This document shows positions 1-64,000 of a stretch of DNA of 64,000 nucleotides, piece after piece. Position numbers and translations under genes: made by a program. Where the stretch lies: NCBI RefSeq assembly GCF_030758935.1, contig NZ_CP132333.1:1488992-1552991 (forward strand). The letters run 5' to 3'. How positions within the stretch are numbered: the first letter of the stretch is position 1; every line of letters starts with the position of its first letter. The stretch comes from Geothrix sp. PMB-07 (GTDB lineage Bacteria > Acidobacteriota > Holophagae > Holophagales > Holophagaceae). The notes under the pieces are model-generated. The model had not been told where the DNA came from. It made no database searches and saw nothing but the letters and a program-made list of their open reading frames with translations.

Positions 1-125
1 GAGATGACCGGGATGGGCACCGTGGCGGCCCGTTCGGGATGGTCGTCGAAGCTGCGGTTGCGGAAGCGGACCACGGCGCCGTAGAGGGGAGCCAGGGGAG
101 CCGCCAGGTAGCGCAGAATGGACAT
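1..125 (-). CDS. lpxK: Tetraacyldisaccharide 4'-kinase, N-terminal fragment (partial)
   Basis: Only the first 41 codons are in the window; the gene runs off the left edge on the minus strand. Reading from the ATG at 125, the peptide contains LAAPLAPLYGAVVRFRN and then VPIPVIS. That is the membrane-proximal start of LpxK, the inner-membrane kinase that phosphorylates the lipid A disaccharide; the P-loop would follow outside the window. It is divergent from the next gene with only 25 bp between the two starts. The family call rests on a short stretch, so it is likely but not certain. If right, it implies a lipid A outer membrane. Confidence 0.7.
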   Translation of the reverse strand, partial: MSILRYLAAPLAPLYGAVVRFRNRSFDDHPERAATVPIPVI

Positions 126-150
126 GGATTCAGAGTAACGGAGGTTGAAG

Positions 151-672
151 ATGAGTGAGGGCATCCTGCTGGCGAAGGTGGCGCGGGGCACGCTGCTGCC
201 GGAGGCCCAGCGTGTGGCGCGGCTGCGGGAGGCCCTGCCGCAGATCGAGGCCGCCCTGGCGGGGGAGACCGACGAGGTGGCCATCCAGGCCACGCTGGCC
301 TGCCTGCTGTGGGAAACGCTACCCCAAACCAATTGGTGCGGCTTCTACCGCCGCATCGAGGCAGAGCTGTTGGCGGTGGGCCCCTACCAGGGCGGCATGG
401 GTTGCCTGCGGATCCCTTTTCAGCGGGGTGTCTGCGGCGCCTGCGCCCGCACGGAAACCACCCAGCTGGTGCCTGATGTCCATGCGTTTCCGGGCCACAT
501 CGCCTGTGACGACGCCACCCGCAGCGAGCTGGTGATTCCTGTTCGGGCCGGTGGTCGCCTCATCGCAGTGCTGGATCTGGATTGCCCCCATCCCGACGGC
601 TTTTCCGCCGCCGAGGCCCGGATTCTCGAAGGCCTTCTGGCGCGCACCTTTGACCAAGGTCCCACGGGCTGA
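151..672 (+). CDS. msrC: Free methionine-(R)-sulfoxide reductase (GAF domain)
   Basis: This 173-aa single GAF-domain protein should reduce free methionine-R-sulfoxide in the cytoplasm. Visible family signatures are NWCGFY near residue 61, GVCG near 94 and DVHAFPGHIACD near 109. The three cysteines expected of this family (E. coli Cys84, Cys94, Cys118) match C85, C95 and C119 here; an extra Cys is at 98. The ATG at 151 is chosen because GGAGG at 140-144 lies 6 nt upstream; an in-frame TTG at 145 would touch the ribosome site. The role is oxidative damage repair. Family assignment is strong. Confidence 0.9.
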   Translation: MSEGILLAKVARGTLLPEAQRVARLREALPQIEAALAGETDEVAIQATLACLLWETLPQTNWCGFYRRIEAELLAVGPYQGGMGCLRIPFQRGVCGACARTETTQLVPDVHAFPGHIACDDATRSELVIPVRAGGRLIAVLDLDCPHPDGFSAAEARILEGLLARTFDQGPTG

Positions 673-725
673 TGTTCCTTCCGACCCGGACCCTGGGTTA
701 AGCTAGGGACCTCCCCGGGAACTCC

Positions 726-1448
726 ATGGCTGAACCCAGCTTCATCGACCAAAGCAAGCTGCGCTTCCGCGAGGGCGAGATCATCTTCCGCAAAGGGGAG
801 ATGGCCCAGCAGATGTACATCATCCTGCAGGGCAAGGTGCGCTTGTACGTCTCCGAGGAAGCCAAGGGCGATTGGGCCGAGGAATTGGCCAAGGGTGATT
901 TCTTCGGCGAGGGCAGCCTGCTGGAGGCCCTGCCTCGGCAACATACGGCCCTGGCCCTGGAGGACTCCGACCTCATCGCCATCAACCGGGGCACCTTCCT
1001 GCGCATGATTCGCCAGAACCCGGAAGTCTCCGTGAAGATGATGCAGCGCTTGGCCCAGCGGCACCGCGAAGTGGGCGAGCGCCTGGAAACCATGGACGCT
1101 TCGCGTCCTGCCAAAACGCCTACGGCGCCTGTGGCGAACCTGGTGTCTGTGCTCAGCGGCAAGCCTCATCCCATCCTGTCGCACGGGTCGCTCATTGGCC
1201 GTTTCGATCCCACCACCGGCGTCCATCCGGACATCGATCTGACGGATGAGGATCACAACCTGAGCGTGTCGCGCCGTCACGCCCGCATTCTGTGCGAACA
1301 CGGTCGCTACTTCCTGCTGGAAGAACCGGGCGTGGCCAACGGCACCTTTGTGCGCGGCGAGCGCATTCTCCCCGGTGAGCCGCGGGAACTGAAGCACGGC
1401 GACCGCGTTGGCTTCGGCATGGTGGTGCTGTTCTTCGAAAAGACTTAG
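726..1448 (+). CDS. Cyclic-nucleotide-binding domain plus FHA domain protein
   Basis: The 240-aa protein has an N-terminal cNMP-binding fold (about residues 10-125) containing GDFFGEGSLLEALPRQHTA at 58-76. It ends in a forkhead-associated domain (about 150-235) with the phosphothreonine-binding residues G158-R159, S182-R183, H185 and N205-G206-T207. There is no DNA-binding HTH, so it is not a CRP-type regulator. It more likely couples a nucleotide or small ligand to binding of a phosphorylated partner. A -10-like TAAGCT lies at 699-704, but no clear -35 was seen. Partner and ligand are unknown. Confidence 0.85.
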   Translation: MAEPSFIDQSKLRFREGEIIFRKGEMAQQMYIILQGKVRLYVSEEAKGDWAEELAKGDFFGEGSLLEALPRQHTALALEDSDLIAINRGTFLRMIRQNPEVSVKMMQRLAQRHREVGERLETMDASRPAKTPTAPVANLVSVLSGKPHPILSHGSLIGRFDPTTGVHPDIDLTDEDHNLSVSRRHARILCEHGRYFLLEEPGVANGTFVRGERILPGEPRELKHGDRVGFGMVVLFFEKT

Positions 1449-1471
1449 CTTTTAGCGCAGCAAAAAGCTAA
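1445..1471 (+). other. Inverted repeat over the stop codon of the cNMP/FHA gene
   Basis: TTAGCTTTT (1445-1453) is perfectly complementary to AAAAGCTAA (1463-1471) with a 9-nt loop. The stem contains the TAG stop codon and ends directly before the GGGGG ribosome site of the next small gene. It is AT-rich and lacks a following T run, so it may modulate readthrough or translation rather than terminate. Confidence 0.5.
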
Positions 1472-1481
1472 GGGGGAAATG

Positions 1482-1709
1482 ATGGGAACGGATCTGCATG
1501 TGGAACTTTGGCAGGACGAGCACGGCGTCCTGTGGGAACTGGTGCAGTTCGGGCTGGATGAGATCGGCGGCGCCTGCATCATCCGCGAGCGGAATGTGCT
1601 GGACAGCCTGGATGGCGATGAACGGGAGGGGGATGCGGTTATCGCCCGTTTCGGGGATCCTGAAGCAGCTCGGGATTTCCTTCGGGATGAAGGGTTTGAG
1701 CCCGCCTGA
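1482..1709 (+). CDS. Small acidic hypothetical protein
   Basis: A 75-aa, strongly acidic cytoplasmic protein with no signal peptide or membrane segment. Two adjacent ATGs exist (1479 and 1482); the second is preferred because the GGGGG at 1472-1476 is too close to the first. It lies in the same direction as the upstream cNMP/FHA gene and the downstream DUF1569 gene with short spacers, so it may be cotranscribed. I do not recognise the family. Coding status is supported by the ribosome site and clean GC-rich third positions, not by homology. Confidence 0.6.
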   Translation: MGTDLHVELWQDEHGVLWELVQFGLDEIGGACIIRERNVLDSLDGDEREGDAVIARFGDPEAARDFLRDEGFEPA

Positions 1710-1733
1710 ATTCATGCCTCTCTGGGAGCCGCC

Positions 1734-2183
1734 ATGCCCTCCATTTTCGTCCCATCCGATCGGGATGCCCTCGCCCTGCGGGTGGCGGCTCTGGAACCGG
1801 ACTCGCCGCGGCGTTGGGGCCGCATGAATGTGGCCCAGATGCTCGCGCATTGCGCCTTCGGCGTCGAGGATGCCTGCGGCGCCCGGCCCGTGAAGCAGGT
1901 CTTCCTCGGAAAACTGGTCACGCCTTTTCTCCGCAAGCTGGTCTTCGGCCCCAAGCCCTTCCGGCGCAATTCACCCACGGATCCCCAGTACGTCATGGCC
2001 CCGACCGAGGACTTTGATTCAGCCCGCGCCCGTCTGGCCAGCGCCATTGATCGATTGGTTCAGCGCGGCTCGGGGAAAACCGAGGGACTGGTCCATCCCT
2101 TCTTCGGGCGCCTCACGGGTGAACAATGGGGCGTCCTCATCTACAAGCACCTGGACCATCACCTGAGGCAGTTTGGGGTGTGA
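1734..2183 (+). CDS. DUF1569 / DinB-like four-helix protein
   Basis: This 149-aa protein matches the DUF1569 pattern within the DinB/YfiT-like putative metalloenzyme superfamily. It shows RMNVAQMLAHC near residues 30-40 and HPFFGRLTGEQWG...YKHLDHHLRQFGV at the C-terminus. The conserved histidines (LAHC, HPFF, KHLDHH) are the likely metal ligands. The ribosome site GGGAGCC precedes ATG 1734. It ends at a strong bidirectional terminator facing etfA. No substrate is known for these proteins, so a function is not assigned. Confidence 0.8.
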   Translation: MPSIFVPSDRDALALRVAALEPDSPRRWGRMNVAQMLAHCAFGVEDACGARPVKQVFLGKLVTPFLRKLVFGPKPFRRNSPTDPQYVMAPTEDFDSARARLASAIDRLVQRGSGKTEGLVHPFFGRLTGEQWGVLIYKHLDHHLRQFGV

Positions 2184-2200
2184 GAGGTTTTCCTCCCTCC

Positions 2201-2236
2201 AAACCAAAGCCCGGCAGGTGCCGGGCTTTGGTTTGG
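2201..2236. terminator. Bidirectional intrinsic terminator
   Basis: AAACCAAAGCCCGGCA (2201-2216) pairs with TGCCGGGCTTTGGTTT (2219-2234) around a very small loop. The AAA and TTT ends make it work on both strands. It separates the convergent DUF1569 gene and etfA. Confidence 0.85.
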
Positions 2237-2252
2237 AGCAGGGAACGGCGCC

Positions 2253-3224
2253 TTAATTGGAACCGATGCCCAATGCCTTGGCGGCCTTGGTGAGTTCGGG
2301 AACAACTTCAAAGAGGTCACCGACGATTCCGTAGCTGGCCAGCTTGAAGATGGGGGCTTCGGGATCTTTGTTGATGGCCACGATGAATTTCGAGCCGCTC
2401 ATGCCGGCGATGTGCTGAATGGCGCCGCTGATGCCGCAGGCGATGTAGAGGGTGGGGCTGACCACCTTGCCCGTCTGGCCCACCTGCATGCTGTGGGGCA
2501 GGCCCCAGCCCGCGTCCACGGCCGCGCGGGAGGCGCCGACGACGCCGCCGATGGCATCCGCCAGCTCTTCGAGGATCTTGAAGTTGGCACCGTCCTTCAT
2601 GCCGCGGCCACCGCTGACGATGACGTTGGCTTCGCTGAGATCCACCTTGCCGCTGGCTTTGGCGAGGATCTCCTTCACCACGGACTTGAAGTCCCCGGCG
2701 GGGGCGGCGATGGATTCCATCGGGCCTGCTCCGGCCTTTTCAGCGGCGGGGAACACGTTGGGCCGGGTGGTGGCCACCTGCACCGCGCTAGAGAAGCTGG
2801 TGGTGGCGAAGGCCTTGCCCGCGTAGACGGGCCGCACGGCCTGGAGCTTACCATCGACCATGGACAGGCCGGTGACATCAGAGGCATAGCCAGCGCCCAG
2901 GCGGGCGGCGGCGCGGGGCGCCACATCCTTGCCCACGGCGGTGGCGGCGGCCAGGAGCACCGTGGCGCCCTTGGCCTTCACCGCATCGGCGATGACGGTG
3001 GCGAAGGCATCGCTGGAGTAGGAGGTCAGCGTGGCGCCCTCGGCGCTGAGGATCACATCGGCGCCATACTTGGCGGCGTCGGCGGAGCCGGCATTGGAGG
3101 CGCCCACGAAGAGGGCGCCGAGCTGCTTGCCCGCGGCGTCCGCCAGGCGGCGGCCCTCGCTCAGGGCTTCGGCGCTGGGCTTGCGGATCTGGCCATCCTT
3201 CAGTTCACAGAACACGAGAATCAT
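2253..3224 (-). CDS. etfA: Electron transfer flavoprotein alpha subunit
   Basis: A 323-aa EtfA that holds FAD and shuttles electrons between acyl-CoA dehydrogenases and the quinone pool or other carriers. The C-terminal FAD region is complete: SRAAVDAGWGLPHSMQVGQ, TLYIACGISGAIQH and INKDPEAPIFKLASYG. The ribosome site AAAGGA lies a few bases before the ATG. It follows etfB by 35 bp on the same strand, the usual order. An acyl-CoA dehydrogenase that could use it is encoded at 29715-31550. Confidence 0.95.
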   Translation of the reverse strand: MILVFCELKDGQIRKPSAEALSEGRRLADAAGKQLGALFVGASNAGSADAAKYGADVILSAEGATLTSYSSDAFATVIADAVKAKGATVLLAAATAVGKDVAPRAAARLGAGYASDVTGLSMVDGKLQAVRPVYAGKAFATTSFSSAVQVATTRPNVFPAAEKAGAGPMESIAAPAGDFKSVVKEILAKASGKVDLSEANVIVSGGRGMKDGANFKILEELADAIGGVVGASRAAVDAGWGLPHSMQVGQTGKVVSPTLYIACGISGAIQHIAGMSGSKFIVAINKDPEAPIFKLASYGIVGDLFEVVPELTKAAKALGIGSN

Positions 3225-3259
3225 GGATTGTCCTTTCGAATCGGAAGTCTGGAAACGGC

Positions 3260-4009
3260 CTAGAAGACCTTGGCTTCATCCTTGAGCGCCTGCAGCAGGG
3301 CCTGCGCCTGGGCGGCCGCATCCCCTTCCAGCTTGCGACCCGCGGGCCGCTCCGGGGGCAGGGCCAGTGTGCTGACGAAGGCTCCGGGGCTGGCGGGAGC
3401 CGCATCCAGCTCTTCGATGGTCTTCTTCTTGGCGGCCATGATGCCCTTGAGGCTGGCGTAGCGGGGCTCGTTGAGGCCCTTCTGCGCGGTGATCACAGCA
3501 GGCAGGGCCCCTTCCACGATTTCGGAGCCGCCTTCGATTTCGCGCTCGGCCTTGAAGGTGCCTTCACCCAGTTCGAGCTTCACGATGACATTGGCCTGGG
3601 CCACGCCCAGCAATTCCGCCAGCATGGGGCCCATGGCTGCGTTGTCGCCACCCAGCCCCTTGTTGCCGCAGAGGATGAGGTCGAAGCCCTTGTCCTTGGC
3701 ATAGGCGGCGATCATCTGGGCCACGGCGTAGGCATCACCCTGGCCATCACCCTTCAGCAACACGGCCGTGTCGGCGCCCAGGGCGAGGGCGTTCTTCAGC
3801 ACGTCCTTGGCGGCATCGCCACCCACGGACAGGGCCACCACTTCGGCGCCCTTGGCCTCCTTGAGGCGGATGGCCTCTTCCAGCGCGTACTCGTCGTAGG
3901 GGCTGGTGATCCACTTCACGTCGGCGGGATCCAAGGACCGGCCATCGGCGGCGACTTTGATTTTCGTTTCGGTGTCGGGAACCTGTTTGAGGGCGACGAG
4001 GATCTTCAT
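3260..4009 (-). CDS. etfB: Electron transfer flavoprotein beta subunit
   Basis: A 249-aa EtfB, the AMP-binding partner of EtfA. Signatures include VALKQVPDTETKIKV at the start, SPYDEYALEEAIRLKE near residues 38-53, and the recognition-loop region ENAL... replaced here by DVLKNALALGAD, followed by CGNKGLGGDNAAMGPMLAELLG. The start at 4009 (MKILVALK) is preferred over upstream in-frame codons because AGGGAGC sits about 6 nt before it. It is first gene of an etfBA operon. A -10-like TAGACT lies about 55 bp upstream. Confidence 0.95.
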   Translation of the reverse strand: MKILVALKQVPDTETKIKVAADGRSLDPADVKWITSPYDEYALEEAIRLKEAKGAEVVALSVGGDAAKDVLKNALALGADTAVLLKGDGQGDAYAVAQMIAAYAKDKGFDLILCGNKGLGGDNAAMGPMLAELLGVAQANVIVKLELGEGTFKAEREIEGGSEIVEGALPAVITAQKGLNEPRYASLKGIMAAKKKTIEELDAAPASPGAFVSTLALPPERPAGRKLEGDAAAQAQALLQALKDEAKVF

Positions 4010-4064
4010 GGGCGCTCCCTGATGCGTCATGGTTGGGCCGGCGGAGGGCCGGGCCAAAGGATAG

Positions 4065-4070
4065 AGTCTA
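4065..4070 (-). promoter_or_regulatory. Candidate -10 element for etfBA
   Basis: The minus strand reads TAGACT here, the -10 form that recurs before several genes of this window. No convincing -35 lies 16-18 bp upstream, so this is a weak call made on recurrence and position only. Confidence 0.4.
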
Positions 4071-4130
4071 GCCTGAGGGAACCTCCCACCCCAGCAGGGT
4101 TTGTGCGGGTGTGACCGTTGTCTTCGGGTA

Positions 4131-4160
4131 GGAGGGAGGCCTGCCTCCGGCCCTCCCTCC
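4131..4160. other. Strong hairpin upstream of murG
   Basis: GGAGGGAGGCC at 4131-4141 pairs with GGCCCTCCCTCC at 4149-4160 with one bulged base. It sits 35 bp before the murG start in the divergent etfB-murG spacer. It could be a leader structure or a REP-like palindrome; no T run follows. Confidence 0.5.
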
Positions 4161-4194
4161 AGGTCGCCTTCGGTGCTTCCGGTATGGTGGAGGG

Positions 4195-5283
4195 ATGTCC
4201 ACTCCCATCCCGACCTTCCAGGATGCGCTGGTGCTTACCGGTGGCGGTACCGGGGGCCACTACTTCCCCGCGGTGGCCTTGGCCGAGGGGGCCCGGGCTC
4301 GGTGGCCCGACCGGCCCATCGCCTTTATCGGGGCCCGGCGCGGCATTGAGGCCCGGGAGCTGCCCGCCAGTGAATGGCCCCACCTTCTGTTGGAAGTGGA
4401 AGGGCTGGTGGGCCGTTCGCCGCTTCGCGTGTCCCGGGCCGCCTGGAAACTCTGGCGCGCTGTGACAGGGCTGAAGGGCCTGTGGCGCAAGGAACGCCCC
4501 CGAGCTGTCATCGGCACGGGCGGCTACGGCGCCGCTCCGGCCCTGCTGGTGGCGAGGTCCCTGGGCATCCCCTTCTTCCTTCATGAGAGCAACGCGGCGC
4601 CCGGCGCCCTGATCAAACTCGTGGCCCCCAAGGCGCAACGGGTCTGGTGCGGCATGGAGGCGGTGCAGCCTTTGCTTCCCGGCGCGGACTGCCGCCTGGT
4701 GGGCACGCCTGTGCGCGAAGCCTTTCTGCGGGCGTTCCAGCCGGTCAACGGCCTTCAGGCCCCTTTCCGGCTGCTGGTGCTCGGAGGCAGCGGGGGCGCT
4801 CGCGCGCTCAACGAGGCCCTGTTGGAGATCGCACCAGCGTTGCTGGAAGCCCAGCCCCACTGGGAGATCCTTCACCAGACCGGGCCCGCAGAGGGGGAAC
4901 GCCTCAAGGACCGGATGCGCCATCCCCGGCACGCGGTGGTGCCGTTCCTCCCACGCATGGACGAGGTCATGGAAGCCACGAGTCTCGTGGTAAGCCGGGC
5001 GGGGGCCAGCACCTGTGCGGAGTTGAAGGCCGCCGGGCGGGGCAGCCTGCTGGTGCCCCTGCCCACCAGCGCCAATGATCATCAACGCATGAATGCCTTG
5101 GCCATGGCCAAGGAGGGCAGGGCGGTCCTCATCGAGCAGGGGCCGGACTTCACCACTCGCCTGGCAGCGGCGCTCCGACCTCTGCTGGCGGATTCTTCGG
5201 CGCGACAGTCACTGTCCATGGTTCCCGAACGAAACCGGGCCGTGGAGCTCTGTCTGGATGATCTGGCGCGCTACTTGGGCTGA
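4195..5283 (+). CDS. murG: UDP-GlcNAc:lipid I N-acetylglucosaminyltransferase
   Basis: A 362-aa MurG (GT28) that makes lipid II at the inner face of the cytoplasmic membrane. It has the acceptor-side glycine loop GGGTGGH at residues 16-22, HESNAAPG at 130-137, the donor loop LGGSGGARALNE near 195, and SRAGASTCAELKAAGRGSLLVP near 265. Unusually for murG it is not in a cell-wall (dcw) cluster. The ATG at 4195 directly abuts the GGAGGG, which is poor spacing, so the true start could be slightly downstream. Its 3' end overlaps convergent tatC by 13 bp. Confidence 0.93.
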   Translation: MSTPIPTFQDALVLTGGGTGGHYFPAVALAEGARARWPDRPIAFIGARRGIEARELPASEWPHLLLEVEGLVGRSPLRVSRAAWKLWRAVTGLKGLWRKERPRAVIGTGGYGAAPALLVARSLGIPFFLHESNAAPGALIKLVAPKAQRVWCGMEAVQPLLPGADCRLVGTPVREAFLRAFQPVNGLQAPFRLLVLGGSGGARALNEALLEIAPALLEAQPHWEILHQTGPAEGERLKDRMRHPRHAVVPFLPRMDEVMEATSLVVSRAGASTCAELKAAGRGSLLVPLPTSANDHQRMNALAMAKEGRAVLIEQGPDFTTRLAAALRPLLADSSARQSLSMVPERNRAVELCLDDLARYLG

Positions 5284-6041
5284 CGGGGCTCGGCCAGCCA
5301 GGCCACGATGACGGAAATGAAGTAGAGGCCCAGCAGCACGACGCTGAAGAAAATGGTGGTCACCACCACGTCGCCCGGTGTGAAGAAGGCGCTGAAGATG
5401 AGGATGACGATGGTGGCGTGGCGCCAGTACTTCAGCATCATCTTCGCTGTGACAAGGCGGAACCGCGCCAGGAAGAAGAACAACACCGGCAGCTCGAACA
5501 TCACGCCGGTGATGAGGGTGGTGGAGATGAAAAGGTCGAGGTAATCCGAGGCGTGCAGGTTGGCTCGCAGGCCAGCCGAGGCCGCTTCTTGGAAGAGGAT
5601 GTCGCCCAGGAACTTGAAGGCCTGGAAATAGGCGAAGGTGGCGCCGGCCAGGAAGCAGCCGGAGGTCACCACCACGAAGGGGATGACGAGGCGCCGTTCC
5701 TTGGGCATGAGGCCCGGCCGGATGAAGGCCCAGAGCTGGTAGAAGAGCAGGGGGGCCGCCAGGAAGGCCGCAGCCCACAGCGACAACCGCATCATGCTGA
5801 AGAAGGGTTCGGTGAGATCCGTGAAGGCGAAGGCCTCCAGATTGGCCATGGGCTTGCCGGTCTGACGCGCCATGGCCTCCAGGAAGGGCTTCTGGGCCCA
5901 GGCCCAGAGTTTGAACCTGTAGGCGTAAGTGACGGCGAAAACCACCGCCACGGACAGCAGCGAACGCACAATCCGCACCCGCAGCTCCTGCAGGTGCTCC
6001 CAGAAGCTCATCTTGTTAGGCGGGGTTTCAGGAAGCGCCAT
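5271..6041 (-). CDS. tatC: Twin-arginine translocase subunit TatC
   Basis: A 256-aa, six-helix membrane protein, the receptor core of the Tat export system for folded proteins. The N-terminus has the conserved SFWEHLQELRVRI, and helices follow at about 20-40, 70-95, 110-135, 155-180, 190-210 and 215-235. The ATG at 6041 is preferred to an in-frame TTG at 6050. tatA lies 61 bp upstream on the same strand with a hairpin in between, so the two form a minimal TatAC operon; no tatB is seen here. Confidence 0.93.
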   Translation of the reverse strand: MALPETPPNKMSFWEHLQELRVRIVRSLLSVAVVFAVTYAYRFKLWAWAQKPFLEAMARQTGKPMANLEAFAFTDLTEPFFSMMRLSLWAAAFLAAPLLFYQLWAFIRPGLMPKERRLVIPFVVVTSGCFLAGATFAYFQAFKFLGDILFQEAASAGLRANLHASDYLDLFISTTLITGVMFELPVLFFFLARFRLVTAKMMLKYWRHATIVILIFSAFFTPGDVVVTTIFFSVVLLGLYFISVIVAWLAEPRQPK

Positions 6042-6063
6042 GGGCCCCAATCCGGAAAAGAAC

Positions 6064-6083
6064 CGGCCTCCCGAGGGAGGCCG
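6064..6083. other. Hairpin between tatA and tatC
   Basis: CGGCCTCCC and GGGAGGCCG form a 9-bp stem with a 2-base loop. On the minus strand it follows the tatA stop by about 20 nt and precedes tatC. It lacks a T run, so it may stabilise the tatA message or partly attenuate tatC, adjusting the TatA:TatC ratio. Confidence 0.5.
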
Positions 6084-6102
6084 ACCTAGAAAGGCTGTGG
6101 GA

Positions 6103-6288
6103 CTACTTCTTGTCCTTGTCGGAAGTGACTTCTTCCTTCACGGAATCCGTCAGCTCGCGGCTGGCCTTCTTGAATTCCTGGATGCCCTTGCCCAGGCTCT
6201 TTCCCAGCTCAGGCAGGCGGCTGGGGCCGAAGAAGATCAGCAACGCGATGCCGATCAGCAGGATTTCCATCATTCCCAGATTGCCCAT
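6103..6288 (-). CDS. tatA: Twin-arginine translocase subunit TatA/E
   Basis: A 61-aa TatA-type protein with one N-terminal membrane helix (MEILLIGIALLIFF), the FGPSRLPELGKSLG hinge and an amphipathic helix, then a charged KEEVTSDKDKK tail. TatA oligomers form the translocation path with TatC. The ATG at 6288 is chosen because GGAG lies 6 nt upstream; longer in-frame starts have no ribosome site. Its short tail fits TatA rather than TatB. A -10-like TAGAAT lies on the minus strand at 6366-6371, giving a leader of roughly 70 nt. Confidence 0.92.
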   Translation of the reverse strand: MGNLGMMEILLIGIALLIFFGPSRLPELGKSLGKGIQEFKKASRELTDSVKEEVTSDKDKK

Positions 6289-6411
6289 GGCTAGCTCCAA
6301 AACACGAGGGGTGATTCAACCTTACTTTTACGTCGGCGAGACGCCGCTGGATGGTTCCTGGTTCCATTCTATGCAAAGGCAGCCCGCGAGTCTGCCCCCA
6401 AGCGCCTGTCT

Positions 6412-7770
6412 TTACAGATTTCCTTCCACGGCCCGGCGGCCCAGGGAGTGGTAAGTCCAGCCCTTGGCCTCCATGGTTTCAGGGCGGAAGAGGTTGCGGC
6501 CATCGAACATGCGGCGGGCCTTGAGGGCCTTGGCCACGGCTTCGAGATCGGCTTCGCGGTACTGTGACCATTCTGTGGCGATGAGCAGGGCATCGGCGCC
6601 TTCGCAGGCGGCCAGGGGGGTTTCCGCGTAGCGCACCTTGTCGCCGATCCGCGCCTTCACAGCGTCCATGGCCGCGAAGTCATGGGCCACCACTTCGGCC
6701 CCCAGATTCACCAGGCCTTCGATGAGTTCCAGGGCCATGCTTTCGCGGATGTCATCGGTGTTGGCCTTGAAGGCCAGGCCCCAGAGGGCGAAGCGCCGTC
6801 CCTTCAGGGGGGCGGGCACCCCGGACTTCACGCCGAAATGCGCCTTCACCTTGCGCAGCAGGACCTGCTTCTGGTGGCGGTTGGCTTCCACGGTGGCGGC
6901 CAGCGTCATCAAGGGCTGGCCCTGCTCACGTCCCACCTTGAGGAGGGCCTGCAGGTCCTTGGGGAAGCAGGAGCCGCCGAAGCCGGGGCCGGGATTGAGG
7001 AAGGCGGGGCCGATGCGGTGGTCCGCGCCGATGGCGGTCTTCACATGATCCACATCCGCGCCCACGGCTTCAGCCAAGTTGGCGATCTCGTTGATGAAGC
7101 TGATGCGCAGGGCCAACATCGCGTTGGCGGCGTACTTGGTGAGTTCGGCACTGGGAGGATCCATGCGGAACCACTTGCCGCCGCTGCGATCCAGGAAAGG
7201 CTGGTACAGGGCCTTCATGACCGTTTCTGCGTGGTCGGATCGGCAGCCCACCACCACCCGATCCGGTTCCAGGAAATCCAACAGAGCCGAGCCTTCCCGC
7301 AGGAATTCGGGATTGCTCACCACCTCGAAGGCGCGGTCCGTATTGGCTGCGATCTCCGCATGCACCCGCGCCGCGGTGCCCACGGGCACGGTGCTCTTGT
7401 CGACGACGATCAGTGGCTTGGCGTCCTTGGCGCGCAGGGCCATGGCCTCGCCCAGCTGACCGGCCACCGCCAGCACGTACTTCATGTCGGCGCTGCCGTC
7501 CTCGCTCTGGGGTGTGCCCACGCAGATGAAGGCCGCGTCCGCGGCGGCGATGCCGGCCTTGAGATCCGTGGTGAAGCGCAGGGCGCCGGAGGCCAGGTGC
7601 TTGGCAAGCAGATCATCCAGGCCCGGTTCAAAGATGGGCGACTGGCCCTGACTCAGGGTGGCCACCTTGGCCGCGTCCACATCCACACCCAGGATGTGGT
7701 GGCCCGCCTCCGCGAAACAGGCAGCCGCAACCAAACCCACATATCCCGAACCGATGACCAGCACCTGCAT
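6412..7770 (-). CDS. ugd: UDP-glucose 6-dehydrogenase
   Basis: A 452-aa member of the UDP-glucose/GDP-mannose dehydrogenase family that oxidises UDP-glucose to UDP-glucuronate for surface polysaccharides. The N-terminal NAD fold starts MQVLVIGSGYVGLVAA. The substrate region has STVPVGTA and NPEFLREGSA, and the catalytic cysteine is in PGFGGSCFPKD. The C-terminal domain carries LWGLAFKANTDDIRESM. The start at 7770 is preceded by GAGGA at good spacing. It is divergent from the TolQ-deacetylase operon, which may also act on envelope sugars. UDP-glucose specificity is inferred from overall similarity. Confidence 0.92.
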   Translation of the reverse strand: MQVLVIGSGYVGLVAAACFAEAGHHILGVDVDAAKVATLSQGQSPIFEPGLDDLLAKHLASGALRFTTDLKAGIAAADAAFICVGTPQSEDGSADMKYVLAVAGQLGEAMALRAKDAKPLIVVDKSTVPVGTAARVHAEIAANTDRAFEVVSNPEFLREGSALLDFLEPDRVVVGCRSDHAETVMKALYQPFLDRSGGKWFRMDPPSAELTKYAANAMLALRISFINEIANLAEAVGADVDHVKTAIGADHRIGPAFLNPGPGFGGSCFPKDLQALLKVGREQGQPLMTLAATVEANRHQKQVLLRKVKAHFGVKSGVPAPLKGRRFALWGLAFKANTDDIRESMALELIEGLVNLGAEVVAHDFAAMDAVKARIGDKVRYAETPLAACEGADALLIATEWSQYREADLEAVAKALKARRMFDGRNLFRPETMEAKGWTYHSLGRRAVEGNL

Positions 7771-7792
7771 GGCGTCCTCGCGCAAAGGAACC

Positions 7793-7798
7793 AGTGTA
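7793..7798 (-). promoter_or_regulatory. Candidate -10 element for ugd
   Basis: TACACT on the minus strand, 23 bp upstream of the ugd start, resembles the recurrent TAGACT -10 form. No good -35 was found, so confidence is low. Confidence 0.3.
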
Positions 7799-7827
7799 GC
7801 TTGCTATCATTCAGGGAAGGAGGCGGC

Positions 7828-8523
7828 ATGGCTGTCTGGATCGCACCCACGGGCAACGAGGTCAACCTGCTGGAGGTCATGCTCCACGCGGGGCCGGTCT
7901 CCAAGATGGTGTTGCTGATCCTGGCCATCTTCTCGCTTCTCAGCTGGGTGGTGATCATCCGGAAGACGCTGCTCTACCGGAACAGCCGCGGCACCTCTGA
8001 ACGGTTCCGAGATGCCTTCAAGCGCGCCACCGACTGGCGGGAGTTCAAGCAACAGGTGGAGAAATACTCCCTGAGTCCCCTGGTGGGCCTGTTCGTGGCT
8101 GGCTATGGAGAGGTGACCTACCAGCTGCGCCAGGTGGGCCAGGATGGACGCCCCCAGCTGCGCAGCATGGAGGCGGTGGAGCGCAGCCTTCAACGGGCCA
8201 GTGTGGTGGAGATGGGGCGCCTTGAGCGGTCCCTGGGCGGATTGGCCACGGTGGCCGCCGTGAGTCCCTTCATCGGCCTCTTCGGCACCGTGTGGGGCAT
8301 CATCGATGCGTTTCGCGGCATCGGTGCCACGGGCAATGCGAACCTGGCCACGGTGGCTCCCGGCATCTCCGAGGCCCTGGTGGCCACGGCCATCGGCCTG
8401 GTGGCGGCCATTCCCGCCCTCATGGCCTACAACTTCTTCCAGGGACAGCTCAAGCAGTTCCAGACCGAACTCGACGATTTCTCCCTCGAGTTCATCAGCC
8501 TTTCTGAGCGGAACTTCACCTGA
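7828..8523 (+). CDS. TolQ/ExbB-type proton channel subunit
   Basis: A 231-aa MotA/TolQ/ExbB family inner-membrane protein with three helices: about 20-42, and two C-terminal helices in LATVAAVSPFIGLFGTVWG (near 137-160) and ALVATAIGLVAAIPALMAYN (near 185-205). Such proteins use the proton gradient to power TonB, TolA or gliding machines. A strong GGAAGGAGG precedes ATG 7828. No ExbD/TolR or TonB partner is adjacent; instead a polysaccharide deacetylase starts inside its stop codon. TolQ versus ExbB cannot be settled here, so no symbol is given. Confidence 0.88.
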   Translation: MAVWIAPTGNEVNLLEVMLHAGPVSKMVLLILAIFSLLSWVVIIRKTLLYRNSRGTSERFRDAFKRATDWREFKQQVEKYSLSPLVGLFVAGYGEVTYQLRQVGQDGRPQLRSMEAVERSLQRASVVEMGRLERSLGGLATVAAVSPFIGLFGTVWGIIDAFRGIGATGNANLATVAPGISEALVATAIGLVAAIPALMAYNFFQGQLKQFQTELDDFSLEFISLSERNFT

Positions 8524-9338
8524 AGGCGCGCCGCCTACCTCTCTCCCTGGACTGGGAGGACTGGTTCCAGCTCTGCTGCCCACCCTTTGATCGGCTGGGA
8601 GCCCTGGATCGCTACGAGTGCCGCCTGGAGCTGGCCACGGAGCTGTCCCTGGCCCTGTGCGCCGATCTGGGCGCCAAGGCCACCTGGTTCTGCCTGGGCG
8701 ATCAGGCCCGCCGCCATCCGGGTCTGCTCCGCCGCATCGCAGCCGCGGGCCATGCCATCGCCTTGCATGGCCTCACCCACCGCCGCGCCTTCGAGATGGA
8801 CCGCGCGGATTGGCGCCAGGCGGTGCGGGACGGCAAGACCCTGCTGGAGGACCTTTCGGGTTCGGCGGTGCGAGGCTACCGCGCCCCGGAATGGAGCCTG
8901 CGCGGCGCCGCCGCGGATTGGTGGCAGGATCTGCCGGAATTGGGTTTTCACTACGATTCCAGCCGCGTGCCGCTGGCGGTGATCGGAACGCCCGCCTGGC
9001 CACGCCTTCCCCATCAACTCGCCGAAGGGTTCTGGGAACTGCCGCCGCCCGTGCTCTGGTCGGGGCCTGTGCGCATGCCCCTCTGGGGCTGGGGGCCGCG
9101 GGTGCTGCCCTTCAGCCTGGTGCGCCGGGCGCTGGAAACCCTGGCTCAGGAGGATGCAGGCACGCCCCTGGTGCTGCATCCCTGGGAACTGGATGCGGAG
9201 CAGCCGAGGCTGCCCGGATTGACGCTGGGGCATCGCTACACCCACAGCGCGGGCCTGCGTGGCTACGCGGGGCGACTGCGCGATCTTTGGGATGGCTTTC
9301 AGCTCACCACCCTCGAAACCTGGGTGGAGGCCCGATGA
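8520..9338 (+). CDS. Polysaccharide deacetylase (NodB fold), apparent CTG start
   Basis: A 272-aa carbohydrate esterase-4 type deacetylase. The frame begins with LSLDWEDWFQ, the first catalytic-Asp motif (D11, D14 counted from CTG), and the metal-binding HGLTH is at 83-87. Later motifs are RGYRAPEWSL, HYDSS and LVLHPWELD. The first ATG, GTG or TTG in frame is TTG 8763, which would remove the DWEDW motif and strand; an in-frame TGA lies at 8505. The only plausible start is therefore CTG 8520, overlapping the previous TGA as CTGA. There is no signal peptide, as in the exopolysaccharide-linked DUF3473-type deacetylases. The substrate is unknown. Confidence 0.85.
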   Translation: MKARRLPLSLDWEDWFQLCCPPFDRLGALDRYECRLELATELSLALCADLGAKATWFCLGDQARRHPGLLRRIAAAGHAIALHGLTHRRAFEMDRADWRQAVRDGKTLLEDLSGSAVRGYRAPEWSLRGAAADWWQDLPELGFHYDSSRVPLAVIGTPAWPRLPHQLAEGFWELPPPVLWSGPVRMPLWGWGPRVLPFSLVRRALETLAQEDAGTPLVLHPWELDAEQPRLPGLTLGHRYTHSAGLRGYAGRLRDLWDGFQLTTLETWVEAR

Positions 9339-10081
9339 CTGCGCCGATGACCGCGCCATTGACTGCGTTGCCTCTCATCCTGCTGGCTCCCTCGGAGGAG
9401 AAAGCCTCCGGCGGCGCCAAGGGCCGACTGGTAGAGTCCCCGGCCCAGCGCTGGGTGCGGGAGCGGCTGGTGGCCCTGGCCAAGACGGGCACGCCCGACC
9501 AGCTCCGGAAGGCTTTCGACGTGAAGGATCTGGCCCTGGACAAGGCCCGCAGCGAGGCCCTGGCCTTGGCGGGTGCCGTGCCCCTGCTGCCGGCCTTGGC
9601 GCGCTACACCGGCGTCGCCTTCCAGGCCCTGGATGCGGCCTCGCTGCCGCCCAGCGTGTGGCCCCAGGTCTACATTCTGTCGAACCTGCGAGGTCTGGTG
9701 CGGGGAGATGAAACCGTGCCGCCCTACAAGCTGAAGCTGGGGGCCATCCCCGGCCTGAAGGGGCATTGGCGCAAGGCCCTGGCCACCTCGCTGGAGGCCC
9801 TTCCGGAGGGCCCGGTCTGGGAACTGCTGCCCGGTGATTCAGCGGATCTGCTCAAGGGCTGGGCGCGGCCCCGGCATTCCGTGGAGATCTTCGATGCCCG
9901 CGGCAAGGCCATCAGCCACTTCTCCAAGAAATACCGGGGCCTCGTGGCCCGCTGGATCCTCACCCACCAGCAGGGTGATCCCAGGCGGGTGCTGAAGGGC
10001 CGCATCCCGGGCTGCCACTGGGAGGGACTTGGAGAGAACGAGCAGGGCGGCCTGACCCTGCGCCTGGTGGTGGAACCATGA
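9335..10081 (+). CDS. yaaA: YaaA family (DUF328) peroxide stress protein
   Basis: A 248-aa YaaA/UPF0246-type cytoplasmic protein; the E. coli member lowers free iron and limits oxidative DNA damage during peroxide stress. Family features are PLILLAPSEEKAS at the start, YILSNLRGLVRGDETVPPYKL in the middle and SKKYRGLVARWIL near the end. The region equivalent to the usual NLAS-x-EY motif is divergent (PGDSADLLKGW). ATG 9335 overlaps the deacetylase stop as ATGA, so translation is coupled. Its position in an operon with a deacetylase and nadB is unexplained. Confidence 0.85.
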   Translation: MTAPMTAPLTALPLILLAPSEEKASGGAKGRLVESPAQRWVRERLVALAKTGTPDQLRKAFDVKDLALDKARSEALALAGAVPLLPALARYTGVAFQALDAASLPPSVWPQVYILSNLRGLVRGDETVPPYKLKLGAIPGLKGHWRKALATSLEALPEGPVWELLPGDSADLLKGWARPRHSVEIFDARGKAISHFSKKYRGLVARWILTHQQGDPRRVLKGRIPGCHWEGLGENEQGGLTLRLVVEP

Positions 10082-10911
10082 GCGATGCCTGCAACCGCAC
10101 CCCCTTCTGGCAGCGGCAGCCCCGGCTGCCCCTGGAGATCCACCGTTTTCTGCAGGACCGCATGGAGGCGGCGCTCCATGCTCCGGAGGCCCGGCAGATT
10201 CTGGTCTGGCCCACCATCCTCGGGGCTCCCGCCCTGCGCCAGGCCCATCCGGAGGGCGTGCCTGAGCCGCTGCTGCTGAACCATGCGGCGCGCATGCTGG
10301 GGGCCTTGGGTCATCACGATCCGGCGGGCGCCTGGCAGGCCCATCTCGGCACCTGGTCGGATACCGCCGAACAGGGGCAGGAGGGCGGCTGGCGCCCCTC
10401 GGCGGCCTGGGGCGCCTGGGGCCCCCTCGTCAGCCTGCGCAGCGGCTGGCAATTGGCGGCGCTTACACCCTTGTCTCCAGATGCCACCTATGCGCTGGCT
10501 TCGGGTGTGTCGCTCTTCAACCACGGGCTCTTCCACGAGAGCCATGACGCGCTGGAACCGCTGTGGACCTCGGCCCAGGGTGGCCTCAAGGATCAGCTGC
10601 AGGGACTCATTCTCCTGGCCGGTGGCTACCACCATCTGCAGCAGCACAACCTCGGAGGTCTGCGGGCCCTGTGGGAAGAGGCCCTGGTCCGACTCGAACC
10701 CTGCGGTGGTCGCGTGGCCGCGCCCTGGGGCGAGGTCCGCGCCGAGGCGGCGCTGGACCTGACGCGGCGGCGGCTGGACAGTGCAGGGCAACGGCTGGAC
10801 CTGGCGGTTCATTCGCCGGACCATGAGAAGCGCCTGACAGATGACGCGGATGAAGCTGCGGTCTTTACATCCCTCTGGGATCTGGATCGCCCCACCTGGG
10901 AGCTGGCATGA
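10078..10911 (+). CDS. DUF309 domain protein
   Basis: A 277-aa cytoplasmic protein with a C-terminal DUF309 helical domain: LFNHGLFHESHDALEPLWTS near residues 148-167 followed by LQGLILLAGGYHHLQQHN. The H-x3-H/E pattern of this family is intact. The N-terminal half (about 1-135) is not recognised. It starts at ATG 10078 overlapping yaaA (ATGA) and ends overlapping nadB (ATGA). DUF309 proteins have no established biochemical role, so none is claimed. Confidence 0.8.
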   Translation: MSDACNRTPFWQRQPRLPLEIHRFLQDRMEAALHAPEARQILVWPTILGAPALRQAHPEGVPEPLLLNHAARMLGALGHHDPAGAWQAHLGTWSDTAEQGQEGGWRPSAAWGAWGPLVSLRSGWQLAALTPLSPDATYALASGVSLFNHGLFHESHDALEPLWTSAQGGLKDQLQGLILLAGGYHHLQQHNLGGLRALWEEALVRLEPCGGRVAAPWGEVRAEAALDLTRRRLDSAGQRLDLAVHSPDHEKRLTDDADEAAVFTSLWDLDRPTWELA

Positions 10912-12482
10912 GGGACGCCACGGATCTGCTGGTCTTGGGAGCGGGCATCGCCGGCTGTTCGGCAGCGCTGCGGGCCGCGGACCTGGGCGCCTCCGTGGTG
11001 CTGGTGGCCAAGGACGAACTGGGTGGCACCAACACCTCCTGGGCCCAGGGCGGCATCATCGGCCTCGCACCCCCGGAGGAAGGCGATTCGCCGGATCTGT
11101 TGGCCTCTGACATAGAAAACGCTGGTGCGGGACTCTGCCGCCACGAGGCCGTGCGCCTCTTGGCCGAGGAAGGGCCCAAACTCTGCCGCAGCTTCCTGTG
11201 GGAGCGGCTGGGCGTGCCCTTTGATCTGAATGGCCACGCCACGCCGGACCCCACCGCCGAGGCCGCCCACAGCGCACGGCGCATCTACCACGCCAAAGAC
11301 GCCACGGGCCTCGCCATCCAGACCGCCCTCAGCGAGGCGGTGCGCCAGCATCCCAACATCCGTGTCGAAGAACGGCTCTGCCTGGTGGATCTCATCACCA
11401 GCCCTCACCACTGCATTAGCCCCGAGCGCATCTACGAGCCCATCCGTGTGCATGGGGCCTTCCTGTTCGATCCCGCCAGCGGCGAAGTGGAAGGGGTGCT
11501 GGCCAAGCGCACCCTGCTGGCCACAGGGGGCCTGGGCTACCTCTACCTGCACACCACCAACCCCCCCGGCGCCACAGGCGATGGTTTGGCGGCGGCCTAC
11601 CGCGCCAGCGCCCGCATCGTGAACTGCGAGTACGTGCAGTTCCACCCCACGGCCCTCTACGTGCCGGGCAAGCCGCGGACGCTGCTGACGGAAGCCCTCC
11701 GGGGCGAAGGTGCCTGGCTGGTGAACCGCAAGGGCGAACGCTTCATGGAGAAGTACGAGCCCGAGCATCTGGAATTGGCCCCACGCGACGTGGTGAGCCG
11801 GGCCATCTTCCAGGAGATGGCACTCAGTGGCGAACCCAACGTGTTCCTGGATCTGGCCCCGGTGGCGGCGCACCTGGATCTGGATTCCCACTTCCCCACG
11901 GTGATGGCCGCCTGCCGGGCCGAGGGGCTGGATCCGGCCCGCCAGCCCATTCCCGTGGTGCCTGCGGCCCACTATTTCTGCGGTGGCGTGCTGGTGGATC
12001 TGGAGGGGCGCACCAGTCTGCCGGGGCTCTACGCGGCGGGTGAAGTGGCCTGCACGGGCCTGCACGGCGCGAACCGCCTGGCCTCCACCAGCCTGCTGGA
12101 GGGCCTGCTGTGGGGGTTCCGCGGGGCCGAGGCCGCCGTGCGCGAGCTGGGGGAGGCGAGCACGCCCGACCCGTCAGAACTGGCGCCCTGGCGCATGCCC
12201 GAATCGCCCGAGCCCACGGATCCCCTCCTCATCGACCAGGACTGGGGCCTCATCCGCAGCACCCTCTGGAACTACGCTGGCATCGTGCGCACCGGCGCCC
12301 GGCTGGAGCGGGCCAAGGCGGATCTGCACTACCTCAACCACCGCATCGAGCGCTTCTACCACGAGGCCGGCCTCAGCCGCGAGCTGCTGGAACTTCGCAG
12401 CGGCATCATCTGCGCCCGGCTGATCCTGAACGCGGCCCTGCAGAATCCAGAAAGCCGCGGCTGCCATTACCGGGTGGACTGA
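10908..12482 (+). CDS. nadB: L-aspartate oxidase
   Basis: A 524-aa FAD enzyme that oxidises aspartate to iminoaspartate, the first step of de novo NAD synthesis. It has the FAD loop GAGIAG (11-16), GGTNTSWAQGGI (39-50), CEYVQFHPTALY and AAHYFCGGVLVDLEGRTSLPGLYAAGEVACTGLHG with GANRLASTSLLEGL. The shape fits NadB rather than succinate dehydrogenase, which lacks this short C-terminal helical domain. nadA and nadC are not in the window. It is the last gene of a chain in which every junction from TolQ onward is a 4-nt overlap. Confidence 0.94.
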   Translation: MRDATDLLVLGAGIAGCSAALRAADLGASVVLVAKDELGGTNTSWAQGGIIGLAPPEEGDSPDLLASDIENAGAGLCRHEAVRLLAEEGPKLCRSFLWERLGVPFDLNGHATPDPTAEAAHSARRIYHAKDATGLAIQTALSEAVRQHPNIRVEERLCLVDLITSPHHCISPERIYEPIRVHGAFLFDPASGEVEGVLAKRTLLATGGLGYLYLHTTNPPGATGDGLAAAYRASARIVNCEYVQFHPTALYVPGKPRTLLTEALRGEGAWLVNRKGERFMEKYEPEHLELAPRDVVSRAIFQEMALSGEPNVFLDLAPVAAHLDLDSHFPTVMAACRAEGLDPARQPIPVVPAAHYFCGGVLVDLEGRTSLPGLYAAGEVACTGLHGANRLASTSLLEGLLWGFRGAEAAVRELGEASTPDPSELAPWRMPESPEPTDPLLIDQDWGLIRSTLWNYAGIVRTGARLERAKADLHYLNHRIERFYHEAGLSRELLELRSGIICARLILNAALQNPESRGCHYRVD

Positions 12483-12506
12483 CGGCAAACCAGGCCTTTC
12501 TGCTTT

Positions 12507-12530
12507 CTTGGTGCCTTAGTGCCTTGGTGG
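12507..12530. repeat. Three 8-bp tandem units upstream of sdaA
   Basis: CTTGGTGC, CTTAGTGC and CTTGGTGG follow each other without gaps, then TGATCTTTTG. The array fills most of the 85-bp nadB-sdaA spacer. Its role is unknown; similar CTTNGTGN-type periodic DNA is something I recall from other bacterial intergenic regions, which I cannot check here. Confidence 0.6.
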
Positions 12531-12567
12531 TGATCTTTTGTCTTTTTGATATGTGGATGAAGCGACA

Positions 12568-13977
12568 ATGGAGGGCATGACGCTCTCGGTTTTCGACCTC
12601 TTCCGCATCGGCATCGGACCGAGTTCCTCCCACACGGTGGGGCCCATGCGGGCGGCGCGGAGCTTCGCGCTGCGATTGGAGCGGGAGGGCCTGCTGGCCC
12701 GCACCGCCGCGGTGCGGTCGGAACTTTTTGGCAGCCTCGGCGCCACGGGGCGGGGCCACGGAAGCGACACCGCCGTGATCCTGGGGCTGCTGGGCGAGAC
12801 GCCAGAGGGCGTCGATGTGGCCGCAGTGGCGGGCCTTCTCGCGAAGGTGCGCGGCACGGAACGGTTGCGGCTGCTGGGGTGCCACGAGGTGGCCTTCCGC
12901 GAGGCGGAGCACCTGCTGATGTTGCGGAAGAACCTCCCCTACCATCCCAATGGCATGCAGTTCACGGCCCTCGACGATGGGGGCGCGGAGCTGCTGAGCC
13001 AGGTCTTCTACTCCACAGGCGGCGGCTTCGTGGTGGAGGAGGGCGCCGTGTCCAGTGGGCCGGAGCGGACCCCGCCTCCCCATGCCTTCCACACGAGCGC
13101 TGATCTGCTGGGCATCTGCCGCGACCTCGACCTGTCCATCAGCGAGGTGATGTGGGCGAACGAGCGGACCTGGCGCCCGGAGGAAGAGATCCGGCAGGGG
13201 CTGCTGGGCATCTGGGAGGTGATGCAGGCCTGTGTGCGGCGAGGCTGCACCGCCGAAGGGCTGCTGCCCGGAGGGCTGCAGGTCCCGCGCAGGGCCCCGG
13301 TGCTCTTCCGGCGCCTCACGGAATCCCCCGAGGCAGGCCTGAAGGATCCCCTCACTGCCATGGATTTCGTGAGCCTCTACGCCCTGGCGGTCAACGAGGA
13401 GAATGCCGCCGGGGGCCGCGTGGTGACGGCGCCCACCAATGGGGCCGCGGGCATCCTGCCAGCGGTGCTGCACTACTACCGCCGCTTCGTGCCCGGTGCC
13501 ACGGATGAGGGTGTCGTGAGCTTCCTGCTCACGGCCGGGGCCATCGGCGCCCTCTACAAGGAGAACGCCTCCATCAGCGGCGCGGAAGTGGGCTGCCAGG
13601 GCGAGGTGGGCGTGGCCTGCTCCATGGCCGCCGGGGCTCTGGCGGAGGTGATGGGCGGCACGCCGGACCAGGTGGAGAACGCGGCGGAAATCGGCATGGA
13701 GCACAACCTGGGCCTCACCTGCGACCCCATCGGCGGGCTGGTGCAGGTGCCCTGCATCGAGCGCAATGCCATGGCCAGCGTGAAGGCCATCAATGCCGCG
13801 CGCATGTCGCTCTATGGCAACGGCCACCATTTCGTCAGCCTCGACAAAGTCATCCGCACCATGCGCGACACGGGCGCCGACATGAAGAGCAAATACAAGG
13901 AGACCTCCCGCGGCGGCCTGGCGGTCAATGTGCTGGACGCCTCCATGGATCTCACGGTCAACCTTCCGGAGTGCTGA
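12568..13977 (+). CDS. sdaA: L-serine ammonia-lyase (iron-sulfur)
   Basis: A fused single-chain serine dehydratase of about 469 aa that deaminates L-serine to pyruvate. The beta domain starts [21 protein letters not shown]. The alpha domain holds [15 protein letters not shown] and the three cysteines that bind the 4Fe-4S cluster in GCQGE, LTCDP and VPCIER. The start is uncertain: GTG 12553, ATG 12568 and ATG 12577 are in frame. GGAGGG at 12570-12575 is too close to 12577, and homologues begin close to SVFDLF, so only the first few residues are in doubt. Confidence 0.93.
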
Positions 13978-14711
13978 TGCGACGTCTGGCCTTCCTCTCC
14001 CTGGCTGCCTGCGGGCTTGTGTCGGCTCAGGGCTCGGGGCTGGACGAAGGCCGTCTGGATCCCGTCTGGTTCGGTTCTGCGGTGGTCTTTCAGCCTTCGA
14101 AGGATCTCGGGTTCCAGTGGCTCAAGCCCGGCTTGGATCTGCAGAAGCGTTCCCTGCGGTTGAAGGCCTGGGAGCCCACGGCCTGGCTGCTGGGCAAGCG
14201 GGGAACCCAGGATCAGCTCTTCCTGCTGAGGGTGGAGCGCAGCCTTCAGTCCGATCTGGACAAGCGCCTTCGCCGTGGGCTCAAGGGCGCGCTGCCCGTG
14301 TCCACCGCAGCGGGGGATGTGACGCTCATTGGCCGCGTGGTGGATGCGGTGGGCGCCGCCGAAGACAGCATGGTGCCCGGCACGATGACGCTTTCTTTCG
14401 ACGTGAAGCTGGTGGATGGCGACTCCGGCGACCTGCTGGGCGCCTTCCACACCACGCTTAGCGGGCCGGGCACCGAGGCGGTCATGGGCCAGTACTGGCG
14501 GTGGTGCGAAGACCTTGGCCGGTTGCTGGCGAAGCAGGTTCCCGCGCCCGCGGCGGCGAAGCCGGTGGCTGCGCCTCCGCCCGCTTCGGTTCCTCCCGCC
14601 TTCGACCTGGAGGGTGCCCTGCGCCGCATCGAGGGTCTCAAGCGGGATGGCCTCCTCAGTGAAGAGGAGTGCGCGGTGCTGCGGAAGAAGGCCGCTGCAA
14701 AGGCGAAGTGA
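13977..14711 (+). CDS. Exported protein with C-terminal SHOCT-like segment
   Basis: A 244-aa protein with a Sec signal peptide ([17 protein letters not shown]). The mature part contains a beta-rich stretch VTLIGRVVDAVGAAEDSMVPG...LSFDVKLVDGDSGDLLGAFH that resembles DUF3313/DUF4410-type lipoproteins. A Pro/Ala linker near 190 leads to LRRIEGLKRDGLLSEEECAVLRKK, a SHOCT-like helical hairpin. ATG 13977 overlaps the sdaA stop as TGATG and has GGAG 5 nt upstream. It is probably periplasmic; its function is unknown. Confidence 0.75.
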   Translation: MRRLAFLSLAACGLVSAQGSGLDEGRLDPVWFGSAVVFQPSKDLGFQWLKPGLDLQKRSLRLKAWEPTAWLLGKRGTQDQLFLLRVERSLQSDLDKRLRRGLKGALPVSTAAGDVTLIGRVVDAVGAAEDSMVPGTMTLSFDVKLVDGDSGDLLGAFHTTLSGPGTEAVMGQYWRWCEDLGRLLAKQVPAPAAAKPVAAPPPASVPPAFDLEGALRRIEGLKRDGLLSEEECAVLRKKAAAKAK

Positions 14712-15314
14712 TCAGAGCGGCCAGGGGCCTGCGCCTTCTCGCACCAGGAGGGGCTCGTCTCCGCTGAGATCGACCATGGTGCTCTGCATCCCCAGGGGTT
14801 GCCCGCAGTCCACCACCATGTCGAGCGCGTGGCCCTGTTCCTCCTCGATTTCCCAGGCGGTGTTGAGGATGGGCTGGTCGGGCAGGGTGGCGCTGGTGGT
14901 GATGATGGGCTCGCCCAGGAGCGCCACCAGCGCCTGGCAGAAGGGATGGTCCGGGATGCGGAGACCCACCACCTGCTTGTTCTGAAGGTAGCGGGGCACC
15001 TCACGGCTGGCGGGCAGCAGCACCGTGTAGGGACCGGGCAGCATCTGTTTCAGGATGCGGAAGGTGGGGGTGTCGAGGTGGCGTGTGTAGCGGCAGAACA
15101 TTTCCATGTCCGAGCAGAGGATGGACATGGGCTTCTTGGGATCGCGCCCCTTGATCTGCAGCACCCGATCCACGGCCTTCTTGCGGGAGGCCAGGCAGCC
15201 CAGGCCGAAGAGCGTGTCCGTGGGATAGGCGATGACGCCATCCTTCCGCAACAGCTCGGCGATGCGCTCAAGGTGGCGCGCCTGGGGCGTCTCGGGGTGC
15301 AGGGTGAGGATCAT
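14712..15314 (-). CDS. Sua5/YciO/YrdC family protein (threonylcarbamoyl-AMP synthase-like)
   Basis: A 200-aa YrdC-fold protein. Members make threonylcarbamoyl-AMP for the t6A37 modification of tRNA. Motifs are GVIAYPTDTLFGLGC (26-40), QIKGRDPKKPMSIL (near 53-66), GPYTVLLPAS and ITTSATLPDQP. The PKKPMS motif places it in the family; whether it is the true TsaC/Sua5 or the less understood YciO branch cannot be fixed by eye. Its start overlaps the NUDIX stop (ATGA), and its stop directly abuts the convergent exported-protein gene. Confidence 0.85.
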   Translation of the reverse strand: MILTLHPETPQARHLERIAELLRKDGVIAYPTDTLFGLGCLASRKKAVDRVLQIKGRDPKKPMSILCSDMEMFCRYTRHLDTPTFRILKQMLPGPYTVLLPASREVPRYLQNKQVVGLRIPDHPFCQALVALLGEPIITTSATLPDQPILNTAWEIEEEQGHALDMVVDCGQPLGMQSTMVDLSGDEPLLVREGAGPWPL

Positions 15315-15985
15315 GGCTGGTCCAGGATCTCCCAGCGGGCCCGCCCACGGGAAGGGTGATCCTTCGGCCGCTGGAAGAAACGCTCTGCCAGGGCCGGGTC
15401 GAGCTCTGCGTCAATGCCGCTGCGCCGGGCCTGGAGGGCCAGCAGGGCCATGACGGTGAGGCTGTCGGTGATCTCTCCGCTCAGGACCCGGCGGAGGCAA
15501 TCCCGAAAGGGCTCACGGTGGATCAGCAGCTCCTCGTCATCCTCTGGGTGGTGGGCCTCCACGGGGGACAGCCCGGTGGCCAGGAAGAGGAAGGTCTCCT
15601 CGTCCGTGGAGGAATTGCTGGGGTGGAAGAAGCACAGGGGTTCCCATACCTGAGCCCGGAGGCCCGTTTCCTCGGCGAGTTCCCGCTGGATGGCCTCGAA
15701 GGGGCTTTCGGAGACCTCTCCGCCGCCCTCGGGCAGCTCCCAGGAATAGGCCTCGTGGGGGTAGCGCCACTGGCCCACCAGCACGACACGATCCTGCTCA
15801 TCCATAGCGAGCACCCCACAGGCCGTGCGCTGGAATCCACATACCACGTAGCGGCCCTCGGCGCCCCGGCGGTGCTGGAAGCGATCCTCGCGGAGTCGCA
15901 CCCACGGTGAATCGAACAGGAATGTCCGGCCTTGGATGGCGTAGGGGTTGGGATGTTCGGGCTGGGGCAGGGGCTTCAGGTCCAT
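15311..15985 (-). CDS. NUDIX hydrolase (ADP-ribose pyrophosphatase-like)
   Basis: A 224-aa NUDIX protein. The box is complete: G-x5-E-x7-REL-x-EE-x-GL in the GGGEVSESPFEAIQRELAEE region. The preceding WRYPHEAYSWELPEGG is typical of ADP-ribose or nucleoside-diphosphate-sugar pyrophosphatases (NudF-like). The start at 15985 (MDLKPLPQP) is preferred to an upstream in-frame start at 16042, which lies inside the rpsO terminator. Its final bases overlap the YrdC-family gene. Housekeeping removal of ADP-ribose is the likely role. Confidence 0.87.
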   Translation of the reverse strand: MDLKPLPQPEHPNPYAIQGRTFLFDSPWVRLREDRFQHRRGAEGRYVVCGFQRTACGVLAMDEQDRVVLVGQWRYPHEAYSWELPEGGGEVSESPFEAIQRELAEETGLRAQVWEPLCFFHPSNSSTDEETFLFLATGLSPVEAHHPEDDEELLIHREPFRDCLRRVLSGEITDSLTVMALLALQARRSGIDAELDPALAERFFQRPKDHPSRGRARWEILDQP

Positions 15986-16043
15986 CCACTGACCATAACA
16001 AAACGCCCGCTTGCGCGGGCGAGATCGCTTGGGGATGAACAAG

Positions 16044-16070
16044 AAGAAGCCCAGCTTGGCCGGGCTTCTT
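16044..16070 (-). terminator. Intrinsic terminator of rpsO
   Basis: AAGAAGCCC (16044-16052) pairs with GGGCTTCTT (16062-16070). On the minus strand the stem is followed by a T-rich tract. It lies about 50 nt past the rpsO stop. A second hairpin (16004-16021, CGCCCGC with GCGGGCG) follows before the NUDIX gene. Confidence 0.8.
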
Positions 16071-16117
16071 CGAGGGGGTCCGGGGGTGTGCGCGCAGCGC
16101 GGAACCCCCGGAGAGAT

Positions 16118-16387
16118 TTAACGACGGAGGCCGAGGCGCTCGATCAGGACAGCGTAGCGATCCTTGCTCTTCTTCTTGAGGTAGTCGAGGAGGCGGCGGC
16201 GCTGGCCGACCATGATCATGAGACCGCGGCGGCTGTGGTAGTCCTTGGTGTGGGTCTTGAAGTGCTCGGTCAGATCGTTGATGCGCTTGGTGAGGATCGC
16301 CACCTGCACCTCGGGCGAACCCGTATCTGACTCGTGCTGCTTGTAGTCGTCGATGATGATCTTCTTCTGTTCCACATTGAGGGCCAT
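16118..16387 (-). CDS. rpsO: 30S ribosomal protein S15
   Basis: The 89-aa sequence is full length for S15, which binds 16S rRNA helices 20-22. It contains [49 protein letters not shown] and ERLGLRR. AAAGGAG lies 6 nt before the ATG. The 140-nt region up to tRNA-Leu can fold into hairpins and may carry the feedback control known for S15 in other bacteria. pnp, a frequent neighbour, is not here. Confidence 0.97.
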
Positions 16388-16405
16388 GGTGGCTCCTTTT
16401 CGGGG

Positions 16406-16469
16406 GATCGCCCGTCACCCGATCTTCAGTCCCGTACCGAAGGTGGGTCGAACCTGGGAAAGGCCAGGT
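16406..16469 (-). promoter_or_regulatory. Possible S15 autoregulatory leader
   Basis: On the minus strand the rpsO leader has a hairpin from ACCTGG/CCAGGT (16452-16469, 6-nt loop) and another from GATCG/CGATC (16406-16424). The second lies about 20 nt before the rpsO start. The structure is seen; S15 binding is an inference from known S15 leader regulation. Confidence 0.4.
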
Positions 16470-16528
16470 GCCTTTATCAATCGTGCAGCTTTCTTTGCCC
16501 CTGCTTTCTTCGGCAGCGCCGAAAAAAG

Positions 16529-16614
16529 TGGTGCGGATAGAGGGACTCGAACCCCCACGTCTTGTGAACACTAGTACCTGAAACTAGCGCGTCTACCAAT
16601 TCCGCCATATCCGC
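16529..16614 (-). tRNA. tRNA-Leu (anticodon CAG)
   Basis: The minus strand reads GCGGATATGGCGGAATTGG and ends in TATCCGCACCA, with encoded CCA. The anticodon stem CTAGT/ACTAG encloses loop TTCAGGT, giving anticodon CAG. The long variable arm (TGTTCACAAGACG region) fits a class II leucine tRNA. The 86-nt length includes CCA. Confidence 0.95.
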
Positions 16615-16662
16615 TTGAAAGATCAATTCGTGCCCCGTGGGATCCGAATGTGCCGAACTCCA

Positions 16663-16691
16663 AGCCTAGCGCGGTTCGCCGCCAGAGGCAA
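16663..16691 (-). promoter_or_regulatory. Promoter of tRNA-Leu
   Basis: On the minus strand, TTGCCT (16686-16691), a 17-bp spacer and TAGGCT (16663-16668). The predicted start lies about 42 nt upstream of the tRNA 5' end. Confidence 0.65.
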
Positions 16692-16712
16692 CACCGATTC
16701 TCGAGGGAGGGA

Positions 16713-17171
16713 TCACCACTCCCGATAGGGGATGCCATTCATGCCGGTGCCGTTGGAGAGGCTGTAGACGTCGTAGACGTGGCCACCGCCCCAGCTGGTG
16801 CTGTTGGCGTCATCGCTGGTGCTGCGAAGGCCCCACTCGGCTTTCCCGGTCATGGGGTCCACGGGAATGCGCCGGAGGAACTTGATCTTGCGGCTGAGCG
16901 ACCCGGTCATGGGCACGCCCTCCACCAGGATCTCGAGGCTTTCCGGATAGAAGTTCGCCTCGGGAGGAGGAGCCTTGATCTTCTGCTGCTCCGCCTGCTT
17001 TTTGTACTCGTCGATGGCGGTGCGCATCTCCCGGAGGTTGCGCCGCAGTTCCAGCTCCTGCTGCCGCTTGTGGCCATTGCGGGCCAGGGGCACGGTGACG
17101 GAGGCCAGAATCATCAGCACCGCGGCCGTGACGACCAGCTCCAGCAGGGTGAAGCCGCGCTGGCGGCTCAC
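16713..17171 (-). CDS. Type II/IV pseudopilin (GspG-like)
   Basis: A 152-aa prepilin-like protein. It has a short leader ending in G before FTLLELVVTAAVLMILASV, the class III signal cut and methylated by prepilin peptidase, then a hydrophobic helix and a periplasmic GspG-type head (RRIPVDPMTGKAEWGL, DVYSLSNGTGMNG near the end). The start is taken as GTG 17171, overlapping the secretin stop (GTGA). It is the last gene of the PilM-N-O-P-secretin operon. It is probably the major pseudopilin of the same machine. Confidence 0.88.
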   Translation of the reverse strand: MSRQRGFTLLELVVTAAVLMILASVTVPLARNGHKRQQELELRRNLREMRTAIDEYKKQAEQQKIKAPPPEANFYPESLEILVEGVPMTGSLSRKIKFLRRIPVDPMTGKAEWGLRSTSDDANSTSWGGGHVYDVYSLSNGTGMNGIPYREW

Positions 17172-19516
17172 TGCACCGTCACGAGGGCGTTGGACCACCG
17201 TCCGGAAATGGGGGCCGTGCCGACGAGGAACTGTCCGCTCTGAATCAGCACCGGCGCGTTGCCCCCGCTGAGGCCTTCCAGTTCCAGGGTGGCGAAGGGG
17301 CCTGAATCGCTGCCGCCCGGGTTGCGCCGGAACGTCAGTTTGAGCACGCCATCCTTACCCGGGAACTGCTCGAGGCCACCGCCTTCGCCCATGAGGAAAT
17401 CACCAGGCGTCACGCTTTGGAGGCGCAGCCCCGGGGGAATGCGCAGTTCCATCGAACCGGACGTGAGGCCGCCACCACCGCTCACGGTGAGGTTGATGCG
17501 AACCCGCTCACCAGCCTTGATCTCTGAAGCCACCGGCGACATGAAGATGACGAGATCGGAGGGTGCGGGCGGCGGATCGTTGGGCTTCTTCTCCTGGATG
17601 GCTGTGGAGGGCGGGGCCGGGTCGGTGGGGAGCGCAGCTGGGGGCGGAGTGCCCTGTGGCGGAACCTGCGGGATGGGGGACGTGGCCGGAGGCACGGGTG
17701 CCGCGGGGGCAGGTGCCGTGGGCGTCACCGTTGCGGGGTTCGAAGTGGCGGGCATGGCCGGTGCTGTCGGTTTGGCTGTCGCAGGCTTTTTGGCCTCTGG
17801 CGGCGTGAAGGGCCCGGCCTTCGAGGCGGCGTCATCGGGGTTGAAGGGAGCCATGTCCTGCTCGGACAGGACGGGCTTGCGCACCAGCACGGCACGGATG
17901 GTGAGGATCACGTCCGTCTTGGCCTTGCTGTTGTGGGTATTGCCAATGAGCCGACCGATGAGGGGGATGTCGGCCAGGCCCCAGATGCCCTGCAGGCTCT
18001 TCTGCTCCTCATCCTTCAACAGGCCGCCGAAGATGGCGGTTTCACCATCTCGCAGGCGGGCGGAAGTCTTGATCTCGCGCTTGCCCAGGTCGGGGCGCCC
18101 TGGTGTGGATCCCGACTTCAGGGTGGTGACCGTGCTGTCGATCTTCAGCGTGATTTCGCCGTTGTTGTGGACGCGCGGCTCGACCTTGATCTTCACGCCC
18201 ACGTCTTCGTAGGAGAACGAGGTCTGGCCCACGCCGCCCAGCAGCGACGAGGCGCTGGCGGCTCCGGTGGTACCCGTGGTGGGCAGGGAGAGCTGACTCT
18301 GGGTGGTGGAGATCTTCTCGCCGATGTTCACTTCGCCGGTTTCACCGGAGGACACGCGAACGTTGGGGCTGGCGACCAGGCGCGCATCGCCATTGCTCTT
18401 GAGGAAATCCAGAGCGAGGTTGGGGAAGAGCACGCGGATGTCGGCGGTGTGGATCTTGGTGAAGCCGGAATTGGTGTTCATCCCGGAGGTGTTGTTCACG
18501 GTGGTGGCGCCCAGACGGTAGGTGCCCGCGCTGTCGGAGGCGTTGAGGACGGGCAGCAGGCCCACGGATTCGAGTGTGTTCTCCGTGACTTCCATGAGCT
18601 CGAAATACACCATGACTTCAGCCTTGCCCTTGTCCAGTGTGCGGATCACCTGGTCGGCGATGGCCAGTTCCACAGGCTTGGCCTTCACGATGAGCGCGTT
18701 GGTGCGCTTGTCGGTGAAGACACGCAGCTGCGGGTTCAGCGTGGTCAGGGTGGAGCGCAGTTCCGCCGGATCGGCGTAGGACAGGTAATAGGTCTTGATG
18801 ATCTGGTTTTCGTACTTGTCCTTGTTCTGCTGGGTGTCCTTGAAAACCATGATGGTGTTCTTGTCGATCACCTTGTAGAACAGGTCGTTCTGCAGCATCA
18901 GCGTGTCCAGGATGCGCTGGAAGGGCAGGCCCCGCAGATCGATGGAGATGCTCTGATCCTGGTAGGAGGCGTGGGCGATGATGTTCACCCCGGAGGCTTT
19001 GCTGAGGGTCGCGAAAATCTCTTTCAGGCTGGTCTTCCGGCTGAAGTTCAGATCGAGGCCATCGACGGAGCGCGGGTTGAGCTGAATGGCGTTGATGGCG
19101 TCGGCCTTCACCTTCATCAGTTCGAGGTCTTCGGAGGCGTCGGCCTCGGCCTTGTCCCTGGCGGCCTTCTCCTCCAGGCGGATCAGCCAGTCCTGGGCGA
19201 TCTGGTTGTCGGGATCGAGGATCAGGGCCCGCTTCACTTCGCTGAGCACCGTGTCGCTGAAGCCGCGCATGTCGGCCTGCCGGGCCAAGGTGAGGTGCGC
19301 CTCGCAGGCCCGCTGGGAAGCGCGCTTGATGCCGATGCGGGCCTTGGTATTGGTGGGGTCGCTGCGCAGGGCTGCGCGGTACTCCACCACCGCGTCGTCG
19401 AAACGCCCTTCGTCATAGGCCTTGTTGGCTTTGTGCAGGCTGCAGCCGAAGGCCAACAGCAGGACCGCGACGGCCAGCAGGGATTTGCGGAAGGGAGCGA
19501 AGGAGGAGATGGGCAT
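17168..19516 (-). CDS. Secretin lipoprotein (PilQ/GspD type) with TPR and cohesin-like ends
   Basis: A 782-aa outer-membrane secretin. The N-terminus is a lipoprotein signal with lipobox LAFGC (Cys25). TPR-like helices follow (about 28-115), then a short secretin N domain with ISIDLRGLPFQRILDTL, an N1-type domain and the secretin core, which has VPRVHNNGEITLKIDS-like and GETAIFGGLLKDEEQKSLQGIWGLADIPLIGRLIG motifs. About 100 residues of Pro/Ala/Thr linker lead to a C-terminal domain from about 655 that reads like a type I cohesin (INLTVSGGGGLTSGSMELRI). The start at 19516 has AAGG 9 nt upstream. The appended cohesin-like module is unusual. Confidence 0.9.
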   Translation of the reverse strand: MPISSFAPFRKSLLAVAVLLLAFGCSLHKANKAYDEGRFDDAVVEYRAALRSDPTNTKARIGIKRASQRACEAHLTLARQADMRGFSDTVLSEVKRALILDPDNQIAQDWLIRLEEKAARDKAEADASEDLELMKVKADAINAIQLNPRSVDGLDLNFSRKTSLKEIFATLSKASGVNIIAHASYQDQSISIDLRGLPFQRILDTLMLQNDLFYKVIDKNTIMVFKDTQQNKDKYENQIIKTYYLSYADPAELRSTLTTLNPQLRVFTDKRTNALIVKAKPVELAIADQVIRTLDKGKAEVMVYFELMEVTENTLESVGLLPVLNASDSAGTYRLGATTVNNTSGMNTNSGFTKIHTADIRVLFPNLALDFLKSNGDARLVASPNVRVSSGETGEVNIGEKISTTQSQLSLPTTGTTGAASASSLLGGVGQTSFSYEDVGVKIKVEPRVHNNGEITLKIDSTVTTLKSGSTPGRPDLGKREIKTSARLRDGETAIFGGLLKDEEQKSLQGIWGLADIPLIGRLIGNTHNSKAKTDVILTIRAVLVRKPVLSEQDMAPFNPDDAASKAGPFTPPEAKKPATAKPTAPAMPATSNPATVTPTAPAPAAPVPPATSPIPQVPPQGTPPPAALPTDPAPPSTAIQEKKPNDPPPAPSDLVIFMSPVASEIKAGERVRINLTVSGGGGLTSGSMELRIPPGLRLQSVTPGDFLMGEGGGLEQFPGKDGVLKLTFRRNPGGSDSGPFATLELEGLSGGNAPVLIQSGQFLVGTAPISGRWSNALVTVQ

Positions 19517-19533
19517 CGGTGGCATCCTTCGGA

Positions 19534-20187
19534 TCAGAATTGATTCACAGGCGCGCCGCCGGAGGCCTCGCGGACCTCCAGGACCACCCGGAGGTCCGGG
19601 TATTTCGTGTTTTGGAATTCTGCGCGGGTATCGAGCACGGTCACGAGCTTCCAACGGTCCCGAAGCAAGGTGCCTTGCACCAGCGTCACGGGTTCTTCGC
19701 CCTTCATGAAGGCGCCCACCGTGCCGGCGGGGCTGCCCTTGAAGAAGCCCAGGTAGCGCAGATCCTGGGGGCGGCCCGCGAATTCGGCGGCCTTGGCCTG
19801 GGCCAGCCGCTGACGCTCCAGCTCTTCCGCCGTGGGTGGCGGTGGTGGTGGCGGGACCACGACTTTGGCGGGAGGGGGCGGGGGCAGCGGGGCCTCGAAC
19901 ATGAAGAGATCTCGCTGGGCCTTGGTGGCGGGCGGCAGCTCCCCGGCCTTGCCCAGGGCCGCCAAGTCGGGCAGGTGCCGCAGCCCCTGCAACTGACGGG
20001 CATCAAGGCTGGCGCCACCCCGGTTGGCCGCGTCCTTGCGGCCCTTGGGTGTGTCGGGCGAGACCATGGTGTAGATCAGATAGACCAAGACAGCGGCGAA
20101 GGCCGCCAGGGCGATCTGGGTTTTGGGGTTGGAGCGGAGCTCCTGGCCCATGGCCCGGAAATCGAGGTTCGAGGAAACGGCGCTCAT
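19534..20187 (-). CDS. PilP-like inner-membrane lipoprotein-position protein
   Basis: A 217-aa bitopic protein. One membrane helix lies at about 25-43 (IALAAFAAVLVYLIYTMV). A Pro-rich segment with three proline runs (about 98-117) precedes a small C-terminal beta domain (LRYLGFFKGSPAGTVGAFMKGEEPVTLVQGT) similar to PilP/GspC HR domains. It sits between the PilO-like gene (4-nt overlap) and the secretin gene (17-nt gap), the position of pilP. It probably links the inner-membrane platform to the secretin. Assignment is mainly by synteny and layout. Confidence 0.75.
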   Translation of the reverse strand: MSAVSSNLDFRAMGQELRSNPKTQIALAAFAAVLVYLIYTMVSPDTPKGRKDAANRGGASLDARQLQGLRHLPDLAALGKAGELPPATKAQRDLFMFEAPLPPPPPAKVVVPPPPPPPTAEELERQRLAQAKAAEFAGRPQDLRYLGFFKGSPAGTVGAFMKGEEPVTLVQGTLLRDRWKLVTVLDTRAEFQNTKYPDLRVVLEVREASGGAPVNQF

Positions 20188-20762
20188 GCCTCGGCCTCCT
20201 CGCGCTCGGCCCCGGTCTTTCGGAAGGCACGCAGGACGATGGTGAGGCGGGCCCCCTCGGGACTTTCATCCAGACGGCCATCGCGCACGGCGAAGGGCAG
20301 CCCGGAGCCTTCGAGATCCAGCATGAAGGCCTTGTGGTTGGCGTAGACGCCCAGGGCGACGAATTCCACTTCCACGGCTTCCAGGTCGGTGCCCTTGGCG
20401 CCTTCCCGGCTGGGCAGGCCATATTTCACGGTGATCAGGCGGAGGCCGTGCTTCTGTGTGAGGGCGTGAAGCGTCTTGCTCAGGTTCCACTGCAGCTCAC
20501 CGGCAGAGCCACGGGGCAGCCTCGTCTCCAGATCCGCCAGGGTTTCCTTGCCCCGGCGGATGCGATCCGCCAGCTGCTGGAGCTCCTGGAGCTGCTGCAC
20601 CTGCTGATTTCGTTTCAGCTCGGCTTCCCGCTTGGCCTTGAGCTTCTGGGAGAGCTGCTGGGAGGCATCCGGCAGCAGGAAGAAGGCCACCGCCAGACCC
20701 GTTGCGGAGGCCAGGATGCCCAGGGCCAGGCGGAGGCGGCTGGCGCGCAGGGGCGTGTTCAT
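20184..20762 (-). CDS. PilO-like type IV pilus/secretion assembly protein
   Basis: A 192-aa bitopic inner-membrane protein: one helix at about 12-30, a coiled coil (about 35-75, Gln/Leu/Glu-rich) and a ferredoxin-like periplasmic domain with LRLITVKYGLPSR and FVALGVYANHKAFMLDLEGSG. This is the PilO/GspM architecture. It overlaps both the PilN-like and PilP-like genes by 4 nt, so it is translated with them. Primary sequence similarity is low, so naming depends on order in the operon. Confidence 0.75.
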   Translation of the reverse strand: MNTPLRASRLRLALGILASATGLAVAFFLLPDASQQLSQKLKAKREAELKRNQQVQQLQELQQLADRIRRGKETLADLETRLPRGSAGELQWNLSKTLHALTQKHGLRLITVKYGLPSREGAKGTDLEAVEVEFVALGVYANHKAFMLDLEGSGLPFAVRDGRLDESPEGARLTIVLRAFRKTGAEREEAEA

Positions 20763-21616
20763 TCAGACGTCCTCGGATCGCCCGCGGGGCGGATTCGGGT
20801 GGGGCGATGAGGGCGGGTCCTCTCATCGTAAGGGTTTGCAGGTGGCGTCACAGTCCGGTTTTGCAGCCCGTCCGCCGTTCCTTGGAGGGGGGGGGCGGTC
20901 TGGGGTGGCGCCAGCTGGGTGGGGCGGGTGGGGGCAGTAACCGCGGCACGGGGGGCGGGGACCGCCACGGGGCGGGCCGGGGGCGCCGCCTTGGCGGGCG
21001 AGGCCGCAGTCGCGGGGCCCAGCTTGATGGCCTTGACTTGGAAGGGTGGGGGCACCGGGGCGGTGGGCAGGGTGATCTCCACATCCCAGCCGCCGCCCAG
21101 GCGCTCGGACTCGCGTTCCAGCACCACCTGGGCGAAGACCGGTGTGGCGCGCAGGGCCTCGATGAAGGCCGACTCAGCTTCGCGGGTGCGGGCCTCGACC
21201 TTCAATTTCATGACCACCTGCTGGGAGTTGGCGCGGGTTCGCTGCAGCCCCTTCAGGCGCATGTCGGGCACCATGCACTGCTCCAGTTCGGCGGTAAGCC
21301 GGGACCAGGGCAGGCTGCGCTCCAGGAGGATCCGTTCCGCCAGTTTCCACCGCGACTGCTCGCGGGTGGCGTCCATGTCCTGCAGCGACGTCTGGAGTTG
21401 CTGTTCCTGCCGCGCGGCCCGCTTGGCCTCTTCGGTCAAACTCACGGCCTCCCGACCGGCCCGGCTGGCCTGGTGATAGGCCCGCCAGGTGAGCCCTCCG
21501 GCGCCAATCAGGATGAGGCCGCCCACGGCGAGCGACACCCAGCCGATCAGGAGGTGGCGCTGGCGCCAAAGGCTGGGCCGGGGGGCCAGATTGAGCGGAA
21601 GAACGGGGACGGCCAT
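20759..21616 (-). CDS. PilN-like type IV pilus/secretion assembly protein
   Basis: A 285-aa bitopic protein that starts with the PilN-type cytoplasmic tail LPLNLAPRPS, which in PilN binds PilM. One helix follows (about 22-46), then a coiled coil and a periplasmic domain (MVPDMRLKGLQRT). The C-terminal third (about 190-285) is an Ala/Pro-rich extension that looks disordered, longer than in standard PilN. Its start overlaps the PilM-like stop by 1 nt (TGATG). Confidence 0.78.
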   Translation of the reverse strand: MAVPVLPLNLAPRPSLWRQRHLLIGWVSLAVGGLILIGAGGLTWRAYHQASRAGREAVSLTEEAKRAARQEQQLQTSLQDMDATREQSRWKLAERILLERSLPWSRLTAELEQCMVPDMRLKGLQRTRANSQQVVMKLKVEARTREAESAFIEALRATPVFAQVVLERESERLGGGWDVEITLPTAPVPPPFQVKAIKLGPATAASPAKAAPPARPVAVPAPRAAVTAPTRPTQLAPPQTAPPLQGTADGLQNRTVTPPANPYDERTRPHRPTRIRPAGDPRTSE

Positions 21617-22347
21617 CAGCGCGCCTCCCCGAGCAGGGAACGCTCGTCGATCATCCGGAGGGTCAGGCTGCTCTCAGGCCAGCGGGGCGCGCCCCAAATG
21701 TAGAGGTTTTGTGGCGTGCGGGATTCCCGCTGCAGGAAGGCGGCGCTGGGGGCGATGCGTTCCTCCAGCCAGGCCTCGGGATCCAGCGGTTCCTGCCACT
21801 GGCGCAGCAGACAGAGCGTGCGGCCCCAGGCCACCAGGGTGCCGGCGTAGCGGCCGGATTCCGCGGGGCTGAGGGAAAGCAGCATGCCCGGCAGATCCAG
21901 GGACGGGGCCAGCAGATTGTAGAGGTGCAGCCAACGGGGCGTGAGCGAATGAATGGTCCGATCGAGGCGCAGGCTCAGCGAGAGCATGCTCTCGCGGAAT
22001 GCCTCCGGGATTCCCGAGGCCAGCCAGATGCCCGACTCCACTTCCATGGCCTGGACGAAATGGGGTTCCTCCAGCGCCAGGGCCTGCATGAAGCGCCATC
22101 GGAAGAAGGCCTCCTGGGCCTCGGAGCCCTTGGGCAGTTCGGTGAGGTCGCGCAGCAGCACCGAGGGCGTCCAGAGGTCATCCACCACCCAGCGGGTGGG
22201 CCCGGGGGGCAGGGCACTGAGGGCTTGGGCCAATTGGTCTTCGGTGGGAGAGGCGCTCAAGGGGCGCCGGTGGGCGCCGGCCACGACCCGGTGGGCCTCC
22301 AGCCAGAGAAGGGTGCCGTCGGGCGGAGCCAGGAGCGGAAGTTTCAC
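21616..22347 (-). CDS. PilM/GspL-like protein, short and divergent
   Basis: A 243-aa protein in the pilM position, first gene of the cluster. It has no signal peptide or membrane helix. PilM is normally about 350 aa with an actin-like ATPase fold; this protein is shorter and the phosphate-binding motifs are not obvious, so nucleotide binding may be lost. The middle (FVQAMEVESGIWLASGIPEAF) resembles the second half of PilM/GspL cytoplasmic domains. A good promoter lies 110 bp upstream. Assignment is by synteny. Confidence 0.6.
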   Translation of the reverse strand: MKLPLLAPPDGTLLWLEAHRVVAGAHRRPLSASPTEDQLAQALSALPPGPTRWVVDDLWTPSVLLRDLTELPKGSEAQEAFFRWRFMQALALEEPHFVQAMEVESGIWLASGIPEAFRESMLSLSLRLDRTIHSLTPRWLHLYNLLAPSLDLPGMLLSLSPAESGRYAGTLVAWGRTLCLLRQWQEPLDPEAWLEERIAPSAAFLQRESRTPQNLYIWGAPRWPESSLTLRMIDERSLLGEAR

Positions 22348-22458
22348 AGCCAGTATCCTGAAACACGGCCATTCCGGGCCAGGTCATCGGCCGCTTGGTG
22401 GCGCGGAGGGGCTGGGAAAGGCTGCAAGGGGGACTCCTGACTGGCCTGGGAAGCCTGA

Positions 22459-22487
22459 AGTCTAACGGGCTTCCGGTCGATTCCCAA
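22459..22487 (-). promoter_or_regulatory. Promoter of the pil/secretin operon
   Basis: On the minus strand, TTGGGA (22482-22487), a 17-bp spacer and TAGACT (22459-22464). It lies about 110 bp before the first gene. The rest of the 233-bp pilM-smc spacer shows nothing else definite. Confidence 0.65.
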
Positions 22488-22580
22488 GAGGGCCAACCGT
22501 AAGCAGGGCTCAGATCCCAGGCCTCATGTGGAATGATGGGGGGAGATGTTCCCATCTGATCTCCCAGGAGCGCTGCCCGC

Positions 22581-25500
22581 GTGCGTCTGATTTCCCTCGA
22601 ACTCCATGGCTTCAAGTCCTTCGCCGATGCCCAGAAGCTCAGCTTCCCGGGCGGGATGACGGCGGTGGTGGGCCCCAACGGCTGCGGCAAATCGAACATC
22701 TCCGACAGCCTGGCCTGGGTGCTGGGTGAACAGCGGGTGTCCATGCTTCGGGGCGCCGAAATGGCCGATGTGATCTTCGCGGGCACGGCCCAGCGGCGGG
22801 CCACGGGCATGGCCGAGGTGAAGCTGGTGCTCGAGATGCCGGACCCCGCCCTGCCCGGGGCCACGCGCGAGGTGGTGATCTCGCGCCGACTGTACCGCGA
22901 TACCGGCAGCGAATACCGCATCAACGGCCGCGAGGCCCGGCTCAAGGATGTGCAGGACCTGCTGCTGGATACGGGCATGGGCACCCGGGCCTACAGCTTC
23001 ATCCAGCAGGGGCAGATCGATCTGATCCTCAGCAGCAAACCCAAGGACCGCCGCCTGCTGCTGGAGGAGGCCGCAGGCATCACCCGCTACAAGCTGCGCC
23101 GCGCCGATGCGGAAAAGCGGCTGGATGAGACCAAGGCCAACCTGCAGCGCCTGGACGACATCCTGTTCGAGCTGAACAAGCAGATGGATTCCCTGCGCCG
23201 CCAGGCCTCCCGCGCCCGGAAGGCCAAGGAGCTGGATACCGAGATCAAGGCCACCCAGCGCATCCTGCTGGCAGGCAAGGCGGTGGAGTTGGAGGCCGCC
23301 AAGGTCCGCATCCTCGATCAGCTGGATCAGACCGAGCGCCGGGTGGCCGAGCTCACGGTGCAGGTGTCCGAGAAGGCCTCGGAAGTGGAGGCCCTGCGTC
23401 TTTCCGTGGACGACCAGCAGCGGGCCCAGGCCAAGCGCCACAGCGCCATGCTGGCCCTCGACCAGCGTCTGCAACTGGCTGAGCAGGAGCGCGGGTTCCA
23501 GGAGGAACGCCAGGGCGAAGCCACCGCCCAGCGGAACCGTCTGCAGGAGCGCATCCAGGCCCTGGCGGAACGGCTGGCCGAATCAGGCGATTCCTTCACG
23601 TCGCTGGAGGCTCTGCTGAGCGATGCCGCCAAGCGACTTGGGGCCTGCGAAGAGGATTTGGCCAAGGCCGAAGAGATGGTGGCTCTGGCCCAGGGCTCCC
23701 TCCGCCACGAAGAGGCAGAGCTACACGCCCTGCGGGACCGCAAGGCCGAAAGTCAGAAGGAGGCCCTGGCCCGGCAGAAGCAGCGCCTGGGCTTCCAAAG
23801 CCAGATCGCCCAGTTGGAGGGTCGCCTGGATGCCCTCAATCACGAGGAATCCGTGCGTGCGCCCCGGCTGGAAAGCCTGCAGGCGGAGGCCACCCAAGTC
23901 GAGCGTTCGCTGGAGGGGCTGCTCTCCCAGCTGGAACAGGCAGAAGAAGCGGCCTTCGACCAGCGGCGCCGTGCCGAGGTGCTGGAGGAAACCCAGCGCG
24001 CCCTGGCCCAGGACCACCACCGCGCCGAGGCGGAGCTGGATGCGGCAGAGCGCCGCCTGCGTCAGATTTCCGATCTGCTGGCCCAGAGTTTCGGGGATGA
24101 GGAACTGAAGAAGGGGCTGACCTGGCTGCGCGAGCAGGGTCTGCGCCCCAACGCTCTGGTGGAACTGCTGACCGTGGACGAGGCCCTGCGTCAGGACCTG
24201 GAACGGCTGCTGGGCACTTGGCTCCAGGCCCTGTCCGTGGACGCCCCGATGGCCCAGAAGGCCGCGGAGGCTCCAGGGCACTTGTTGCTGGCCCTGGAGG
24301 GCGACACCGCCGTGCCTCCCACACCGCCCGGCTGTGAGGCCCTGCGAGATCATCTGCACTGGAGCGGTTCTGAGCGGCCTTTGGGAGCCTTGGTGGACCG
24401 GGCCTTCCGCTGTTCCGACGAGGCCCTGCCTGCATTGGCCCAGGCCCATCCCGATTTGGCCTTCGTATCGCCGGGCTTCATCCGGCTGCCGTTTGGTCCC
24501 CTGCAGCTGGGCGTTTCCGCCCCGGCGGCCTCGCCCATCAAGCTTCGCGCGGAGCAGGAGGAGGCCCGGGCCACCCGCGAGGCCCTGCTGGACCGGCTGG
24601 AAGAGCTGGAAGCCAAACGCGGCCAGGGCGGGGATGAAGCGCGGGGCGCTCGGGAGCGGTCCCAGGAAATCGACGAGGATCTTCGCGCCCTGCGGCGCCG
24701 GGCGGACACCCTCAAGGCGCAGCGCACTTCTCTGGATGGCCAACTGGCGGAGATCCGCCAGGCCAGCGAGCGGGCCGATGCCCTCTGGGAGCAGATCGAG
24801 ACCGAGATCAAGCGCATCCAGGGCCTGCTGCGCGAATTGGATGAGCACCCCGAAGAGGCTGGTGATGCCGCTCTGGACGAGGCCATCCAGCAGGCCGAGG
24901 GCCTGGTGCGCGAGGCGCGCCTGCGCCTGGATGAGCGGCGCGACCAGCGGTCGGAATCCGCCAGGACGCGCGATGCCGCCTGGGCTGAGCGGGATGGTCA
25001 TGAGCGGCACTTGCAGCTGGCGCAGCGGGGGCGCTTTGATTTGGAAGCGGAGCGCCAGCGGCTCGAGGTCGAAGCCACGGAACAGATGGACCGGATCACG
25101 GCCTGTCAGCAGCGGCTCGGGGAATTGGAGGCTGAATCCCAGCAGCTGCTGCAGGACCGCGAGGCGGTGCAGGACCAGGCCCGCGAGGCCCAGCCCCGCC
25201 TCGAACTGGACCAGGAAGCCCTGCGGGTGCACGAACGGGCGGCGCGGGAATTCCAGGAGGCCCTGGAGAATGCCCGCGCCCAGCACCAGGAGGTGCTGAT
25301 CCATGGCGCCCAGGTGCAGGGCAGCCAGGAGGCCCTGGCCAAGGAAGTGGAATTGGCGTTGGGCCTGGAGGTGCCTGCCTTCCTGGCCGGGCTCAGCGAT
25401 GAAGAGCGGGAGGCCTGGGAGGAGGGCGAACTGGTTCACCAGACCCGGCTCAACGAATTGCAGGGTCGGCGCATGGACCTGGGCGGCGTGAATCCCCTGG

Positions 25501-26090
25501 CCATCCAGGAGCTGGAAGAGGCGGAAACGCGGCTGACCTTCATGAACGAGCAGCGGGCCGATGTCACCGAGGCCATCGGCAACCTGGAATCCACCATCCA
25601 GGAGATCAATGCCACCAGCGAGGATCGGTTCCGGGAAGCCTTCGATTTCGTCAATCTGCGCTTCCAGGAGGTCTTCCGCGAGGCCTTTGGCGGGGGCAGC
25701 GCCCAGCTCAGCCTGGAAGATCCCAAGAACCTGTTGGAATGCGGCATCGAAATCACCGCTCAGCCGCCAGGGAAGACCGCCAAGGCTCTCACGCTGTTGA
25801 GCGGCGGGGAGAAGGCTCTGACGGCCATTTCCCTTCTGTTCGCCATCTTCCATTTCAAGCCCAGCCCCTTCTGCGTGCTGGACGAGGTGGACGCTCCTCT
25901 GGATGAGGCCAATGTGGGCCGCTTCGCCGCCATGGTGCAGAAGATGAAGACGGACACCCAGTTCATCGTCATCACCCACCAGAAGCCCACCATGGTGGCC
26001 GCGGACACCCTCTACGGCGTGACCATGGAGGAGGCCGGCTGTTCCCGTCTGGTGAGCGTCCAGCTGCGGGAGGCGGAGGCTCTGGTTTAG
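22581..26090 (+). CDS. smc: Chromosome segregation ATPase SMC
   Basis: A full-length 1169-aa SMC, the condensin that organises and segregates the chromosome. The N-terminal head starts at GTG 22581 with the Walker A GPNGCGKSN (31-39) and an R-loop LGEQRVSMLRG. Long coiled coils flank a hinge around residues 500-660. The C-terminal head has signature LLSGGEKALTA and Walker B PFCVLDEVDAPLDEAN. AGGAG at 22566-22570 is about 10 nt before GTG. scpA and scpB are not nearby. It is divergent from the pil cluster. Confidence 0.96.
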   Translation: MRLISLELHGFKSFADAQKLSFPGGMTAVVGPNGCGKSNISDSLAWVLGEQRVSMLRGAEMADVIFAGTAQRRATGMAEVKLVLEMPDPALPGATREVVISRRLYRDTGSEYRINGREARLKDVQDLLLDTGMGTRAYSFIQQGQIDLILSSKPKDRRLLLEEAAGITRYKLRRADAEKRLDETKANLQRLDDILFELNKQMDSLRRQASRARKAKELDTEIKATQRILLAGKAVELEAAKVRILDQLDQTERRVAELTVQVSEKASEVEALRLSVDDQQRAQAKRHSAMLALDQRLQLAEQERGFQEERQGEATAQRNRLQERIQALAERLAESGDSFTSLEALLSDAAKRLGACEEDLAKAEEMVALAQGSLRHEEAELHALRDRKAESQKEALARQKQRLGFQSQIAQLEGRLDALNHEESVRAPRLESLQAEATQVERSLEGLLSQLEQAEEAAFDQRRRAEVLEETQRALAQDHHRAEAELDAAERRLRQISDLLAQSFGDEELKKGLTWLREQGLRPNALVELLTVDEALRQDLERLLGTWLQALSVDAPMAQKAAEAPGHLLLALEGDTAVPPTPPGCEALRDHLHWSGSERPLGALVDRAFRCSDEALPALAQAHPDLAFVSPGFIRLPFGPLQLGVSAPAASPIKLRAEQEEARATREALLDRLEELEAKRGQGGDEARGARERSQEIDEDLRALRRRADTLKAQRTSLDGQLAEIRQASERADALWEQIETEIKRIQGLLRELDEHPEEAGDAALDEAIQQAEGLVREARLRLDERRDQRSESARTRDAAWAERDGHERHLQLAQRGRFDLEAERQRLEVEATEQMDRITACQQRLGELEAESQQLLQDREAVQDQAREAQPRLELDQEALRVHERAAREFQEALENARAQHQEVLIHGAQVQGSQEALAKEVELALGLEVPAFLAGLSDEEREAWEEGELVHQTRLNELQGRRMDLGGVNPLAIQELEEAETRLTFMNEQRADVTEAIGNLESTIQEINATSEDRFREAFDFVNLRFQEVFREAFGGGSAQLSLEDPKNLLECGIEITAQPPGKTAKALTLLSGGEKALTAISLLFAIFHFKPSPFCVLDEVDAPLDEANVGRFAAMVQKMKTDTQFIVITHQKPTMVAADTLYGVTMEEAGCSRLVSVQLREAEALV

Positions 26091-26120
26091 CTTTTGACCG
26101 TGACATCCGGATGACAAAAG
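26091..26120 (+). other. Hairpin directly after smc
   Basis: CTTTTG (26091-26096) pairs with CAAAAG (26115-26120) around an inner palindrome CATCCGGATG (26104-26113). It follows the smc stop immediately and may be its terminator, though no T run follows. Confidence 0.45.
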
Positions 26121-26435
26121 GGGTTGACACCCGCCGTTTCGCCCCGGTCTGACCGCAATCCAAGGGCATCTTCCTTGTCAATGCGAAAGAAAGCGGAAAT
26201 TGTGGAAAACCCCTGATCGAGGCGGCTCGGCAGAAACTGCTAGCATCGTCAATGTAAGTACTGAAAACAGTTAATTAATATTGACGAGAAATTGCCTTGC
26301 CGGAGACAGGAAATCCGTATCCGGACAAGGTTTAGCCCATCGAAAAGGGGGCAATCCACAGGTTTATCCACAGCGGAACGACAAGCCGCTGTAACTGGTT
26401 GGAAACGTTCACGTGAAGGACGTGTGACCGCCAGG
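26121..26435. other. Gene-free convergent spacer with DnaA-box-like motifs
   Basis: No credible gene is seen between convergent smc and the TPR gene. The spacer holds a perfect TTATCCACA (26364-26372), CAATCCACA (26352-26360) exactly 12 bp before it, and TTTTCCACA on the minus strand (26201-26209). An AT-rich patch with TTAATTAATATT lies at about 26252-26290. These are the parts of a replication origin or DnaA-binding cluster, but no dnaA, dnaN or other origin gene is nearby, so this is a candidate only. Confidence 0.4.
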
Positions 26436-27977
26436 TCACTCCTGGGTTTCAGCTACCAGAAAACCAGGCCGCAGCCATTCGCGGATGGTTTCGTCATCGA
26501 CCCCGAGTCGGGTCAAGTGATCCGTGGCCATCTTAAGGCTCTGATCTTCGTCCCGGCAGATGAGAAGCCGCTGTTTCCAGGCTTCCGTGGCTCGGGCGCG
26601 GAGTTCCGGCTCCCCCTGGCCCATGCGCTTCTCGAGGACGAAGCCCAGGTTGTTGGCGGCCTTGCGGTGCTGGGGCTCCAGGGAAAGGGCCTTTTCGTAG
26701 GCTTCGGTGGCTTCCTTCAGACGACCCACCACCTCCAAGGCCACACCCTTGGCGTTCCACACATCCGCGTCGTCGGGGGCCAGGGTCATGGCCTGATCCA
26801 CCATGCTCATCTGATCCTCGCGCCGGTTGGCGAAGCGGTAGACCTCGGACAGGCCCAGATAGGCGCTGTATTCGCCGGGATCCAGCTCCAAGGCCTGGAG
26901 GAAAGCCTGCTCAGCGGCCATGCCTTGGCGGGTCTCCACCAGCACGTAGCCCAGTTGCACCTGCAAGTCCGCCGCATCGGGCTCGCGGAGAAGGGCTTCG
27001 CGGTAACAGCGCAGGGCATCCTCCCAGCGGCTGTCCTCCCGGGCCATGTCACCCAGGGCGGCCCAGGGATTGGCCGCTTCGGGATCGGTTTCGGTGGCGA
27101 GACTGAAATAGGACAGGGCTCCATCCCGGTCGCCCATGTCGCGCTTCAGTTCACCCAACAGGGCCTGGGCCTCCGCCAGTACCGGGGCCGGGGGGGCCAG
27201 CAACACCAGGGTGTGGAGCTGGCCCTGGGCCAGCTCCAGGTGCCCCTGTTCGCTGAAAATCTCAGCGAGGATGAAGTAGCTGGCGGGATCGCAGGCATGG
27301 AGGCTGCGGGCCCGGTGGATGCAGCGCAGGCCCTCGGTCAGTTCGCCGCGCTTCAGAAGCAGTTCGCCCAGGGCATGCCAGCCCCAGTAGTAGGATTCCT
27401 CGGCCTGGAGTGCCGCCACAAGCTGGGCTTCGGCCCCGGTCACGTCGCCCAGCTGCTCCATGGCGATGGCCAGCAGGCGCAGGGTGCGGGGATCCCGGGG
27501 ATTGAAACTGAGCGCCTTCAGTAGCCAGGCTTTGGCGTCGGAGGCGTGATCGAGATGGAGTTGAACAAGGCCGGCAAGCTCCAGGGCTTTGGCATCCTGC
27601 CCGTTCAGGGCCAGGGCCTGCTTGAGGGCGTGCTCCGCCCCCTCCAGGTCCTGGATCAGCAGGCGCAGGTAACCCAGGTTGCGAAGGTGGCCCCCGTCCT
27701 TGGGGTGCTCGTCACGCAGGGATTCCAGCTGCGCCAGCAGGTCCAGACCCTCTTCCTCACCGGCATGGTCACTGAAACAGAGCAGCCGCTCGAACCAGGC
27801 TTCCACGTGGGAACGATCTTCTGCCAGCAGCTGGTCGAGGATTTCCTGGGCTTCGATGTGGCGGGCCCGCCCGTTGAGCGCGCGGGCCAGGGCCAATCGC
27901 GCCTCAAAGGAGGTTCCTGCATCGGTTTTGAGGGCCGTCAGGCCGGGGTCTAGCAGCTTGAGCCAGGGGCGTGCCAT
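26436..27977 (-). CDS. TPR-repeat protein
   Basis: A 513-aa soluble protein made almost entirely of tetratricopeptide repeats, roughly 12 units, for example SYYWGWHALGELLLKRGELTEGLRCIHRA written in part as WGWHALGELLLKRGELTEGL, and DVWNAKGVALEVVGRLKEAT. No signal peptide or enzymatic domain is visible. The stop codon lies in an inverted repeat (26424-26439, GTGACC/GGTCAC). It is downstream of the ruvA and dehydrogenase genes on the same strand, separated by a large hairpin. It is a likely scaffold; its partner is unknown. Confidence 0.85.
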   Translation of the reverse strand: MARPWLKLLDPGLTALKTDAGTSFEARLALARALNGRARHIEAQEILDQLLAEDRSHVEAWFERLLCFSDHAGEEEGLDLLAQLESLRDEHPKDGGHLRNLGYLRLLIQDLEGAEHALKQALALNGQDAKALELAGLVQLHLDHASDAKAWLLKALSFNPRDPRTLRLLAIAMEQLGDVTGAEAQLVAALQAEESYYWGWHALGELLLKRGELTEGLRCIHRARSLHACDPASYFILAEIFSEQGHLELAQGQLHTLVLLAPPAPVLAEAQALLGELKRDMGDRDGALSYFSLATETDPEAANPWAALGDMAREDSRWEDALRCYREALLREPDAADLQVQLGYVLVETRQGMAAEQAFLQALELDPGEYSAYLGLSEVYRFANRREDQMSMVDQAMTLAPDDADVWNAKGVALEVVGRLKEATEAYEKALSLEPQHRKAANNLGFVLEKRMGQGEPELRARATEAWKQRLLICRDEDQSLKMATDHLTRLGVDDETIREWLRPGFLVAETQE

Positions 27978-28012
27978 GGGTTGCCTCGTCAGTTGGTTCA
28001 GGGTATCACCCG

Positions 28013-28074
28013 ATGCTGCCGGGGGGGACCGCCTGCTCGCTTCCCTCGCGAGTGCCCCCCGAGGCCGGCATCAA
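28013..28074 (-). terminator. Long hairpin after the 2-hydroxyacid dehydrogenase
   Basis: GATGC-TGCC-GGGGGG near 28013-28027 is complementary, with small mismatches, to GCCCCCC-GA-GGCC-GGCATC near 28053-28072. It overlaps the dehydrogenase stop and ends before the TPR gene. It has no clear T run, so it could be a terminator or a processing site. Confidence 0.45.
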
Positions 28075-29000
28075 GACATGAGTGCTGCTGCAAGTCCGTC
28101 ACAGAGGAGCCGCGCCATCGCCTCGCGGGTTTCCACCGTGGCGGAACCCAGGTGGGGCAGCAGCACGGCACGCGGTGCCTGGAGCCAGCGCGGGTTCAGG
28201 CGGGGTTCCCCTTCGTAGACATCCAGACCCACGCCCCCGAGGCGGCCCGCCTCCAACAGGTCGATGGCCGCGTTCTCATCAATGATGCCGCCGCGAGCGG
28301 TGTTGATGATGATGGCGCCCGTGGGCAGCTGCTCGAGGGCCGAACGGTCCAGGAGGCCGCGGGTCTGGTCCGTCAGCGGACAGTGCAGAGAGAGTACGGC
28401 ACTGCGGGCGAGGAGGTCTGGCAGGGGAAGGCGAGGGGCGCGGCCCGCGCCGAAATCCACCTCACCGCCCTTCTGATCGCGGTCCCAGAACACGGGCCTC
28501 ATGCCCAGGGCCCAGGCCCGCCGCGCAAATGCCAAGCCGATGGGGCCGCTGCCCAGGATGCCGCAGTCCTTGCCCGCGAGTCCGGGGCCCATCAGCTGGT
28601 CCGGTGCCCAACCCTGCCAAGAGCCAGAACGCACCAAGGCCTCGCCTTCCGCCACGCGGCGGGTCAGAGCCAGAAGCAGGGCCAGGGCGATGTCAGCGGT
28701 GGCGTCTGTCAGCACACCCGGTGTGTTCACCACGGCGATGCCCCGGGCCTGGCAGGCTCTCAGAGGCAGGTGGTTGACGCCCACCGAGTAGGTGCCGATG
28801 GCTTTCAATTTGGGTGCGGCTTCCAGGTCCGCCTCGGTGATCGGCTCGGATAGCAGCACCACCAGCGCTTCGGCCTCGGGCAACGCCGCGTTCCACTCGG
28901 GCGACCGGAACGCGGCCAAGCCCAGCTCGGGAAAACGGGTGCCGAGTTCATTCAGGGCGGGACCGACAAGAGGCGAGGTGGAGAGGATACGGATGCTCAT
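28071..29000 (-). CDS. D-isomer-specific 2-hydroxyacid dehydrogenase
   Basis: A 309-aa NAD(P)-dependent dehydrogenase of the D-LDH/phosphoglycerate/glyoxylate reductase family. It has the nucleotide loop GSGPIGLAFARRA, the substrate arginine in INTARGGII, the glutamate in GVGLDVYEGEP and the catalytic histidine in LLPHLGSAT. VGVNHLPL near residue 75 matches the substrate-binding loop. The start at 29000 (MSIRIL) overlaps the ruvA stop as ATGA. Substrate (glyoxylate, hydroxypyruvate or another keto acid) cannot be told from the sequence. Confidence 0.9.
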   Translation of the reverse strand: MSIRILSTSPLVGPALNELGTRFPELGLAAFRSPEWNAALPEAEALVVLLSEPITEADLEAAPKLKAIGTYSVGVNHLPLRACQARGIAVVNTPGVLTDATADIALALLLALTRRVAEGEALVRSGSWQGWAPDQLMGPGLAGKDCGILGSGPIGLAFARRAWALGMRPVFWDRDQKGGEVDFGAGRAPRLPLPDLLARSAVLSLHCPLTDQTRGLLDRSALEQLPTGAIIINTARGGIIDENAAIDLLEAGRLGGVGLDVYEGEPRLNPRWLQAPRAVLLPHLGSATVETREAMARLLCDGLAAALMS

Positions 29001-29584
29001 CGCTGCAGGGCCTTCAGGGCTTGGCGGATGGCCTCCGCCAGGGGCGGCTTCTCGGTGCGGAGCCCGGCCACCACGGGCAGCACCGCGTCCTCCTTGAAGC
29101 CAAGGTTGGTGAGGGCGGAACGCAGGCTCTCTTCCCACGGATCGCCCGAAGGCACGCCCGAAAGACCATCCAATCCTGAGAGCCCGCCCATTTTTTCAGA
29201 GAGTTCGAAGCACATTTTTTCGGCGGTCTTCTTGCCCACGCCGGGGATGCGGGTGAGCACCTTGACATCGCGGCCGCGGATGGCCTGCACGAGGTCTTCG
29301 AGCGGCAGGGCTCCCAGGGCCGCGAGGGCCAGCTTGGGCCCCACCCCATCCACCTTGATGAGCAGGCGGTACAGTTCGCGTTCCTGCGGGGTGGCGAAAC
29401 CCAGCAGGGCGATCTCGTTTTCCCGTACCAACAGTTCGGTGTGCAACACCACCTGGGCTCCCACCTCGCCCAGCAGGCCGTAGGTGGAGAGGCTGATGGC
29501 GGCGGCGTAGCCCACCCCGCCGCACTCGACGAGGGCCAGGTTGGGCAGCTTCTGGATGAGTTCCCCGCGGAGGCGTCCGATCAT
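28997..29584 (-). CDS. ruvA: Holliday junction DNA helicase subunit RuvA
   Basis: A 195-aa RuvA, which binds four-way junctions and recruits RuvB for branch migration. Domain I starts MIGRLRGELIQK with CGGVGYA. Domain II has two helix-hairpin-helix motifs, VDGVGPKLALAALGAL and IPGVGKKTAEKM. Domain III (about 148-195) ends in ALTNLGFKEDAVLPVV-type RuvB-binding helices. ruvB and ruvC are not adjacent. It is coupled to the downstream dehydrogenase by a 4-nt overlap. Confidence 0.95.
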   Translation of the reverse strand: MIGRLRGELIQKLPNLALVECGGVGYAAAISLSTYGLLGEVGAQVVLHTELLVRENEIALLGFATPQERELYRLLIKVDGVGPKLALAALGALPLEDLVQAIRGRDVKVLTRIPGVGKKTAEKMCFELSEKMGGLSGLDGLSGVPSGDPWEESLRSALTNLGFKEDAVLPVVAGLRTEKPPLAEAIRQALKALQR

Positions 29585-29661
29585 GCCTCGAGGATACCTG
29601 AAGGCGGAGCTGGGCCGGGAAGTGGCGACCCGCGCGGCATTCCTGTCTGAACGTGAAAAAA

Positions 29662-29676
29662 ACTGGCATTGCCAGT
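29662..29676. promoter_or_regulatory. Palindrome upstream of the acyl-CoA dehydrogenase
   Basis: ACTGGC and GCCAGT form a perfect 6-bp inverted repeat with a 3-bp centre in the ruvA/acyl-CoA dehydrogenase divergent spacer, 39 bp before the start codon. The size fits a dimeric repressor operator (for example TetR/FadR-like), but no regulator is identified. Confidence 0.35.
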
Positions 29677-29714
29677 GAATTCAACCAAAGCTTGAGGGAT
29701 TCCCCGGAGCCGCC

Positions 29715-31550
29715 ATGACCTATCTCGACGATGATCGCGACATTCGTTTCAACCTGCTGGAGTGGCTGGATCTGGACGCCATTCTGAAGGAAGGGCCCTA
29801 CCAGGAGGTGGATCGGGAGCAGTTGGCCATGGTGTTGGATGAGGCGCTGAAGGTGGCCAAGGGCAGCCTTTCTGCCTGCAACGGGATCGGTGATCGCGTG
29901 GGCGCCCAGTTGGAGAACGGCCAGGTCCGGCTGCCGGAGGGCTTTCCTGAAGCCTTCCGCGATCTCGCGTCAGGAGGCTGGATCAGCGCCACCATGAATC
30001 CCGAGTTCGGCGGCATGGGTCTGCCGGAATGTGTGGGCACGGGCATCAGCGAGTTCCTCATGGGTGCCAACACGGCCCTGGGTCTCACGGTGCTGCTGAC
30101 GCGCGGATCTGCGCATCTTATCGAAGCCTTTGGCAGCGAGGCCCTCAAGGCCATCTACTGTGAGCGCATGTATGCGGGCGAGTGGACGGGCACCATGTGT
30201 CTCACCGAGGCGGGCGCGGGCAGCGATTTGGGCGCCCTCAACACCAAGGCCCTGCGGCAGGCCGATGGGAGCTACCTCATCAGCGGCGAGAAAATCTTCA
30301 TCACCAGCGGCGACCACGGCCTGACCCCCAACATCGTGCATGCCGTGCTGGCGCGCACGCCGGATGCGCCTGCGGGGCCGAAGGGGCTCAGCCTCTTCGT
30401 GGTGCCGAAAATTCGCGTGAACCCCGACGGCAGCCTCGGGGCCTCCAACGACGTGACCTGCGCGGGCATCGAGCACAAACTGGGCATTCACGGCTCGCCC
30501 ACTTGCAGTCTGGTGTTCGGAGCCAACGACGCCTGTCAGGGTTTTCTGCTGGGGCAGGAAGGCCAGGGGTTGGCCCACATGTTCCAGATGATGAATGCCG
30601 CCCGCTACGAGGTGGGTGTCCAGGGCCTGGGCAATGCCTCCGCCGCCCATCAGGCAGCCCTCGCCTACGCCAAAGAGCGCCTGCAGGGGCGCGGGCCCCA
30701 TTCGCCGCGGAGCGCCACCCAGTCGCTCATCATCGAGCACCCCGATGTGCGCCGCATGCTCCTCATGCAATCCGCCTATGTGCAGGCCATGCGGGCCCTG
30801 GTGTCCTACACGGCCTGGTGCATGGACATGGCCCATGTCTCCGAAGGCGAGGAGCGGGATCGCTGGCAGGGCTTGGTGGAGCTGCTCACCCCCATCAGCA
30901 AAGCCTGGTGCTCAGATTGGGGCTTCCGGGTGACGGAATGGGCGCTGCAAACCTATGGCGGTTACGGCTACACCATGGACTACCCCGCGGAGCAGTACCT
31001 CCGCGATTGCAAGATCGCTTCGATCTACGAGGGCACCAACGGCATCCAGGCCCTGGATCTTGTGGGCCGAAAGTTCAGGATGCAGGATGGTCGCCCGGTG
31101 AAGCATCTGATGAAGCTCGCCCAGGAGGCGGCGGAGGCCCTCGCTGGAGATCCTGTGCTTGGGGCTTCAGCAGGTCAGCTTCAGGAGGCTGTGAAGGCCC
31201 TGGGCGCCGTGCTGGCCCAGGTGCCGACGCGAGAGAATGCCGCGCTGCTGACTTTGCTCAACGCGGTGCCCATGCTGGACATGCTGGGTCATGTGGTGGG
31301 CGGCTACCTCCTGCTGCAGCAGGCGGAGTTGGCAGGGCGGAAACTCGCCGCGCTGCTGGCGGAGCGGGGCGTGGATCCAGCAGATCCCGAGGCGCTGCGC
31401 GCCCTATGGAAGAGCAGTCGCGATGCGGCCTTCTACCAGACCAAGATCCAGGCGGCAATCCACTTCGCCCACCGCGGCCTGCCGCTGGTTGGGGCCCATG
31501 CGACTTCGATTCTTGCAGGCGAGACCGCGCCCATGGAGGCTGTGTTGTAA
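29715..31550 (+). CDS. Acyl-CoA dehydrogenase (long, C-terminally extended type)
   Basis: A 611-aa flavin acyl-CoA dehydrogenase. The length and layout match the 3-methylmercaptopropionyl-CoA/DmdC-like and related bacterial long types rather than the 380-aa short-chain enzymes. FAD contacts are TMCLTEAGAGSDLGAL and FITSGDH; the catalytic glutamate is in SIYEGTNGIQALDLVGRKF. A C-terminal helical extension spans about 470-611. GGAG precedes the ATG. Electrons would pass to EtfAB (2253-4009). The acyl-CoA substrate is unknown. Confidence 0.9.
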   Translation: MTYLDDDRDIRFNLLEWLDLDAILKEGPYQEVDREQLAMVLDEALKVAKGSLSACNGIGDRVGAQLENGQVRLPEGFPEAFRDLASGGWISATMNPEFGGMGLPECVGTGISEFLMGANTALGLTVLLTRGSAHLIEAFGSEALKAIYCERMYAGEWTGTMCLTEAGAGSDLGALNTKALRQADGSYLISGEKIFITSGDHGLTPNIVHAVLARTPDAPAGPKGLSLFVVPKIRVNPDGSLGASNDVTCAGIEHKLGIHGSPTCSLVFGANDACQGFLLGQEGQGLAHMFQMMNAARYEVGVQGLGNASAAHQAALAYAKERLQGRGPHSPRSATQSLIIEHPDVRRMLLMQSAYVQAMRALVSYTAWCMDMAHVSEGEERDRWQGLVELLTPISKAWCSDWGFRVTEWALQTYGGYGYTMDYPAEQYLRDCKIASIYEGTNGIQALDLVGRKFRMQDGRPVKHLMKLAQEAAEALAGDPVLGASAGQLQEAVKALGAVLAQVPTRENAALLTLLNAVPMLDMLGHVVGGYLLLQQAELAGRKLAALLAERGVDPADPEALRALWKSSRDAAFYQTKIQAAIHFAHRGLPLVGAHATSILAGETAPMEAVL

Positions 31551-31561
31551 CCAGGCGGGCG

Positions 31562-31682
31562 CCCGGGAAGCGGAGCTTGCCGTCGACACGGACTCATGTC
31601 CGAGCTCCTGCGTGACGTTGAGCCCTCCAAGGCTGGGAATCTGCCGGCTCGTCGAGGGACCTGTGCGTGGGCTCTTCCCGGG
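31562..31682 (+). ncRNA. Candidate structured 5' leader RNA
   Basis: CCCGGGAAG (31562-31570) is perfectly complementary to CTTCCCGGG (31674-31682), closing a 121-nt domain. Inside, GGAGCT (31572-31577) pairs with AGCTCC (31612-31617) and extends through CGGAC/GTCCG with a TCAT loop. A second arm is GAGCC/GGCTC. The layout of a closing stem with side arms just before a ribosome site resembles riboswitches. No known class was recognised. Function is inference. Confidence 0.4.
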
Positions 31683-31709
31683 ACGATGGGTGGCCGCAGG
31701 GAGTGGTAG

Positions 31710-33032
31710 ATGCGCTTGGGCTGGCGGGGAAAGAACAGGGCGGAATCGGGGCAGGACGAGCGCCGTCTGCAAGCCATCCTGGATGCCATGGATCGCTCCA
31801 ATGCCCGCGTTGTCTTCGCGCCGGATGGCTCCATCCTTGAGGCCAATGCCAATTTTCTCAACCTTATGGGGTACTCGGAAGCCGAGGTTCTGGGGCAGCA
31901 CCATCGCCTATTTTGCGAGGCGGTGTATGCCCAGTCGGCGGAGTATCTGGGTTTTTGGAACGAGCTGAATCGCGGAGAATTTGCCTCGGGGCGCTTCAAA
32001 CGGGTCACCAAGGCTGGTCAGCAGGTCTGGCTGGAGGCCAGCTACAACCCGATCTATGACGAGAACCGGCGCCTGATCTCGATCGTCAAATTCGCCACCG
32101 ACATCACCGCGGCTGTGAACGAAGACAGTGATCGGGAAAGCCGCTTGACCGCGCTGGACCGCTCCATGGCGGTCATCGACTTCGACCTGGATGGGCATGT
32201 GCTTGCAGCCAACGAGAACTTCCTGCGGGCCATCGGGTATTCCCTCGCCGAGATCAAGGGCCGGCATCACCGCATGTTTTGCACGCCTGAATTCGCCTCG
32301 AGCCCGGATTATGAACGCTTCTGGCACCAACTCGGACGCGGGGAGTACATCTCGGGGCGTTTTCACCGGATTCGGAAGGATGGACGGGATCTCTGGCTGG
32401 AAGCCTCCTACAACCCAGTAAAGGATGCGGAAGGTCGACCCTACAAGGTGGTGAAATTCGCCTCGGACGTGACTGCGGAAGTGGAGCGGGTTCACCGGGA
32501 AGTGCGGAATGCCAAGGAGGCTCTGGAACTGTCGGTGGAGAACGAGAGCCTCTCCAATCAGGGATTCGCGGTCATTGAAGAGGTCTCGGCCAAAATGCAC
32601 GAGATCGCCGACCGGGCCCGGGAGGCCGCGAGACTGATCGAGGCCCTGGGCGAAGAATCTGGGCGGATTACCTCCATTGTGAACACCATCCGCGACATCG
32701 CAGACCAGACCAATCTCCTCGCCTTGAACGCGGCCATCGAGGCGGCCCACGCGGGTGAGCATGGGAAGGGCTTCGCGGTGGTGGCGGAGGAGGTGCGACA
32801 ACTGTCGGAACGCACCAGCGATTCAACCACAGAGATCTCCGACATGATCGACAAGGTGCAACAGGGCACCCAGTCCGCTGTGGCGACCATGGGGAGTACC
32901 CTGGAACAGGCGGTGCGGAGCGCCGAATTGGCCACCCGGGCCGCTGCCGCCATGGGCCAGATCCGGGATGGCGCCTCCCGGGTGGTTCAGGTGGTGGATG
33001 CGTTCTCGGCTGTGCTCAAGTCGGACAGGTGA
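31710..33032 (+). CDS. Soluble PAS-PAS methyl-accepting chemotaxis protein
   Basis: A 440-aa MCP without membrane segments or HAMP domain. Two PAS domains (about 18-135 and 145-258) share the haem/flavin-type GHHRMFC / QHHRLFC motif. The signalling tip has [34 protein letters not shown], and the protein ends soon after, so the methyl-helix bundle is short. This is the architecture of BdlA and related cytoplasmic energy or redox sensors. GGGAG precedes ATG 31710. No che genes are adjacent. The gene borders the integrated element. Confidence 0.9.
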
Positions 33033-33062
33033 TTCCTCAGGGCGGCCACGGCGGGAACAGAA

Positions 33063-33088
33063 AAGCCCCCCGGGTGATCCGGGGGGCT
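33063..33088 (-). terminator. Stranded host terminator of tRNA-Ala
   Basis: AGCCCCCC and GGGGGGCT form a GC-rich stem; only on the minus strand is it followed by TTTT. It sits 3-4 nt beyond the CCA end of the left tRNA remnant. It is best explained as the original tRNA-Ala terminator, now 7.1 kb from the intact tRNA. Confidence 0.7.
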
Positions 33089-33091
33089 GAC

Positions 33092-33136
33092 TGGTGGACC
33101 TGATCAGGATCGAACTGACGACCTCTGCATTGCGAA
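33092..33136 (-). repeat. Left attachment site: 45-bp tRNA-Ala 3' remnant
   Basis: These 45 bp are identical to 40232-40276, the 3' half of tRNA-Ala(CGC) from the anticodon loop to CCA. Identity stops at 33137. It is the tRNA end left behind when the element integrated. Confidence 0.93.
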
Positions 33137-33245
33137 AGCGAAAAAAAGGTGATAGACGGATAATGTCGGAAGGCATAAGAAACTGATAAAACACGCACAT
33201 AGTAGTTTATCTTCCGTTTGCATATTATACGGTTTGGGACTACCT

Positions 33246-33264
33246 TTTGAGCACCGTTTGAGCA
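33246..33264 (+). repeat. Paired TTTGAGCA repeats near the left end
   Basis: TTTGAGCA occurs at 33246-33253 and 33257-33264, 11 bp start to start. The 20-bp block 33245-33264 is repeated exactly at 40145-40164 near the right end in the same orientation. These look like arm-type integrase or excisionase sites; the left pair also lies in the integrase leader. Confidence 0.7.
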
Positions 33265-33283
33265 CGGAACGGGGGGGCTCAGG

Positions 33284-34621
33284 ATGGCCAAAACCAAGCG
33301 CAGCGCCAAATTCGACACTTCAACCGCCCGCAAGAAATTGGCTCGTGGGAAGGTGCATCAGGAGCCCCTGAAGGATGGGCAGTATCTCTGCTACCGGAAA
33401 CCGGAGAGCGGGGCCGCTGGTTCCTGGTCTGCCCGGTGGCGGTATGAGGGGCAGATCCTCCAGACCAAGCTAGGCGCAGCCGATGACCACCACGCCTCGG
33501 ATGGGGAGACAATCCTGAGCTACAAGGAAGCGCAGGATAAGGCGAAGAAGTGGTTTCAGGAACGGACAGAGCAGGCCCTTGAAGGTGAGGGCATCACCAT
33601 TCAAAAAGGCCCCTACACCGTGGCCCAGGCTGTCGCCGATTACCTGCGAGAGATGAAGAACAAGGGGCGCAAGTCCATTGCTACCTCGGAGAGCTACGCG
33701 AAAACGCACATCATTCCCGCCCTGGGTGAGATCCCCCTGGCGAAGCTGAACAAGCGCAAATTGGAAGATTGGCTTTCATCGGTGGCCGCGAAGCCTCGAA
33801 TGAAAACCGGATTCGGGATGAGCGAGGTCTCTGAGACCTGGGCCAAGAAACCGACCGAGGATCAGCTTCGAGCCCGAAAGAACACGGCGAATCGAATCCT
33901 CTCGATCCTGAAGGCCGCCTTGAATCTCGCCCTCAGAAACACCAAGGTTTCGAGCCATCGAGCGTGGATTCACGTTGCCCCGTTCGAGTCCGTGGTGAAG
34001 TCTCGCGTCCGATTCCTGAGCCAGGAAGAGGCCCAGCGCCTTGTGAATGCTTGCCCCCCAGACTTCAAAAGCCTTGTGCAAGGTGCCCTCCTGACGGGAG
34101 CCCGATACTCCGAACTGGCAAGGCTTCAGGTGCGGGACTACAACGCCACGGCGGGAACCATCCTCATTGCCGAATCGAAAAGCGGTAAGTCCCGTCAGAT
34201 TGTCCTGACGGATGAAGGCCGGTCCCTACTCGACGGGCTGTGTGCCGGGAAGGTAGCCGATGCAGCCGTGTTCCAGCGAGACACCTGGAAGCGGACCCTT
34301 CGGAAGGATCTGGGCTCATCATGGGGGCACTCAGACGCCGCAACCTTCATGGAGGTCTCCTGCAAGGCCGCCAAGGTCGGATCGGTGCGCTTCCACGAAC
34401 TCAGACACACCTATGCCTCCATGCTCGTGAACGCTGGATGCCCCTTGGTCTATGTCGCTGCCCAGCTTGGCCACGCTGATACCCGGATGGTCGAAAAGCA
34501 CTATGGGCACTTGGCCCCGAATGCCCTTGCTGATGCCGTGCGAAAGCTGATGCCAGACCTGGGCTTGGTGAAGCGCCCGAAGGTTGCGGGCCTGAAGATC
34601 AAGACGGGGGGTGCCTCGTGA
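33284..34621 (+). CDS. int: Tyrosine recombinase / integrase
   Basis: A 445-aa phage-type integrase. An N-terminal arm-binding region (about 1-100, with YRKPESGAAGSWSARWRYEG) is followed by a core-binding domain (about 110-215) and a catalytic domain. All active-site residues are visible: R in GARYSELARL, K in ESKSGKSRQI, H-x-x-R in HELRHTY, H in LGHADTRMV and the nucleophile Y in EKHYGHL. It should recombine the 45-bp tRNA site. Its TGA overlaps the next gene's GTG start. An AT-rich region with TATTAT/TATACG at about 33221-33230 may hold its promoter. Confidence 0.95.
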   Translation: MAKTKRSAKFDTSTARKKLARGKVHQEPLKDGQYLCYRKPESGAAGSWSARWRYEGQILQTKLGAADDHHASDGETILSYKEAQDKAKKWFQERTEQALEGEGITIQKGPYTVAQAVADYLREMKNKGRKSIATSESYAKTHIIPALGEIPLAKLNKRKLEDWLSSVAAKPRMKTGFGMSEVSETWAKKPTEDQLRARKNTANRILSILKAALNLALRNTKVSSHRAWIHVAPFESVVKSRVRFLSQEEAQRLVNACPPDFKSLVQGALLTGARYSELARLQVRDYNATAGTILIAESKSGKSRQIVLTDEGRSLLDGLCAGKVADAAVFQRDTWKRTLRKDLGSSWGHSDAATFMEVSCKAAKVGSVRFHELRHTYASMLVNAGCPLVYVAAQLGHADTRMVEKHYGHLAPNALADAVRKLMPDLGLVKRPKVAGLKIKTGGAS

Positions 34622-35241
34622 CCCCTGAGCAGCGCCTTGAAGGCTACTTCCCGCAAGCCCTGGCCATCCTGGGCATCCCTGCCGATCCCCGCGCCTGGAC
34701 AGACTTTGGAGAGACCCAGGCCCGTGCCTTCGCTGCCTTGGAGCTTCCCCGCCGCCACGCCCGCCAGGATGCTGCCCAGGATGCCGGGGAGCCCCCGCGC
34801 CTGGAGCGTGATGAGGCCGCGAAGGTGGCCCGCCTTGCCCGTGATCTGCGGGAAGCCCTCCAGGATGCAGGCCCAGACCTTCAACGCTCCATCGCGGGCC
34901 TGTGGGAGGGCCGCACAGGTGGCAGAGAGGGTGCCAGCTTGGCCTTGTGGGCAGAGGCCGCCCCTGCGCTTCCCGCTGCCCTGATGGGTGGCCTGGAGGC
35001 ACTGGAGGGCATCGCACGGGACAGAGCTGAACACCTGCGGGGGAGCATCGCCCGTCAGCACAAGCCGGAGACCCCGGATGCCGCCCTCGTGCGGGAAGCC
35101 CTGGCCCTGGCCAAGCGGTGCGGGGTGAGCCAAGAAAAGGGGCTTCAACTGGCCCGCCTCGCGTTCGAGGCCAGCACGGGCAAGGCCCCCAAGGGAGAGG
35201 ACTGGGGCCGATCTGCGAAGCGTAGGCAGTCCGTCAAGTGA
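34618..35241 (+). CDS. Unknown element protein, coupled to the integrase
   Basis: A 207-aa soluble, Ala/Arg-rich, mostly helical protein starting at GTG 34618 within the integrase stop (GTGA). It begins MTPEQRLEGYFPQALAILGI and has a C-terminal helical segment REALALAKRCGVSQEKGLQLA that could form a helix-turn-helix-like unit. I do not recognise the family. Tight coupling to the integrase suggests a role in element maintenance or control. The next gene begins about 100 bp later after a repeat-bearing spacer. Confidence 0.75.
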   Translation: MTPEQRLEGYFPQALAILGIPADPRAWTDFGETQARAFAALELPRRHARQDAAQDAGEPPRLERDEAAKVARLARDLREALQDAGPDLQRSIAGLWEGRTGGREGASLALWAEAAPALPAALMGGLEALEGIARDRAEHLRGSIARQHKPETPDAALVREALALAKRCGVSQEKGLQLARLAFEASTGKAPKGEDWGRSAKRRQSVK

Positions 35242-35307
35242 CGGAACCTCGCCTCTGATCGCAGGTTCCGACACTTCCAGAGACAGACGGCGGAACACAA
35301 CCTCTGA
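35242..35307. promoter_or_regulatory. Inverted and direct repeats upstream of the small HTH gene
   Basis: CGGAACCT (35242-35249) and AGGTTCCG (35263-35270) form an 8-bp inverted repeat. The composite CGGAAC-N4-CCTCTGA occurs at 35242-35258 and again at 35291-35307. This spaced, repeated pattern just before an excisionase-like gene looks like an operator or excisionase-binding region. Confidence 0.5.
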
Positions 35308-35343
35308 GCATCGCGGATGACATCGCTACCGCCCGGAGGAAAC

Positions 35344-35559
35344 ATGAAAACCGCCACCGTCCCAACCCCTGAGCCGTCCCTGGTTCCCGAACGATTGATG
35401 ACCCTGAAGCAGGTTGCAGACGGGCTCGGAGTCACCCTTTCGACTGTCTACGTCCTGCGAGGCCGTGGCGAGTTTGAAGTGGTGAAGGTCGGGGCCAAGG
35501 CCGCCCGTGTCCGTGCGACTGAATATGCCCGCTACATCGGCACCCTGAAGAAAGGGTAG
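35344..35559 (+). CDS. Small HTH protein (excisionase/AlpA-like)
   Basis: A 71-aa protein with a winged-helix HTH typical of MerR-like excisionases: MTLKQVADGLGVTLSTVYVLRGRGEFEVVKVG, shown here as LKQVADGLGVTLSTVYVL, then ATEYARYIGTLKKG. Such proteins bend DNA for excision or regulate element genes. Start ATG 35344 has GGAGGA 3 nt upstream of AAC-ATG. The repeats in its leader are possible binding sites. It is followed 3 bp later by the replication-like gene. Confidence 0.8.
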   Translation: MKTATVPTPEPSLVPERLMTLKQVADGLGVTLSTVYVLRGRGEFEVVKVGAKAARVRATEYARYIGTLKKG

Positions 35560-35562
35560 GGC

Positions 35563-36444
35563 ATGACCCCCGCGCCGTCTGGGCAGGAGGCGCAACAGAA
35601 CGACGCGACGACCTCGGGACCGACCACCCCTCTTGCCTTCTTCAAAGTCTGGACCCTTGAAGTCCAGGGTGATCCAGCGTTTCAGGCCATGACAGACGCA
35701 GACTTGGGCTTCCTCATCCGCTGCAAGTGCGTTGCCGCCCGGAGCGGGGGATTCATCCCAGCCGATGGGAAGGCGCTTGGAAGGCTGCTCTCAAGGCGCT
35801 CTGATCATGCCCTTAAGAGCCTGTCTAGGGTGGCCTTCCTCTTCGCGGAAGATCCATCTAGACCGGGCTTCCTGTTGATCCCAAGCGTCCTTTCCGAGGT
35901 GGCCGCATACGCCAAAAAGTGTGGTGCCAACAGGGAAAACGGCAAAACAGGTGGCCGCCCACGGAAAAACCCAGTGGGTTCCTGTGGTGAAACCCAAGCG
36001 GTTTCCAATAAGAAGAAAGAAGAAGAAGAAAAGAAAAAGAATCCCCCAAAGGCCCCCAGGGGCACTCGGAAGGGTGAGGTGATCGTCACCTTCCTTCGAG
36101 GGGAAGAATCCGCTTCTGCTTTCGAGATGACCTGGAAGAACTGGCCCGCCTCAAAGCACGTTGACCGTGACGGCAACGAATCCATGCGAGTGAAGCGCGG
36201 GGATCGCATGGCCGCTGAGCGGTGCTGGCAGGCCATCGTTGATTCAGGAGAGGCCACGCCTGATCAGCTTCGCCGGGTGGCCGAACTCTACGTCACGAAG
36301 CACCCCAAGGTGGCCGAAGGCTTTGTTCAGCACGTCAGCACCTTCCTTGCACCTGCCGGTGGCCGTTGGGCCGAAGGTCTGCGAACTCTCCGGGCCTTTG
36401 AACATCAACAGGCCGCGCCCCACCCCGAATCCGCCATGCCCTGA
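35563..36444 (+). CDS. Replication-protein-like element gene
   Basis: A 293-aa protein. The N-terminal part (about 22-125), AFFKVWTLEVQGDPAFQAMTDADLGF split over one domain, resembles winged-helix domains of phage replisome organisers (YdaU/DUF1376-like), with LGRLLSRRSDHALKSL as a likely recognition region. A lysine/glutamate-rich linker (NKKKEEEEKKKN, about 148-160) joins a C-terminal domain with AFEMTWKNWPASKH and AAERCWQAIVDSG, as in helicase-loader or initiator proteins. The assignment is from layout, not a firm family match. Confidence 0.6.
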   Translation: MTPAPSGQEAQQNDATTSGPTTPLAFFKVWTLEVQGDPAFQAMTDADLGFLIRCKCVAARSGGFIPADGKALGRLLSRRSDHALKSLSRVAFLFAEDPSRPGFLLIPSVLSEVAAYAKKCGANRENGKTGGRPRKNPVGSCGETQAVSNKKKEEEEKKKNPPKAPRGTRKGEVIVTFLRGEESASAFEMTWKNWPASKHVDRDGNESMRVKRGDRMAAERCWQAIVDSGEATPDQLRRVAELYVTKHPKVAEGFVQHVSTFLAPAGGRWAEGLRTLRAFEHQQAAPHPESAMP

Positions 36445-36455
36445 AAGGAGCCGCC

Positions 36456-36635
36456 ATGCGAAGCACCGGAACACCCGTTCGAGTCTGCCGAGAACCCGCC
36501 CCCCTGATCCTCTCTCGATCCGAGGTGGAAGCCCTGCCACTGAATCACCCCCGCCGCCCTGAACTGTTGGCACAGATCGAGGCGAAGGAAACCGCCGTCA
36601 ACGCCGCACACGCTGCCAGACAGCCCAAACCCTAA
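36456..36635 (+). CDS. Small element protein, 59 aa
   Basis: A 59-aa gene with an excellent AAAGGAG 5 nt before ATG 36456. The peptide starts MRSTGTPVRVCREPAPLILS and ends AAHAARQPKP. It sits 11 bp after the replication-like gene and 39 bp before the next gene in the same direction. No family is recognised. Confidence 0.6.
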   Translation: MRSTGTPVRVCREPAPLILSRSEVEALPLNHPRRPELLAQIEAKETAVNAAHAARQPKP

Positions 36636-36674
36636 CCCCGGCGCTGATCAGCGCCACCACCGAAAGGACGCACC

Positions 36675-37322
36675 ATGAAAACCCTCGCTGAACTCCGAGG
36701 CATCAAAACCGCACTCCAGGGGCTCGCCTCCTCCGCAGAGGCCGCCTACAAAAAGGTCAACGTCCAGGCGGATGCCGTGAAGGGTGACACGCACCTTAGC
36801 CCCGCTGGCATGAAGGTTCGCCTGGATGAACTCTGCAAGCCTATCGAGGATGCCCTTGGCCAGATGTTGGGAGAGGCCGAACGCCTGCTTCGTGACCTGG
36901 ACGGGCAGGAGGTCTACTGGGGTAATCCCTGGCTTGCCTTCCGCCTGACTCACCTGTCCACCACCTGGACCCCGGAGCGGATCGCCGCCCTCCAGGTGGA
37001 AACCGATCACCTGCCCGAGCCCATGCTGGACCTCGCGGTCAACGCTGCCATCGCCCTCCAGGATTGCGGCCGCGCTTACACCCTGAGCCTTCGCAAGGAA
37101 CCCCTCGCCGCCCTTCTGCCCCAAGATCCCGAGCCCATGGAAACGCTGCGAATCGCCAAGGGGTTCCATGCCGAGGTGGAACGGGCCTTCAAGCTGGTGA
37201 GGGTCAGCGTCAAGGAACTGCCCGGAGAGGGTGCCATCTTCGGCGGTCACGCTGACAAGCTCGCCATGGCCCGCAGGATCGAAGGTGGACGGGCCGCAAA
37301 CGTGCGACTGGCCCCCAAGTAA
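36675..37322 (+). CDS. Unknown element protein, 215 aa
   Basis: A 215-aa soluble protein with AAAGGA before ATG 36675. It begins with a helical region (LAELRGIKTALQGLASSAEAA) and has an unusual NPWLAFRLTHLSTTWTPERIA stretch in the middle. No signal, membrane segment or known motif is visible. It is the last gene before a repeat-rich, gene-free spacer. Function unknown. Confidence 0.75.
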   Translation: MKTLAELRGIKTALQGLASSAEAAYKKVNVQADAVKGDTHLSPAGMKVRLDELCKPIEDALGQMLGEAERLLRDLDGQEVYWGNPWLAFRLTHLSTTWTPERIAALQVETDHLPEPMLDLAVNAAIALQDCGRAYTLSLRKEPLAALLPQDPEPMETLRIAKGFHAEVERAFKLVRVSVKELPGEGAIFGGHADKLAMARRIEGGRAANVRLAPK

Positions 37323-37381
37323 TTCACCCGCCACACACGAGGGGGCCGCGCCCTCTCTTCAAAATCCACACGCTTGAAAAC

Positions 37382-37483
37382 ATGCACCCAAGGGCCGAAA
37401 CGCCCGCCCCGCCTGGATCTTCGGCCCTTGGGACTGCATCAAACCGCCCTTAGCTGTCGCGTTTCTGCACTCAAACCGCCCTT
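37382..37483. repeat. Large inverted repeat plus direct repeats inside the element
   Basis: CCCAAGGGCCGAA (37387-37399) is perfectly complementary to TTCGGCCCTTGGG (37420-37432). ATGCA/TGCAT at 37382-37386 and 37435-37439 extends the stem past a 2-base bulge. Then TCAAACCGCCCTT occurs twice, at 37439-37451 and 37471-37483. It fills the 173-bp spacer before the next gene. It may be an origin (ori or oriT) or a control region of the element. Confidence 0.6.
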
Positions 37484-37495
37484 GGAGGCCCCCAA

Positions 37496-37741
37496 ATGAC
37501 ACGGACCCCAGCGCCCAAGCAACCCATCCGGGGCCGCAAGCTGGCCACCGCCAAAGACGCCATGAAGGCCACCGCCTGGGCTCTGCGGTCACTGGAGGCC
37601 CGAAAGATCACCCCCACCGCCGCCGCGTCCTACTTCCGAGGGGTCGGGATTCTCTTGAAGGCCCTGGAAGTGTCCGACATTGAAGGCCGCCTGAACCGAC
37701 TGGAATCAATTGCCAAGCTGGAGAACCCCGATGCCTTTTGA
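37496..37741 (+). CDS. Small basic element protein, 81 aa
   Basis: An 81-aa protein starting MTRTPAPKQPIRGRKLATAK, basic at its N-terminus and helical after residue 20. GGAGG lies about 10 nt upstream. It overlaps the following gene by 11 bp. The basic N-terminus and the adjoining repeat-rich DNA would fit a DNA-binding accessory protein, but no motif confirms this. Confidence 0.65.
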   Translation: MTRTPAPKQPIRGRKLATAKDAMKATAWALRSLEARKITPTAAASYFRGVGILLKALEVSDIEGRLNRLESIAKLENPDAF

Positions 37742-38204
37742 GACCTTCACCCCGCGCCCCCGCGCCACCCTTCGCCGTGGTCCCACCGGGGCCATCATCG
37801 CCGCCTCGATCAAGGTGCATCGCCGCCCCGGTGAGAGTGCCGCCGCCTTCCAATGCAGGCTCCAGAGGGACTTCGGCGCGGTCATGGAGGCCCACCGGGA
37901 GCATGAGCCCCTGGCCCCGATGCCCGAAGGGGACTTCGGCGGGGAAACCCCTTCGATCCCTACCGCGCCCGTCTGCAAGGTGGAAGGCTGGATTCGGAAC
38001 GGATTCAACGCCATCCAGGGTGCCCGCCTGCGAACGATGGGACCGAATGGCCGTTCGTTCGAGGTGATGATGCGCGGCATGGATGAGATTGGGGGCTTGT
38101 ATGGGTTCCTCAATCGCCTCCAGGCCGAACACAACGCCCTGATCCCACAGGATGCCTTTATCGAGGCCCTGGCCCGGTTCTCCTGCCACGAGGATGAGCC
38201 GTGA
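37731..38204 (+). CDS. Unknown element protein, 157 aa
   Basis: A 157-aa protein from ATG 37731 with GGAG 8 nt upstream, starting inside the previous gene. It begins MPFETFTPRPRATLRRGPTG and has a helical C-terminal half (GLYGFLNRLQAEHNALIPQD). The stop overlaps the next GTG start by 4 nt. No family is recognised. Confidence 0.7.
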   Translation: MPFETFTPRPRATLRRGPTGAIIAASIKVHRRPGESAAAFQCRLQRDFGAVMEAHREHEPLAPMPEGDFGGETPSIPTAPVCKVEGWIRNGFNAIQGARLRTMGPNGRSFEVMMRGMDEIGGLYGFLNRLQAEHNALIPQDAFIEALARFSCHEDEP

Positions 38205-38494
38205 CCTACCGCGCCCGCCTTCATCGCCTGGAGACCATCACCCGCCCCGTCTGGGTTTGTGCATTCTTTCCCGCTGGGAGTGCCGAGCCCACGAGCGCCC
38301 ATGCCTTCGATGGGAAGCAACGCCACGAGTCATTCACCCGCGCCGATGGTGAGTCTGTGGAAGCCTTCCGGGGCCGCCTCCAGTCCAGAGGGGCAGACCT
38401 TCGCCGCGCTGATCTCATGGCCCGCGCCTTCGCCGCTGTGATGCAGGGGGGCTTCATGGACCCCGAACCAGAGCCCGATGAGGTGATGCCGTGA
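38201..38494 (+). CDS. Unknown element protein, 97 aa
   Basis: A 97-aa protein starting at GTG 38201 in a GTGA overlap. It contains RADGESVEAFRGRLQSRGAD, partly similar to a stretch of the previous protein (HRRPGESAAAFQCRLQRD), which hints that the two share a short module. Acidic C-terminus. It is coupled to the next gene by another GTGA overlap. Function unknown. Confidence 0.7.
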   Translation: MTYRARLHRLETITRPVWVCAFFPAGSAEPTSAHAFDGKQRHESFTRADGESVEAFRGRLQSRGADLRRADLMARAFAAVMQGGFMDPEPEPDEVMP

Positions 38495-38808
38495 CCTATC
38501 CGCCCTGCGAGCTTTCCATCCGGCGATCCTGGAAGCTGGAGGCCGAAGGTGGGAACCATGCTGAGATGACCGACCGGGCCGCCCTCGCTGTTCTCCAGAT
38601 CCTTCGGGAAGAGGCCGAACCCGGCGACCTGATCTTCCTCAAATTCAGGCGGTCGAACGGGTTCCCAGAGACTTTGCGCCTCGTGGTTGAACCTGGGCCG
38701 CGCCTGCTCTGCCCATCCCACCCCCCGGAATTGATCGGGGACACCGTTCGCCGCGTGCAGGCCGTCTATGGGCTCAAGTCTGTGGTCCACTTCGCCGCTA
38801 CCACCTGA
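38491..38808 (+). CDS. Unknown element protein, 105 aa
   Basis: A 105-aa protein from GTG 38491 (GTGA overlap), the last gene of the main plus-strand run. It contains LAVLQILREEAEPGDLIFLK and RRVQAVYGLKSVVHFA. No membrane segment or known motif is seen. A strong terminator follows 42 bp downstream. Confidence 0.7.
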   Translation: MTYPPCELSIRRSWKLEAEGGNHAEMTDRAALAVLQILREEAEPGDLIFLKFRRSNGFPETLRLVVEPGPRLLCPSHPPELIGDTVRRVQAVYGLKSVVHFAATT

Positions 38809-38850
38809 CCATCGGCCCCAGGGATCGTGAGTGCCACCCTGGGAACCGTG

Positions 38851-38888
38851 CCCCCCTCCAGACCTGCCCCTGGAGGGGGGTTTCTCTT
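38851..38888 (+). terminator. Strong intrinsic terminator ending the element operon
   Basis: CCCCCCTCCAG (38851-38861) pairs with CTGGAGGGGGG (38870-38880), 8-nt loop, followed by TTTCTCTTTG. It closes the integrase-to-38808 transcription run and isolates the cargo gene. Confidence 0.9.
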
Positions 38889-38977
38889 TGTTGGGCTGAT
38901 TCGCTCCTGCCCGTAATCAACTCTTGGGTCGTCATCACGGGACACCTGATAGGCTGAACCGAAAACAGGGAGCAATC

Positions 38978-39703
38978 ATGGGACTTTGGGCCGGTAGCTT
39001 GCTCGCGCTTTTGTTGGTCATGCCACTGGTGGGGCAGACCGCGACGAAGAAGGCGAAGCCCCCGGCAGTCAAGAAGGCACCGCTTCCAGACACCCCGCCT
39101 TTCGAGCTTGCTTCCGAATGGGTGCGTGAACTGACCGCCTTCAGAGGCATCCTGGCCAAATATCTGGAAGAGAAGAAGGAAGGGAACGAACCGATGATGG
39201 ACACCATCCGTCACGGGTCACGGATGAAGCTAGAACTTCAACTGAGCATCAACATGCTCAAAGGCATGAGACTGAACTCTGAACAGTTCAAAGTCCTGCT
39301 TCCGTTTGTGATTGGCAGTTATCAGGGGAAGATCGCGCTTCATCAGGAAGTGAATGAGATTTCAGGGAAATTCATCGTCCCGAAGGATGGGGTGGACTAT
39401 GGCAAACTCGCCGCCCGGATGCCTGAAATCACCGCTGCCCTTGAAGACATAGACAAGGGGCTGTTCGATCAAGCCAACATGATGTTTTGCATGATGCTCA
39501 TTGACCAGAAGGCGAACAGTCAGGGGCATCTCGACCACCTGCTAATCACCAAGGCCGAAAGAAAAACCTTGGTGGATCGCATTGATTCGGGGTTTGGTGA
39601 CAGCCTCAATGACAAGGTGAAGAACTACAACGCCTCCTCTGCGGTGGTCTTGCGAGGTCTCCTGGTAGGGGCTCATAAGAGTGCAGAAGATCCTTGGGAT
39701 TAG
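38978..39703 (+). CDS. Exported cargo protein of the element
   Basis: A 241-aa protein with a Sec signal (LWAGSLLALLLVMPLVG, cleavage near residue 20) followed by a Lys/Pro-rich linker and a mostly helical domain rich in Met and Lys, for example MLKGMRLNSEQFKVLLPFVI and ANMMFCMMLIDQKAN. AGGGAG lies 7 nt before ATG 38978. It stands alone after a terminator, so it needs its own promoter, which I could not define. Base composition is visibly less GC-rich than its neighbours. It is probably periplasmic. Family unknown. Confidence 0.75.
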   Translation: MGLWAGSLLALLLVMPLVGQTATKKAKPPAVKKAPLPDTPPFELASEWVRELTAFRGILAKYLEEKKEGNEPMMDTIRHGSRMKLELQLSINMLKGMRLNSEQFKVLLPFVIGSYQGKIALHQEVNEISGKFIVPKDGVDYGKLAARMPEITAALEDIDKGLFDQANMMFCMMLIDQKANSQGHLDHLLITKAERKTLVDRIDSGFGDSLNDKVKNYNASSAVVLRGLLVGAHKSAEDPWD

Positions 39704-39875
39704 GGGCAGGAGCTTCCCCCCTGCGTCAATTTGCCCTGTCTGACCCTCTCGGAGTGGGAAGGGTGCAGAGAGGGTGCCAAGGGGCCTTAAAACGCAAGCC
39801 AGGGGCCTTCCTGGGCATTATTCCGTCATCTTCCGCCAATGTATGGGAACACTCAGACCCAGCATTGACGCGGGT
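39704..39875. other. Gene-free stretch at the element's right side
   Basis: No supported gene is seen. The DNA has repeated GGGGCCTT words (AAGGGGCCTT near 39780 and CAGGGGCCTTCCTGG near 39801) that can form small hairpins, possibly the end of the cargo transcript. Confidence 0.4.
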
Positions 39876-40076
39876 TCACGATGAATAGACCCCCTCGCAC
39901 CTGCCCCATTGGATGGGCCGCCCTCGCCTGAGAGCCCGTCTGAGCCGCTGGGCAAGCTGTGGCGTCCAGGCCGTGCCGAAGGGAACGATGGAACCCTCAA
40001 AGGCCCGGTCGTATGCCTCGATCAACCGGATACAGGCCCGTGTCTCCCTCTCTTGCCGTTCCGCCGTCCGGTTCAC
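39876..40076 (-). CDS. Possible small gene next to the right attachment site
   Basis: A 66-aa minus-strand frame starting at GTG 40076 with GGGAGG about 5 nt upstream. The peptide includes RETRACIRLIEAYDRAFEG and LAQRLRRALRRGRPIQWG, a basic helical C-terminus. It points away from the right end into the element and lies 69 bp inside the repeat pair at 40145-40164. No family is recognised; support is the ribosome site and protein-like composition. Confidence 0.4.
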   Translation of the reverse strand: MNRTAERQERETRACIRLIEAYDRAFEGSIVPFGTAWTPQLAQRLRRALRRGRPIQWGRCEGVYSS

Positions 40077-40145
40077 CTGACCCTCCCACTGGAGAGGATA
40101 TGCCCGATGTTGCCCGGCACCATCCAAGCCGATCCGGGACTGGGT

Positions 40146-40164
40146 TTTGAGCACCGTTTGAGCA
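40146..40164 (+). repeat. Paired TTTGAGCA repeats near the right end
   Basis: TTTGAGCA at 40146-40153 and 40157-40164. The 20-bp block 40145-40164 is identical to 33245-33264. It lies 67 bp inside the right attachment core and is a likely arm-type recombinase site. Confidence 0.7.
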
Positions 40165-40204
40165 GGAGGCCATTTGCTAAAAAACCATGCCGATTAAAAA
40201 CAAG

Positions 40205-40230
40205 TAGCCCCTTGATTTCTCAAGGGGCTT
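40205..40230 (-). terminator. Element-supplied terminator for tRNA-Ala
   Basis: AGCCCCTTGA and TCAAGGGGCT make a 10-bp stem; on the minus strand the loop is GAAA and TTGTTTTTAA follows shortly. It begins right after the CCA end of the intact tRNA and differs from the host-type terminator at 33063-33088. Confidence 0.75.
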
Positions 40231-40231
40231 T

Positions 40232-40276
40232 TGGTGGACCTGATCAGGATCGAACTGACGACCTCTGCATTGCGAA
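40232..40276 (-). repeat. Right attachment site (45 bp, inside tRNA-Ala)
   Basis: Identical to 33092-33136. This copy came with the element and restores the tRNA 3' half from the anticodon loop to CCA. Confidence 0.93.
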
Positions 40277-40307
40277 CGCAGCGCTCTCCCAGCTGAGCTA
40301 CAGGCCC
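40232..40307 (-). tRNA. tRNA-Ala (anticodon CGC)
   Basis: The minus strand reads GGGCCTGTAGCTCAGC and ends CAGGTCCACCA, 76 nt with encoded CCA. The anticodon loop TTCGCAA gives CGC. The acceptor stem has the G3-U70 pair that identifies alanine tRNAs. It is the integration target of the 7.1-kb element. Confidence 0.96.
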
Positions 40308-40317
40308 ACGAACCCTT

Positions 40318-40345
40318 AGTCTACCTCGGCCATTCCAACCGTCAA
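40318..40345 (-). promoter_or_regulatory. Promoter of tRNA-Ala
   Basis: On the minus strand, TTGACG (40340-40345), a 16-bp spacer and TAGACT (40318-40323). The predicted start is about 4 nt before the tRNA. Confidence 0.75.
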
Positions 40346-40359
40346 TGTTTGATCGGAAA

Positions 40360-40382
40360 CGGCCCCCCCGCGAGGGAGGCCG
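40360..40382 (-). terminator. Hairpin after korB
   Basis: On the minus strand CGGCCTCCC and GGGGGGGCCG pair around TCGC and are followed by TTTCC. It lies about 75 nt past the korB stop, just before the tRNA-Ala promoter. Confidence 0.6.
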
Positions 40383-40455
40383 CTGGAATGGCGGTCAGGC
40401 GGCATAACCCCCGCCGGGAGTCGACTTCGAACGCCTCACCGTCACCGGCGATTGG

Positions 40456-41493
40456 CTACATCAGGGACTGCATGATCTCATCCAGCACGGCGGGGCTGGG
40501 CTTGAGCACATCTTCGCCCAGGCTGGCCAGGGGTTCGTCCACGAGGTTCAGCACCTGCGGCAGGGGGGGCTGGATGGGGTTGATGTAGAGCAACCCCGTG
40601 AGGAACTCGCCCTTCTCCATGGATTCGTGGATGGCTTTCATGGCGCCGAAGCGGTCGGTGGGATCGTAGCTTTCGTGGATGGCCTTGATGGCCACCTTGG
40701 AGCCGTCGGGGAAAGTGACCACTTCGGTCTCGCCAGCGGCGATGTCCACGTCCTCCACTTCCGAATACTGGATGAAGCCCAGATCGTGCAGCGGGAAATC
40801 GTGGTCCTTGACGTGCTTGTAGGAGCGCGTGGAAGCGTCATGGTTGTTGAAGGTGACGCAGGGGCTGATGATGTCCAGCACCACGGTGCCCTCATAGGCG
40901 AAGGCGGCTTTGAGCACGGCGTTCAACTGCTTGGGGTTGCCCGAGAAGCAGCGGGCCACGAAGCCGCAGCCCAGCTCAATGGCCAGGGTGCAGGGGTCGA
41001 TGGGGGGCAGGTCGTTCACCGCGCCGGACTTCAGGTGCGACCCCTTGTCGGCGGTGGCGGAGAACTGGCCCTTGGTGAGGCCGTAGACGCCGTTGTCCTC
41101 GATGATGTAGATCATGGGGATGTTGCGGCGCACGGCGTGCACGAACTGGCCCATGCCGATGGACATGGAGTCGCCGTCGCCGGAAACGCCGATGTTGATG
41201 AGCTGACGGTTGGCCAGGGAGGCGCCGGTGGCGATGGCGGGCATGCGGCCGTGGACGCTGTTGAAGCCCCAGCCCTGGTTGATGAAGTAGGCGGGTGTTT
41301 TCGAGGAGCAACCGATGCCGGAATACTTGGTGACCCGGTACCCTTCGATGCTGGATTCAAAGGCTGCGCCGATGATCTGGGCCGTGATGGCATCGTGGCC
41401 GCAGCCAGCGCAGAGGGTGGACTTGGAGCCCACGTAGTCCTGCTTGGTGAAGCCGAGCTTGTTGGTGGGAGCGGAGGGCGTGGCGGTCGTCAT
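40456..41493 (-). CDS. korB: 2-oxoacid:ferredoxin oxidoreductase beta subunit
   Basis: A 345-aa TPP-binding beta subunit of a 2-oxoglutarate/2-oxoacid:ferredoxin oxidoreductase. CAGCGHDA near residue 28 supplies cluster-binding cysteines, with a further Cys in YSGIGCSSKTP. The TPP/Mg motif is GDGDSMSIGMGQF...EDNGVYGLTKGQ. It follows the alpha gene by 12 bp. It produces reduced ferredoxin and an acyl-CoA, consistent with a reductive or partly anaerobic central metabolism. 2-oxoglutarate as substrate is inferred from the two-subunit (alpha-gamma fusion plus beta) form. Confidence 0.92.
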   Translation of the reverse strand: MTTATPSAPTNKLGFTKQDYVGSKSTLCAGCGHDAITAQIIGAAFESSIEGYRVTKYSGIGCSSKTPAYFINQGWGFNSVHGRMPAIATGASLANRQLINIGVSGDGDSMSIGMGQFVHAVRRNIPMIYIIEDNGVYGLTKGQFSATADKGSHLKSGAVNDLPPIDPCTLAIELGCGFVARCFSGNPKQLNAVLKAAFAYEGTVVLDIISPCVTFNNHDASTRSYKHVKDHDFPLHDLGFIQYSEVEDVDIAAGETEVVTFPDGSKVAIKAIHESYDPTDRFGAMKAIHESMEKGEFLTGLLYINPIQPPLPQVLNLVDEPLASLGEDVLKPSPAVLDEIMQSLM

Positions 41494-41505
41494 GGTCGGC
41501 TCCTC

Positions 41506-43329
41506 TTACTTCTGCTCGAAGGCGGTGATCTGGTCCACGATGCACTTGGCGTCGATGGCGTGACCGTTGTAGTGCAGGACGCTCTTGAACTTGGTGGCGT
41601 GCTCGGGATACGTCTCGCGGAAGATGTTGGCCATCTGTCCGTCACGGTTCTGCTCCACCACGTAGACCACCTTCTTCTCCTTCACGAAGGCATCGACCTC
41701 GGAGGTGAAGGGCAGGGCGCGCAGGCGCAGGTAATCCGTCTTCAGGCCACCTTCGGCCAGGATGTCCTGGGCCTCGATGACCGCAGGGTCACTGGAGCCG
41801 AAGGCGAGGATGCCCTTGGTGGAACCCTGGTTGCGGAACACCGGCGTGGGCACGTGGGTCTTGGCGGTTTCGTACTTCCGCTTCAGGCGGTCGACGATGT
41901 CGAGGTAATCCTCAGGCTTTTCGGAATACTGCGCGTATTCGTTGTGGCCCGATCCGCGGGTGAAGTACGAACCATTGCCGCCCGGGGTGCCGGGCAGGGA
42001 GCGGTAGCAGATGCCATCGCCATCCACGTCCTTGTAGCGGCCCCAGTCCTTGATCTCGGCCAGCTGCTGCTGGTTGAGGACCTTGCCGCGATCATAGGGC
42101 TTGCTGGGGTAGGCGAAGGGCTTGGAGGACCAGTTCTGCATGCCGAGGTCGAGATCGGTCACCACGAAGATGGGGGTCTGGAAGCGCTCGGCCAGGTCGA
42201 AGGCGTCGTAGGCGAACTGGAAGCACTCCTCCATGTTGCCGGGGTAGAGGTTGATGTGCTGGGTGTCGCCGTGGCTGCACTTGGCGCACAGCTCGATGTC
42301 GGACTGCTGGGTGCGCGTGGGCAGGCCCGTGCTGGGGCCCGTGCGCGCCACGTTGAAGAACACGCCGGGCGCTTCCACGTAGTAGCCCAGTCCGATGAAC
42401 TCGCTCATGAGCGAGACGCCGGGGCCCGCGGTGGAGGTCATGGAGCGGGCACCGGCCCACCCGGCGGCCAGCACCACGCCGGCGGAAGCCAGCTCATCTT
42501 CCATCTGCACGATGGCGACATTGGACTTTCCGGTCTTGGGGTCCTTGCGGTATTCCTCGGCGTATTCGATGAAGGTTTCGACGAGGCTGGAGGCAGGCGT
42601 GATGGGATACCAACCCACCACCGTGACACCCGCGAAAAGGGCGCCCAGAGCGCAAGCCTCATTGCCATCCACGATGATCAATCCATCGGTCTTGTTGTCG
42701 CGCACGACACGGATGTGGTCCTGTTCGGGCAGGTTCTCCACAGCCCAGTCATAGCCGGCCACCGCCGCCGCCTGGTTGATCTCGATGGCCTTGGCCTTGC
42801 CCTTCAGCTGCTTGGTGATGGCCTTTTTGACCTCGTTCATGTCGACGCCCAGCAGGCGTGCCGCGACGCCCACGTAGATCATGTTCTTCACCAGCTTGTG
42901 GAGCTTGGGCTCAGGACAGGAGGCCGTCACCAGCTTCTGGAAGGGAACGGGGATGTAGGCGAGATCTTCGCGAAGCTTGTCCAGCTGCAGGGGCTCATCG
43001 TAGATCACGAGGGCGCCGGGATCGGCCTTGCCGATGTCCTCCTTGGCCGTCTCGGCGTTCATGAGGATCAGCATCTCGTTGCTGGCCTTGCGGGCCACGT
43101 AGCCCTTGGCGCTGGCGCGGATGGTGAACCAGGTGGGCAGGCCCGCGATGTTCGAGGGGAACAGGTTCTTCCCGCTGACGAAGACGCCCATCTGGAAGAT
43201 GGCGCGCAGCAGCACCGTGTTCGCCGTCTGGGAACCCGATCCGTTGACCGTGGCCACCTGGATGGAAAAATCATTGATCCGGGTTTTCGCCCCACTCGCG
43301 TGGGAGGGGGCGACAAGACTGGCGGTCAT
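41506..43329 (-). CDS. korA: 2-oxoacid:ferredoxin oxidoreductase alpha subunit (gamma-alpha fusion)
   Basis: A 607-aa subunit in which the gamma domain (about 20-195, VNGSGSQTANTVLLRAI then FPSNIAGLPTWFTIRAS) is fused ahead of the alpha pyrimidine-binding domain, as in KorA. The alpha part has GNEACALGALFAGVTVVGWYPITPASS and TSTAGPGVSLMSEF. The start at 43329 has AAAGGAG 6 nt upstream. A promoter with 17-bp spacing is seen at 43382-43410. It forms a two-gene operon with korB. Confidence 0.92.
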   Translation of the reverse strand: MTASLVAPSHASGAKTRINDFSIQVATVNGSGSQTANTVLLRAIFQMGVFVSGKNLFPSNIAGLPTWFTIRASAKGYVARKASNEMLILMNAETAKEDIGKADPGALVIYDEPLQLDKLREDLAYIPVPFQKLVTASCPEPKLHKLVKNMIYVGVAARLLGVDMNEVKKAITKQLKGKAKAIEINQAAAVAGYDWAVENLPEQDHIRVVRDNKTDGLIIVDGNEACALGALFAGVTVVGWYPITPASSLVETFIEYAEEYRKDPKTGKSNVAIVQMEDELASAGVVLAAGWAGARSMTSTAGPGVSLMSEFIGLGYYVEAPGVFFNVARTGPSTGLPTRTQQSDIELCAKCSHGDTQHINLYPGNMEECFQFAYDAFDLAERFQTPIFVVTDLDLGMQNWSSKPFAYPSKPYDRGKVLNQQQLAEIKDWGRYKDVDGDGICYRSLPGTPGGNGSYFTRGSGHNEYAQYSEKPEDYLDIVDRLKRKYETAKTHVPTPVFRNQGSTKGILAFGSSDPAVIEAQDILAEGGLKTDYLRLRALPFTSEVDAFVKEKKVVYVVEQNRDGQMANIFRETYPEHATKFKSVLHYNGHAIDAKCIVDQITAFEQK

Positions 43330-43381
43330 GGGAACTCCTTTCACATTCGGGACATGGACGCCTGAAGGGGCGGAAAGATGA

Positions 43382-43410
43382 CGAATAGGGCGTAAATAAT
43401 TGACTTTCAA
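43382..43410 (-). promoter_or_regulatory. Promoter of korAB
   Basis: On the minus strand, TTGAAA (43405-43410), 17 bp, TATTCG (43382-43387). The leader would be about 45 nt. Confidence 0.5.
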
Positions 43411-43507
43411 GGCCGTCTTTCAGTATGGCAGAGGCCGCAGATCGGTTCTATCGAAGGTCTTGGAGGGCTCTGAGTGGGGTATCTGAAATAAAGCGAAAAA
43501 AAAGGGA

Positions 43508-43536
43508 TTGACGACCTCCCGCTCAACTCTTACCTT
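43508..43536 (+). promoter_or_regulatory. Promoter of lexA, near-leaderless
   Basis: TTGACG (43508-43513), 17 bp, TACCTT (43531-43536). Transcription would start about 7 nt later, at or just before the lexA ATG at 43544, and no clear ribosome site precedes that ATG. Confidence 0.5.
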
Positions 43537-43543
43537 GGAACCC

Positions 43544-44209
43544 ATGAAAGCCAGCGATCTCACCAAACGCCAACAGGCCGTCCTGAAGTTCATCCGCACG
43601 TTCGTGCAGGGCGAAGGGCGAAGCCCCACCCTGGCGGAAATCGCCAAAGGGGTGGGCTCCAGCGCCGTGTCCACCATCCACAAGCATGTCCAGCATCTGA
43701 TGGATAAGGGCTTCCTGGTGCGAAGCCACGGCAAGGGCAACAACCTGGTGGTGGCTGCGGCCTTGGAAGATGAGGCGCCGAGCCCGCGACACGTCCGCAG
43801 CGAGTCTCGCCCAGAGGCTGTGCCGGGGGCCCGAATCTTCCCCTTCTGCGGCGATGTGGCTGCAGGTTCGCCTATCCTGCCGGAAAGCCGGGCCCTGCCC
43901 ATCGAGGTGCCCAACAGCATCCATCGGCAGCGCGATGAGCTGTTCGTGCTGCGCGTGCGGGGCGACTCCATGGTCGATGACGCCATCCTGGACGGGGATC
44001 TGGTGGTGTTGCAGCGCAAGGGCGAATACCGGAATGGAGACCGTGTGGTTGCTCTCATCGACCGGGAAGAGGTCACACTCAAGGAATTCCGTCGGGATGC
44101 CAAGGGCGTGTGGTTGATTCCCCATAACCCCGAGCTGCAACCCCACTGCTACGCGCCCCAGCGCATCGACATTCAGGGCGTGCTCGTCGGCGTCATGCGC
44201 AGCTGCTGA
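43544..44209 (+). CDS. lexA: LexA repressor
   Basis: A 221-aa LexA, SOS repressor and self-cleaving serine peptidase. The N-terminal winged helix (about 5-60) has the recognition region SSAVSTIHKHVQHLMDKGFL. The linker leads to the cleavage site A107-G108 in GDVAAGSP; catalytic S142 is in RGDSM and K180 in EVTLKEF. The ATG 43544 is chosen over an in-frame TTG 43508 that lies in the promoter. A near-leaderless message is predicted. I did not find a standard LexA box in the spacer, so its operator may be of a less common type. Confidence 0.93.
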   Translation: MKASDLTKRQQAVLKFIRTFVQGEGRSPTLAEIAKGVGSSAVSTIHKHVQHLMDKGFLVRSHGKGNNLVVAAALEDEAPSPRHVRSESRPEAVPGARIFPFCGDVAAGSPILPESRALPIEVPNSIHRQRDELFVLRVRGDSMVDDAILDGDLVVLQRKGEYRNGDRVVALIDREEVTLKEFRRDAKGVWLIPHNPELQPHCYAPQRIDIQGVLVGVMRSC

Positions 44210-44256
44210 AGGCTGAACGATTCTCACTTGCCAGAAGCATTTTGAAAGCGAAGGTG

Positions 44257-44306
44257 AGCGGAGAAGCTGAGGAAGCCGGAGAAAAGATGTCGTATCGTTC
44301 TCCGCT
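44257..44306 (+). terminator. Possible terminator of lexA
   Basis: AGCGGAGAA (44257-44265) pairs with TTCTCCGCT (44298-44306), followed by TATTTCTG. The loop is long (32 nt), so this is a weak call. Confidence 0.35.
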
Positions 44307-44346
44307 TATTTCTGATTCCTTTTTCGATGGATTTCGGGATGCGGGA

Positions 44347-45396
44347 TCAGGGCAATTGATCCCGGATGGCTTGGCCCATGGCCTTGGTGCTGAGGGTGCC
44401 GCCGAGGTCGCGGGTTCTGGCGCCCTCGGAGAGCGCCCTCGCCACGGCGCGCTCCAGGGCTTCGGCCTCTGGCTCCCAGGCCAGGTGGCGGAAGAGCAGG
44501 GCGGTGCCGAGCAGCATGCCCGTGGGATTGGCCAGGCCTTGGCCTGCGATGTCCGGGGCCGATCCATGCACCGGCTCTGCCAGGGCTGTGCAGCGAAAGG
44601 GTCGGTGTGGCGCCCAGCTGAGGGAGGGGGCCACGCCCATGCCACCGATGTAGGCGGCGCAGAGGTCGCTGATGAGATCGCCCAGGTAGTTATCGGCCGC
44701 GAGGATGCGAAAGGCGGTCGGATCCTGCACCAGGGCGCAAAGCAGGGCATCGGCGTGCATGCCGCGGGCGGCGACCTGGGGATGCTCTCGCCGCAGGGCC
44801 TCGAACACCCGCATCCACAAGCCGTGGCCATGCTTCAGGACATTGGCCTTGTGGGCGAGGACCAGGGGATGGCCGGTGGCCTCGGCCCGTCGAAAGGCGG
44901 CGCTCAGCAACCGGTGCACGGCGGATTCGGTGTGGATGGCCAGATCCACGGCGCGTCCGGGTTCCGTGGAACCTTGAAGGCAGTAGGGCCCTTCGGTGTT
45001 CTCACGGAAGACTTCGATGTCCACCGAAGGCGTTCGATTCTCCATGCCTGGGTAAGGCGTTGGGCAAGGGGTGCGGCAAGGACGGAAGTTTACGGTCAAT
45101 TGCAGGTCCTGGCGGAGCCTCAGCAGGATCTCCTCCGCGTGGCGTCCATCGGGAACGCGCGGGTCGCCCACGGCGCCAAAAAGGATGGCGTCGCAACGGT
45201 CCCGGATGTGAAGGAAAGCTGTTTCGGGCAGAGTCTCGCCGGTGGCGAGGAAGTGGTCAGCACCATAGGGTAGTTCGATGGTTTCCACGGCTCTTCCCCG
45301 GTTCTGGGCCCATTCGAGGCAGGGCCGGGCTTCGGCCATGACCTCGTACCCGACGCCGTCGCCGGGGATGAGCGCGATGCGAACCGTGTTGTCCAA
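44347..45396 (-). CDS. Isopropylmalate/isocitrate dehydrogenase family enzyme
   Basis: A 349-aa NAD(P)-dependent beta-decarboxylating dehydrogenase. It opens with RIALIPGDGVGYEVM, has FRENTEGPYCLQG in the substrate loop, LVLAHKANVLKHGHGLW, and the metal-binding DLISDLCAAYIGG segment, then HGSAPDIAGQGLANPTGMLL. FRENTEG differs from the classic LeuB loop and is closer to NAD-isocitrate or actinobacterial-type LeuB enzymes, so the substrate is left open. The start is taken as TTG 45396 because GGAGGAAGG lies just upstream; a longer ATG start at 45432 would bury it. Confidence 0.85.
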   Translation of the reverse strand: MDNTVRIALIPGDGVGYEVMAEARPCLEWAQNRGRAVETIELPYGADHFLATGETLPETAFLHIRDRCDAILFGAVGDPRVPDGRHAEEILLRLRQDLQLTVNFRPCRTPCPTPYPGMENRTPSVDIEVFRENTEGPYCLQGSTEPGRAVDLAIHTESAVHRLLSAAFRRAEATGHPLVLAHKANVLKHGHGLWMRVFEALRREHPQVAARGMHADALLCALVQDPTAFRILAADNYLGDLISDLCAAYIGGMGVAPSLSWAPHRPFRCTALAEPVHGSAPDIAGQGLANPTGMLLGTALLFRHLAWEPEAEALERAVARALSEGARTRDLGGTLSTKAMGQAIRDQLP

Positions 45397-45457
45397 GTCC
45401 CTTCCTCCCCCCTGAAGAGCCGATGGTGCCACACTCCATCATCTTTCCGGAGTGGCC

Positions 45458-45970
<513 letters not shown>

Positions 45971-45988
45971 GGAAATCCAGTATTTGCA

Positions 45989-46018
45989 TTGAGTCTGGGG
46001 GGCTTTCCGGGCTAGACT
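45989..46018 (+). promoter_or_regulatory. Promoter of the MglA-type GTPase
   Basis: TTGAGT (45989-45994), 18 bp, TAGACT (46013-46018); the start codon is 26 bp downstream. Confidence 0.55.
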
Positions 46019-46043
46019 TCGTTTATCCCCACGAGGTCCTGGA

Positions 46044-47477
46044 ATGGTTTTCTTCAACCACGCCACCCGGCAGATGACGGCGAAAATCGTCTACTACGGG
46101 CCGGGTCTATGTGGAAAGACCACGAACCTCAACACCATCTACGGCAAGACGAGTCAAAAGGCCCGCGGCGAGATGGTGAGCCTGAACACGGAAACAGACC
46201 GCACCCTGTTCTTTGACTTGCTGCCCATGGATGTGGGCATGGTCGGGGGCTTCAAGACGAAACTGCAGCTTTACACCGTGCCCGGCCAGGTGTTCTACAA
46301 CAGCACCCGGAAGCTGGTGCTCAAAGGGGTGGATGGCATTGTCTTCGTGGTGGACAGCCAGACCCCCATGCTTGATGCCTGCCGGGAGAGCTACCAGAAC
46401 CTGGAAGAGAACCTTCGCGAACTGGGGCTCAACCTCCATGACATCCCCACGGTGTTCCAGTGGAACAAACGGGATCTGCGCAATGTGGTGCCCGTCGAAG
46501 AACTCGAAGCGGTTTTCAACCCCAAAGGCGCCCCCAGTTTCCAGTCCGTGGCCGCCGATGGTTCTGGTGTTTTCGAGACCCTCCGGGGCATCACCAAGCT
46601 GGCGCTCTTCCACATCAAGACGCACGTCCTTGGTGAAGGACAGGGGGCCCCGTCTTCCGTGCCTCCCGTGTCGGTGCCCGCGCCCTCTAGCCCCGTGGCA
46701 TCGGCACCTTCGGTGGTGACTCCGGTGGCCGAACCACCTCGCAATTCCGTGGAGGCCCTTACGCTCTCCGATCTGCCCTCCGTGACCGACATCCTCGACA
46801 TGGAAGAGTCGGCCTCCTTTGGGGCTGCCCCTGGATCGGTGCCACTGCCCGACGAAGATGAAGACACCGGCTTCTACATCGAAGCCCCCGTGCTGCCCGA
46901 GCACCCTGGGGCTGCGAACGACGATGTGTCTTTCCTGATGCTGGATGCCCCGCCTTTGCCTCCAATGGCGGCACCACCATCTCCCGCCGCAGAGCCCGAG
47001 GAAATCGACTTTCCTCAAACCACTGCCGACCTTCCGGTGGCCATGGTTGAGTCTCCGGCTCCGCCGCCTTCGATCCCCGATTCTCGTGTCCATGAATCAC
47101 TACCAGTCGCGAGGCCGACTCCTGCCCCCTTCGTGCCCCAGCCGGTCCATGCTCCGGCAAAACCTGCCGTGAAGGTGGATCCCCTGGCGGCACTGGCCTC
47201 CTTGAAAGTGGATGCGAAACGGCCCCCCATCAAGGCCAAGCCTTCGGACAACAAGGACGCCATCAACTCGCTCATGGGTGAACTCACCCAAGTGGGGCGC
47301 ACAGGCGCACCTTCCGTGCTGCGCCTGGAAGTGCCTTCGGTGGTCGATGGCCAGGAGCTGGAAGTTGTGGTCCAGCTGCGCTGCCGCGGCGAGGTTGTCG
47401 CGGAGGGGCAGATCCATCGCCCCGCGCCGGTCAAGGGCATCACGGCCAAGCTCAGCGTTGAAATGAAGCGGAGCTGA
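46044..47477 (+). CDS. MglA-family small GTPase with long C-terminal extension
   Basis: The first about 195 residues are a complete MglA-type GTPase: P-loop GPGLCGKTT (about 19-27), TETDRTLFFDLLP, the PGQ switch in YTVPGQVFYNSTR and NKRD as base specificity. MglA sets cell polarity and gliding or twitching direction. Unlike the usual 195-aa MglA, this 477-aa protein continues with a Pro/Ala-rich acidic segment (about 200-390) and a small C-terminal domain (LRLEVPSVVDGQELEVVVQL). The tail may bind cargo or a partner. It is followed at once by lolA (1-nt gap). Confidence 0.88.
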   Translation: MVFFNHATRQMTAKIVYYGPGLCGKTTNLNTIYGKTSQKARGEMVSLNTETDRTLFFDLLPMDVGMVGGFKTKLQLYTVPGQVFYNSTRKLVLKGVDGIVFVVDSQTPMLDACRESYQNLEENLRELGLNLHDIPTVFQWNKRDLRNVVPVEELEAVFNPKGAPSFQSVAADGSGVFETLRGITKLALFHIKTHVLGEGQGAPSSVPPVSVPAPSSPVASAPSVVTPVAEPPRNSVEALTLSDLPSVTDILDMEESASFGAAPGSVPLPDEDEDTGFYIEAPVLPEHPGAANDDVSFLMLDAPPLPPMAAPPSPAAEPEEIDFPQTTADLPVAMVESPAPPPSIPDSRVHESLPVARPTPAPFVPQPVHAPAKPAVKVDPLAALASLKVDAKRPPIKAKPSDNKDAINSLMGELTQVGRTGAPSVLRLEVPSVVDGQELEVVVQLRCRGEVVAEGQIHRPAPVKGITAKLSVEMKRS

Positions 47478-47478
47478 A

Positions 47479-48060
47479 GTGCGGCGTGCCACGATCTGTT
47501 GTTTGATGGTTGTCCCTGCCGTGGCTGGAGCTCCCTCTTGGTGGATGGCTTTCTCCAAAATGCCCCCCTTGGAAAGCCGTTTCCGCCAGGAGAGCGACAG
47601 TGCGGTGTTCGGCAAGATCTCGAAGGAAGGGCGCCTGGCCCTGGCGCGGGGTGGCCGATTGCGGGTGGCCTACGAGGGTGGGCTGACGGTGACCTGTGAT
47701 GGGAAGTACCTGGTGCAGTACGATCCCGATACTCGAACGGCCCAGAAAATCGAACTGGCCCGCGCCGTCCGGGATTTCCCCCTCCTGGGCCTGCTCCTGG
47801 AACCGGCCCGTCTGGAGCGGCTTTACCGCACGGATGCCTTCGGCGGTGAGACGGTGAAGCTCACGCCTCGGGAAGCCGGTCTGCCGGAGCTGAAGGCCAC
47901 GGGGAGCAAAGGACTGTTGCGCACCCTGGAATGGACAGATCCCAGTGGCGCCAAGCAGCGGCTGGAACTCCTGAATCCCAAATCCCCGGCCGCACTCTCT
48001 CCCGACACCTTCAAGGCCCAGGTGCCCGCGGGCACGCGCTGGTCTACTCCGAACGGCTGA
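47479..48060 (+). CDS. lolA: Outer-membrane lipoprotein carrier LolA
   Basis: A 193-aa periplasmic LolA-like chaperone that takes lipoproteins from the inner to the outer membrane. A signal peptide (RRATICCLMVVPAVAGA) is followed by the LolA barrel: SRFRQESDSAVFGKISKEGRLALARGG, given in part, with YDPDTRTAQKIEL and LLEPARLERLY. The start is GTG 47479 with GGAG 5 nt upstream, 1 nt after the GTPase stop. Its 3' end overlaps the convergent HAD gene by 17 bp. Confidence 0.85.
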   Translation: MRRATICCLMVVPAVAGAPSWWMAFSKMPPLESRFRQESDSAVFGKISKEGRLALARGGRLRVAYEGGLTVTCDGKYLVQYDPDTRTAQKIELARAVRDFPLLGLLLEPARLERLYRTDAFGGETVKLTPREAGLPELKATGSKGLLRTLEWTDPSGAKQRLELLNPKSPAALSPDTFKAQVPAGTRWSTPNG

Positions 48061-48751
48061 AGGCGTCGAAGCGTTCCGGCTGCGGGAAGCGCAGGCGCAG
48101 CCAGGCATCCAGCTGTGGAACGGTATCGAAGATGTGCTCTGCTCCCGCTGCAGTGAGTTCTTCCCGGCTGCCATAGCCCCAGCCCACGCCGATGGCTTCC
48201 ATTCCATGATCGCGGGCCGCCGTCATATCCACCCCCCGGTCGCCGATGAAGACGCCACCTGGATGGATGGTGCCTTGGGCCGCGAGTCCGCCCAGAACCT
48301 CGGTCTTGGGCTGCCAGCGGCCCTTGAGGGTGCTGCCGAAGATGTCATCGAAAATGAGGTTCAGGTCGAACTGGTAGGCGATGCGCCGGGCGAAGAGGCT
48401 GGGTTTGGCGGACACGATGTAGATGCGGTGCCCCTGGCGCTTCAGCCGGTGCAAGAGGTGAAACACCCCGGGGTAGAGTTCATGCTCGAAGACGCCATCC
48501 TCGCGGTAGCGTTCCCAATAGAACTCAAGGGCTGCCTCCAGGCGTTCGGGATCTTCCAGGGCCTTCAGGGTGGCCAGCGATTCCCGCATGCCGAAGCCGA
48601 TCCAGCCGCGGATGGTGGCCTCATCGGGCATGTCCAGCTGGAAGGCGGCGCAGGTCTTCCGCAGGCAGTTGCGCACGCCTGCCATGGGATCCACGAGGGT
48701 CCCATCCAGATCGAAACAGACGAGCCCGGGGGCCGCCTCCACCGTCGTCAC
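48044..48751 (-). CDS. HAD-family phosphatase (phosphoglycolate phosphatase-like)
   Basis: A 235-aa HAD hydrolase. Motif I is FDLDGTLVD, motif II is YIVSAKPS, motif III K is in GRWQPKTEVL and motif IV is FIGDRGVDM. A helical cap spans about 25-95. The start is GTG 48751, 6 nt after the ppa stop, so it is cotranscribed with pyrophosphatase. Substrate (phosphoglycolate or another small phosphate ester) is not settled. Confidence 0.85.
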   Translation of the reverse strand: MTTVEAAPGLVCFDLDGTLVDPMAGVRNCLRKTCAAFQLDMPDEATIRGWIGFGMRESLATLKALEDPERLEAALEFYWERYREDGVFEHELYPGVFHLLHRLKRQGHRIYIVSAKPSLFARRIAYQFDLNLIFDDIFGSTLKGRWQPKTEVLGGLAAQGTIHPGGVFIGDRGVDMTAARDHGMEAIGVGWGYGSREELTAAGAEHIFDTVPQLDAWLRLRFPQPERFDAFSRSE

Positions 48752-48757
48752 CGCGAG

Positions 48758-49285
48758 CTACTTGTTCTGCTTCTTGTTGAAGGCTTCGATGGAAGCCCGG
48801 ACGAAGGCATGGGCCTCATCCTTGCCGCCCCAGCCATCGCTGGACACGCTCTTGCGCTCGAGATCCTTGTAGGTGAGGAAGAAGTGTTCCACCTCTAGAA
48901 GGAAGTGCGGGGGCAGGTCGCTGCGGGAGGTCACATGCGCGTAGGTGGGATCATCCGTGGCCACGGCCAGGATCTTCGCGTCGTGTCCCTTGTCGTCGGT
49001 CATGCGCAGCAGGCCGATGGGCCGCGCGCGGATCACCACGCCCGGATAGGTCGAGCCATTGATGAGCACGAGAATGTCGGCGGGATCACCGTCATCGGCC
49101 AGGGTGCCCGGAATGAATCCGTACTCGGCGGGGTAGTGAAAGGGGGAGAACAGCACCCGGTCCACATGGACCAGGCCTGTGTGGTGGTCGATCTCATACT
49201 TGATGCGGGATCCGGTGGGAATTTCAATGATGGCATTGACGATTTCCGGCGCCTGCTTGCCAGGACTGAGGTGGATCAGCGACAT
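48758..49285 (-). CDS. ppa: Inorganic pyrophosphatase, family I
   Basis: A 175-aa soluble pyrophosphatase that pulls biosynthetic reactions forward by hydrolysing PPi. It has SRIKYEIDHHTG, FHYPAEYGFIPGT and the metal-binding DDGDPADILVL with MTDDKGHDAKILAV. The start at 49285 (MSLIHLSPG) has GGAG 6 nt upstream; an upstream in-frame start at 49402 has no ribosome site. It heads a two-gene unit with the HAD phosphatase. Confidence 0.94.
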   Translation of the reverse strand: MSLIHLSPGKQAPEIVNAIIEIPTGSRIKYEIDHHTGLVHVDRVLFSPFHYPAEYGFIPGTLADDGDPADILVLINGSTYPGVVIRARPIGLLRMTDDKGHDAKILAVATDDPTYAHVTSRSDLPPHFLLEVEHFFLTYKDLERKSVSSDGWGGKDEAHAFVRASIEAFNKKQNK

Positions 49286-49623
49286 GGGCGCTCCATAAAG
49301 AGGTCGATTTTCGCATGTTCTGGCCCAGGCGTCGCCTCCCGGTGAGCTGGAACACGGCCGGACCCACTTCAAAATTGCCCATGGAACGCGATTGCCCAGC
49401 AAACCACTGTTGTATTTTCGAGTAGGCAGCTTTTTTACGTCGAAATTTATCCATTCCTGCTGGGTCGACGATGGAGCCCCGTCAATCGGCGCACCCCACG
49501 GTTTTCGATCTGCGTGTCTGCCTGAAGGTCGCGGCCACGGGATCTTCCAGCCCGGAGAAAGTCGGCCAACTCACCCAGGAACGGCGGCCAGCCGCCTGGG
49601 GGATCTCTGCATGAGGAGGAAGG
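49286..49623. other. 338-bp divergent regulatory region (ppa / TonB receptor)
   Basis: No gene is supported here. It must hold promoters for both ppa and the TonB-dependent receptor, but none fits cleanly. An AT-rich patch lies near 49405-49450. A hairpin with GGCGG/CCGCC extended by CCCA/TGGG lies at 49574-49600, just before the receptor's AGGAGGAAGG. I compared it with the common c-di-GMP, cobalamin and TPP riboswitch motifs from memory and saw no match. Confidence 0.4.
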
Positions 49624-51552
49624 ATGAAAGGGCAAACGGCACTGTGTTTTCTGCTGGCCTCGGGACTGCTGCAGGCCCAGGCGCCACCCGCGAAGGATCA
49701 GAACCTCGCCGCGGAGCTGGAGGATCTGCTCAACACGCCGATCACGGTGGCCTCGACCAAGGCCATGACCATCCGCGAAAGCCCCGGCATCATCACGGTC
49801 TTCAACCGGGAGGAGATCGTCGCTTCCGGCGCCAAGGATCTTCTCGACGTGCTGCGGTTGGTGCCAGGCTTTGAAATCGGCACGGACACCCAGGGGGTCA
49901 CCAGCGTCTTCGTGCGCGGCATCTGGGGGCACGAGGGGAAGGTGCTCATCCGCGTGGATGGGCAGGAGGCCAATGAGCTGCGCTTCGCCTGCCTCTACCT
50001 GGGGAACAGCTTTCTGACAGAGACTGTCCAGCGCATCGAAATCATTCGGGGCCCCGGCAGCGCCACCTACGGCGGTTTCGCGGAACTGGCCGTCGTCAAC
50101 ATCGTGACCCGCGGCGCCAACGAGCTGAAGGGCGCCTCGGGCTCGGTGAGCGTGGGAAAAACGCCCGACAGCTGGGGGCACCAGACTCTTTCGGCCTCCT
50201 ACGGCGATGTGGCCGGGGACTTCAAGTATTCCGTGGCCGCGGTGGGATCCCGGGGCAACCGCTCGGACCAGGATTTCATCAGCTGGGATGGCGTCGCCAC
50301 CACCGTGATCCCGCTGAAGGACAACGTGGGCTATCAGAACGACACCAACATCAACGTGGGGGTCCAGGGGAAGGGCCTGGGGGTGCGGTTCATCGAGGAC
50401 CGCTACGCCACCTTCGACTACCAGTCGTCGAACGCCCGAATGGAGTTCAATCACCGCTTTGCGGAAGTGAACTATGCCTGGGCTGCGGCCGAAGGGCTCA
50501 CCCTCACGCCCAAGCTCAACTACAAGCGCAGCCAGGGATGGTTCTACCCCTCCCGGGAAGCCACAGGGGACAAGGAAGTCACCCGGATCACCGGAGAGCT
50601 TCAGGGCCTCTGGGATCTCACCAAGGATCTGAACCTGGTCTTCGGGGGCCAGTCCTTCCGGGATGAAGGCGTGGCTCGCGGGAGTGGACAGCTCTGGGAC
50701 AACGGCAAAGACACCATCACCTACACCACCAAGGCGCTCTACGCCCAGGCCCTTTGGAATACGCCCCTGGTCAACGTCACCCTGGGGGGCCGGTATGAAG
50801 ATCACAGCTCCGCCGGCTCGGCCTTCGTGCCCCGCTTCGGGCTCACCAAGGTCATGGGCCGCTTCCATGCGAAGCTCCTGGTGGCCAAAGCCTTCCGCAC
50901 GCCTGTCATCGAGAACCTCGAAGGCAGCGTGGTGCATCCAGAAAAGACCACAGCCTACGAAGTGGAAGTGGGCTACCAGCTCACACCCCAGATGCTGCTG
51001 ACGGTGAATGGCTTCAGCTTGCGGATCCAGGATCCCATTGTGTTTGGCAGCATCGCCGCCACGGCCGCGAACCCCTACACGAACCTGCCTAAAACCGGCA
51101 GTCGCGGGCTGGAATCCACCCTCGCCGTGCGGGGAGCCTGGGGTTATCTGAATGTGACCGGGGCCTACTACCAGGCCAACAGCAACCAGGTGCCCGATTA
51201 CGCGGTGCCCCAGAACGACCGGACGCTGCTGGGGGCGCCCCGCCTCAAACTCACGGCCTATGCGAACGTCATCCTCACGCCCTCCTTGAGCCTGGCGCCC
51301 TCCGTGATCCGCTCGGGCTCCTACTATGCCTACGATCAGGCGCATGCCCTCGTGCCTGGCGAAAGGGATGGCAAGACGATCCTCAACGTCTTCGCGAACT
51401 ACCGCTGGCAGGGGACCAAGCTGCTGGCCTCGCTCGGCGTGGCCAATCTGACGGACGCCAAGCTCTCATACGGAGGCGGCTACATTTCCGCGCCCTCGCC
51501 CAATCCCGCCCAAGGCCGAGAGGTTACCCTCCGCCTCGGCTACAACTTCTAG
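49624..51552 (+). CDS. TonB-dependent outer-membrane receptor
   Basis: A 642-aa TonB-dependent transporter. A signal peptide (MKGQTALCFLLASGLLQAQA) precedes a plug domain (about 45-160: PITVASTKAMTIRESPGIIT, DLLDVLRLVPGFEI, VQRIEIIRGPGSATYGG, VNIVTRG). A beta barrel follows, ending in the aromatic LRLGYNF typical of outer-membrane insertion. The substrate (siderophore, metal, vitamin or sugar) is not evident. The next gene follows 8 bp later, so they are probably cotranscribed. Confidence 0.92.
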   Translation: MKGQTALCFLLASGLLQAQAPPAKDQNLAAELEDLLNTPITVASTKAMTIRESPGIITVFNREEIVASGAKDLLDVLRLVPGFEIGTDTQGVTSVFVRGIWGHEGKVLIRVDGQEANELRFACLYLGNSFLTETVQRIEIIRGPGSATYGGFAELAVVNIVTRGANELKGASGSVSVGKTPDSWGHQTLSASYGDVAGDFKYSVAAVGSRGNRSDQDFISWDGVATTVIPLKDNVGYQNDTNINVGVQGKGLGVRFIEDRYATFDYQSSNARMEFNHRFAEVNYAWAAAEGLTLTPKLNYKRSQGWFYPSREATGDKEVTRITGELQGLWDLTKDLNLVFGGQSFRDEGVARGSGQLWDNGKDTITYTTKALYAQALWNTPLVNVTLGGRYEDHSSAGSAFVPRFGLTKVMGRFHAKLLVAKAFRTPVIENLEGSVVHPEKTTAYEVEVGYQLTPQMLLTVNGFSLRIQDPIVFGSIAATAANPYTNLPKTGSRGLESTLAVRGAWGYLNVTGAYYQANSNQVPDYAVPQNDRTLLGAPRLKLTAYANVILTPSLSLAPSVIRSGSYYAYDQAHALVPGERDGKTILNVFANYRWQGTKLLASLGVANLTDAKLSYGGGYISAPSPNPAQGREVTLRLGYNF

Positions 51553-51560
51553 GAGCCACC

Positions 51561-51986
51561 ATGTCCAAGCGTTCGTTCTTCTCCTGTTTTTGTGCAGGCG
51601 CGCTGCTGCTCGCTGCCAGCACCCTTTCGGCGGGGGATCTCCCCGCGGCGGTTCAGGCCAAATTTGTGAAGATCCTCTGCGCGGCGGCGGGTTCGCCGGG
51701 CAAGGTGGCCTGCAAGGATTCCGAAGTTCTGGCCGAACTCGAGAAAATCGGCGTGGCCCATGATGCCAGCGCGAAGGTTGCCTGGGGGAAGGGCGGTGAG
51801 GTGAAGGCACTGAAGGCCGCGGGGAAGTTTGTCATCTGCGCCAAGCTGGATGACCTTCCGGCCGGTGGCGCCATCGCCATCGTGGAGGAGGGCGGGAAGC
51901 CGCAGATCTACCTGCACATGGGCAACATCGCCGCCTCCGGGGTCACCCTGGCCGACAGCGTCTTGAAAATCGGCAAACGGCTCTAA
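51561..51986 (+). CDS. Small exported protein paired with the TonB receptor
   Basis: A 141-aa protein with a signal peptide (RSFFSCFCAGALLLAASTLSA) and a mature domain AAVQAKFVKILCAAAGSPGK ... LADSVLKIGKRL, with two cysteines (in KILCAA and VACKDS). In other bacteria small YfiR-type periplasmic proteins often sit between a TonB receptor and a histidine kinase, and this one has the same setting, but the YfiR motifs are not clear. It ends 4 nt inside the convergent kinase gene. Function unknown. Confidence 0.75.
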   Translation: MSKRSFFSCFCAGALLLAASTLSAGDLPAAVQAKFVKILCAAAGSPGKVACKDSEVLAELEKIGVAHDASAKVAWGKGGEVKALKAAGKFVICAKLDDLPAGGAIAIVEEGGKPQIYLHMGNIAASGVTLADSVLKIGKRL

Positions 51987-53068
51987 GACGAAACCGCCGC
52001 GCCGAGGCGGAGATGCACCGTGGTTCCACGGCCGACCTGGCTTTCGATGAAGAGCAGGCCGCCGTGGGCCACGATGATGCGGTGACAGACGGCCAAGCCT
52101 AGCCCGGTTCCGCCACCGAAGGTGCTGAAGAAGGGGTCGAAAACCTTCGACAGGGCCTCGGCGGGAATGCCGCAGCCGTTGTCGGCCACGGTGAGATGCC
52201 AGCAGGGCTCGCCGTCGAGCCGTTCTTCCACGGCGTTCAGGATGATGCAGGGTGATTCCACATCTTCTGTGGCTCGGGTCGCATTCTGGAGGAGGTTCTG
52301 CGCCACTTGGCGCAGCAGATCCGGGTCGCCCCGCCAGGTGGCCTGCTCCGGGATCTGGTTGTCCCAGGGCACGGTTTCCGTCAGCGTCGCGCTGCGGAGG
52401 GCATCTTCCCAAAGGCTGCGCAGGAATACGGTGCCCGCCTTGGGGTGCAGGTCCCGGCTGAAGGCCAGGGTGTTGCCCACCACGCGGTTCAGGCGCCCCA
52501 CGCCCTCCTGCATCTTGCGGGCGAGTTCCAGGGGACCGGCCTGCTCGGCGAGATCCTGCACCAGCATTCCCGAGAAGAGGGAGAGGCTGCCCAGCGGGTT
52601 TCGGATTTCGTGGGCCAGTTCAGCGGCCATGCGGCCCATGGCCGCCAGCCGGTCTTCCCGGGTGGCCTGCTGGGCCCGCAGAACGGCCTCGGTGACATCG
52701 CGCAGGGTGACGATGGTGCCCCCGTGGGGTGCGGAGCGCCGCTCTTCTTCGAAGATCAGTTCCCGTCCCTCGGCGGTCTTCACGCGGCGCTGGCCTCCGG
52801 CGCTGCCAGGCTCCCAGGGCGCGGGGCCATCCAGAAACCACCCCTCCATACCTTGGGGACGGTTGGTGAAGCGCAGCGATCCATCTTCGCCCAGCACCCA
52901 GATGGCGAAGGGCACTGCTTCCAGCACGGTCTGCAGCTCGCCCTGCAACTGGCCTAATTGTGCTTGCAGGGCTTCGTAGCGGGCCTGCAGATGTTCCGAG
53001 GCGGCGGTGAAGGCCTCGAAGGCCTCCAGGAGTTGGCGCGGATCCGGGTGGACCTGCGGTTCTGTCAC
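51983..53068 (-). CDS. Soluble PAS sensor histidine kinase
   Basis: A 361-aa histidine kinase without membrane helices. An N-terminal coiled coil and PAS domain (about 45-125) precede HisKA with the phospho-acceptor in AELAHEIRNPLGSLSLFSGM and a HATPase with NLLQNATRA, DNGCGIP and GGGTGLGLAVCHRI. The domain order resembles NtrB/AtoS-type kinases. No response regulator is adjacent. It starts at GTG 53068 overlapping the HEAT gene stop (GTGA) and is the last gene of the five-gene operon. Confidence 0.9.
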   Translation of the reverse strand: MTEPQVHPDPRQLLEAFEAFTAASEHLQARYEALQAQLGQLQGELQTVLEAVPFAIWVLGEDGSLRFTNRPQGMEGWFLDGPAPWEPGSAGGQRRVKTAEGRELIFEEERRSAPHGGTIVTLRDVTEAVLRAQQATREDRLAAMGRMAAELAHEIRNPLGSLSLFSGMLVQDLAEQAGPLELARKMQEGVGRLNRVVGNTLAFSRDLHPKAGTVFLRSLWEDALRSATLTETVPWDNQIPEQATWRGDPDLLRQVAQNLLQNATRATEDVESPCIILNAVEERLDGEPCWHLTVADNGCGIPAEALSKVFDPFFSTFGGGTGLGLAVCHRIIVAHGGLLFIESQVGRGTTVHLRLGAAVSS

Positions 53069-55452
53069 GAGGACACCGGCCGTTCGAGGAGGCGCTGCAT
53101 GGCCTCACGATCTTCACCCTTGGGTTCGCCGTCCACGGCCTTCTTGAGGGCGTTCAGCGCCTCGGGGCTGCCGAGCGCAGCCATGGCCCGAGCCGCAGCC
53201 AGGCGGATGGGCTGGCTTTCTCCGCCCCCGAAGAAGCCCTTCCGTTTGATGCACTCCAACATGGTGGGCAGGGCCTTCGGAGAGGCGATGTGCCCCAGCG
53301 TATCCAGAGCCTGAATGCGGATCCGCTCCAGCACGCGCTTATCCAGGGCGAGCTCCTCGATCTGCGGCAAGCCCGCCTCGGAACGCAGTTGCCCCAGCGC
53401 GAAGAGGATCTCCTGCATGGTTTCCACGTCCGTGTCTTTCATGCGGGCGAGCAGGTGTGGTTCGGCCACGGGGCCACCCAGCTTCCAGAGGGCGCGGACG
53501 GCCGTGCGCCGGACTCGGGGCTCCGGGTTTCGGAGGTGCGGAATGATGGCGGGGACGCAGTCGGCGGCACCCAGATCCGAGAGCAGCGTCAACGCATTGC
53601 GCACGAGGTACCAGGCCGGTGATTCAAGGGATTCCAGAAGGGTTGGCAGGGCGGTGGGCCCCAGGCTCCGTACCGCTTCCACCAGGCGGCCCCGGCGGGC
53701 CCGGTCAGTCTCGTCGCCAAGGCGGTGGGTGAGGTGGCGGGCCATGGGCTCACCGATGAATTCGAAATAGGGCTGCATTTCGGGAAGCATGTCTTCCCGT
53801 TTGAGGGAGAGGGCGTAGTCCACCGCAAGGTCGAGCAGCTCGGGCCTTTGGATGGCGGTCCGCAGTCGGCCAAGCGCCTCGTTGCGCCAGGGCTGCTGTT
53901 CGTCGAGGAAGGCACACAGCCCTTCGAGTTCTTGAAGGTCCGCCAGGACAGGGCCCAGTTCGCCCCGGCATATCAGGCCGGTGAGCAGGGATTCGAGGGC
54001 TTCGGTGGTCCAGCGGTGGATGGGGGGATCGGGCTCCCAGGCGAAATGGGCCCGCAGGGCTTCCGCCAGCGAACCTTCCGCTTCAGGGGGGAGGCCGGGA
54101 TCGAAGGTCCACCGGGCGACGCCGTTCAGGGTCTTGATGCTCAGCAGGCGCAGATCGGCCCGTTCGCTGCTGAGGGTTTCCAGCATGATCTCCTGGATGC
54201 GGATGAAGTCATCGAAGCGGCGGAGGTCCAGCAGCTCGCGCAGCAGGGCCAGCCGTTCTTCGTGACTCAGCTCGTAGAGGTGGCCCTCCTCCAGAACCTT
54301 GAGAATCTTGGCTTCCAGGCTGAGCTCTTCCCAGGCCAAGTGCCTGAGGATGGCTTCGGCCTGAGAGGCGTCCTGCCCTGTGACACGGAGGTGAGATGAC
54401 AACGTGCGCATGAGGCGCTCGCGGTCCGGAAGGGGGCGCAGGATGTCTTGGACGGGGCCCTTCAGCTGGGGCCAGCTGAGCCCCTGGGCCAGCAGCGTGC
54501 TGGTGGACACCGCCAGGATTTCCCCGGCCAGGGCCTTCACGCCCAGGCCAAGACCAGCTGGGTGTTCGGGCAGGCTGCCCAACCCGGCCAGGAGGCTGAA
54601 CTGCACTTCCGGGGCAAGCCCCATGAGCACCTGCCGCAGGGTGCCCAGCTGGCCAGGCGTGGGCATGCCCTCGCCCAGGCCCAGTTCCCGCCCCAGGGGC
54701 CCGAGGCCGCTGAGATCGGCCGGACCGAATCCTGACATAGGACCGACTCCCCCTTCGTCGGCAAGACCGCCGGGAGAACCATCCTCGTCGCCGCCGATGG
54801 AGCCGCTGCGGACCCCGCCCACCGAGAAGCCGGTCTTGCCGAAGCCAGGGCCCGAGGCGCTGCCGGTGGTGGTTCCCGGTCCGGCCCCTTTGGCCAGGGT
54901 GGTGAGCAGGGCCTCTCGGATGAATTTGACCAGGTTCTCCGGCGAATGGGAGGTGGGCGGCGGGGGCTGGGCTGGCGGGGCCGGGGAAAAGGCCGGGGCC
55001 TTGTCGCCTGCACCGGATTCTTCGCCCTCGGTCACTTCCTGGTACCGGGTCTGGGACACCTTGATGTGGCGGACATCAGAGGCTTTCAGCAGGCCCTCAA
55101 GACCACCGACTTCTTCCAGCTTGGCCGGTTTGGTCGCCATGCCCTGGAGGAAGGTCAGGACCTCTTCCTGGGTGAGGCCTCGTTCAAAGGAGAAGCCGCT
55201 GATGCCCCGTTCCGAAACCAGCCTGATCAGGCTGGCGATCTGGGGAATACGTGCGTCCTGCACCTGCCCATCCACGAAAGCCTTGGCTCCCGTGACGATG
55301 AACTGGATGCGCGGCTGGTCCAGCAGGCTGGCCTCCAACACCAGATGGGCCTTGGCCAGGCCCTCCTGGGCACGGGGGTGCATGGCCGTGTACATCTGCA
55401 GCGCCTTGAGGGCCACGGTCAGGCTCTGGGCCACCTGCAGGAAGTCGTTCAT
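53065..55452 (-). CDS. Large HEAT-repeat protein
   Basis: A 795-aa soluble protein. The N-terminal region (about 1-120, MNDFLQVAQSLTVALKALQM...FVDGQVQDARIPQIASLI) is helical and not recognised. A glycine/proline-rich low-complexity segment spans about 155-250. The C-terminal half is HEAT repeats, for example CVPAIIPHLRNPEPRVRRTA and LPQIEELALDKRVLERIRI. The start is ATG 55452 in an ATGA overlap with the HD gene; the long open extension to 55920 is a shadow of that gene. It is probably a scaffold working with the adjoining HD protein and kinase. Confidence 0.85.
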   Translation of the reverse strand: MNDFLQVAQSLTVALKALQMYTAMHPRAQEGLAKAHLVLEASLLDQPRIQFIVTGAKAFVDGQVQDARIPQIASLIRLVSERGISGFSFERGLTQEEVLTFLQGMATKPAKLEEVGGLEGLLKASDVRHIKVSQTRYQEVTEGEESGAGDKAPAFSPAPPAQPPPPTSHSPENLVKFIREALLTTLAKGAGPGTTTGSASGPGFGKTGFSVGGVRSGSIGGDEDGSPGGLADEGGVGPMSGFGPADLSGLGPLGRELGLGEGMPTPGQLGTLRQVLMGLAPEVQFSLLAGLGSLPEHPAGLGLGVKALAGEILAVSTSTLLAQGLSWPQLKGPVQDILRPLPDRERLMRTLSSHLRVTGQDASQAEAILRHLAWEELSLEAKILKVLEEGHLYELSHEERLALLRELLDLRRFDDFIRIQEIMLETLSSERADLRLLSIKTLNGVARWTFDPGLPPEAEGSLAEALRAHFAWEPDPPIHRWTTEALESLLTGLICRGELGPVLADLQELEGLCAFLDEQQPWRNEALGRLRTAIQRPELLDLAVDYALSLKREDMLPEMQPYFEFIGEPMARHLTHRLGDETDRARRGRLVEAVRSLGPTALPTLLESLESPAWYLVRNALTLLSDLGAADCVPAIIPHLRNPEPRVRRTAVRALWKLGGPVAEPHLLARMKDTDVETMQEILFALGQLRSEAGLPQIEELALDKRVLERIRIQALDTLGHIASPKALPTMLECIKRKGFFGGGESQPIRLAAARAMAALGSPEALNALKKAVDGEPKGEDREAMQRLLERPVSS

Positions 55453-56129
55453 GGCGGCGTCATCTCCATGGGATCGGACCACTCGCGCCTCAGCTGGGCG
55501 TAATGGGCTTCGATGAAGGCCAGCCTGCGGCGGCCTTCCTCCTGGGCGGGCTCGGTGTTGAAGCTGGCCGTGATGGTGCGGGCGAGATCCAGCCAGGCCT
55601 CGCCCCGGCGCAGGATCTCGGCGGTGCTGATGGGCTGGAAGGCCCCGCTGATGCAGCCGAAGTGGATGAGGCTGGCGGCTCCGATCTTGCTGAGCTTGTC
55701 GCAGTCCCAGAGGCAGGCGGTTTCCAGCGGCTCGAGGCGCCGGGTGAGCTTCAGTCCCACGTGGTGTTCGATGGCGTGGCGCACGGCGGGGATCTTTTCC
55801 GTGGGGAAGTCCGTCCCCGCGAGGATCTCCTCGACCTTGGCCGAGGCATCCTGGGCGTGGGTGTCCTTGCCGTGGGGATCCTTCAGCCGCTTGGCCACAT
55901 CGTGCAGCCAGGCGGCGCACTCCACCACCTCCGCGTCCGCGCCGGTGGCCGGGGCCAGCCAGCGGGCCAGCAGCACGGCCGCGTAGGTGTGTTCAAAGCG
56001 GTAGTTGAAGATGGGCTGGTAGCTCCCATCCACCTCATGGCCGATGCCCCAGAACCGGATCGAGTCAGCATCCGAGAAGCGCCGCAGCGCTTGTTCACAG
56101 GCGGTCCGCCAGGGAGTGGTTGGGGTCAT
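55449..56129 (-). CDS. HD-domain phosphohydrolase
   Basis: A 226-aa HD superfamily protein. The metal-binding histidines are in RFEHTYAAVLLARWL, the doublet in CAAWLHDVAKRL, and later HAIEHHVG and the Asp in LWDCDKLSKIGA. This pattern fits YfbR/HDIG-type nucleotide or nucleotide-second-messenger phosphohydrolases; the substrate is unknown. It is coupled to hutH upstream and the HEAT gene downstream by ATGA overlaps. Confidence 0.87.
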   Translation of the reverse strand: MTPTTPWRTACEQALRRFSDADSIRFWGIGHEVDGSYQPIFNYRFEHTYAAVLLARWLAPATGADAEVVECAAWLHDVAKRLKDPHGKDTHAQDASAKVEEILAGTDFPTEKIPAVRHAIEHHVGLKLTRRLEPLETACLWDCDKLSKIGAASLIHFGCISGAFQPISTAEILRRGEAWLDLARTITASFNTEPAQEEGRRRLAFIEAHYAQLRREWSDPMEMTPP

Positions 56130-57616
56130 GGACGGGCTTCCTCATAGTCCGCGAGCGCATCGAGGGTGGCTTGTATTTCCACAAACATGACGCGATCCGA
56201 CCAGGGTGCGCAAGCCTTGGACAGCTTTTCCATGAGGGGCTCCAGGCCCTTGGCCGGGGCCAGGCCGAGGATGCGCACCCCTTCCAGGGCCATGCGGGCC
56301 TCGATGGCCAGCACCTGCTCCAGGGCATCCACGGCCCGCAGCAGCTTGCGGGCGGCGATGGGGCCCATGCTGACGTGATCCTCCTTGCCGGCGCTGGTGG
56401 GGATGGTGTCCACGCAGGCGGGGTGGGCCAAGCCCTTCATCTCGCTCACGAGGGCGGCGGAGGTGACGTGGGCCATCATGAAGCCGGATTCCAGGCCGCC
56501 GTTCTGGGTGAGGAAGGCGGGCAGGTCCGAGTAGGCGGGGTTCACCAGGCGCTCCTGACGGCGCTCGGAAATGCTGGCCAGATCGGCCGCGGCAATGGCG
56601 AGCACATCGCAGGCGAAGGCCGGGTACTGGCCATGGAAGTTGCCGCCGGAGCGGGATTCCTGCGTGTCCGTGAAGATCATCGGGTTGTCGGTGGCGCTGT
56701 TCAGTTCGGTTTCCAGAATGGCGCCGGCGAAGGCCAGGGCATCGCGGGTGACGCCATGCACCTGGGGCAGGCAGCGCAGGCTGTAAGCATCCTGCACACG
56801 GTGGCAGTCCTTGTGGCTTTCGGAAATGGCGCTGCTGGTGCCGAGGATCCTCCGCATGTTCTCGGCCACGGCGATCTGGCCGGGATGGGGGCGGGCCGCG
56901 TGGATGCGGGGATCGAAGGCCGCGCGGGTGCCGCGCAGGGCCTCCAGGCTGAGGGCCGCGATCTCATCCGCGAGGGTGGTCAGACGGGTGAACTTCTCCA
57001 CCGCCAGGTTGCCCAGCGACGTGATGAGCTGGGTGCCATTGATGAGGGCCAAGCCTTCCTTGGCCTGCAGGGTGACAGGCTTGAGGCCGGCCTTGGCCAG
57101 GGCCTCGCCGCTGGGGACATGCTTGCCGTCGGACCAGGCCAGGCCTTCGCCCACGAGCATGAGGGCCATATGGGCCAGGGGAGCCAGATCGCCGCTGGCG
57201 CCGACGCTGCCCTGGCTGGGCACCACGGGCACCACGTCCTGGTTGAGGCAGGCCGCCAGCAGGTGGATGGGTTCGGGCCGGATGCCGCTGTGGGCCTTCA
57301 GCAGGCAGTTGATGCGGGCGGCCATGAGGGCCCGCGTCTGGTCCTTGGGCAGGGGCTCACCCACACCGGCCGCGTGGCTGCGGATGAGGTTGAGCTGCAG
57401 CTGCTGCAGTTGGTCCGGCGCGATGACCACGGTGGCGAACTGGCCGAAGCCGGTATTGATGCCGTAGACGGTGCGGCCTTCGGCGACGATGCGGTCAACG
57501 ACCGCGCGGTTCTCGGCGACGAGGGCGAGGGCGCCTTCATCCAGCGTGACGCCTTCGCCGGCGGCGATGCGCGCCAGCAGGGACGCAGTGAGGGAGCGGC
57601 CATCGAGATGAATCAT
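56126..57616 (-). CDS. hutH: Histidine ammonia-lyase
   Basis: A 496-aa MIO-dependent lyase. The self-forming MIO triad A140-S141-G142 is in GSVGASGDLAPLAH, the catalytic Tyr51 in TVYGINTGFG, and SHAAGVG at 80-86 carries the histidine at the position expected in HutH rather than PAL/TAL. It converts histidine to urocanate plus ammonia. No hutU, hutI or hutG is in the window, so either the pathway is completed elsewhere or urocanate/ammonia serves another role. It is the second gene of a coupled operon behind an MFS transporter. Confidence 0.9.
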   Translation of the reverse strand: MIHLDGRSLTASLLARIAAGEGVTLDEGALALVAENRAVVDRIVAEGRTVYGINTGFGQFATVVIAPDQLQQLQLNLIRSHAAGVGEPLPKDQTRALMAARINCLLKAHSGIRPEPIHLLAACLNQDVVPVVPSQGSVGASGDLAPLAHMALMLVGEGLAWSDGKHVPSGEALAKAGLKPVTLQAKEGLALINGTQLITSLGNLAVEKFTRLTTLADEIAALSLEALRGTRAAFDPRIHAARPHPGQIAVAENMRRILGTSSAISESHKDCHRVQDAYSLRCLPQVHGVTRDALAFAGAILETELNSATDNPMIFTDTQESRSGGNFHGQYPAFACDVLAIAAADLASISERRQERLVNPAYSDLPAFLTQNGGLESGFMMAHVTSAALVSEMKGLAHPACVDTIPTSAGKEDHVSMGPIAARKLLRAVDALEQVLAIEARMALEGVRILGLAPAKGLEPLMEKLSKACAPWSDRVMFVEIQATLDALADYEEARP

Positions 57617-58890
57617 GAGACTTCCTTGGGGGGGGTGGGGGAAAGGGTGAGGGCCAGCACCAGGGCCAGGCCCAGGGTGAGTCCGGCCACGGTGTAGGTG
57701 GTTTGTCCGCCCCAGCGGGCGAAGGTGAAGGTGCCCACGGCGGGGCCGATGATGCGGCCCATGCCGGTCATGGCATTGATGACGCCGAAGAGGGCCCCCT
57801 GATCTTCAGGCGGCGTCAGGCGGCTGGCCAGGGCCGTGCCCGCGGTGTTGCCCATGCCACTGCCCCAGGAGAGCGGAATGAAGAGCAGGACGAAGGGCCA
57901 CATCCAGGCCGCCTTGGGCATCAAGGGCAGGGTCACGCCCATGAGCACCAGACCCGTGATGAGCGCCACCCGCTCGGGGATGCGCTTGGCCACCACCCGC
58001 ACCAGGCCGCCCTGGTAGATCACCAGCAGCACACCGATGCCCGCAAACAGGTAGCCCACCTCGCGCTGGTGGAAGTCGAACCGCTGGTGCACCAGCAGGG
58101 CGAAGGTGCCCTCCATCATGGCGAAACCCGCCATGGCCAACAGGGACACGCCGAGAATCTGGGGCAGGCCCGGTCGCTTGAGTGCCTTCACCAGGGCGTG
58201 ACCGCGGCTCTCGTGGGAACGGGCGCGGGCACGGACTTCGGGCGTGAGGGTTTCCGGCAGCCAGAAGAGCACCATCAAGGAGGCCAACAGGGACAGGCCC
58301 GCCGCCACAAAGAAGGGCAGGTGCCAGCCCTTGGTGGCCAGCAGGTGGTGGCCGAAGGCGCTGCCACTGAGTACGCCCGCCATGGCGGGGCCCAGCACGA
58401 AGCCCAGGCCGAAGGCGGCGCCGATCATGCCGAGGACCTTCGAGCGCTCCTCCGGCGAGGAGGTATCGGCCATGGCCGCCTGGGCCACCGAAATGTTGCC
58501 GCCGGTGATGCCATCAAGAATCCGCGCGGCCAGCATCCACTCGAAGCGGCTGGTGAGGGCCAGCATGAGGTAGCCGAAGGCCGAGCCCACGAGGCTCATC
58601 CACAGCACGGGCTTGCGGCCCACTTTGTCTGAGACGCGGCCCAGGATGGGCGAGGCAATGAACTGCATGACGCTGTAGCTGAGGAAGCCCACGCCTGCCC
58701 AGAAGGCGCCCGGCGTGGTGCCCGCGCCACCCAGGCCCAGGAAGTGATTGACGCTGGCCATCCAGGCGCTGGGGTGGTCTGCGATGGCCTGCGCGTAGAG
58801 CGGCAGGATGGGAATGACGATGCCGAAGCCCAGGAGGTCGACGAAGACCGTGAGGAAGATGGCCGTCCTGGCGCGTTTGGAAGACTGCAT
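57613..58890 (-). CDS. MFS transporter (DHA1/TetA-like)
   Basis: A 425-aa, 12-helix major facilitator protein. The first helix VFVDLLGFGIVIPILPLYA is typical of the TCR/TetA subgroup of DHA1 antiporters. Motif A is GRVSDKVGRKPVL in loop 2-3, and motif C-like glycines are in IGAAFGLGFVLGPAMAG. It could export a drug or, given its coupling to hutH (ATGA), move histidine or urocanate. The operon function is undetermined. Confidence 0.87.
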   Translation of the reverse strand: MQSSKRARTAIFLTVFVDLLGFGIVIPILPLYAQAIADHPSAWMASVNHFLGLGGAGTTPGAFWAGVGFLSYSVMQFIASPILGRVSDKVGRKPVLWMSLVGSAFGYLMLALTSRFEWMLAARILDGITGGNISVAQAAMADTSSPEERSKVLGMIGAAFGLGFVLGPAMAGVLSGSAFGHHLLATKGWHLPFFVAAGLSLLASLMVLFWLPETLTPEVRARARSHESRGHALVKALKRPGLPQILGVSLLAMAGFAMMEGTFALLVHQRFDFHQREVGYLFAGIGVLLVIYQGGLVRVVAKRIPERVALITGLVLMGVTLPLMPKAAWMWPFVLLFIPLSWGSGMGNTAGTALASRLTPPEDQGALFGVINAMTGMGRIIGPAVGTFTFARWGGQTTYTVAGLTLGLALVLALTLSPTPPKEVS

Positions 58891-58908
58891 GAGGCTCTCC
58901 AGGCTCCC

Positions 58909-58914
58909 AGTGTA
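58909..58914 (-). promoter_or_regulatory. Candidate -10 of the MFS-hutH-HD-HEAT-kinase operon
   Basis: TACACT on the minus strand, 18 bp before the MFS start codon. It matches the local TAGACT-type -10 but lacks a good -35. Confidence 0.35.
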
Positions 58915-58928
58915 GCCCGGGGGCGCCC

Positions 58929-61900
58929 CTAAACCCCCAGCACCCTCTGCACCAGAAGGCGCAGTTCCTTGATTTGGTAGGGTTTCTGGATGAACTCGGC
59001 AGGGCCCTTGCCGGACAGGGTGCGGAGGGAGTCCTGCTCGGTAAAGCCGCTGCTGAGCACCACGGGGACCGAGGGATCCAGGTTGTGCATGGCCTCGAAG
59101 GCTTCCCGCCCATCCATGCGGGGCATGGTGAGGTCCATCAGCACCAGATCTGGCCGCGGGGCCGCCTCCCGGAACACCTCCAGGGCCTCCAGGCCGTCCC
59201 GGGCCGTGATCACTTCCAGGCCCAGGGTTTCCAGGGCCGCGCCGATGGTTTGGCGAATCAATTCCTCGTCATCTACCAGCAGGATCCGGCCCCGCATGGG
59301 GTGCGCCAGGGCCTCTTGGACCCCCGATTCGCAGGGAGCCGGTTGCTCGCTGGACGCTGGGAAGCAAAGCCGGAAGGTGCTGCCCCGACCCACCTCACTC
59401 TCGATCTGCAGCCCGGCCCCATGGCCGCGGAGGATGCCCAGCATGGCCGACAGGCCCAGCCCCCGGCCCGAGGCCTTGGTGGTGAAGAAGGGATCGAAAA
59501 TCCGCGCCATGACCTCCTGGGTCATGCCCATGCCGGTATCGGTGACTTCCAGCATGACGTAGCGGCCCGCGGGCAGCGACTCCGCGCGGTAGGCGGACCG
59601 GAGCTGCCGTTCATCCAGGTCCGTGGCGTAGGTGCCGAGGTGGATGGCCCCTTCCCGGTCCCCGATGGCGTCGGCGGCATTGGTCACCAGGTTCATGACC
59701 ACCTGCTGGATCTGGGTGGCGTCCGCCTGGATGGCGGGCAGGCCGGGCTCCAGATCGAAGCGGAGCCGGATCTTCTTGGGGATGGAGACTTCGAGCAGGT
59801 GGGTGACGTCCCGCACGAGGCCGTTGAGGTCGTGGGGCTGGACGAGGAAATGGCCGCGCCCGGAATAGGCCAGCATCTGCTTGGTGAGGTCCGTGGCCCG
59901 CAGGACGGTGGCCTCCATCTTGGCCAGGTAGGGGCTTGCGGGTGATTGCTCCGGCAGGTGCATCTGGGCCAGGTTCAGGTTGCCCAGCACCACCGTGAGC
60001 AGGTTGTTGAAATCGTGGGCGATGCCGCCGGCCAGGATGCCGAGGCTTTCCAGTTTCTGAGATTGCCTGAGGGCGTCCTCGGCCTGGCGCCGATCGGTGA
60101 TGTCGAGCAGGTAGCCCAGGTAGTGGGTCGGGTTCGGGCCCGGGGAGGCCGCGGCGGAAAAATCGTAGAACCAGCGGTATTCGCCCGAGGCGGTGCGCAG
60201 CCGGTACTGCTGCTCGAAATGGCTCTTGCCCTGGGTTTCGACCTCCTGCGCCTCCTGGATCACCCGGCCCGCATCATCGGGGTGGAAGAGGCTGCGGAAG
60301 GGAACCCGTCCCTCCACCAGGTCGCTGACGGAGTAGCCGAGGATGGATTGGACGTTGGGCGAGACGTACTCCACTGGCCAACCTTCGATGGTCCGCCACT
60401 TGAACACCATGACCGGCCCACCGATGAAGAGGCCGCGCTCGGCGGCCAGGGCCTCTTCGGCGGCCTTGCGGTCTGTGATGTCCCGGGTGATGGAGAGCAC
60501 GCAGGGGACGCCATCGACCTGCATTTTTTTACCGGACATGAGGCCGGTCAGCAGGCTGCCGTTTTTCCGACGGAAAGTGGTCTCCAGACCGGTGAATTCA
60601 CCGTCGCGTTCAAGTTGCTCCATCATGCGCTGGCGGTCTTCGGGAACGGCCCAGAGGCCAAGATCACGGGATGATCGGCCGATCACCTCCTCCCGGGTCC
60701 AACCGCTGATTTTTTCGAACCCTTCGCTGACATCCACATAGGTCCCATCCGACAACCGGGTGAGGTTGATGGCATCCGGACTGGCGTGGAAGGTCTTGGA
60801 GAATTTCTCCTCGCTGGCGCGGAGGGCTTCCTCCGCGGCCTTCCGCGAGGTGATGTCGCGGGCGTAGGTGAAGATGATGTCCTGGCCTTCCGTGGACAGG
60901 AAATTGCTGCTGATCTCCACGGGAAAGATGCTGCCGTCCTTGCGCAGGTGCCGGATCTCCAGGCGACGGGAGCGGAGGGAGCGCACCAGGTCCCAGCGTT
61001 CGGGCCAGCGGGTGAGGTCCACATCCGGATCGATGTCGCTCAGGTTCATCCGCTCGAATTCTTCCCGGGTGTAGCCCAGGGCCGCGCAGGCGGCCTGATT
61101 GACGAACACGAAACCCGCCTCGGAATCGATGCCCATCACGGGGTCGGCCGCGCAGTCAATGGCCGCCGTCAGGAGCCGCTGCTGGGACTGGGCCTTGGCC
61201 CGGTCGATGGCCAGCGCGACCTGGGAGGAGACGAAGGCCAGGAGGTCGCGGTCTCCGGTGTTGTAGCGGTGTCCGCCCGTGTAGCTCTGCACCACCAGGA
61301 CGCCGAAGACGCCCGAATCATTGCGCAGCGGCACCCCCAGCCAGTCCAGGGAGAGGGTTCCCTGCGGCGCCACTTCGCCGGCCGCCTGGAGCGCCTTCAA
61401 GGTCTCTGTATCGATGAGCAGGGGTTGGCCGCTGCGGAGAATGTATTCGGTGAGGCCCCGTCCGACCCTTCGCTTTCCGGGGACCGGGTCTTCCTGATCC
61501 ACCCAGTAGGGAAACGAGAGGGTGTCGGAGGCTCGATCCCAGAGGGCGATGTAGAGGTTTTCCGCGGGCATGAGGTCGCGGACGATGGCGTGGACGCGCT
61601 CAAAGAGTTCACGGCTGCTCTTGGAATCCAGAGCCGCCTCGGCAATGCGGAAGGTTGCCTGTTGGGTCTGTTCAGCTCGCTTCCGTTCAGAAATGTCCTG
61701 AGCCACGGCGACGATGACCTGCTGGCCCAGATAGGTGCCTGGGTAGAGCCGCACCTGCTTGGGAAAGAAGGAACCGTCGCTCTTTCGGCCCCAATACTCA
61801 AACTGTTGTGGTTCGCCGTGCAGGGCCTTTGCGAAAAAGGTCTCGAGGACGGCGAGATCATTGCGTCCCGGCGCGGAGATGGCTTCCGGCGTTTTGCCGA

Positions 61901-62105
61901 TGAAAAAGGACCGCGGGTAGCCGTACATCCGGGCCGCGCCCTCGTTCACATCCAGGAAGCGGCCCTGGGCATCCTGGACATAGATGGCCTCGGAGATGGC
62001 ATCGAGCATGCCGTGGGTGGCATCCAGGCGGGCCTTGAGTCCATCGACCCGCAGGTCAGAGGGGTCTGAGGCGGTCCTGAGGTCTCGGGGGGCTGGGTCT
62101 GCCAT
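58929..62105 (-). CDS. Hybrid histidine kinase, multi-PAS/GAF with receiver
   Basis: A 1058-aa cytoplasmic hybrid kinase. In order: PAS (about 25-145), GAF (about 155-300), three PAS (about 310-430, 435-550, 560-690), HisKA with GGIAHDFNNLLTVVLGNL, HATPase (MNLVTNAADAIG, GLGLSAMLGILRGHGAGL) and a C-terminal receiver with phospho-Asp in LVLMDLTMPRMDG. No transmembrane segment is seen. The H-box type (HDFNN) is that of CckA-like and other soluble hybrid kinases. The start is ATG 62105; a TTG at 62123 is possible. A -10 TAGACT lies 36 bp upstream. Confidence 0.9.
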   Translation of the reverse strand: MADPAPRDLRTASDPSDLRVDGLKARLDATHGMLDAISEAIYVQDAQGRFLDVNEGAARMYGYPRSFFIGKTPEAISAPGRNDLAVLETFFAKALHGEPQQFEYWGRKSDGSFFPKQVRLYPGTYLGQQVIVAVAQDISERKRAEQTQQATFRIAEAALDSKSSRELFERVHAIVRDLMPAENLYIALWDRASDTLSFPYWVDQEDPVPGKRRVGRGLTEYILRSGQPLLIDTETLKALQAAGEVAPQGTLSLDWLGVPLRNDSGVFGVLVVQSYTGGHRYNTGDRDLLAFVSSQVALAIDRAKAQSQQRLLTAAIDCAADPVMGIDSEAGFVFVNQAACAALGYTREEFERMNLSDIDPDVDLTRWPERWDLVRSLRSRRLEIRHLRKDGSIFPVEISSNFLSTEGQDIIFTYARDITSRKAAEEALRASEEKFSKTFHASPDAINLTRLSDGTYVDVSEGFEKISGWTREEVIGRSSRDLGLWAVPEDRQRMMEQLERDGEFTGLETTFRRKNGSLLTGLMSGKKMQVDGVPCVLSITRDITDRKAAEEALAAERGLFIGGPVMVFKWRTIEGWPVEYVSPNVQSILGYSVSDLVEGRVPFRSLFHPDDAGRVIQEAQEVETQGKSHFEQQYRLRTASGEYRWFYDFSAAASPGPNPTHYLGYLLDITDRRQAEDALRQSQKLESLGILAGGIAHDFNNLLTVVLGNLNLAQMHLPEQSPASPYLAKMEATVLRATDLTKQMLAYSGRGHFLVQPHDLNGLVRDVTHLLEVSIPKKIRLRFDLEPGLPAIQADATQIQQVVMNLVTNAADAIGDREGAIHLGTYATDLDERQLRSAYRAESLPAGRYVMLEVTDTGMGMTQEVMARIFDPFFTTKASGRGLGLSAMLGILRGHGAGLQIESEVGRGSTFRLCFPASSEQPAPCESGVQEALAHPMRGRILLVDDEELIRQTIGAALETLGLEVITARDGLEALEVFREAAPRPDLVLMDLTMPRMDGREAFEAMHNLDPSVPVVLSSGFTEQDSLRTLSGKGPAEFIQKPYQIKELRLLVQRVLGV

Positions 62106-62140
62106 GACGACACCATCGGCCAAAAGGCGCCGTGAGCCAA

Positions 62141-62146
62141 GTCTAG
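62141..62146 (-). promoter_or_regulatory. Candidate -10 for the hybrid kinase
   Basis: TAGACT on the minus strand, placing the start about 29 nt before ATG 62105. The -35 side lies in the end of the ABC permease gene and is weak. Confidence 0.45.
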
Positions 62147-62162
62147 CGGTTCAGATTTGGCC

Positions 62163-63221
62163 TCAGGCCCAGCGGAAGCGCCGCACGGCCAGCAGGAAGG
62201 CTGCCACGCCCCAGGCGCCCACGATGGCCAGGCCCATGCCATGGCCAGCAAGGCCGGCGCCATCGTTGAACACGGCCCGCAGGGCCTTGATGAAGGGGGC
62301 CAGAGGCAGCACGGCCACGGCATGCTGAAGCCAGGCCGGGGCGGCGTCCAGGGTGAAGTAGACGCCGCTCAGCAGCATCAAGGGCAGAAACACCAGGTTC
62401 GAGATGGCCGCATAGCCTTCGGAGGTATCGGCGAAGCTGCTCAGGGCGAAGCCGAAGGCCATGAAGCAGCCGGTACCCAGCGTCATGACCAGCAGCAGGA
62501 GGCTGAAGGAGCCCTGGTTCTGGATGTTGAAGACGAGCCGGCCCACCAGCAGGAGGATGGCGGCCTGGAGCACGGTGAGGGTGAGCCGGTGGGTGACCTG
62601 GCCCAGCAGGAAGATCCATTTGGGCAAGGGCGTCACCGCCAGGCGCCGGAACTTCCCCTTTTCGCGGTAGGACACGTTCACCATGCCGACGCTGAACAGG
62701 CCCATGCTCACCAGGTTCAGGCCCAGCAGGCCGGGCAGCAGGAAGGAGGCGTAGTTGGTGGCCCGTTTGTGGCCGGGGCTCTCCACCTGGGTGGGGATTT
62801 TCAGGGGCTCGGGTGACCCGTTGAGCCGCGCCTGCGCCACCAGCCAGGCCTGGTTCACGAGGCCCGCCGTGGCCCCGGCCTGGGCCATGAGGTAGCTGTT
62901 CAGACGCAGGCGGTAGCCTTCGCCGTCCGGCTCCACTTGGGCGGCCGTCTCCCCCTGGGCCCAGCGGGCCTCGGCTTCCGCCTTGGTCAGCGGCTGGACC
63001 TTGAGCTGCAGGTCGGCCAGGGCCTGGTCGAAGGCCGCATCCTTGGGCGTCGACGTGGCTGAGAGGACACGCACCACTGAGAGCCTGGGGCCTCCGCTGT
63101 CCCTAAACATGGTGCCGAAGCCCAACAGCAGGACCACCGGGAAGGCCAGGGTCCAGAACATGGCGGCCCGGTCGCGGCTGTAGAGCCGCCATTCCATGAC
63201 GAATTGTCTCCAGAGCAACAT
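62163..63221 (-). CDS. ABC-2 type transporter permease
   Basis: A 352-aa membrane subunit. The N-terminal helix (AMFWTLAFPVVLLLGFG, about 20-40) is followed by a periplasmic domain (about 45-150) and five C-terminal helices, with the conserved VSYREKGKFRRLAVTPLP loop of the ABC-2 family near residue 185. The start at 63221 has GGGAG about 6 nt upstream and is 2 nt past the ATPase stop. It forms an exporter with the adjoining ATPase. Substrate unknown (drug, lipid or polysaccharide). Confidence 0.9.
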   Translation of the reverse strand: MLLWRQFVMEWRLYSRDRAAMFWTLAFPVVLLLGFGTMFRDSGGPRLSVVRVLSATSTPKDAAFDQALADLQLKVQPLTKAEAEARWAQGETAAQVEPDGEGYRLRLNSYLMAQAGATAGLVNQAWLVAQARLNGSPEPLKIPTQVESPGHKRATNYASFLLPGLLGLNLVSMGLFSVGMVNVSYREKGKFRRLAVTPLPKWIFLLGQVTHRLTLTVLQAAILLLVGRLVFNIQNQGSFSLLLLVMTLGTGCFMAFGFALSSFADTSEGYAAISNLVFLPLMLLSGVYFTLDAAPAWLQHAVAVLPLAPFIKALRAVFNDGAGLAGHGMGLAIVGAWGVAAFLLAVRRFRWA

Positions 63222-63223
63222 GG

Positions 63224-64000
63224 CTACTCCCTCAGGCTCCGGCCCGTGCGGTGCAGGAACACATCCTCCAGGGTGGCTCGGCGGACATGGACCTGCTGGA
63301 AGGGGATGGCCTCGGCCTCGGCGGATTCCAGCAGCCGGGGCAGCAGGGCCTTGGGATCGGGCGTGGGGATCTCCCACAGGTCCGCGCGGTGTTCGACGGG
63401 TTGACCGAGCCGATTGGCGAAAGCGGTGGGATCGGGCGCCTCGCCCTCGAAGGTCAGTTCCACCACGCTCGGAATGGCCAGATCGGCAATGAGCGAGGCC
63501 GGTGTGCCCGTGGCGATGACCTTGCCGTGATCCATGATGGCCAGCCGGTCGCAGAGGGCTTCCGCTTCATCCATGTAGTGGGTGGTCAGCATCACCGTGC
63601 GCCCCTCGGCCTTGATGCGCCGCACCACCTCCCAGAGGCTGCGACGGGCCTGGGGATCCAGGCCCGTGGTGGGCTCATCGAGGAACACCAGCTCGGGATC
63701 GTTCACCAGGGCGAGGGCCAGGGCCAGCCGCTGCTGCTGGCCGCCGCTGAGGGTGATGTGGTAGGCGTCGGCCTTCTCCTCCAGCTGCACCAGCTCCAGC
63801 AGCTCCTTGCTGCTGCGGTTCTTCGGATAGTAGCTGCCGTAGAGATCCAGCGCCTCCCGGGGGGTGATCTTGTTGAAGAGGCTGGTGCTCTGGAGCTGCA
63901 CGCCGATGCGGGAGCGGATCTCCTGTCCCTGGTGCTTCCAGTTCAGCCCCAGGATCTCGATGTCGCCGGCATCGGCCGTGGTGATGCCCTCGATGATCTC
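63224..64000 (-). CDS. ABC transporter ATP-binding protein (partial)
   Basis: The last 259 codons of an ABC-2 type exporter ATPase; the N-terminus with the Walker A is beyond the right edge. Visible are the Q-loop region GVQLQSTSLF, the signature LSGGQQQRLALALAL, Walker B LVFLDEPTTGLDP and the H-loop histidine in LTTHYMDEAEAL. The C-terminal part matches DrrA/CcmA-like exporters. It is upstream of and cotranscribed with the permease. An internal GTG at 63901 is not the true start, since the frame continues with IIEGITTADAGDIEILGL. Confidence 0.92.
   Translation of the reverse strand, partial: EIIEGITTADAGDIEILGLNWKHQGQEIRSRIGVQLQSTSLFNKITPREALDLYGSYYPKNRSSKELLELVQLEEKADAYHITLSGGQQQRLALALALVNDPELVFLDEPTTGLDPQARRSLWEVVRRIKAEGRTVMLTTHYMDEAEALCDRLAIMDHGKVIATGTPASLIADLAIPSVVELTFEGEAPDPTAFANRLGQPVEHRADLWEIPTPDPKALLPRLLESAEAEAIPFQQVHVRRATLEDVFLHRTGRSLRE

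Follow-up and report, generated by a model that had tools for sequence, protein, structure and literature searches.

The gene at positions 38978–39703 (forward strand) of the 64,000-nucleotide stretch of Geothrix sp. PMB-07 DNA analysed here (the window, from a genome of 4.24 Mb on a single contig) is moron-like cargo of a mobile element. The reading that best accounts for the data, to which we give a probability of about 0.6 as a whole, is that of a rare, separately terminated cargo gene whose product would be exported to the periplasm as a helical protein, bind a ligand or partner there and provide an envelope trait. On this reading a rare accessory gene, set off by a terminator from the main gene run, lies towards the right end of an element integrated at a tRNA-Ala gene, and its relative travels as an integron gene cassette in what is probably the same genus (a Holophagaceae genome that appears to be of Geothrix type). 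The two proteins form a family that carries no name in the libraries searched, with members in two gene-moving systems of what looks to be one genus.

The open reading frame starts with ATG, encodes 241 amino acids plus a stop codon and is preceded by AGGGAG ending 5 nt before the start codon; no other gene of the element lies between it and tRNA-Ala. Starting instead at a TTG at 38924 would give the N-terminus extra basic residues, but this option was rejected, with no ribosome-binding site seen before that codon. Upstream of the gene, an intrinsic terminator with a 12-bp stem and a T-rich tail (38850–38881, forward strand) closes the main gene run of the element. Scanning 38700–39900 returned three terminator-like sites against 1.1 (s.d. 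1.1) in shuffled sequences, two of the three corresponding to this hairpin, and the segment 38830–38900 folds with an energy of −35.1 kcal/mol compared with a shuffle mean of −27.3 (z = −2.55; 3 of 200 shuffles were as good). A promoter scan covering the sigma-70 type only found no candidate on either strand of 38700–39900. The GC content falls from 65.2% in the window and 61.4% in the element to 53.3% in the gene. A preliminary description of this DNA had reported the reading frame, a strong terminator before it, its lone position and a GC content lower than its surroundings, and all of these are confirmed by the data above. Identities between the window protein and its only relative (see below) are 0.57, 0.64 and 0.35 at codon positions 1, 2 and 3, respectively, over 228 codons, and this lower identity at the third position, together with the existence of a full-length homologue that is 42% identical, points to a real coding gene under constraint.

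Hydrophobicity in the window protein peaks at the N-terminus, with a 15-residue mean of 2.23 compared with a best value of 1.29 after residue 35. The residues before the hydrophobic core (MGLWAG) include no Lys or Arg and the basic, Lys-rich cluster comes after the core, a charge pattern atypical of a Sec signal. The relative has an Arg at position 2 followed by an N-terminus with about 10 hydrophobic residues, and a second stretch at residue 154 (1.84) matches that N-terminus (1.86) in hydrophobicity. Neither protein has a Cys within its first 40 residues, and hence neither has the lipobox of a lipoprotein. The signal peptide, which the preliminary description had called clear, is therefore upheld as a hydrophobic and signal-like N-terminus but not in respect of the Lys or Arg expected before the core, and the protein is plausibly exported. 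Alternatively, the N-terminus might be an uncleaved segment of a membrane-anchored or cytoplasmic protein, as the missing basic residues before the core and the Lys-rich stretch after it would allow; given the Arg at position 2 of the relative, and a hydrophobic run there that is short for a usual anchor, we regard this as unlikely, albeit well short of far-fetched. We favour a product that is most likely cleaved on export and free in the periplasm as a helical protein. Its composition had been described as Met/Lys-rich, of which the lysine half is right (10.0% of residues 22–241) and methionine, at only 4.5%, is mildly rich.

Two AlphaFold runs gave mostly helices with mean pLDDT values of 54 and 56, which are too low for firm claims about the fold, so that a helical protein is suggested rather than established. 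The first model had no match at E ≤ 0.001 in either the PDB or BFVD by Foldseek, and searches of the PDB gave nothing below E = 0.37 by sequence and nothing by profile. Structure comparison with the second model (pLDDT 56) placed the ligand-binding domain of the chemoreceptor McpS first (2yfa; Z = 12.5, rmsd 2.6, 121 residues) and a second chemoreceptor domain at rank 5 (6db1; Z = 10.7). These matches would fit a periplasmic ligand-binding or sensor-like helical bundle that resembles chemoreceptor ligand-binding domains and scavenges or binds solutes. However, the tool states that helical bundles ordinarily score about 13, which the best match falls short of, and the same list has designed bundles at Z = 12.0 and 11.4; the model is also of low confidence and Foldseek found nothing with the first model. 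We consider so specific an assignment distinctly improbable. For the favoured reading of an exported helical protein we would guess at a more general binding role, with a ligand or partner recognised by the conserved C-terminal part (MFCxMLIDxKxNSxGxLDHLLxTKAxR...FGDxL...PWD) and a conditional envelope trait as the outcome.

No convincing match to the window protein was found in Pfam, PHROGs, NCBIfam or PADLOC (best E = 0.17), in agreement with its earlier description as unrecognised; the PADLOC models gave no family at E ≤ 1. The Pfam hits Sec2p (E = 0.2) and Clavanin (E = 0.23) were taken as chance. A stretch reading LNSEQ led us to consider the LTXXQ/Spy-CpxP family, which we take to be periplasmic, and it was rejected, being absent from the Pfam lists at E ≤ 10 both for the window protein minus its N-terminus and for the relative, each of which returned one chance family. 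Among 93 genomes of the class, a family model is positive in two, the window's own genome and G363, a Holophagaceae metagenome-assembled genome (MAG) that is listed under the window's genus and that we infer to be of Geothrix type. The relative in G363 (L011:9992–10696) is 42% identical over its full length and shares the terminal PWD. Identity rises from 35–39% in residues 1–160 to 55% in residues 161–212 and is 45% in residues 213–241; the family has two known members, and these statements on conservation rest on that one pair.

Of 60 relatives, only the window's own genome carries the gene. In the phylum, the single protein found 20 of 396 genomes at E ≤ 0.1 with just the window's own genome and G363 passing 1e-3, and 10 of the other 19 alignments begin within the first 18 residues, in the hydrophobic N-terminus. 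With a two-row model, 4 of the 396 pass E ≤ 0.05; two of these are new (E = 0.003 and 0.026), match over partial stretches and were taken as chance. The 396 genomes were drawn from a larger group, and only candidates that pass a loose first look are scored in these searches. Neither the 50,697 phage records nor the plasmids searched contain a relative of the window protein at E ≤ 1. At E ≤ 10 the relative as query retrieved two plasmid and two phage records (E = 0.4–7) and the last 86 residues retrieved one plasmid record (E = 8); the best plasmid record, from a Streptomyces plasmid (24% identity, E = 0.4), has no meaningful alignment to the window protein and was dismissed. Scans of IMG/VR viral contigs gave no relatives of the window protein and none of two other proteins of the element, and scans of genome contigs gave none with the single protein and the Holophagaceae MAG alone with the alignment; such scans reach only sequences that have short peptide patterns in common with the query. 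A wide chromosomal distribution with a housekeeping role, which the preliminary description had named as the finding that would speak against cargo, is not supported, as the two positive class genomes carry the gene in one element and one decayed integron array.

The host element spans about 7.1 kb between two copies of a 48-bp sequence from the 3′ part of tRNA-Ala(CGC), which differ by one mismatch (98% identity). The left copy, attL, lies at 33092–33139 and the right copy, attR (40232–40279), forms the 3′ part of the tRNA gene itself (40232–40307, reverse strand), which was identified by ARAGORN and Rfam RF00005. The genes in between all lie on the forward strand and begin with a tyrosine integrase of 445 aa (33284–34621; PF00589, 8.8e-24; phrog_1 integrase, 2.2e-57) with relatives in 826 phage records, every one of them below 60% identity. 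The integrase is followed by a 207-aa protein (34618–35241) that matches no family at E ≤ 0.001 in Pfam, PHROGs, NCBIfam or PADLOC and is also present in the sister element described below. A 71-aa helix-turn-helix protein (35344–35559), whose near-identical sister copy matches PF12728 HTH_17 at 5e-06 (27.1 bits, cut-off 27), may be excisionase- or AlpA-like to judge by its size and place. Next to it lies a 293-aa, weakly primosome-like protein (35563–36444; phrog_16304 of unknown function, 1.3e-06; phrog_9327 primosomal protein, 3.6e-04), which is 97% identical in the sister element and has no match at E ≤ 0.01 in phages and plasmids. Five small genes (36675–38808; 215, 81, 157–164, 97 and 105 aa) complete the main run; none matches a family at E ≤ 0.001 and each has a counterpart in the sister element. 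Just inside the two att ends lie 29-bp repeats (33236–33264 and 40136–40164; 90% identical), which may be arm-binding sites of the integrase.

Comparison of the element DNA with the 93 class genomes gave one near-identical element among the matches listed, in the congener G002, where it also lies at tRNA-Ala(CGC). At the integrase end, 3.6 kb align at 98% identity, and long aligned blocks are 94–98% identical; the last gene of the main run, of 105 aa, is 87% identical and the terminator stem is the same. The G002 element is without the cargo gene, 25 bp standing in the place of about 820 bp of the window: after TTTCTCTTTGT there follow 25 bp and then the TTCCCCCCTGCG found 3′ of the cargo gene in the window. 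By BLAST alone, 17 bp are left between its two blocks in G002 (locus L042). The alignment with L042 sets the insert at 38891–39713 on the forward strand, with the left edge known to 1–2 bases and the right edge at 39713/39714. The earlier view of the gene as cargo of the element is thereby strengthened, the gene lying inside the att repeats and the one sister element found among the matches listed lacking it. Two elements cannot separate gain in the window from loss in G002; the lower GC content of the gene would favour gain. The two elements also differ in the 215-aa gene (window 36675–37322, L042:3125–3781), which has been exchanged or has diverged, its counterpart being only 34% identical.

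A 16-bp inverted repeat marks the edges of the insert, the left arm (38903–38918, forward strand) lying about 12 bp or less from the left edge and the right arm (39698–39713, reverse strand) at the right edge, where it overlaps the last codons of the cargo gene. The arms are complementary at 15 of 16 positions, a match equalled by none of 400 Markov pairs and by 1 of 600 random window pairs of the same geometry. On this evidence the insert could be a small mobile unit that is non-autonomous and ends in 16-bp inverted repeats, but the repeat was noticed after the fact, has no other copy in its own genome at up to one mismatch and has an arm that overlaps a conserved gene end; nor is there a clear target duplication, and GCTCCTGCCC is missing from the relative's locus even with one mismatch allowed. 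We judge a mobile unit of this kind very unlikely.

Moron or cargo genes are carried by prophages and phage satellites. The window gene resembles these in being an extra gene that lies after a terminator, has a lower GC content and is not in the sister element; it differs from them in that no capsid, terminase or satellite hallmark was found, that the sigma-70 scan gave no promoter and that no trait is known. Among the nine element proteins scanned against PHROGs at E ≤ 0.001, two match (the integrase and the 293-aa protein) and seven do not, and none is a capsid, terminase or packaging protein. The term satellite-like, which had been applied to the element, accordingly finds no direct support in its integrase, helix-turn-helix protein and weakly primosome-like protein, and neither does the suggested effect of the cargo protein on phage entry, the envelope or competition. 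A superinfection-exclusion or anti-phage envelope factor, carried as the moron of a phage satellite and blocking phage adsorption or DNA entry in the periplasm, would suit a rare, separately terminated gene that stands last in an integrase element and encodes an exported-type N-terminus. Set against this are the lack of any PADLOC match, the absence of relatives from the phage records at E ≤ 1 and from the viral-contig scans, the unsupported satellite status of the element and the location of the relative in an integron array and not a prophage, so that an anti-phage role is improbable, slightly more so than the chemoreceptor-like assignment.

The relative in G363 lies among repeats with GCCTAAC and GTTAGGC cores. 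A covariance model of attC built from a congener (model R1) matches on both sides of the gene and on its strand, at L011:9791–9907 (42.1 bits) and 10679–10826 (37.0 bits), the latter overlapping the last 3–17 bases of the gene; with filters off, the downstream match becomes 10691–10826 (34.9 bits). A third site in the locus scores 16.2 bits (E = 0.06). The upstream attC is without a good right core and the downstream attC without a good left half, and with each site thus defective at one end the integron array is a decayed one. By these matches the relative is a gene cassette, a single gene with an attC, if an imperfect one, on either side. That a single attC was split by the gene was set aside as less likely, as each of the two matches covers the model's middle. 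No integron integrase (IntI), which a complete integron needs, lies over the cut-off in G363, a MAG that may be incomplete; there are 12 matches to TIGR02249, the best at 4.2e-21 (76.5 bits compared with 265 bits).

Model R1 was made from 28 attC of 124 bp from the array of congener G207, in which a simple scan gave 30 ends; 28 of the 30 were aligned, with the first and last left out. The model matches 33 places in the 19.9-kb G207 locus L063 (G207:C2:359500–379400). Long chromosomal integron arrays occur in the genus, the end motif being present in 36 of the 93 class genomes with up to 59 copies in one (G257); the reversed motif, used as a control, occurs in none of the 93. An IntI over the cut-off is found in 46 of the 93, and the window's own genome has two along with 14 attC-end matches. 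Integrons are known in the Acidobacteria, for which an attC model exists as described in PMC8352920, and the arrays seen here agree with these chromosomal integrons in having an attC family of about 124 bp and in the IntI of 46 of the 93 genomes; the array of the relative differs in being decayed and in lying in a genome whose IntI matches all fall short of the cut-off. Under the names Geothrix and integron, the sole literature match was a record on class 1 integrons in sewage (PMC4482650).

At the window gene, with filters off over 37000–40400, no attC scored above 7.2 bits (E = 0.46), a result that weighs against the descent of this copy from a cassette. The left edge of the insert, TTTG|TTGGGC, reads GTTGGGC and fits the GTTRRRY core, which raises the alternative that direct insertion by IntI brought a cassette into the element, with a secondary GTT-type site as the target and a later loss of the attC. 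The IntI and attC ends of the host genome and the cassette nature of the relative would be in keeping with this, but there is no attC at the right edge, G002 has different bases at the left edge, and chance would put such a 7-base core at one or the other of two sites about once in 500, so that the core is weak evidence alone; we hold direct insertion to be unlikely, to much the same degree as an anchored or cytoplasmic product. The broader proposal that a cassette from the chromosomal integrons of the genus moved into a phage-satellite-like element, which now spreads an exported protein of the envelope with a protective role for its host or for itself, competing phages being one conceivable threat, seems to us very doubtful.

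Exported proteins are common in cassettes, signal peptides being found on 11.6% of Xanthomonas cassette proteins in the account given by PMC12444791. The present family is similar in that its proteins are small, of exported type and of no known family and that the only relative found has attC-model matches on both sides, and different in that the window copy is without attC and lies in a tRNA-integrated element. Taken alone, the gene at 38978–39703 is another orphan among cargo genes. Should its product prove to be exported and to act in the envelope, the pair would offer a small, testable case of accessory envelope genes circulating in the phylum, and if the window copy did come from a cassette, it would represent direct gene flow from integron arrays to integrase elements.

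Some minor observations concern the surroundings of the two copies. The 11-mer TTTCTCTTTGT, found in G002 as well as at the insert's left edge in the window (38881–38892), recurs in the attC downstream of the relative (L011:10751–10761), probably by chance in pyrimidine-rich DNA. Near the relative, L009:10278–12398 encodes a 706-aa protein with many repeated units that look zinc-ribbon-like by eye, and the decayed integron array has next to it a serine resolvase/invertase (PF00239, 3e-39), encoded by L009:3494–4090.
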